In this document: positions 1-20,086 of the stretch, piece by piece
Layout: each line of letters opens with the position of its first letter
How positions within the stretch are numbered: the first letter of the stretch is position 1
Made by a program: the position numbers and the translations under genes
Assembly (NCBI GenBank): GCA_902984215.1
Contig: CADWAF010004724.1
Location: forward strand, 1 to 20,086
DNA: 20,086 bases
Direction of reading: 5' to 3'
From: Willaertia magna
Taxonomy: Eukaryota; Heterolobosea; Eutetramitea; Acrasida; Naegleriidae
Notes under the pieces: model-generated
Told to the model about the DNA's origin: nothing
The model's input: only the letters and a program-made list of their open reading frames with translations
The model's database searches: none

Positions 1-366
1 AATTTAATCAAATATATTTTAAATAGTAAAATAACTTAAAAGGATTCTTGATATTATTTAAAACCACAATATGAATTATAATTTTTAATATTTTTTTAAT
101 AATGGTCAACTGAGAAGAATATATTCATAGGAGAGCAGAAGATGAGTAGGAGTGAATACTTAATCAAAGCGTGGCTAAACAATTGAGCAACGTGGTAATC
201 ACCAAGCATTAGAAGCTCTCCTTTTTATCTTTTAAAAACAATGGATATTTGATTTCTTAGAGAAGCCTTGAATTTTAAGAAGAGTCGGTTAGAAGTTATT
301 GGAGTTTTCAGCGCCTTAATCTTTTTACGGGAAAGTTATTTTGTAATTTATTATTTACAAATAGGG
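1..366. other. gene-free left flank
   Basis: No convincing coding sequence is seen on either strand. It lies downstream of the minus-strand P450 gene and must hold its 3' untranslated region. It also contains the inverted-repeat RNA candidate at 129-226 and one TGGAGTTTT copy at 300-308. Confidence 0.6.
129..226 (+). ncRNA. candidate structured RNA with terminal stem and T5 terminator
   Basis: Bases 129-136 (AGGAGAGC) and 215-222 (GCTCTCCT) are perfectly complementary over 8 bp, unusually GC-rich for this intergenic DNA. Inside, three smaller hairpins can be drawn: 150-153 with 158-161, 169-176 with 186-193 (one G/A mismatch), and 194-196 with 201-203. The result is a cloverleaf-like four-way fold. 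A run of five T at 222-226 directly follows the stem on the plus strand, as expected for RNA polymerase III termination. It is not a recognisable tRNA: there is no A-box or B-box consensus and the anticodon-like loop has 9 nt. I also see no C/D or H/ACA box pattern, so the class is unknown. It could be a chance inverted repeat or a structure in a neighbouring transcript. Confidence 0.35.
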
Positions 367-2010
367 TTAAACTTCTGATGTCATTCTATGTTTTCTATTC
401 ACAAGTTTTAATTGACAAACAGAATCCAAAGTTAAAATAAATCCTCTTCTTTGATAAGGAACTCCAGAGTCAGCAATGTTATCACTTTCTTCAAACATTC
501 TTTCCTCAACATCACTTATTGGTAAATGTTCTAACCTAAATCTACTCAATAAATAAATTAAAAACACTTTCTGTTCAAGTAAACTAAAATTATTTCCTAA
601 GCATTTCCTTTGACCCAAACCAAAAGGTAAGAAACTACAAGGAGGTCTTTCCTTACGTTCTTTTTCATTAAAACGTTCTGGACGGAATTCATTCGCATCT
701 TCGCCCCAAATGTCTGGATCATGATGTAAACTATAAATATTGAAATTACAACAACATCCTTTAGGTACTTTATACCCATCAATAATGATATCTCTTTTAG
801 AAATAATTCTTTGTAAAACCATTGGTGCTGGAGGGTTTAATCTTAAATTTTCATTAATTGTCCAATTTAAATATTCAATACTATGAATCTTAGGAATATC
901 ATCTACAGTAAGTAGTTTATTATCAATATTTGGGAAGACTTGATAAATTTCTTCATATAACTTTTGTTGGATTTGAGGATAACTAGCTAGTTCATACATT
1001 AAGGTACTTAAATTACTTGAGGTTGTTTCGTGTCCTGCAAGGAAGAATAATACAACATTATCACGTAATTCTTGGTTAGTCAACTTGTAATCAGCATCTG
1101 GAGAATCAGTTGCAACAATCATTAAATCTAATAAAGTATTTTCAGATAATCTTCCATTTTCCTTAAATTCTTTTCTTTTCTTATCAATTACATCATAAAT
1201 TAATTTATCAAAAGTTTCTAAACTTTTTCGCATTTTAAAGTTTTCTGAAAAAGGAAGAGAATAATATAATTCTCTTAATAATAAATATTTTGGGTTGAGA
1301 GTATTATTTATAATATATTGATAAGCTTCTAAAGCTTCCTTTTTAAATTGTTCTTCCTTATTATTGACATCTATATTTCCATAAGAACCAACATAATTAA
1401 AATCAAATCCAAATCCTGCAATACTGATGGCATCTAATGTCATTCTTGTCATAAAATCTTTTGGTTTAATAATTGAATAGTTACGTTGATCTGATAAAGT
1501 TGATTCTTGTTCAATTCTTTCTACACATTGAATTACCTTTTCAGAGAAAATAGTTACAAAACGATCTGTGTTAGTAAATGCTGGATTAACAACGTGACGA
1601 TTTCTTTCCCATTCTTCTCCATTCATAACTACTAAGCTACTTCCTGAAAACTTTCTTTGAACAGGAGAGGCAATAGAATTAAATTTCTCTACATCTTTAT
1701 AATTAATGAAAATATCTTTTGCTGCTTTTGGGGTACTGAACATAACTACTGGACGTAAATTAGCAAAGTAAAATACGAATGGTTCATAATTGAATTTGTT
1801 AACATAGTCAAAAAATTTTAAAACCATTGGACGATTAAAATTTGTCATCATTTTAAAGGATTGGTATAAAGTTAATGTATTTTGTAAAGGTTTACCAGTT
1901 GAAACATTTACAATTCTATTTTTACAAATTGTTTCATAAATTTTAATAAAATTGTAAATAAATGTAACTAGTAAAAGAGGTGCTAGAATTATCCACCAAA
2001 GAAGCCACAT
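367..2010 (-). CDS. cytochrome P450 monooxygenase, microsomal type
   Basis: A 547-residue haem-thiolate monooxygenase, probably anchored in the ER membrane and fed electrons by a cytochrome P450 reductase. Its substrate cannot be read from sequence. Visible in order: an N-terminal hydrophobic anchor (about 2-22), the C-helix WxxxR (W134, R138), the I-helix oxygen-activation motif AGHETT (325-330), the K-helix ExxR (E387-R390), PERF (444-447), and the haem loop FGLGQRKCLG (463-472) with Cys470 as iron ligand. All core residues are intact and the length is normal for eukaryotic class II P450s. The overall pattern is nearest to CYP3/CYP4-like clans, which is inference. The start is an ATG at 2008-2010 immediately before the anchor. 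No intron is needed. It lies in tandem with the ferric reductase gene, 284 nt apart. Confidence 0.95.
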   Translation of the reverse strand: MWLLWWIILAPLLLVTFIYNFIKIYETICKNRIVNVSTGKPLQNTLTLYQSFKMMTNFNRPMVLKFFDYVNKFNYEPFVFYFANLRPVVMFSTPKAAKDIFINYKDVEKFNSIASPVQRKFSGSSLVVMNGEEWERNRHVVNPAFTNTDRFVTIFSEKVIQCVERIEQESTLSDQRNYSIIKPKDFMTRMTLDAISIAGFGFDFNYVGSYGNIDVNNKEEQFKKEALEAYQYIINNTLNPKYLLLRELYYSLPFSENFKMRKSLETFDKLIYDVIDKKRKEFKENGRLSENTLLDLMIVATDSPDADYKLTNQELRDNVVLFFLAGHETTSSNLSTLMYELASYPQIQQKLYEEIYQVFPNIDNKLLTVDDIPKIHSIEYLNWTINENLRLNPPAPMVLQRIISKRDIIIDGYKVPKGCCCNFNIYSLHHDPDIWGEDANEFRPERFNEKERKERPPCSFLPFGLGQRKCLGNNFSLLEQKVFLIYLLSRFRLEHLPISDVEERMFEESDNIADSGVPYQRRGFILTLDSVCQLKLVNRKHRMTSEV

Positions 2011-2294
2011 TGTGTTCTTGAAATGTTAGTTAATTTTTTTGAATTTACAATCTCCAATCAATTTTTGCTTTTAAATAAATACTTTCCAATAAAATTTATA
2101 GTTAAATGCAATATAAGGAAATAATGCAATTGGAGTTTTTATATTTAAGATAAATAGATGGTCGTATTAACGTACTTGCGTTGTTTTAAAAAACTCCAAA
2201 TTGACCGCTTAATTGAATGTATTAACTTGACTTCTTTAAGAACTCAAAATTTTTATAATATTATACATTTCGTTACAAAATTGTTGTTGTAAAA
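2011..2294 (-). promoter_or_regulatory. upstream region of the P450 gene
   Basis: This 284-nt AT-rich spacer holds the P450 promoter and the 3' end of the ferric reductase transcript. Two copies of the 10-mer TGGAGTTTTT lie here, at 2131-2140 on the plus strand and 2189-2198 on the minus strand. The same 10-mer occurs upstream of the ferric reductase gene. No core promoter element is identified with confidence. Confidence 0.4.
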
Positions 2295-4439
2295 TTACAT
2301 CTCAAAAACTTCTTTGTGTAATTGGAAACGAGCTCCAGAGCAAGAAGTTTTTTGAATTGCATTTTGTACATCAACTAACATTTCTCTTGGTCCACAGGCA
2401 AAAACACCAATAGTGTGTGTTTGTTCTGTATTAAAACCAATTCCATATAAATAGTCTTTAAAGTTAGGTCTTCTTCCATAGTTAAATCTTTTATCTGTTT
2501 CTGATCTATCATTTGATTTTCTAGTCATGTAGAAACTATATTCTACATTTTCTCTCTTTTCTAATAATTCAGGAAATAGTTTTAATAAGCTATCATCTTT
2601 CATAGTCCAAATTACATGATAAGATTTTCTAGAAGTATTCTTTTGATTTAACATTAATTCAGTATAAAGAGAATTAATAAATGTAATACCAATACCTCCA
2701 GCAATTAATACAATTGTATCATAAGTGTTAGGAGAAATTGACAATCTACCATAAGGTCCTTCAACCCTTGCAAGTAAATTAATATTATTTCCACCTTTCT
2801 TTTGTGCATAGTTTGCCAATTCTTTTGTCCAACCACGTCCCATGTTTTTAACACAACAAGTAAATTCAACATATGACCCATATTTTGTATAATTGCTAAT
2901 ACTAAATGGATGCCACTGTGCAATACTGACAGCTGGAATGTATAAATAAACAAATTTACCATATCCTAACCTATCAAATGAATAGAAAGTGATTGCTGAC
3001 TTTTGTAAAGTACAAACTGTGACACCTGAATCTTCGTGATATTCCAAGTTGACCACCTTTGCAGGTACAAAAAGTCCTAATACTATTCTAAGTAAATGAT
3101 CCAATACCAACAAAACTAAAGATGCTGCAGTGATAGGTAATGTTTTTGTTAAACCACCACCGTGAATATTAACCAAAACAAGGAATGGAACACCAAATAC
3201 AAAGTGAACTACTTTAAACAATTCCCAAAATCTTCTTCTAATTGGTTCAAAAGTAAATAAAACAAGAATAGTCATACAACCCCACGCAATAACACCCAAT
3301 AATGGATAATCATTAGCTTCCATTGTAAATATTTCAGTAATATTATCAGCAAATTCAACGATCATAGCAATTGCATGAGCTCCAATTGCTAAATAGGTAA
3401 ATCTTGCAATCCATTTGTGGAATTTAATTGCTCTCTCAAATGAAACTCCAAAGATAAACATAAATACTGAATATCTAGTAACAGGAACTACAAGGAAAGC
3501 AACATTTAATATGTTAAGGTAACCCAAGCCTTTAGCAACGTGCTTTGATTTTGAGTGTAAAAAACCATAAGTGAACCATGAGGCTGCTAAGGCTAAGTAA
3601 GTAAATACCAATATTACTTCACCAATTGTAATATCTAATATTGGGTTTAATAACCAATGTCCTAAATACTTATTCTTAATTAAAGGGAAGAATCTTTTAT
3701 GGAATATAAAATCAATTGGAAGAGAATGAGATTTCCAACCAATAAAAGTATAAGCTAAACCAATGAGTATCATTAAGCCTACAACTGAACCTGTCGCTAC
3801 TAAATGGAAAGGAAATACGTACTTTCTTGGTGGAGTAGGTGGCTGTGCTAGATCCATAAAGTTAACTGTTGTTTTCCCTGCATTGGTATGTTTTTTAGTA
3901 ATATCCTTAGTATTTGTATTCCATGCATAACTTAAATTTATAGTTGCATTCCTTATTGGTTTATCTGTGTTAGTATCTTTGGTATCAATATATCTAGTAA
4001 ACTTTAATGTAGTTATTCCAGTATCACTATTGTAAGCACCATTTATTTCCAAGATATTATTTATACCACTTAACTCTCTATCATCCTTAGGAATTGATTT
4101 TCCAGGTAAATAAGCGTCTACAACGACAGGAGCTTTCTTTTCAACATCATAATATCCAATGTAACAATCTGCTTGATTCATAGGGCTATTTACAAAATCA
4201 ATACCGATAGACATCCAACCACTAGTTTTTCCTTCCAACGCAAACTCAATGATATCATCAGAACCAACTTTTCCGGTTTCTTTTTGGTTGATAGACCAAT
4301 ATAAATTAAATCCTTCTAATAATTTTAAAGAAGAACTGTATTCGCCAGACTGAATAGTTGGAGTTTTAATATTTGCGGAAACAAATATAATACTGAATAG
4401 TAGCAGAGAGAATAAAGTAGAAAGAAGGAACGATTTCAT
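2295..4439 (-). CDS. DOMON domain-ferric reductase / NADPH oxidase-like fusion
   Basis: A 714-residue membrane flavocytochrome that probably moves electrons from cytosolic NAD(P)H through FAD and two haems to an extracytoplasmic acceptor such as ferric iron or oxygen. In order: signal peptide (about 1-22); a lumenal or extracellular DOMON-like beta domain (about 38-195) with the typical GWMSIGID and QADCYIGYYD segments; a first membrane helix (208-234); and a ferric-reductase transmembrane core. Two haem-ligand pairs are visible, H341/H355 and H412/H426, each with 13 residues between. These are followed by the FAD site WHPFS (509-513), the nucleotide-binding LIAGGIGIT (578-586), ACGPREM (681-687) and an ending HKEVFEM, as in the FRE/NOX family. 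All catalytic landmarks are present. DOMON domains bind haem or sugars in other proteins. No EF-hands are seen, which speaks against a calcium-activated NOX. The ATG at 4437-4439 begins the signal peptide. Confidence 0.92.
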   Translation of the reverse strand: MKSFLLSTLFSLLLFSIIFVSANIKTPTIQSGEYSSSLKLLEGFNLYWSINQKETGKVGSDDIIEFALEGKTSGWMSIGIDFVNSPMNQADCYIGYYDVEKKAPVVVDAYLPGKSIPKDDRELSGINNILEINGAYNSDTGITTLKFTRYIDTKDTNTDKPIRNATINLSYAWNTNTKDITKKHTNAGKTTVNFMDLAQPPTPPRKYVFPFHLVATGSVVGLMILIGLAYTFIGWKSHSLPIDFIFHKRFFPLIKNKYLGHWLLNPILDITIGEVILVFTYLALAASWFTYGFLHSKSKHVAKGLGYLNILNVAFLVVPVTRYSVFMFIFGVSFERAIKFHKWIARFTYLAIGAHAIAMIVEFADNITEIFTMEANDYPLLGVIAWGCMTILVLFTFEPIRRRFWELFKVVHFVFGVPFLVLVNIHGGGLTKTLPITAASLVLLVLDHLLRIVLGLFVPAKVVNLEYHEDSGVTVCTLQKSAITFYSFDRLGYGKFVYLYIPAVSIAQWHPFSISNYTKYGSYVEFTCCVKNMGRGWTKELANYAQKKGGNNINLLARVEGPYGRLSISPNTYDTIVLIAGGIGITFINSLYTELMLNQKNTSRKSYHVIWTMKDDSLLKLFPELLEKRENVEYSFYMTRKSNDRSETDKRFNYGRRPNFKDYLYGIGFNTEQTHTIGVFACGPREMLVDVQNAIQKTSCSGARFQLHKEVFEM

Positions 4440-4784
4440 GTTGTGAATAAATTTTCCTAAGGGTCCCGTATCAATCTACCAATAGAATTTTTTTATTTGT
4501 CAAAAAACTCCAGTTTTCTTGTTTGGAAAGACATTTAATAAACAAAGGAAGTCCTTTTAAGGCTTTGGTTTCATATTTTTCTTAATGTCTTTAATGATGG
4601 AGAAAGAAATTTCAAACCAAGGTCTTTGCCTCAGGTGTCTAAGGTCTTTGAAGATTTGTAACCTTAATTGTTCTGTTACGAACAAATTTATCAATTCATG
4701 TTTAGATTTATTGTAGTTATTAAGATAGCCAGGGGTTTTAGACCTTTAGTTGTGAATGGTACTAATTGGAGCAAAAACAAATTG
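4440..4784 (-). promoter_or_regulatory. upstream region of the ferric reductase gene
   Basis: This 345-nt stretch has no gene. It holds the ferric reductase promoter and the 3' end of the next minus-strand gene. It contains TGGAGTTTTT on the minus strand (4503-4512) and a direct repeat AAGGTCTTTG at 4619-4628 and 4641-4650, starts 22 nt apart. Whether these bind a regulator is unknown. Confidence 0.4.
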
Positions 4785-5876
4785 TTATTTCAACAAGTTT
4801 TTAGTTACGTCTTCTTTCCATTCTTTTCTTAAATCTCTGTCATTTTTTGGCAATAACGGTTTACCGTGGGCCATCGTAATTCCTTTCCAGTCCCAGTTAT
4901 TTACATTCTCCACTTCTTGTGACAATTTTTTCTTGTCTTTTACAATTAATCTATACATTGGAGAAACACCAAACTTGTTATTAATACCCATAAACTTGCC
5001 ATACAATTTCATGCCTATTTTACCAGGCACTGTTGCATCACCTACAACTTGTTGAATATTGTGGGCCATGTCACATGCAATTAACATCTTGTTAAATGTA
5101 TCAAATAAAACAATTTCTTGTAAAACAGCAATACTTTCAAATGTCTGAACCTTAAATCTGTTGTTTAAATCTTTATCTTCTAACCATTCTCTTGGCAATT
5201 GATAATCTTTTGGAAATTCAATTAAAACTTTATTTAAAGTGTCTGTTAAATTTCTGTTTAATTTTTTGTTAAAGGATTTAATCATGCTATCTTTGGATCC
5301 AGGGGGACAAAAGAATTTAACATTTGTTCTCTTTTTATCTAAAATGTAATATTTAACATATGCATGGGCAAATAAATGATGTTCTTTGTTAGGAATGACA
5401 ACGGTCTCAACATTGTCTCCTAATTTTGAAATTAAATCTTTTACAACATCAGTCAACTCTACCACATTATATAAAAGAATTTTCTTATTGTCATTTCCAT
5501 ATTTTACTACAGTCATGTTGCTACTATTTGCAATGGGTGGAAAATTTAACTGAAAATAATGTTTGTAAACAAAAAAATTATTGTTAAGTGAAAGAATAAA
5601 ATCTTTTGGGTCATACTTTATGGAATCAACCCCTTCTGTAAGGTATAGATAAGAAAATAAGGCTGTAGGGATTCCAAGTAACAAAAAAGCTGTTAATTTA
5701 AGTTTGCTTGTTTTTTTAGTGTTGTTGTAATCATTTCTGTTTTGGTTGTCCTGTTTTAAGGTCGACAATGAGAATAGAGAGGTGTGAAAAGTACGTAAAA
5801 TTGGTTGCGATAAAGTAGAAAGAATAACTCTTTTTGAAGGAGAAAATAATTTAATCTTTGAAAGAACTCCAGACAT
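4785..5876 (-). CDS. mitochondrial membrane-anchored DUF4336-like (metallo-beta-lactamase-fold) protein
   Basis: A 363-residue protein of unknown reaction. The N-terminus (about 1-40) is rich in Ser, Arg and Lys, lacks acidic residues, and contains RTFHTS, typical of a mitochondrial presequence. One membrane helix follows at 61-79. The soluble part resembles DUF4336 proteins, a branch of the metallo-beta-lactamase fold. It has VVIPNKEHHLFAHAY (159-173) with paired H166/H167, a CPPG turn (190-193), a strand ending in D269 (LIACDMAHN), and a late AHGKPL (336-341) with H337. These are plausible metal ligands in the family's spacing, although the classic HxHxDH motif is absent. The inference is an inner-membrane or intermembrane-space hydrolase-like protein. 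The ATG at 5874-5876 gives a complete presequence. It is divergent from the pseudokinase gene. Confidence 0.7.
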   Translation of the reverse strand: MSGVLSKIKLFSPSKRVILSTLSQPILRTFHTSLFSLSTLKQDNQNRNDYNNTKKTSKLKLTAFLLLGIPTALFSYLYLTEGVDSIKYDPKDFILSLNNNFFVYKHYFQLNFPPIANSSNMTVVKYGNDNKKILLYNVVELTDVVKDLISKLGDNVETVVIPNKEHHLFAHAYVKYYILDKKRTNVKFFCPPGSKDSMIKSFNKKLNRNLTDTLNKVLIEFPKDYQLPREWLEDKDLNNRFKVQTFESIAVLQEIVLFDTFNKMLIACDMAHNIQQVVGDATVPGKIGMKLYGKFMGINNKFGVSPMYRLIVKDKKKLSQEVENVNNWDWKGITMAHGKPLLPKNDRDLRKEWKEDVTKNLLK

Positions 5877-6138
5877 TGTTTTATTATTAGTTAATTACAT
5901 TCCTTGTGTTAAGAAAGTCTTTTTAAAATTGTTGTTAATTGAATGTTAAATTTAGAAAATTATTTATATTATTATCAAGCATTATAATTTAATAAACTTT
6001 AACCTTTCAATAATTGTAGTGTTGTTGCTATTGTAACCGTAAATAAAAGATTGTAATGAGATGTGAAGAGTGTCTCCGTACACTTGCCTGATTTTCAGGA
6101 AAAAATTTTACAGTCACCAAAATATTAAAAGAAAGAAA
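5877..6138. promoter_or_regulatory. divergent promoter region
   Basis: The 262 nt between two head-to-head genes must contain both promoters. The plus-strand frame stays open leftward to a GTG at 6070, but no ATG lies there. The first in-frame ATG is at 6139 in an A-rich context, so this stretch is taken as untranslated. Confidence 0.5.
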
Positions 6139-8362
6139 ATGGGTCAACAACAAACAATAACCTCTCTTGACACAAGAAACAACAATTCCGAACAACAAAT
6201 TAATCACGATAATATTATTGAAGAAGACTTTCACTCCATTTTAAAAGTGAAAAGTGAAAATAAAGAAATTTTAAAACAATTTGAATTGGCGAATGAAAAG
6301 TTTAAAATTCAACAATTTCAATTGGCTTCTAATTTATTTAAAGAAATAATTAGTTATAAAAATTTAAATATTTTAATTGAATTATATTCTTATTTTTATT
6401 TATCTTTATGTTTTTTAAATGAATTTCATTTATGTCAATTGTCAAAAAAGAAAAGTATTTTAATTGACATGATAAGAGAAGAAGAAAAAGAAGAAATTAA
6501 TTATAAAGATGAAATTAATTTTAATGATTTAAAAATAATAGTTTTTAAAATTTGTTTAAAATATTTAAAAATTGGAATTGAAAAGAGTGAAAATTTAGAG
6601 AATGAAGAAATTTATTTTAATTTTTTATATTTTTATTCTAATTGTAATTTTGAATTGGAAAATTATAGAAAATCTTTACAAAGTTTACAAAAAGCCATTG
6701 AAACGTTAGAAAATAATAATAATATTAAAATATGGGAGAAACAATTTAAAAATTTTAAGAAAAAACCACTTTTCAATAAAGATAATTTACCTTTTCAAAA
6801 TGTCAAAAATCAATTACATTTTGAAAAGGCAATTAACTATTATTTACAAAGAAATCACAATAAATCTTTAAATGAAATTAATAATATAACAGAGGAAGAA
6901 AATGATATTTTACAAAAAATTGAAATAAATTTATTAAAAGGACATTCTTATTTAAAATTACAAAATTTTAAACTTTCAGAGATTGAATTTACCAAAATAT
7001 TAACTTTACAACAAGAATTATTACAAAAAACAAATAACCAAATATGTCCATTTAATATTGAAGGATTATTTGGTTTAAGTTTATTATTTTTACAAAACTC
7101 AAATATTTACGATCAAGCCAATGAATTTATTTTAAAAGTTTTAAAATATAGTGATAGAAATTATTTTAAAAGTTATTTATTTTATTTTATTGCTGCTAAA
7201 ATAAGTTTATTACAAAATAAGAATTTAATGTGTTTAGAATATTTATTACAATCAATTAGTATAAATAATAAAGATAATTATAATTCTAAAAGATTATTTA
7301 ATTTATTGAAATTAATAAATCCATCAATTGTCAATAATCAACTTGAAACTTTAATGATTGAAGAAAAGAAAAAAAAGAAATTACAACATTTTGAAATTAA
7401 AAAATTAAAGAATGAAAATTTATTTATTTTAAAATCAAAAGATTTTCCATTAAAAGAATTTATTGGTAAACGAATTTCAAATTGTGTCATCCATCAAAAA
7501 GTTTTACGTCAACTAGAAAAATTAAATCATTTAAATCTTTTACAAAATACAATTATCTTAAAAAAAGAAAAGAATGAAATTTGGTTTATTTCTGAAAAGA
7601 ATACAAAATTAATTTCTTTAGAAAAATTATTATCTGACAAATCTATTCATTTAAATTGGATTGATAAAATTAATATTTTGATTGATGTGGCATTTGGCTT
7701 GAAAGAATTAGAAAAGAATAATTTAATTCATGGATATTTAACATCTAGAAATGTTTTAATTAAATTATTAAGCGATGATGATTTTAACACAATTATTTGT
7801 GATTATGGTATTTCTTCTTGTCAACCAATCCACATTGACAGTAACCAATCAGCGGAAAATACTGACTATCAATCAAATAACAACGACTACTCATTCCATT
7901 TAGAAAGAGTTCTAAATGGAAGTAGTTTAATTTATACATCCCCAGAACTTTTTGAAATACATCATTTTACAATGAATAGTGACATTTATTCATTTGGTAT
8001 TTTAATGTACGAAGTATTCTTTAGAATTAAACCTTATTCTTTAAATGAATTTGATTGTAATAAGGATTATATTTTAACTAGAGAGAATTTTAAGAAATAT
8101 TTTGTAAGTGATGAAATAAGACCAATTATTCCATCACAAGAAGAAAGATTTAAATTATTAAATATGGAAAATAGAGAATTTAATGAACATGAATTAAATT
8201 ATATAAATTTAATGAAAAAAGTAAGTAAATAATTGTCACAACTGGTAATCTTACAATTCTTAATAGTGCTGGGATAGTGATGACTCAAAAAGACCATCCT
8301 TTGAGCAAATCTTAAATATCTTATATCAGTTATACATTCACGCTTATCCTTGCTTTCAGTAA
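6139..8362 (+). CDS. TPR-like repeat protein with C-terminal TKL-type pseudokinase domain (spliced)
   Basis: Two exons, 6139-8220 and 8267-8362, encode 725 residues. The ATG at 6139 gives MGQQQT, a good N-myristoylation signal (Gly2, Thr6), so membrane association is likely. Residues about 50-400 are helical and TPR-like, with repeated F/Y-L-A spacing. A kinase fold follows: a possible ATP lysine K439 (FPLKEF), HGYLTSRN (531-538) replacing HRDLKxxN, DYG (555-557) replacing DFG, SPE (601-603) and SDIYSFGILMYEV. The catalytic-base Asp is Tyr533 and no glycine loop is evident, hence probably a pseudokinase or weak enzyme. Unspliced, the protein would stop at 8232 inside subdomain XI. Removing the 46-nt intron restores CWDSDDSKRPSF (695-706), the conserved end of kinase domains. 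The likely role is a scaffold in signalling; the partners are unknown. Confidence 0.8.
8221..8266 (+). other. intron in the pseudokinase gene
   Basis: The donor GTAAGT at 8221 directly follows a complete Lys codon (phase 0). The acceptor is TTAATAG ending at 8266. The 46-nt intron contains in-frame stops. The downstream exon reads CWDSDDSKRPSF, which matches kinase subdomain XI and continues correctly from NYINLMKK. Protein-level continuity is the main evidence. Confidence 0.85.
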
Positions 8363-9054
8363 CTGGATACAATAATTAAACAATACAATATTATTAAAAT
8401 AATAATGATTACCCCTCATTGAACAGTATTGCTTTTTGTGCGCTAGGCAAAACAAAAAGTTAAAACCCTCAAAACTTTGGCCAAAATAAGTCAATGAACC
8501 TGGTGTCTTAATATGAAGCTAATTTTCAATTAATGGTCATCACTCAAAATGCTAATATCTGGCATTAATAACCACAACATTACAATCAAACTGAAGTGGT
8601 CATTAGCTTAATATAATAGTCACTGCAATCAAATACACAATTTAAATACAGAAAGTGACCTTCCCATTATCAGTCCCGTTAGCTTTGGAATGGAATTAAA
8701 TTTTTATTTAGATTACTCAATTCAGCCGAATGACTGCTTTTCGTATAAATTATTTTCTGGCGTTTCGTTTAAATAGTATTAACAGCATTAACTCCATTAG
8801 TATCTCTACTTATTATATTCAAATATATCAATTTTCTAAACATAATTATATAGTCCCTACTCGATAAAGAAAACAAAGTCAATTATTAATATGGAAAACA
8901 GAATTAACAAAAGAAATATCTGAATGCACATTCGAATGGTTTTTAAAACTTTATTTAAATCGCTGAATATTGCTGATAAAAAAAACAATTTATTTATCGA
9001 CTAGATAGTTGTGTGTAACTTCTTGTAATCTACTTTTGTCAAATATTGAAAGCC
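8363..9054. other. 692-nt gene-free region, probable promoter of the next gene
   Basis: No coding potential is evident on either strand, and stops are dense. It holds several TGAC/GTCA cores: 8490-8493, 8535-8539 (GGTCA), 8598-8602 (GGTCA), 8619-8622, 8656-8660 (TGACC) and 8731-8734. It is the longest intergenic stretch in the window and lies upstream of the orphan gene at 9055, so it may be its control region. A non-coding RNA or a short upstream exon cannot be excluded. Confidence 0.45.
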
Positions 9055-9798
9055 ATGGCAGCAACGAATGCACCAAAGAATTGGTTTATTGCACAAGATA
9101 ATGGAATGCAATTTATTTCACATTCTTTTTCTTTAGTGAAAAGAGCTGACAACTGTCTTATCAATAACAACAATAATAATAATCAATATGATTGTAAAAT
9201 GAATACAAGTAAGCAAATGAGGTTCTTTAATTACAACGTAAATGCATGTAAGAAACAAATAGCTACATCCAGTCAACTTGTTGTCGTTGATCAAAATCAA
9301 CAACCTCCATGTAATATATCAGCAACTACCACCACTAGTGCCACTTTTATCATTGACAATCATAATGCTATTATTAATAATTGTGGTAGTAATAAGAAGA
9401 AAAGAACTACTAAACAAAATTTAGATAATTGTAGTGGTTGTGTTAATGGAATAACAAAACCAAAGAAAATGATGAAAGCAATACATGCCACCACTCCACA
9501 AATTGAGTTCCAATTTATACCTTGTTATTTTACTCCAAAAGGAAAAGAAAAGAATGATAATTTAACATGCTGTTCATCACCAAGTAATGTTTCATGTTGT
9601 GGTTCACATGATGAACATGTAGCATTATCATCGCCAACATTATCTAATAGTAGCATGTCAAATGATTTTATTAATCTGACAGTAAATAATTCATTGATGG
9701 GAAATAATGATAAATTAATTGATGAAAAGAAGAAATTATCGTCTTGTACAACAACAACACGAAGAACATCAATCTCCATAAGAGAATTGCTTAACTGA
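9055..9798 (+). CDS. hypothetical low-complexity protein with C-terminal SIRELLN motif
   Basis: A 247-residue protein that I do not recognise. The ATG at 9055 sits in a strong context (GCCATGG). The frame also extends to an upstream TTG at 9046, which is not a credible eukaryotic start. Visible are an Asn run (about 38-44), Gln/Asn-rich and Thr-rich stretches, basic patches (KKKR, KPKK), clustered cysteines (SGC, TCCSS, SCCGS), and an ending TRRTSISIRELLN. There RRTS (236-239) fits a basophilic kinase site. There is no signal peptide or membrane helix. The composition suggests a largely disordered regulatory or nuclear protein, which is only inference. The long upstream gap would fit a regulated gene. 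It is convergent with the F-box gene, 165 nt away. Confidence 0.6.
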   Translation: MAATNAPKNWFIAQDNGMQFISHSFSLVKRADNCLINNNNNNNQYDCKMNTSKQMRFFNYNVNACKKQIATSSQLVVVDQNQQPPCNISATTTTSATFIIDNHNAIINNCGSNKKKRTTKQNLDNCSGCVNGITKPKKMMKAIHATTPQIEFQFIPCYFTPKGKEKNDNLTCCSSPSNVSCCGSHDEHVALSSPTLSNSSMSNDFINLTVNNSLMGNNDKLIDEKKKLSSCTTTTRRTSISIRELLN

Positions 9799-9963
9799 GT
9801 GTTAAAACAAACATTCAGTCATTTTGTCTTTTAAAAACGAAATGTGAATTATATACCGCCACTAGTAAACAACAAAATTAGAATAGTGTATTAGTTTCCA
9901 AATTAAGGAACGCTAAATAAATTACATTGTATTTTTAAATAAAAGGTTCTGTTTATTTAGACT

Positions 9964-10908
9964 TTATTCTTTTGTATTAGTTTTTTCTTTTTTATAAGTT
10001 GCTATAAATATTAAAATTGGGAAGTATTTTAATCCATTTAAAAAGTTAAAGAAATTTATTTTTTGTAAAAAAGAAATGTGTTGTAATTTATTTTCTAAAT
10101 ATTGTAAAAATATTGTATTTATTTTTGGACAATATTTTCCAATAATTATTAGTAAAAAATAAGTAAATAAATAAATAATAATAGAAAATAAAATATTTAT
10201 AAAATAGTTTGACAATTTTGGAAAATAATTTATAACCTTTACAAAAAATAATTCAATAAAATTATTAAAAACAGTATAATCCTCCTCTAACTTGTAAATT
10301 TTATGACATTTACTACAACTATGTATAGAATTTGTAAAGATTCTTTCATTTAAACAACAATTATTACTACAGTAAATTCCTTTACAAAAACATATTGTAA
10401 AGTAGTTTGAAAATATTTTTAAATTTTTTGGTTTTTTGTTACAAACTTTACATGAAATATTTAATAAAATTAATTTTTCAAATTTTAATTTATATTTATC
10501 TAAATTCATAAAATTATTTAATTCATTAATTTTAAATAAAATTGAATCTAAAGATTGTGCACTATTTAAATTTTTCTTTAAATTTTTAATTAAAACTTCT
10601 TTTAACATACTTTTCCAAATATCTATTGTAAACATTTCCATTTCTGTAATTTCTTTATTTAAAGAAATTTCTTTATTTAAAATTGTTTTTAAATGAAATG
10701 GAATGATTGGAGAAATTAATTGAAAATAAAACTTTGATATTAATGAAAGATTTAAAATAATATCTTTAAAAGAACAAAATGTAATTATATGTGTTTTTAT
10801 TTCAATTGGTAAATCATTAAAGAAAAATTGATAATTATTTGTTGACAATATTTCCGATTCTTTCTTCATTAGTGTTTCGTTCGTTTTTTTGATTGTTGTT
10901 TGATGCAT
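9964..10908 (-). CDS. F-box-like protein with Cys-rich zinc-binding region and C-terminal membrane helices
   Basis: A 314-residue protein not assigned to a named family. Residues about 29-75 read as an F-box (NDLPIEIKTHIITFCSFKDI, then LSLISKFYFQLI), which would recruit SKP1 in an SCF ubiquitin ligase. A cysteine-rich block follows: C153-x2-C156, C173, C175, C180, C184/C185, H196, C198-x2-C201 and H202. This could coordinate two zinc ions. The C-terminus has a strong hydrophobic helix (about 235-257) and a weaker one (about 290-305), so the protein is probably tethered to a membrane. F-box plus metal cluster plus membrane anchor suggests a membrane-localised substrate adaptor. That is inference, and the F-box match is judged by eye. 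The ATG lies at 10906-10908, 38 nt past the COG8 stop on the same strand. Base composition is more AT-rich than the neighbours. Confidence 0.6.
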   Translation of the reverse strand: MHQTTIKKTNETLMKKESEILSTNNYQFFFNDLPIEIKTHIITFCSFKDIILNLSLISKFYFQLISPIIPFHLKTILNKEISLNKEITEMEMFTIDIWKSMLKEVLIKNLKKNLNSAQSLDSILFKINELNNFMNLDKYKLKFEKLILLNISCKVCNKKPKNLKIFSNYFTICFCKGIYCSNNCCLNERIFTNSIHSCSKCHKIYKLEEDYTVFNNFIELFFVKVINYFPKLSNYFINILFSIIIYLFTYFLLIIIGKYCPKINTIFLQYLENKLQHISFLQKINFFNFLNGLKYFPILIFIATYKKEKTNTKE

Positions 10909-10946
10909 TTTTTTTATTAATTTTTTTATTACAATTTATTACAATT

Positions 10947-12788
10947 TTAATATTTAATTGATTCAATTATTTGTTTTAAAGGATTAAAACATTGTTCATA
11001 ATTTAAATTTTCAATATTAATTAAATTATAATCAGATAAATTATTTTTAACAAACATATCTAATGTATTTATAATATTATTAATAAAATCTTCTATTAAA
11101 CATAAACAAATACCTTTAAAATATTTCCATTCTTTTTCATCTTTTAATTCTTTATCGAATTGTTCTTTTGCATCTATCATTACATTAGTAATTGGTTCTA
11201 ATAATAATGTTTTAATATCATTTCTAACAATTTGATGAATTAAATCAATTGGACAACAACATTTTAATTCATTTAATGCTAATAATACATCATTTAACAA
11301 CTCTGCAACTGGAATATATTCTAATATCTTGTTATTCTTTACCTTTCTTATACCAACACCAACACTAGTATTAACATTACTTGTTGTTGTATTAATAACA
11401 TTAGATAAATTACTACTTTGAATATATTCTTTCCATTTATATTTATTTCTAATAGATTCATTAAAATGCATTACACTTTTAGTTAAAGAAATTTTAAATG
11501 TAGAATGAACTTTAAATGTGAACCAATGAACAATTAAAGGTCTAAAATCAATTCCAATTTTACTTAAAATATTTCCACAATACATACATTCTTCTAATAA
11601 TTTATTATATTCTTCACCAGTTAATGTTGTATAATTATTTACTTCATTTATTGTATTATTATCAGTAGTGTTATTTAATTGTTGTAAATAATGAGATAAA
11701 GTATTTAAATAAGGTTGAATTAAATGTAACATAAAACTACTTAAAATAAAATCAGAATTACCAAATACAGTTTTATATTGAGTAACAATATCAAATAAAG
11801 TAACTCTAAAATAATTTGTTAATTTAGATAAATATAAATAACAATTTAAATGTTGTTGAAATTGTATATTTAATAAATTATAATTTTCTTGTAATGGTAT
11901 ATTTCTACATTGTAAAAATAAAATTTTTAATTCTTCTTCATTTTCTGTAATTTGCATTCTTTTTAAAATTGAAATTATTTGTACACTTGTTTTAATATTA
12001 CAATTTTCCTTTTTTAATTTTGTAATTAATTGATTAATCATTGTAGATATTATTTGATCAATTTCTATTTTAAATTTATCTAATAAAGGAATATTTAAAT
12101 GTTGAGAATATAAATTTAAAAAACTTTCATATAAATCTAATATTTCAATATACATTTGATTTTGTAAACATTGTCTAAATATTTGTGGAAATTCAGTTAT
12201 TAAAAGTAATTTATCACTTTGATCGATTGACATTTGAATTTTTTGTTTTTCAAATTTATATTGTTGTTGTCCTGTTAATTGTAATTCTTCTAATGACTTT
12301 TTTAATCTATCAAATACATTATTATTGTTATCTTTATTATTTAAGAATAAATCTATAGCAAGATTCTTTTCTTCTTCTTCATTTCTAGCCTTTGATAGTT
12401 TTTGATAAATTTGTTGAAAGTTTAAATCTTTTCCAAAAAGAGATAATGTTTTTTCTTTTAATGTTTCATTTAAATTTTTAATATTTTTAAAGTTTTCTTC
12501 TGTTTGTAAAAAGATATTATAGTTTTTAGCAGAAAGTTGAATCATTTGTTTTCTTAAATTTTCTAATTTTTCTGGTAATTCATATTGTTGTTCATATTGC
12601 AATTGTGAAACACTTTTTTGAGATAAATCAATTGTAAATGATTGTTGTTGACTAAGATAATTGTTATTTAATAGTGGAGAAGAAGTAGATGAAGAAGCGA
12701 TCGGAGAGGAAGGAGAGGAAAGAAGAAAAGGCTTATTGGGACTTGTTGTTTGTTGCATTTTTTGCTTTTGGTCTGATCGGAATTTCAT
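10947..12788 (-). CDS. COG8: conserved oligomeric Golgi complex subunit 8 (Dor1-like)
   Basis: A 613-residue subunit of the COG tether, which captures vesicles in retrograde intra-Golgi traffic. COG8 belongs to lobe B and contacts COG1 and COG5-7. Recognition rests on the N-terminal Dor1-type helical region (about 70-330), with a coiled-coil-like start and EFPQIFRQCLQNQMYIEILDLYESF, and on the hallmark YCGNILSKIGIDFRPLIVHWF at roughly residues 400-420. The length is close to animal COG8. The first 45 residues are a Ser/Pro/Asn/Gln-rich disordered leader. No intron is needed. The ATG at 12786-12788 faces TAF2 across a short divergent spacer. Confidence 0.9.
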   Translation of the reverse strand: MKFRSDQKQKMQQTTSPNKPFLLSSPSSPIASSSTSSPLLNNNYLSQQQSFTIDLSQKSVSQLQYEQQYELPEKLENLRKQMIQLSAKNYNIFLQTEENFKNIKNLNETLKEKTLSLFGKDLNFQQIYQKLSKARNEEEEKNLAIDLFLNNKDNNNNVFDRLKKSLEELQLTGQQQYKFEKQKIQMSIDQSDKLLLITEFPQIFRQCLQNQMYIEILDLYESFLNLYSQHLNIPLLDKFKIEIDQIISTMINQLITKLKKENCNIKTSVQIISILKRMQITENEEELKILFLQCRNIPLQENYNLLNIQFQQHLNCYLYLSKLTNYFRVTLFDIVTQYKTVFGNSDFILSSFMLHLIQPYLNTLSHYLQQLNNTTDNNTINEVNNYTTLTGEEYNKLLEECMYCGNILSKIGIDFRPLIVHWFTFKVHSTFKISLTKSVMHFNESIRNKYKWKEYIQSSNLSNVINTTTSNVNTSVGVGIRKVKNNKILEYIPVAELLNDVLLALNELKCCCPIDLIHQIVRNDIKTLLLEPITNVMIDAKEQFDKELKDEKEWKYFKGICLCLIEDFINNIINTLDMFVKNNLSDYNLINIENLNYEQCFNPLKQIIESIKY

Positions 12789-12921
12789 GAAAATAACAAA
12801 ATTTTTCGTTTTATTATTGAAAAATAAATATGAACCAAAAGTTAGGTGGGATTTTTCACTTGGTTGAAGGGCCCAGTTTAAAATAAAAACTAGTGATAAA
12901 TTTGTTTAACGCCAAAAAAAA
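12789..12921. promoter_or_regulatory. bidirectional promoter between COG8 and TAF2
   Basis: Only 133 nt separate two divergent start codons, so both promoters and both 5' leaders share this interval. It is AT-rich with an A8 run just before the TAF2 ATG. A short GC-rich patch (GGGCCC, 12869-12874) is the only palindrome standing out. No defined core element is recognised. Confidence 0.5.
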
Positions 12922-15900
12922 ATGTTAAGCGATGATTTGATGGACGGTGATCAAATAATGTTGGGAACATCTGGCGGGATGAACGGAGAGTCGAATGGTT
13001 ACGTTGGTAATCATCATCCTAATAATCTTATCCCATCGGAAAACACTGTAAATGACAATAACAAACAACAAAAGGAAAAGAAAAAAAAGAAGAAGAAAGA
13101 AAAGAAAGGAAAAAACTCGGAACCACACTTTCCTTTCAAAGTTTTACATCAAAAACTTGTAATAGATGTAGATTTGTTACAAAAATCAATTGTAGGGTAT
13201 ACAGATATTAAATTTACTCCATTACATAATAATACTACACAAATTTCTCTTCATTGTTTACAATACAGTAAGTATCCTATTCTTCATATAAAAACATTTT
13301 TTTCTAATAATTTTTTTTTTTAATTTTATAATTTTCTTATGAAGATGTTTCTGGGGTTGTAGCCTTATCAATTAACAAACACAAACAACAAGTTGCTAAC
13401 GGAAACTCTGATCTTAATACTTCTATGAATGGCTCCGTCAATAACCATCAACAATCAAATGAAGAATTAAAAGTTGAGATTTCCCAATATCAAAGGGATG
13501 AAGATAGTTCTAACAGAGATTTAGAAAAGGTTTATAAGGATTTAGTCTTAGAGTACAACATTACAAATGAAGGCACTTTAAATATTACTTTCCAAACTCC
13601 TTTACAAAAGAAAACAACTTCAACCATTAGAGTTTATTTTGAATTATATAAACCTAAAGCTGGAGTTTATTTTGTAGATCATAAAGTTGTAAAGAACAAG
13701 AGTAAGAAAAAAGAAACAGCAGATGAAAATAGAATGGTTGACGATGAAGATAAGATGGTTGATGAAAAACAAGATGAAGTTGAAGAAGATGATGTAACTT
13801 TGCCTTGTCACATGTATACTCATAATCAATTACAAGGTGCTAGATGTTGGTTCCCTTGTGTTGATTTACTTTATTCATATCATACTTTTGAATTTGAAAT
13901 TACTTCTCAAGCTGAGGCAATGATTATTTGTTCTGGAGAATTAATAAGACAAGTTGAAAATTATTCAGGTACCTTAAAAACCTCTTATTTTAAAACTAAT
14001 TCAATAATGTCACCATCATCTGTTTGTATTGCAATAGGTCCTTTTAATATTTCATATACAACATTAGCATTAGGTTCACATAACATTACTTTTAATACAT
14101 TCTATTTACCAAAGTATTCACTTGATTCCATAAGACATACAGTTAGTTTCTTTAAAAGAGCTTTTTCATTCTTTGAAGAATATTTAGATTTGAAATACAA
14201 AGATTTATTTAATAGTACAACATTCAATTTAGTGTTTGTTGAAAATTTATTTACTAAACAAGCTGCCTTTGGTACAACATGTTTAATAGATGCTACTAGA
14301 ATGCTTGTAGAAAAAAGTATTATTGATGTTGTACAACCAAATAGAATTTCATTAACTAAGTTAATAGCTGAACAATATTTTGGAAATTTCATTCACCCAA
14401 AAACCTGGTCAGATTATTGGTTAATTGTTGGTATTGCTGGATATTTATCTCATCAATTTTATGAAGTTGAATTTGGTCAAAATGCAAAACGTTTCTTTAT
14501 ATTACAGGAAGGTAAAAATTTATTAAAGCTTGAAAAACATGTACAAACATTGTTTTGTGAAAAGTTTTCACATCCAGTAGAGATGGTTACTCCTTATTTA
14601 TTAATGAAAGCACCTCTAGTTATTTATATGATTGATAGACAAATATCTACTTCTAATATGAGAAGATTATTAAACAAAATATTAACCTCAGCCTTAGCAG
14701 ATCAATCTAAGAGATATAATGATAGATTAGTTTCAACATCAGCTTTTATTAAGACAATTGATAAAACCTTTGCTGTAGATTTGAAGCTATTTTCCTCTTA
14801 TTGGATTTATGGTACTGGTATTCCACAATTTGCATGTTCCTTTAAATATGATGTTAACAGAAGTTGTGTGGATTTAAAAGTAAAACAAATCTTACAATCA
14901 CCAGAAATGCAACCTTTTAGAGGGAAAGTTACCTTTAGAATTAGCGAAACAGAAGGCTCACCTAATGATTTCTTAGTTGACTTAGATAAAGATGAAAATC
15001 AATTTGAATTCCACATTAATGCAAAACCAGTTAAGAAACAACACAAGAAGTTAACTGGTGTTACAACAGAAGCAACAAGAATTAAAATCCCATTAAAATG
15101 GATTCGTATGGATCCAGAACAAGATTGGATTAAGGTTCTTTCTTTTTCACAAACACAAGAAATGTGGAGACATCAAATTGAAGAGGTTAAAGATGTTGTA
15201 GCCCAATATGAATCAATTAATGCATTAACTTTCTTCAAAGACACAGAAGAAGTAGTTGGTAAATTAATTGAAATACTAATGGATCAATCTTATTACTACC
15301 AAATTAGAATTTGTGCAGCTCACGCCCTCTCTAAAATTCCTCAACGTATTGTGAAGGAAAAAGCATTGGGTTATTTAATTAACTTTTTTAAAACTCAATT
15401 TTATGATGAAAAACAATTATATTTAAAACCAAATAATTTTACTCATCGTAACTTTGCTGAATATTTCATCAAAGAAGAAATTCCATTAGCTTTAACTAAT
15501 TTTTATGATGAAAAAGTAAATAACGAAACACAACCTGAAGTAATTCAATTTTTATTAGAATTATTTAAATATAATGATGATTCTGATAATATGTATTCTG
15601 GTGATTATTATATTGCCTACTTACTTAAGGCTCTAAGTTTAATTAATACTCCTAACATGAAATTTAAAGATAAAATTGTCAAGATTTTACATAAATACTT
15701 GGTAATAGATTCTGATTTAATTCCAAGCTTTCATTATGTAAAGACTGTTTATGCCATTGAAGGTATTTCACACTTACAAGCAACTGGAAAAATTCCTGTG
15801 AATATGAATTTGTTCTATAGATATTTAGATTTTAATTCTTCAACTCATGTAAGACTTGCAACCTGGCAATCAGTTTTGACAATATTAGATTCTACTTTAA

Positions 15901-18524
15901 TTAATCTTGTAAAGCCCCAACCAACTACTGATAATATTACCGTTGTAACGTCAAAAGGGGAAATATCTGATTTATTAACTAACCCATTAATTGAAGATGT
16001 TAAATTTATATTTTACAAGTTTCTGGAGGTTTTACAAGATGAAAATGAATCCGCTTATTTCAAACATAAAGTAACTTCTATCATGGTAAATGCAATTTAT
16101 CAAAGTTCAGCACAAATGTTAATGCAATATAACTCCAACAATAGCTTAATAGACACTAGAATTATGGATCAATTTTCAGCATTTGGTAGATTTTTAATAG
16201 AAATAAGAGCACCTAAAATTGAAAATAGAACGTTGGTTGATTCTCTTTGGCATTACATGCTTTTCTCTCCTTTTACCAGATATGATTTCAGATTAAGGTC
16301 AGTAATGGTTGAGCTCTATGCCGCAATATGGTCATCTCTACCACTTTGTTATGAAATTAGGGTTGTCTCCTCAAACAAATTTAATCATGCACTTTTGCTT
16401 GCTCCTTCACTTTCTGGTATAACTGATTTAAAGATTGTTCAACCAACACAAATAGAAAGTCATAAATATTTGGCTAGTGACCAAACTATAATATTTGACT
16501 GGTCTAATTTATCAACAATGATTAAACCTCCAGAGATTCAAAAGATCATAGAAGAAATAAGGGAGAACGACATAGCAGCAACCAAACAATCAACTGACAC
16601 TAGTTCACAATCCACAATAAGTACTACAAAGAAAGATAAAAAGAAGGAATCAAATAGTAAGAAGGAATCTAGCAGTAAAAAAGATAAAGAGAAAGAAAAA
16701 GAAAAGGAAAGCTCTTCAAGTAAAAAAGAAAAGGAGTCATCGTCTAAGAAAGATAAAGAATCTAGTAAGAAAGAGTCAAGTAAAAAGGAAAAGAGTTCTA
16801 CCAAAGAAAAAGAAAAGGAAACATCAAAGAAAGAAAAGGAAAAGGAGAAAGATAAAGATAAAGAAAAGGAAAAGGAGAAGGAAAAAGATAAGGAAAGTGA
16901 AAAGAAAGATAAAAAGAAGAACGATGCCAAGAAAAGAAAAAGAGATAAAGAAAAAGAAAAGGAGTCAACTACAACTACATCTACCAGTAGTACTAAATCT
17001 TCTACTGATAAAAAGAAGAAAAAGAAAGAAGAAACAACTAAGGAAAGTAGTAGTAAAGAAGCGCCACCAACACCAAAACTTAAAATCAAACTTTCTGACA
17101 CATTTACAGAAGAAACAAAGGCATCAAGTAGTAATGTTACTACTGTTTTACCTACTGCTGTTATTCCAGAGGCCAAATCAGAAAAAGAAGAAAAACGTTT
17201 AATGGAAGCAGCACAAAAAGCAAGAGAAGAAAGAAAACATGATGAAAGTAGGATTATATTTATTAATATGGTACAAACAAATATAAGAATGTATATCTTA
17301 TTAGATAATACATCCACGGCTAATGCTATTTATAGAAGTGTCACATTAACTTCTGATGGTGTCAATTGTTCCAAAGGAATTATTTATTTTGCCATTAATG
17401 GAGTAGAACAAATTAACTTAGAATCTGACAATAGAGCAATAGTATCCAATGGTGAAATTGCTTATTGGGTTTCAGGAACAGCTATTGTAATTGGTTATGG
17501 TAAAACTGAGTATTCTACAGGAAGTGAAATTAGATTATATGAACCATGTAATATATTTGGTAAGATGCTTTATGAAAAGAAAGCATTAAATAGATCGGCT
17601 AAAGAAAAACAAATTACTATATCACGTTTACCAAGATTAACAGTAAACATACCAAAGATTAATGAATGGATTAATATTGATTTTTACAATTTAGAATTCC
17701 CAGAAGTTTATCAACATGTAATTGAACAATTACCAATTCATAGCAGACCTGAATTATTTGGAGAATTAATTTATTTCCCATTACGTAATGTTTTTGTACC
17801 ACCTAAGGATGCTATCCATCATGACCAAGGAACAATAACTGATGCAGTTCTATATAGAGATTATCTCTTACCTGGAGAGGTTGCTTTTTGGGTTAGTGGT
17901 AATGCACTTTTATTAGGTACAGGTCCTACACCAAAAGTAAAGACAAGTAGGAAATCAGTACCAACAGAGAAGTATGGTTTGTTAGAGAAATGTTATGTTA
18001 TTGGTAGAATTACATCTGGTGATTATCATTCTCTACCTTCTAAAGTTCAAAATAATGTTTGTGAATCATTGTATTTTATGTCAAGAAAAGTTAAAATTAC
18101 ATTTGAAATGAATGATGGAAAATCTAATTATATGGTTGTATTACTTAAGGAAACAGTAACTGCAGATACAATATTTAATGCTCTTCCATTAAATATTGAT
18201 AACCCATATGTAGATAAATCTTGTTTGGCTATTGCTTTGGATGGAAATATTGACACTTTACAACATGAAGTTAGTTCCTCCAAAGAAAATGTGGAACCAG
18301 GTGAGATTGCATTGATTTGGGATAGAAATAATACTATTTTATTTGCACAAGAAAGTTCAAAAGATAGTTATTCCCTAGGTGAAGTTTGTAATATATGGGC
18401 AACATTTGTCTCCAGTAGTAACAACATGGATTATTCTAAATTCGTTTCTACCTTAAAGAAAAATGTAAAGAATATTTCTAATGTTATTATGGAGAAGTAT
18501 GTCGCAATTAACCCAATTAAATAA
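12922..18524 (+). CDS. TAF2: TFIID subunit TAF2 with C-terminal triple cyclophilin-like extension (spliced)
   Basis: Exons 12922-13267 and 13345-18524 encode 1841 residues. TAF2 is a TFIID subunit that helps recognise core-promoter initiator DNA during RNA polymerase II preinitiation complex assembly. Residues about 70-620 form an M1-aminopeptidase-like body (HQKLVIDVDLLQKSIVGYTDIKF; WFPCVD at 284-289). The zinc site HEXXH is replaced around 455-462 (LIAEQYFG), so it is catalytically dead, as in other TAF2s. The segments LKWIRMDPEQDW and DVVAQYESINAL then lead into HEAT-like helical repeats to about 1150. A Lys/Glu/Ser linker spans about 1195-1361. It is followed by three domains resembling TM1367/DUF369 cyclophilin-like barrels (about 1418-1526, 1538-1674, 1696-1808). 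The extension is unusual for TAF2. Exon 1 also carries a poly-Lys stretch. The start ATG at 12922 is the only in-frame ATG that precedes the conserved N-terminus by a reasonable distance. Confidence 0.92.
13268..13344 (+). other. intron in TAF2
   Basis: The donor is A|GTAAGT at 13268. A T-rich tract with a T13 run (13309-13321) precedes the acceptor TATGAAG ending at 13344. The phase-1 junction creates an Asn codon and joins LHCLQY to VSGVVALSINK in the frame of the downstream exon. Unspliced reading stops at 13323. A second AG at 13361-13362 is also in frame and would drop six residues. Confidence 0.85.
16610..17070 (+). repeat. Lys/Glu/Asp/Ser low-complexity tract inside TAF2
   Basis: An almost purely purine coding strand built from AAA, AAG, GAA, GAT and AGT codons encodes strings such as KEKEKDKDKEKEK and SSSKKEKES. 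It is expected to be disordered or a charged single helix, and it separates the TAF2 body from the cyclophilin-like domains. Unlike a pure trinucleotide repeat, the codons are mixed (AAA/AAG, GAA/GAG), so selection at protein level is likely. The opposite strand gives a long Ser/Phe/Leu artefact frame. Confidence 0.9.
17250..18440 (+). other. three tandem TM1367/DUF369-like domains in TAF2
   Basis: The three copies share a GE(I/V)A-centred motif at residues 1485, 1625 and 1767, spaced 140 and 142 residues. Copy 1 has GEIAYWVSGTAIVIGYGKT followed by EPCNIFGKM. Copy 2 has GEVAFWVSGNALLLGTGPTP followed by EKCYVIGRI. Copy 3 has GEIALIWDRNNTILFAQ followed by GEVCNIWATF. This pattern of strand, turn and 'N(V/I)xG' ending is that of the small cyclophilin-like barrel family known mainly from bacteria and archaea. 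Copy 3 is the most diverged. Confidence 0.75.
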
Positions 18525-18752
18525 ACTTATTAAATTTATTGTGTATTATTGAAAAAAATTATTTTCATACGGGAGAGTTATATTTAATTGAAAATGAATT
18601 AAAATCGGAAAAAGACTAACTGAATTTAATGAATGGATGTCACAATTAAATGTAACAAGTCATTACAACAAGAAAAAATTATTGATTGGTACATTTTACA
18701 CATTCATTAATTAATGTCAATCCGTTATTAAACAATAAAATTAAGAAAAATT
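18525..18752. other. convergent 3' intergenic spacer
   Basis: A 228-nt AT-rich spacer between the 3' ends of TAF2 and the NTPase gene. It holds both 3' untranslated regions. A 31-codon open stretch at 18619-18714 without an ATG start is probably chance. Confidence 0.5.
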
Positions 18753-20086
18753 TTAGTTTTTCAAACAGGCTCCATCTCTATTGATGAAAGTGGTTAAAAA
18801 ATCCGCAAAAAAACTATTGAAAAAGTTTGGAAAACAACTTCTATCAATAAGCATTAATTTTGGACAAGGTAAAACTTTGGTAACCTTATCTTTAACATAC
18901 GTCAAACAGCCTTCGTCTGAAATCATATCTTTGGTTGCATTTGATGCTTGCTTGTTGGTAACTAAAAGTACGTATTTTTCTCTAGTTGTAATATTAACTT
19001 TTAATGCTTTTTCATAAAACAAAGCAATGTCTCCAGGTCCATAACTTTCATCCTTACTATTCTCTTCTTGAAGCTTTGCTTGAGTTACAATAATTGCTTC
19101 TTCTTGGTGTGAATTTGGAAGTGTTAGCTTCATATTACAACTTATCCCATCAACGCCGAATTCCCTTGCTTTTGTTTTTTGAAATTTTGTATCGCTACAA
19201 TCAGAATTTGACACTGAATGATCTAATGTTCCGAAAGAATATGAAGAATTTTTGTTGTTCACAGTTACAACAGCCTTACCAATTGTTGATGGATAAATTG
19301 CTCCTCTGAACAAGTTTTTGAATTCTACTTCACTGCTATTTTCAAAAAGTAATGTAAATCTACACATTAATGTTTGCAAAATTATCTCTTCAAACTTTTC
19401 ATGTTCTGGCTTTTTGGACATTACAAAATTTTCGAGTATCACTGCAAACGTAGGGTCTAATTTTCCCATCATGACCAGAGGTAATTGAGGTTTTCCATCT
19501 TTTTCATAAATCAAGCCTTTTTGTTTTAAACTTTCCACAACTAACATTTCGTTTGAAAAAATACTTAACGGAAATCCTGAAAGGCAAATCAGAGCAATTC
19601 GTTTTAGGCTAGGATTATCCATGAAATGCATGTAGAGTTGAAAAACTTGATTTGCGACTGATCCATAAATATTGTTCATCAAAGTGTCAACATTTATATG
19701 TGGAGTGGAAGTAACAAAATCTATACCTTTCCTTATAGCCCATTCTAAATGTCTAGGAACACAACCAATAACATCCCAAATCAGTTTTGATCTTTTGGAA
19801 TAGTAGGGCTTTAATTTATCATGCTTGATAACAATGGATTCAGTGTCTTCTTCTCTCAAGCAAGGTAGAGATAAATCTATTAAACTGGCCAAGTGATCTG
19901 TAGGAGTAAATTCAATATCTGTAGATGTAAGAGTTCCTCCAAAAGCAGGGATTATTAAAAGACCATGTTCTTTTTGTAACGTCCTAATATACCAACTTAT
20001 TAAATGTTGTATATTTGTACCCAACTTTGGAAAAGACCTGGTTGCCATTTGAAATTCATCAAACGCCAATATAATAGGAATAGGAA
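18753..20086 (-). CDS. P-loop NTPase plus restriction-endonuclease-fold protein, Crinkler-like (5' truncated by window)
   Basis: The frame runs off the window edge, and about 443 C-terminal residues are seen. An apparent start at 20069 is a TTG inside a Walker B strand. Upstream codons read PIPII, giving PIPIILAFDEFQ with the DE pair, so the Walker A part lies outside. Next come a sensor-like strand (LLIIPAFGGT) and a helical lid. The C-terminal part has REFGVDGI, then AIIVTQAKL, about 25 residues apart. This is the D...QxK arrangement of PD-(D/E)xK nucleases. Short conserved pieces GPGDIALFYEKAL and KYVLLVTNKQ follow. NTPase plus nuclease is the architecture of Crinkler-type proteins, known as effectors in oomycetes and chytrids and as expanded families in free-living protists. 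Family assignment is by motif only, and activity is not established. Confidence 0.6.
   Translation of the reverse strand, partial: PIPIILAFDEFQMATRSFPKLGTNIQHLISWYIRTLQKEHGLLIIPAFGGTLTSTDIEFTPTDHLASLIDLSLPCLREEDTESIVIKHDKLKPYYSKRSKLIWDVIGCVPRHLEWAIRKGIDFVTSTPHINVDTLMNNIYGSVANQVFQLYMHFMDNPSLKRIALICLSGFPLSIFSNEMLVVESLKQKGLIYEKDGKPQLPLVMMGKLDPTFAVILENFVMSKKPEHEKFEEIILQTLMCRFTLLFENSSEVEFKNLFRGAIYPSTIGKAVVTVNNKNSSYSFGTLDHSVSNSDCSDTKFQKTKAREFGVDGISCNMKLTLPNSHQEEAIIVTQAKLQEENSKDESYGPGDIALFYEKALKVNITTREKYVLLVTNKQASNATKDMISDEGCLTYVKDKVTKVLPCPKLMLIDRSCFPNFFNSFFADFLTTFINRDGACLKN

Follow-up and report, generated by a model that had tools for sequence, protein, structure and literature searches.

A prokaryotic-type cyclophilin-like module at the C-terminus of TAF2 in Willaertia magna and some of its relatives

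Few components of eukaryotic gene expression are as conserved as TFIID. How, then, did one of its subunits, TAF2, come to be followed in the amoeba Willaertia magna by three repeats of a domain that otherwise occurs as stand-alone bacterial and archaeal proteins, and what might these repeats do? The window, i.e. the whole stretch of DNA that was analysed (20,086 nucleotides), is the entire contig C787 of a 19.2-Mb assembly. The features of the TAF2 gene are as follows.

12922..13267, + strand: TAF2 exon 1 with the ATG at 12922; the spliced translation agrees with the deposited Willaertia protein P0001
13268..13344, + strand: TAF2 intron, GT...AG, 77 bases; the same splice is found in P0001
13345..18524, + strand: TAF2 exon 2, open up to the stop codon (ORF reading, spliced translation)
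14154..15881, + strand: TAF2 core (Pfam and solved TAF2 chains)
14154-14747, + strand: weak Peptidase_M1 match below the cut-off (Pfam)
14817-15152, + strand: TAF2_3rd (Pfam)
15162-15881, + strand: best stretch of TPR_TAF2_C (Pfam)
16584..17246, + strand: Lys/Glu/Ser-rich low-complexity linker, limits drawn by eye on the translation
16641-16960: tandem repeats inside the linker
17247..17624, + strand: cyclophilin-like copy 1, GEIA at 17451 (residue 1485)
17634..18056, + strand: cyclophilin-like copy 2, GEVA at 17874 (residue 1626)
18084..18413, + strand: cyclophilin-like copy 3, divergent, GEIA at 18300 (residue 1768)

The original prediction had claimed an uninterrupted frame that leads from a TAF2 body into three repeats. 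Such a frame was found: 1730 codons (13332-18524, +) span both the TAF2 core and the triplet and are open throughout. With the upstream exon spliced on (GT donor at 13268, AG acceptor ending at 13344), a TAF2 of 1841 residues results. The first GE(I/V)A motif lies at residue 1485 as predicted; for the second and the third, positions 1625 and 1767 had been given, each one too low. The assignment to TAF2 was confirmed by Pfam matches to TPR_TAF2_C (2.4e-37, 129.1 bits) and TAF2_3rd (9.8e-17, 61.9 bits), both exceeding the cut-off of 27, and by the comparison of the core with solved chains. Here, chains named 'TFIID subunit 2' were matched at 1.9e-78, and M1 peptidases and factor F3 at best at 1.8e-4. 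Across the linker, long frames also exist in other registers (16538-17329, - strand, and 16621-17202, + strand), which we take to be by-products of the Lys/Glu/Ser-rich coding sequence.

Core and triplet might stem from separate transcripts or from a processed product, in which case the fusion would be an artefact of the gene model. The deposited W. magna TAF2 (P0001, ABK040_005934, 1807 aa) is 100% identical over the searched region and is devoid of 35 linker residues, the difference being confined to the low-complexity and repetitive linker. Judging from the letters, the missing residues would correspond to a predicted in-frame GT...AG intron of 105 bases that starts at about 16656. A paper on a W. 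magna genome describes a BRAKER2 gene prediction that used RNA-seq and protein data, and states limits of its own gene prediction in Discoba (PMC11702301); that the ABK040 models come from the assembly of this paper is a guess. The missing residues and the stated limits would fit an artefact. On the other hand, the TAF2 frame is kept open with or without the 105-base stretch, that is, in the coding as well as in the intron reading, and both parts are contained in each of seven protein records of separate origin. An artefact of this kind is considered highly improbable. The core is likewise followed by the triplet in the separate records of N. gruberi, N. fowleri, P0002, P0004, P0008 and P0009, and this shared arrangement shows that the fusion did not arise as an artefact of assembly either.

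In order to delimit the distribution of the fusion, TAF2 proteins were collected by protein searches, which depend on shared short words and may therefore miss other excavates. Among the 23 different TAF2s retrieved, PF04126 was found in seven, namely those of W. magna, N. gruberi, N. fowleri, P0002, P0004, P0008 and P0009. The search for the same fusion in heterolobosean relatives, which had been proposed as a check, was thus successful for N. gruberi and N. fowleri. Fifteen animal- and fungal-type TAF2s are free of PF04126 according to precomputed domains, with P0023 and P0024 being rescanned; eleven of the fifteen come from named animals and fungi, and the other four group with these. These proteins have the M1-like body, TAF2_3rd and TPR_TAF2_C in common with the Willaertia TAF2; unlike the latter, none of the 15 contains PF04126. 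The remaining protein, P0007 of N. lovaniensis (C9374_008417), is modelled only up to residue 1343, which is before the triplet region of its relatives, and is probably a broken gene model. In a tree of the TAF2 core, from which the module had been left out, the seven carriers and P0007 were separated from the other 15 proteins by a branch with 100/100 support. Because P0002, P0004, P0008 and P0009 group with Naegleria and Willaertia in this tree, they appear to be heteroloboseans. An extra domain in one lineage likewise occurs in the fungal TAF2s of Dipsacomyces and Coemansia (P0018-P0021). There, the addition is a bromodomain (PF00439), i.e. a eukaryotic reader, whereas the addition in Willaertia is a triplet of prokaryotic-type barrels. 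The combination of TAF2 and PF04126 is visible in precomputed domain lists. No paper describing it was found in a literature search whose coverage left most subscription journals outside, and the fusion is apparently an undescribed, new architecture of a known protein.

To which family do the three repeats belong? The original prediction had named the TM1367 family (PF04126) and, as an alternative, PF12903. Copies 1 and 2 match PF04126 with 66.5 and 34.8 bits, respectively, at a cut-off of 27. Copy 3 of the window alone gave no PF04126 match at E <= 1, its sole Pfam match being PF18050 with 16.1 bits, under the cut-off of 22.7. PF12903 was absent among the Pfam matches at E <= 1, and no family was assigned by an NCBIfam scan. 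Three lines of evidence argue for copy 3 being a divergent descendant of the same family. It is retrieved in a search of this genome by the intact third copy of P0009 (E 3.8e-7, 36% identity); P0004, P0008 and P0009 possess three PF04126 stretches apiece; and a profile of the four divergent third copies matches the prokaryotic profile with 95.3% probability. The same set reversed reached 0.26%, and the highest of the four reversed controls, reversed copy 1, reached 47% over 29 columns. The nearest solved chains by sequence are AF2241 (2nnz, 1.4e-6), followed by TM1367 (2ka0 and 1zx8, 0.003-0.004). In a structure prediction that took in six of the relatives, the triplet was modelled as TM1367-like barrels, and a barrel fold is predicted accordingly by the model. 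The triplet thus has the profile match (copies 1 and 2), the fold as predicted and a second motif, described below, in common with the PF04126 proteins TM1367 and AF2241. A match to a staphylococcal enterotoxin chain in the PDB (E 0.054) was taken as chance. The structure search with the triplet also listed, at rank 3, chain J of 8s7v (E 9.7e-6, 564 columns, rmsd 27.6), a 499-residue chain of a methyl-coenzyme M reductase activation complex, which is perhaps another string of barrels, in archaea.

For the origin of the domain, prokaryotic relatives were compiled. A pattern scan of the genome collection yielded 84 matches, of which 58 were confirmed as relatives; the scan pattern biases the composition of these first 58 rows. 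As had been expected for TM1367-like proteins, these are mainly small single-domain proteins: as extended, 57 of the 58 frames comprise 85-185 residues, and L038 is an overlong open frame. The top three are L004 (Hyphomicrobiales, 34%), L005 ('Bacterium MnTg02', 35%) and L006 (Hyphomicrobiaceae, 33%), and L008 from Archaeoglobaceae is the fifth-best relative (31%). In whole genomes, PF04126 exceeded the cut-off in 25 of 289 from the class of L004 (Hyphomicrobiales), 16 of 229 from the class of L011 (Gammaproteobacteria), 23 of 199 from the phylum of L053 (Ammonifex) and 48 of 196 from the phylum of L013 (Archaeoglobi), each set including a centre genome picked because PF04126 is present in it. 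Since the family is widespread in prokaryotes and was otherwise found in this analysis only in one clade of TAF2s and in two other frames of the Willaertia genome, an entry from prokaryotes is favoured, and a prokaryotic origin of the domain is likely from this distribution. No viral or mobile source came to light: none of 15 pattern matches in a scan of viral contigs was confirmed, and phage and plasmid records contained no match to copy 1 of P0004 at E <= 0.01.

The identity of the donor was addressed by means of sequence letters and trees. Copy 1 has the letters [IV]-[GA]-[FY]-[GSA] and C-N-I or C-S-I in common with the proteobacterial rows; at those places, the other prokaryotic rows mostly contain C-[IVLF]-F-[FY]-G and V-N-V. 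The first domain tree was calculated from the 58 prokaryotic rows, 21 TAF2 copies and the domain of an ARID protein described below. In this tree the prokaryotes fall together on one side of a branch with 96/91 support. Another branch (100/97) sets 50 of their rows apart from the eukaryotic rows and eight further rows, seven of which are named Pseudomonadota. A larger tree of 156 rows was obtained by adding 76 of 86 new loci (left out were four repeats, three partial or weak loci and three below the cut-off); among the 76, L129, L131, L132, L142 and L144, whose contigs equal those of earlier loci in length, are genes that had already been fetched once. A reduced tree kept 129 of the 156 rows, with only copy 1 and the intact copy 3 as eukaryotic rows. 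Dropped were seven copies 2, the ARID domain, four divergent copies 3, nine long or partial rows and six archaeal rows, which include the five twice-fetched genes. Here, the ten eukaryotic rows stay together (88/86) and 78 rows are separated at 98/91; the placing of the eukaryotic with the proteobacterial rows is weak (72/73). The trees and the letters of copy 1 lean to a proteobacterial donor. In AU tests, a topology with the proteobacterial-type rows on one side without the eukaryotic rows had a likelihood 4.7 higher (p 0.55), and a topology joining eukaryotes and Archaeoglobi-type rows had a likelihood 53 lower (p 0.08). Neither alternative was rejected, and a proteobacterial donor is thus one candidate among others. 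The tree is unrooted and hence also compatible with the reverse direction of transfer. The acquisition by transfer that had originally been put forward therefore agrees with the distribution and is not proven by the trees; a transfer from a prokaryote to an amoeba is the direction we infer.

When was the domain triplicated? In the first tree, copies 1, 2 and 3 are each set off by a branch of their own (99/98, 100/99 and 93/84, respectively). In the 156-row tree this again holds for copies 1 and 2 (100/99 apiece), but not for copy 3. Accordingly, the triplication most likely predates the split of Naegleria-Willaertia from the line of P0004, P0008 and P0009. A joining of copy 2 with the ARID domain (87/71 in the first tree) was discounted, as the larger tree warns of two long branches meeting.

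The most conserved motif of the prokaryotic family is W-G-x-E before I-Y-F, a criterion that was read off the alignment by us and is not a published one. It is present in 129 of 134 prokaryotic rows, or in 124 of 129 distinct ones if the five genes fetched twice are counted once. Two of the five deviating rows contain W-K-E-E and have thus kept the glutamate, whose column stands at 1.00 among the filled rows of an alignment with 128 of the 134 prokaryotic rows. This glutamate is absent from all 21 TAF2 copies and from the one ARID-protein domain; W and G are kept in two of the three intact third copies. A second motif, G-[DET]-h-A/G/C/V-Y/F/V-W, is present in 17 of the 21 TAF2 copies (copy 1, 7/7; copy 2, 7/7; intact copy 3, 3/3; divergent copy 3, 0/4) and in the ARID-protein domain (1/1). 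Compared to the prokaryotic PF04126 proteins, which are mostly small, single-domain and equipped with WGxE, the triplet consists of three domains in tandem within an 1841-aa protein, without that glutamate. The loss of the glutamate motif and the retention of most second motifs suggest that the ancestral activity is gone and the scaffold retained; most likely, the triplet has given up the task of its prokaryotic counterparts. The identity of the W. magna TAF2 to P0002, N. gruberi and N. fowleri is 66-69% in the core, 50-55% in copy 1, 36-44% in copy 2 and 31-36% in copy 3. For P0004 versus P0008 and P0009, the corresponding values are 57-59%, 60-67%, 51-55% and 47-58%. In the latter line, the conservation of the module is therefore roughly equal to that of the core; in Naegleria-Willaertia it is lower. 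The faster change of the copies and the loss of the second motif in all four third copies fit a weakening constraint in Naegleria-Willaertia, where copy 3 is decaying. The three cyclophilin-like repeats presented originally have to be qualified in this respect: all copies are without the most conserved motif of their family, and the third is decayed in this genome.

These findings can be combined as follows. A small prokaryotic-type PF04126 domain would have entered the lineage of these amoebae and become fused, by way of a long basic linker, to the C-terminus of TAF2. It would have been triplicated before the Naegleria-Willaertia line left that of P0004, P0008 and P0009, and since then kept in one protein. 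Having most likely lost its prokaryotic role, the triplet would now serve TFIID, of which this TAF2 is presumably a part, as a docking module on a flexible tether, and either bring TFIID to a partner protein or hold a partner at the promoter. This preferred reading agrees with the binding module that the original prediction had suggested. We hold this account as a whole to be slightly better than evenly probable. Counted against it were the scatter of copy 3 in the 156-row tree, the faster change of the copies and the loss of the second motif from copy 3 within Naegleria-Willaertia, the results of the AU tests, and an ARID protein without relatives among 7999 candidates scored.

Some classical nuclear cyclophilins are thought to act as prolyl isomerases at promoters. 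The triplet might similarly be a working prolyl isomerase or foldase there, with the tail of RNA polymerase II, histone tails or activators as substrates. However, the identity of the triplet to classical cyclophilins of the cyclophilin A type is as low as 7-14%, and no classical cyclophilin family is found among the Pfam matches of the protein and its pieces at E <= 1. The prokaryotic family itself is labelled a domain of unknown function whose cyclophilin-type fold is atypical (PMC2954229). A foldase is accordingly quite unlikely.

The barrels might also bind a small molecule and thus render TFIID responsive to a metabolite. Most copies have retained the second motif around G-E-h-A-Y-W, and cyclophilin-like folds are found also in small-molecule enzymes, namely the bacterial biosynthetic Pictet-Spenglerases KslB and McbB, whose cyclophilin-like parts show 13-15% identity to the triplet. 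In contrast, the most conserved prokaryotic motif is lost throughout, and the genes adjoining prokaryotic relatives do not suggest a common pathway: ten selected neighbours belong to unrelated pathways with none in common, RadC occurring twice among them (at L004 and L005). The most recurrent neighbour family has nine members and is found at eight of the 58 loci, its distance from the domain varying; the four members that were scanned are all short-chain dehydrogenases, a family that is too common to be informative. Other recurrent neighbour clusters sit mostly within close relatives. We regard metabolite sensing as very unlikely.

Finally, the triplet could be evolutionary ballast that was fixed by chance and folds without a specific task. 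The decay of copy 3 in Naegleria-Willaertia and the conservation of copies 2 and 3 below that of the core in these amoebae are in line with this assumption. It is at odds with the occurrence of three domains in fixed order in all seven carriers across two deep lines, and with the near-core conservation in the line of P0004, P0008 and P0009, which make ballast a rather unlikely explanation.

Is the domain restricted to TAF2 in the Willaertia genome? Two further frames carry it.

L002, 481-2331 of contig C108: 616-aa frame with ARID/BRIGHT (5.1e-14) and PF04126 (6.6e-11)
L148, 73-2376 of contig C44: 767-aa frame with a copy-2-type domain, found with copy 2 as query (8.7e-13)

At E <= 0.001, the genome contains a single further PF04126 match, namely the ARID frame, which is deposited as ABK040_007864; among 7999 candidates scored, this frame had no relatives beyond its own deposited model. 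The domain of the 767-aa frame is 30% identical to copy 2 of the window over 129 residues and matches the copy-2 profile with 99.3%. All Pfam matches of this frame are below their cut-offs (Med25_VWA, 17.2 bits; PF04126, 14.4 bits), and no solved relative of it was found. A stand-alone PF04126 copy was not seen in the 19.2-Mb assembly, which is possibly incomplete; a table row for W. magna in the genome paper reads 47.61, presumably Mb (PMC11702301).

With these carriers, the docking account can be extended, if only tentatively. A domain of bacterial origin might have founded a lineage-specific nuclear interaction system, having spread from TAF2 to the ARID and 767-aa proteins. These proteins would meet via their domains and link TFIID to chromatin factors by a route that is absent from animals and fungi. 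The kin of the domain in two other frames make the question of the partner directly testable. One TFIID subunit has, on the reading given above, gained three copies of an otherwise stand-alone bacterial or archaeal domain, kept since before two amoeba lines split. Should the triplet dock partners, then a group to which a human pathogen belongs runs its basal machinery with parts missing from animals and fungi, and general transcription has incorporated prokaryotic material.

Further frames noted in the window besides TAF2 are the following.

367-2025, - strand: cytochrome P450
2295-4475, - strand: 726-aa frame in which a DOMON domain is joined to a ferric reductase that has FAD- and NAD-binding domains
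6067-8232, + strand: kinase-domain protein with a long N-terminal part ahead of the domain
10947-12905, - strand: Dor1-like Golgi complex subunit
18753-20084, - strand: 443-aa frame, open at the contig end

The last of these had no Pfam match at E <= 0.001; to the eye its product is presumably ATPase-like, as in protist effector-like families.
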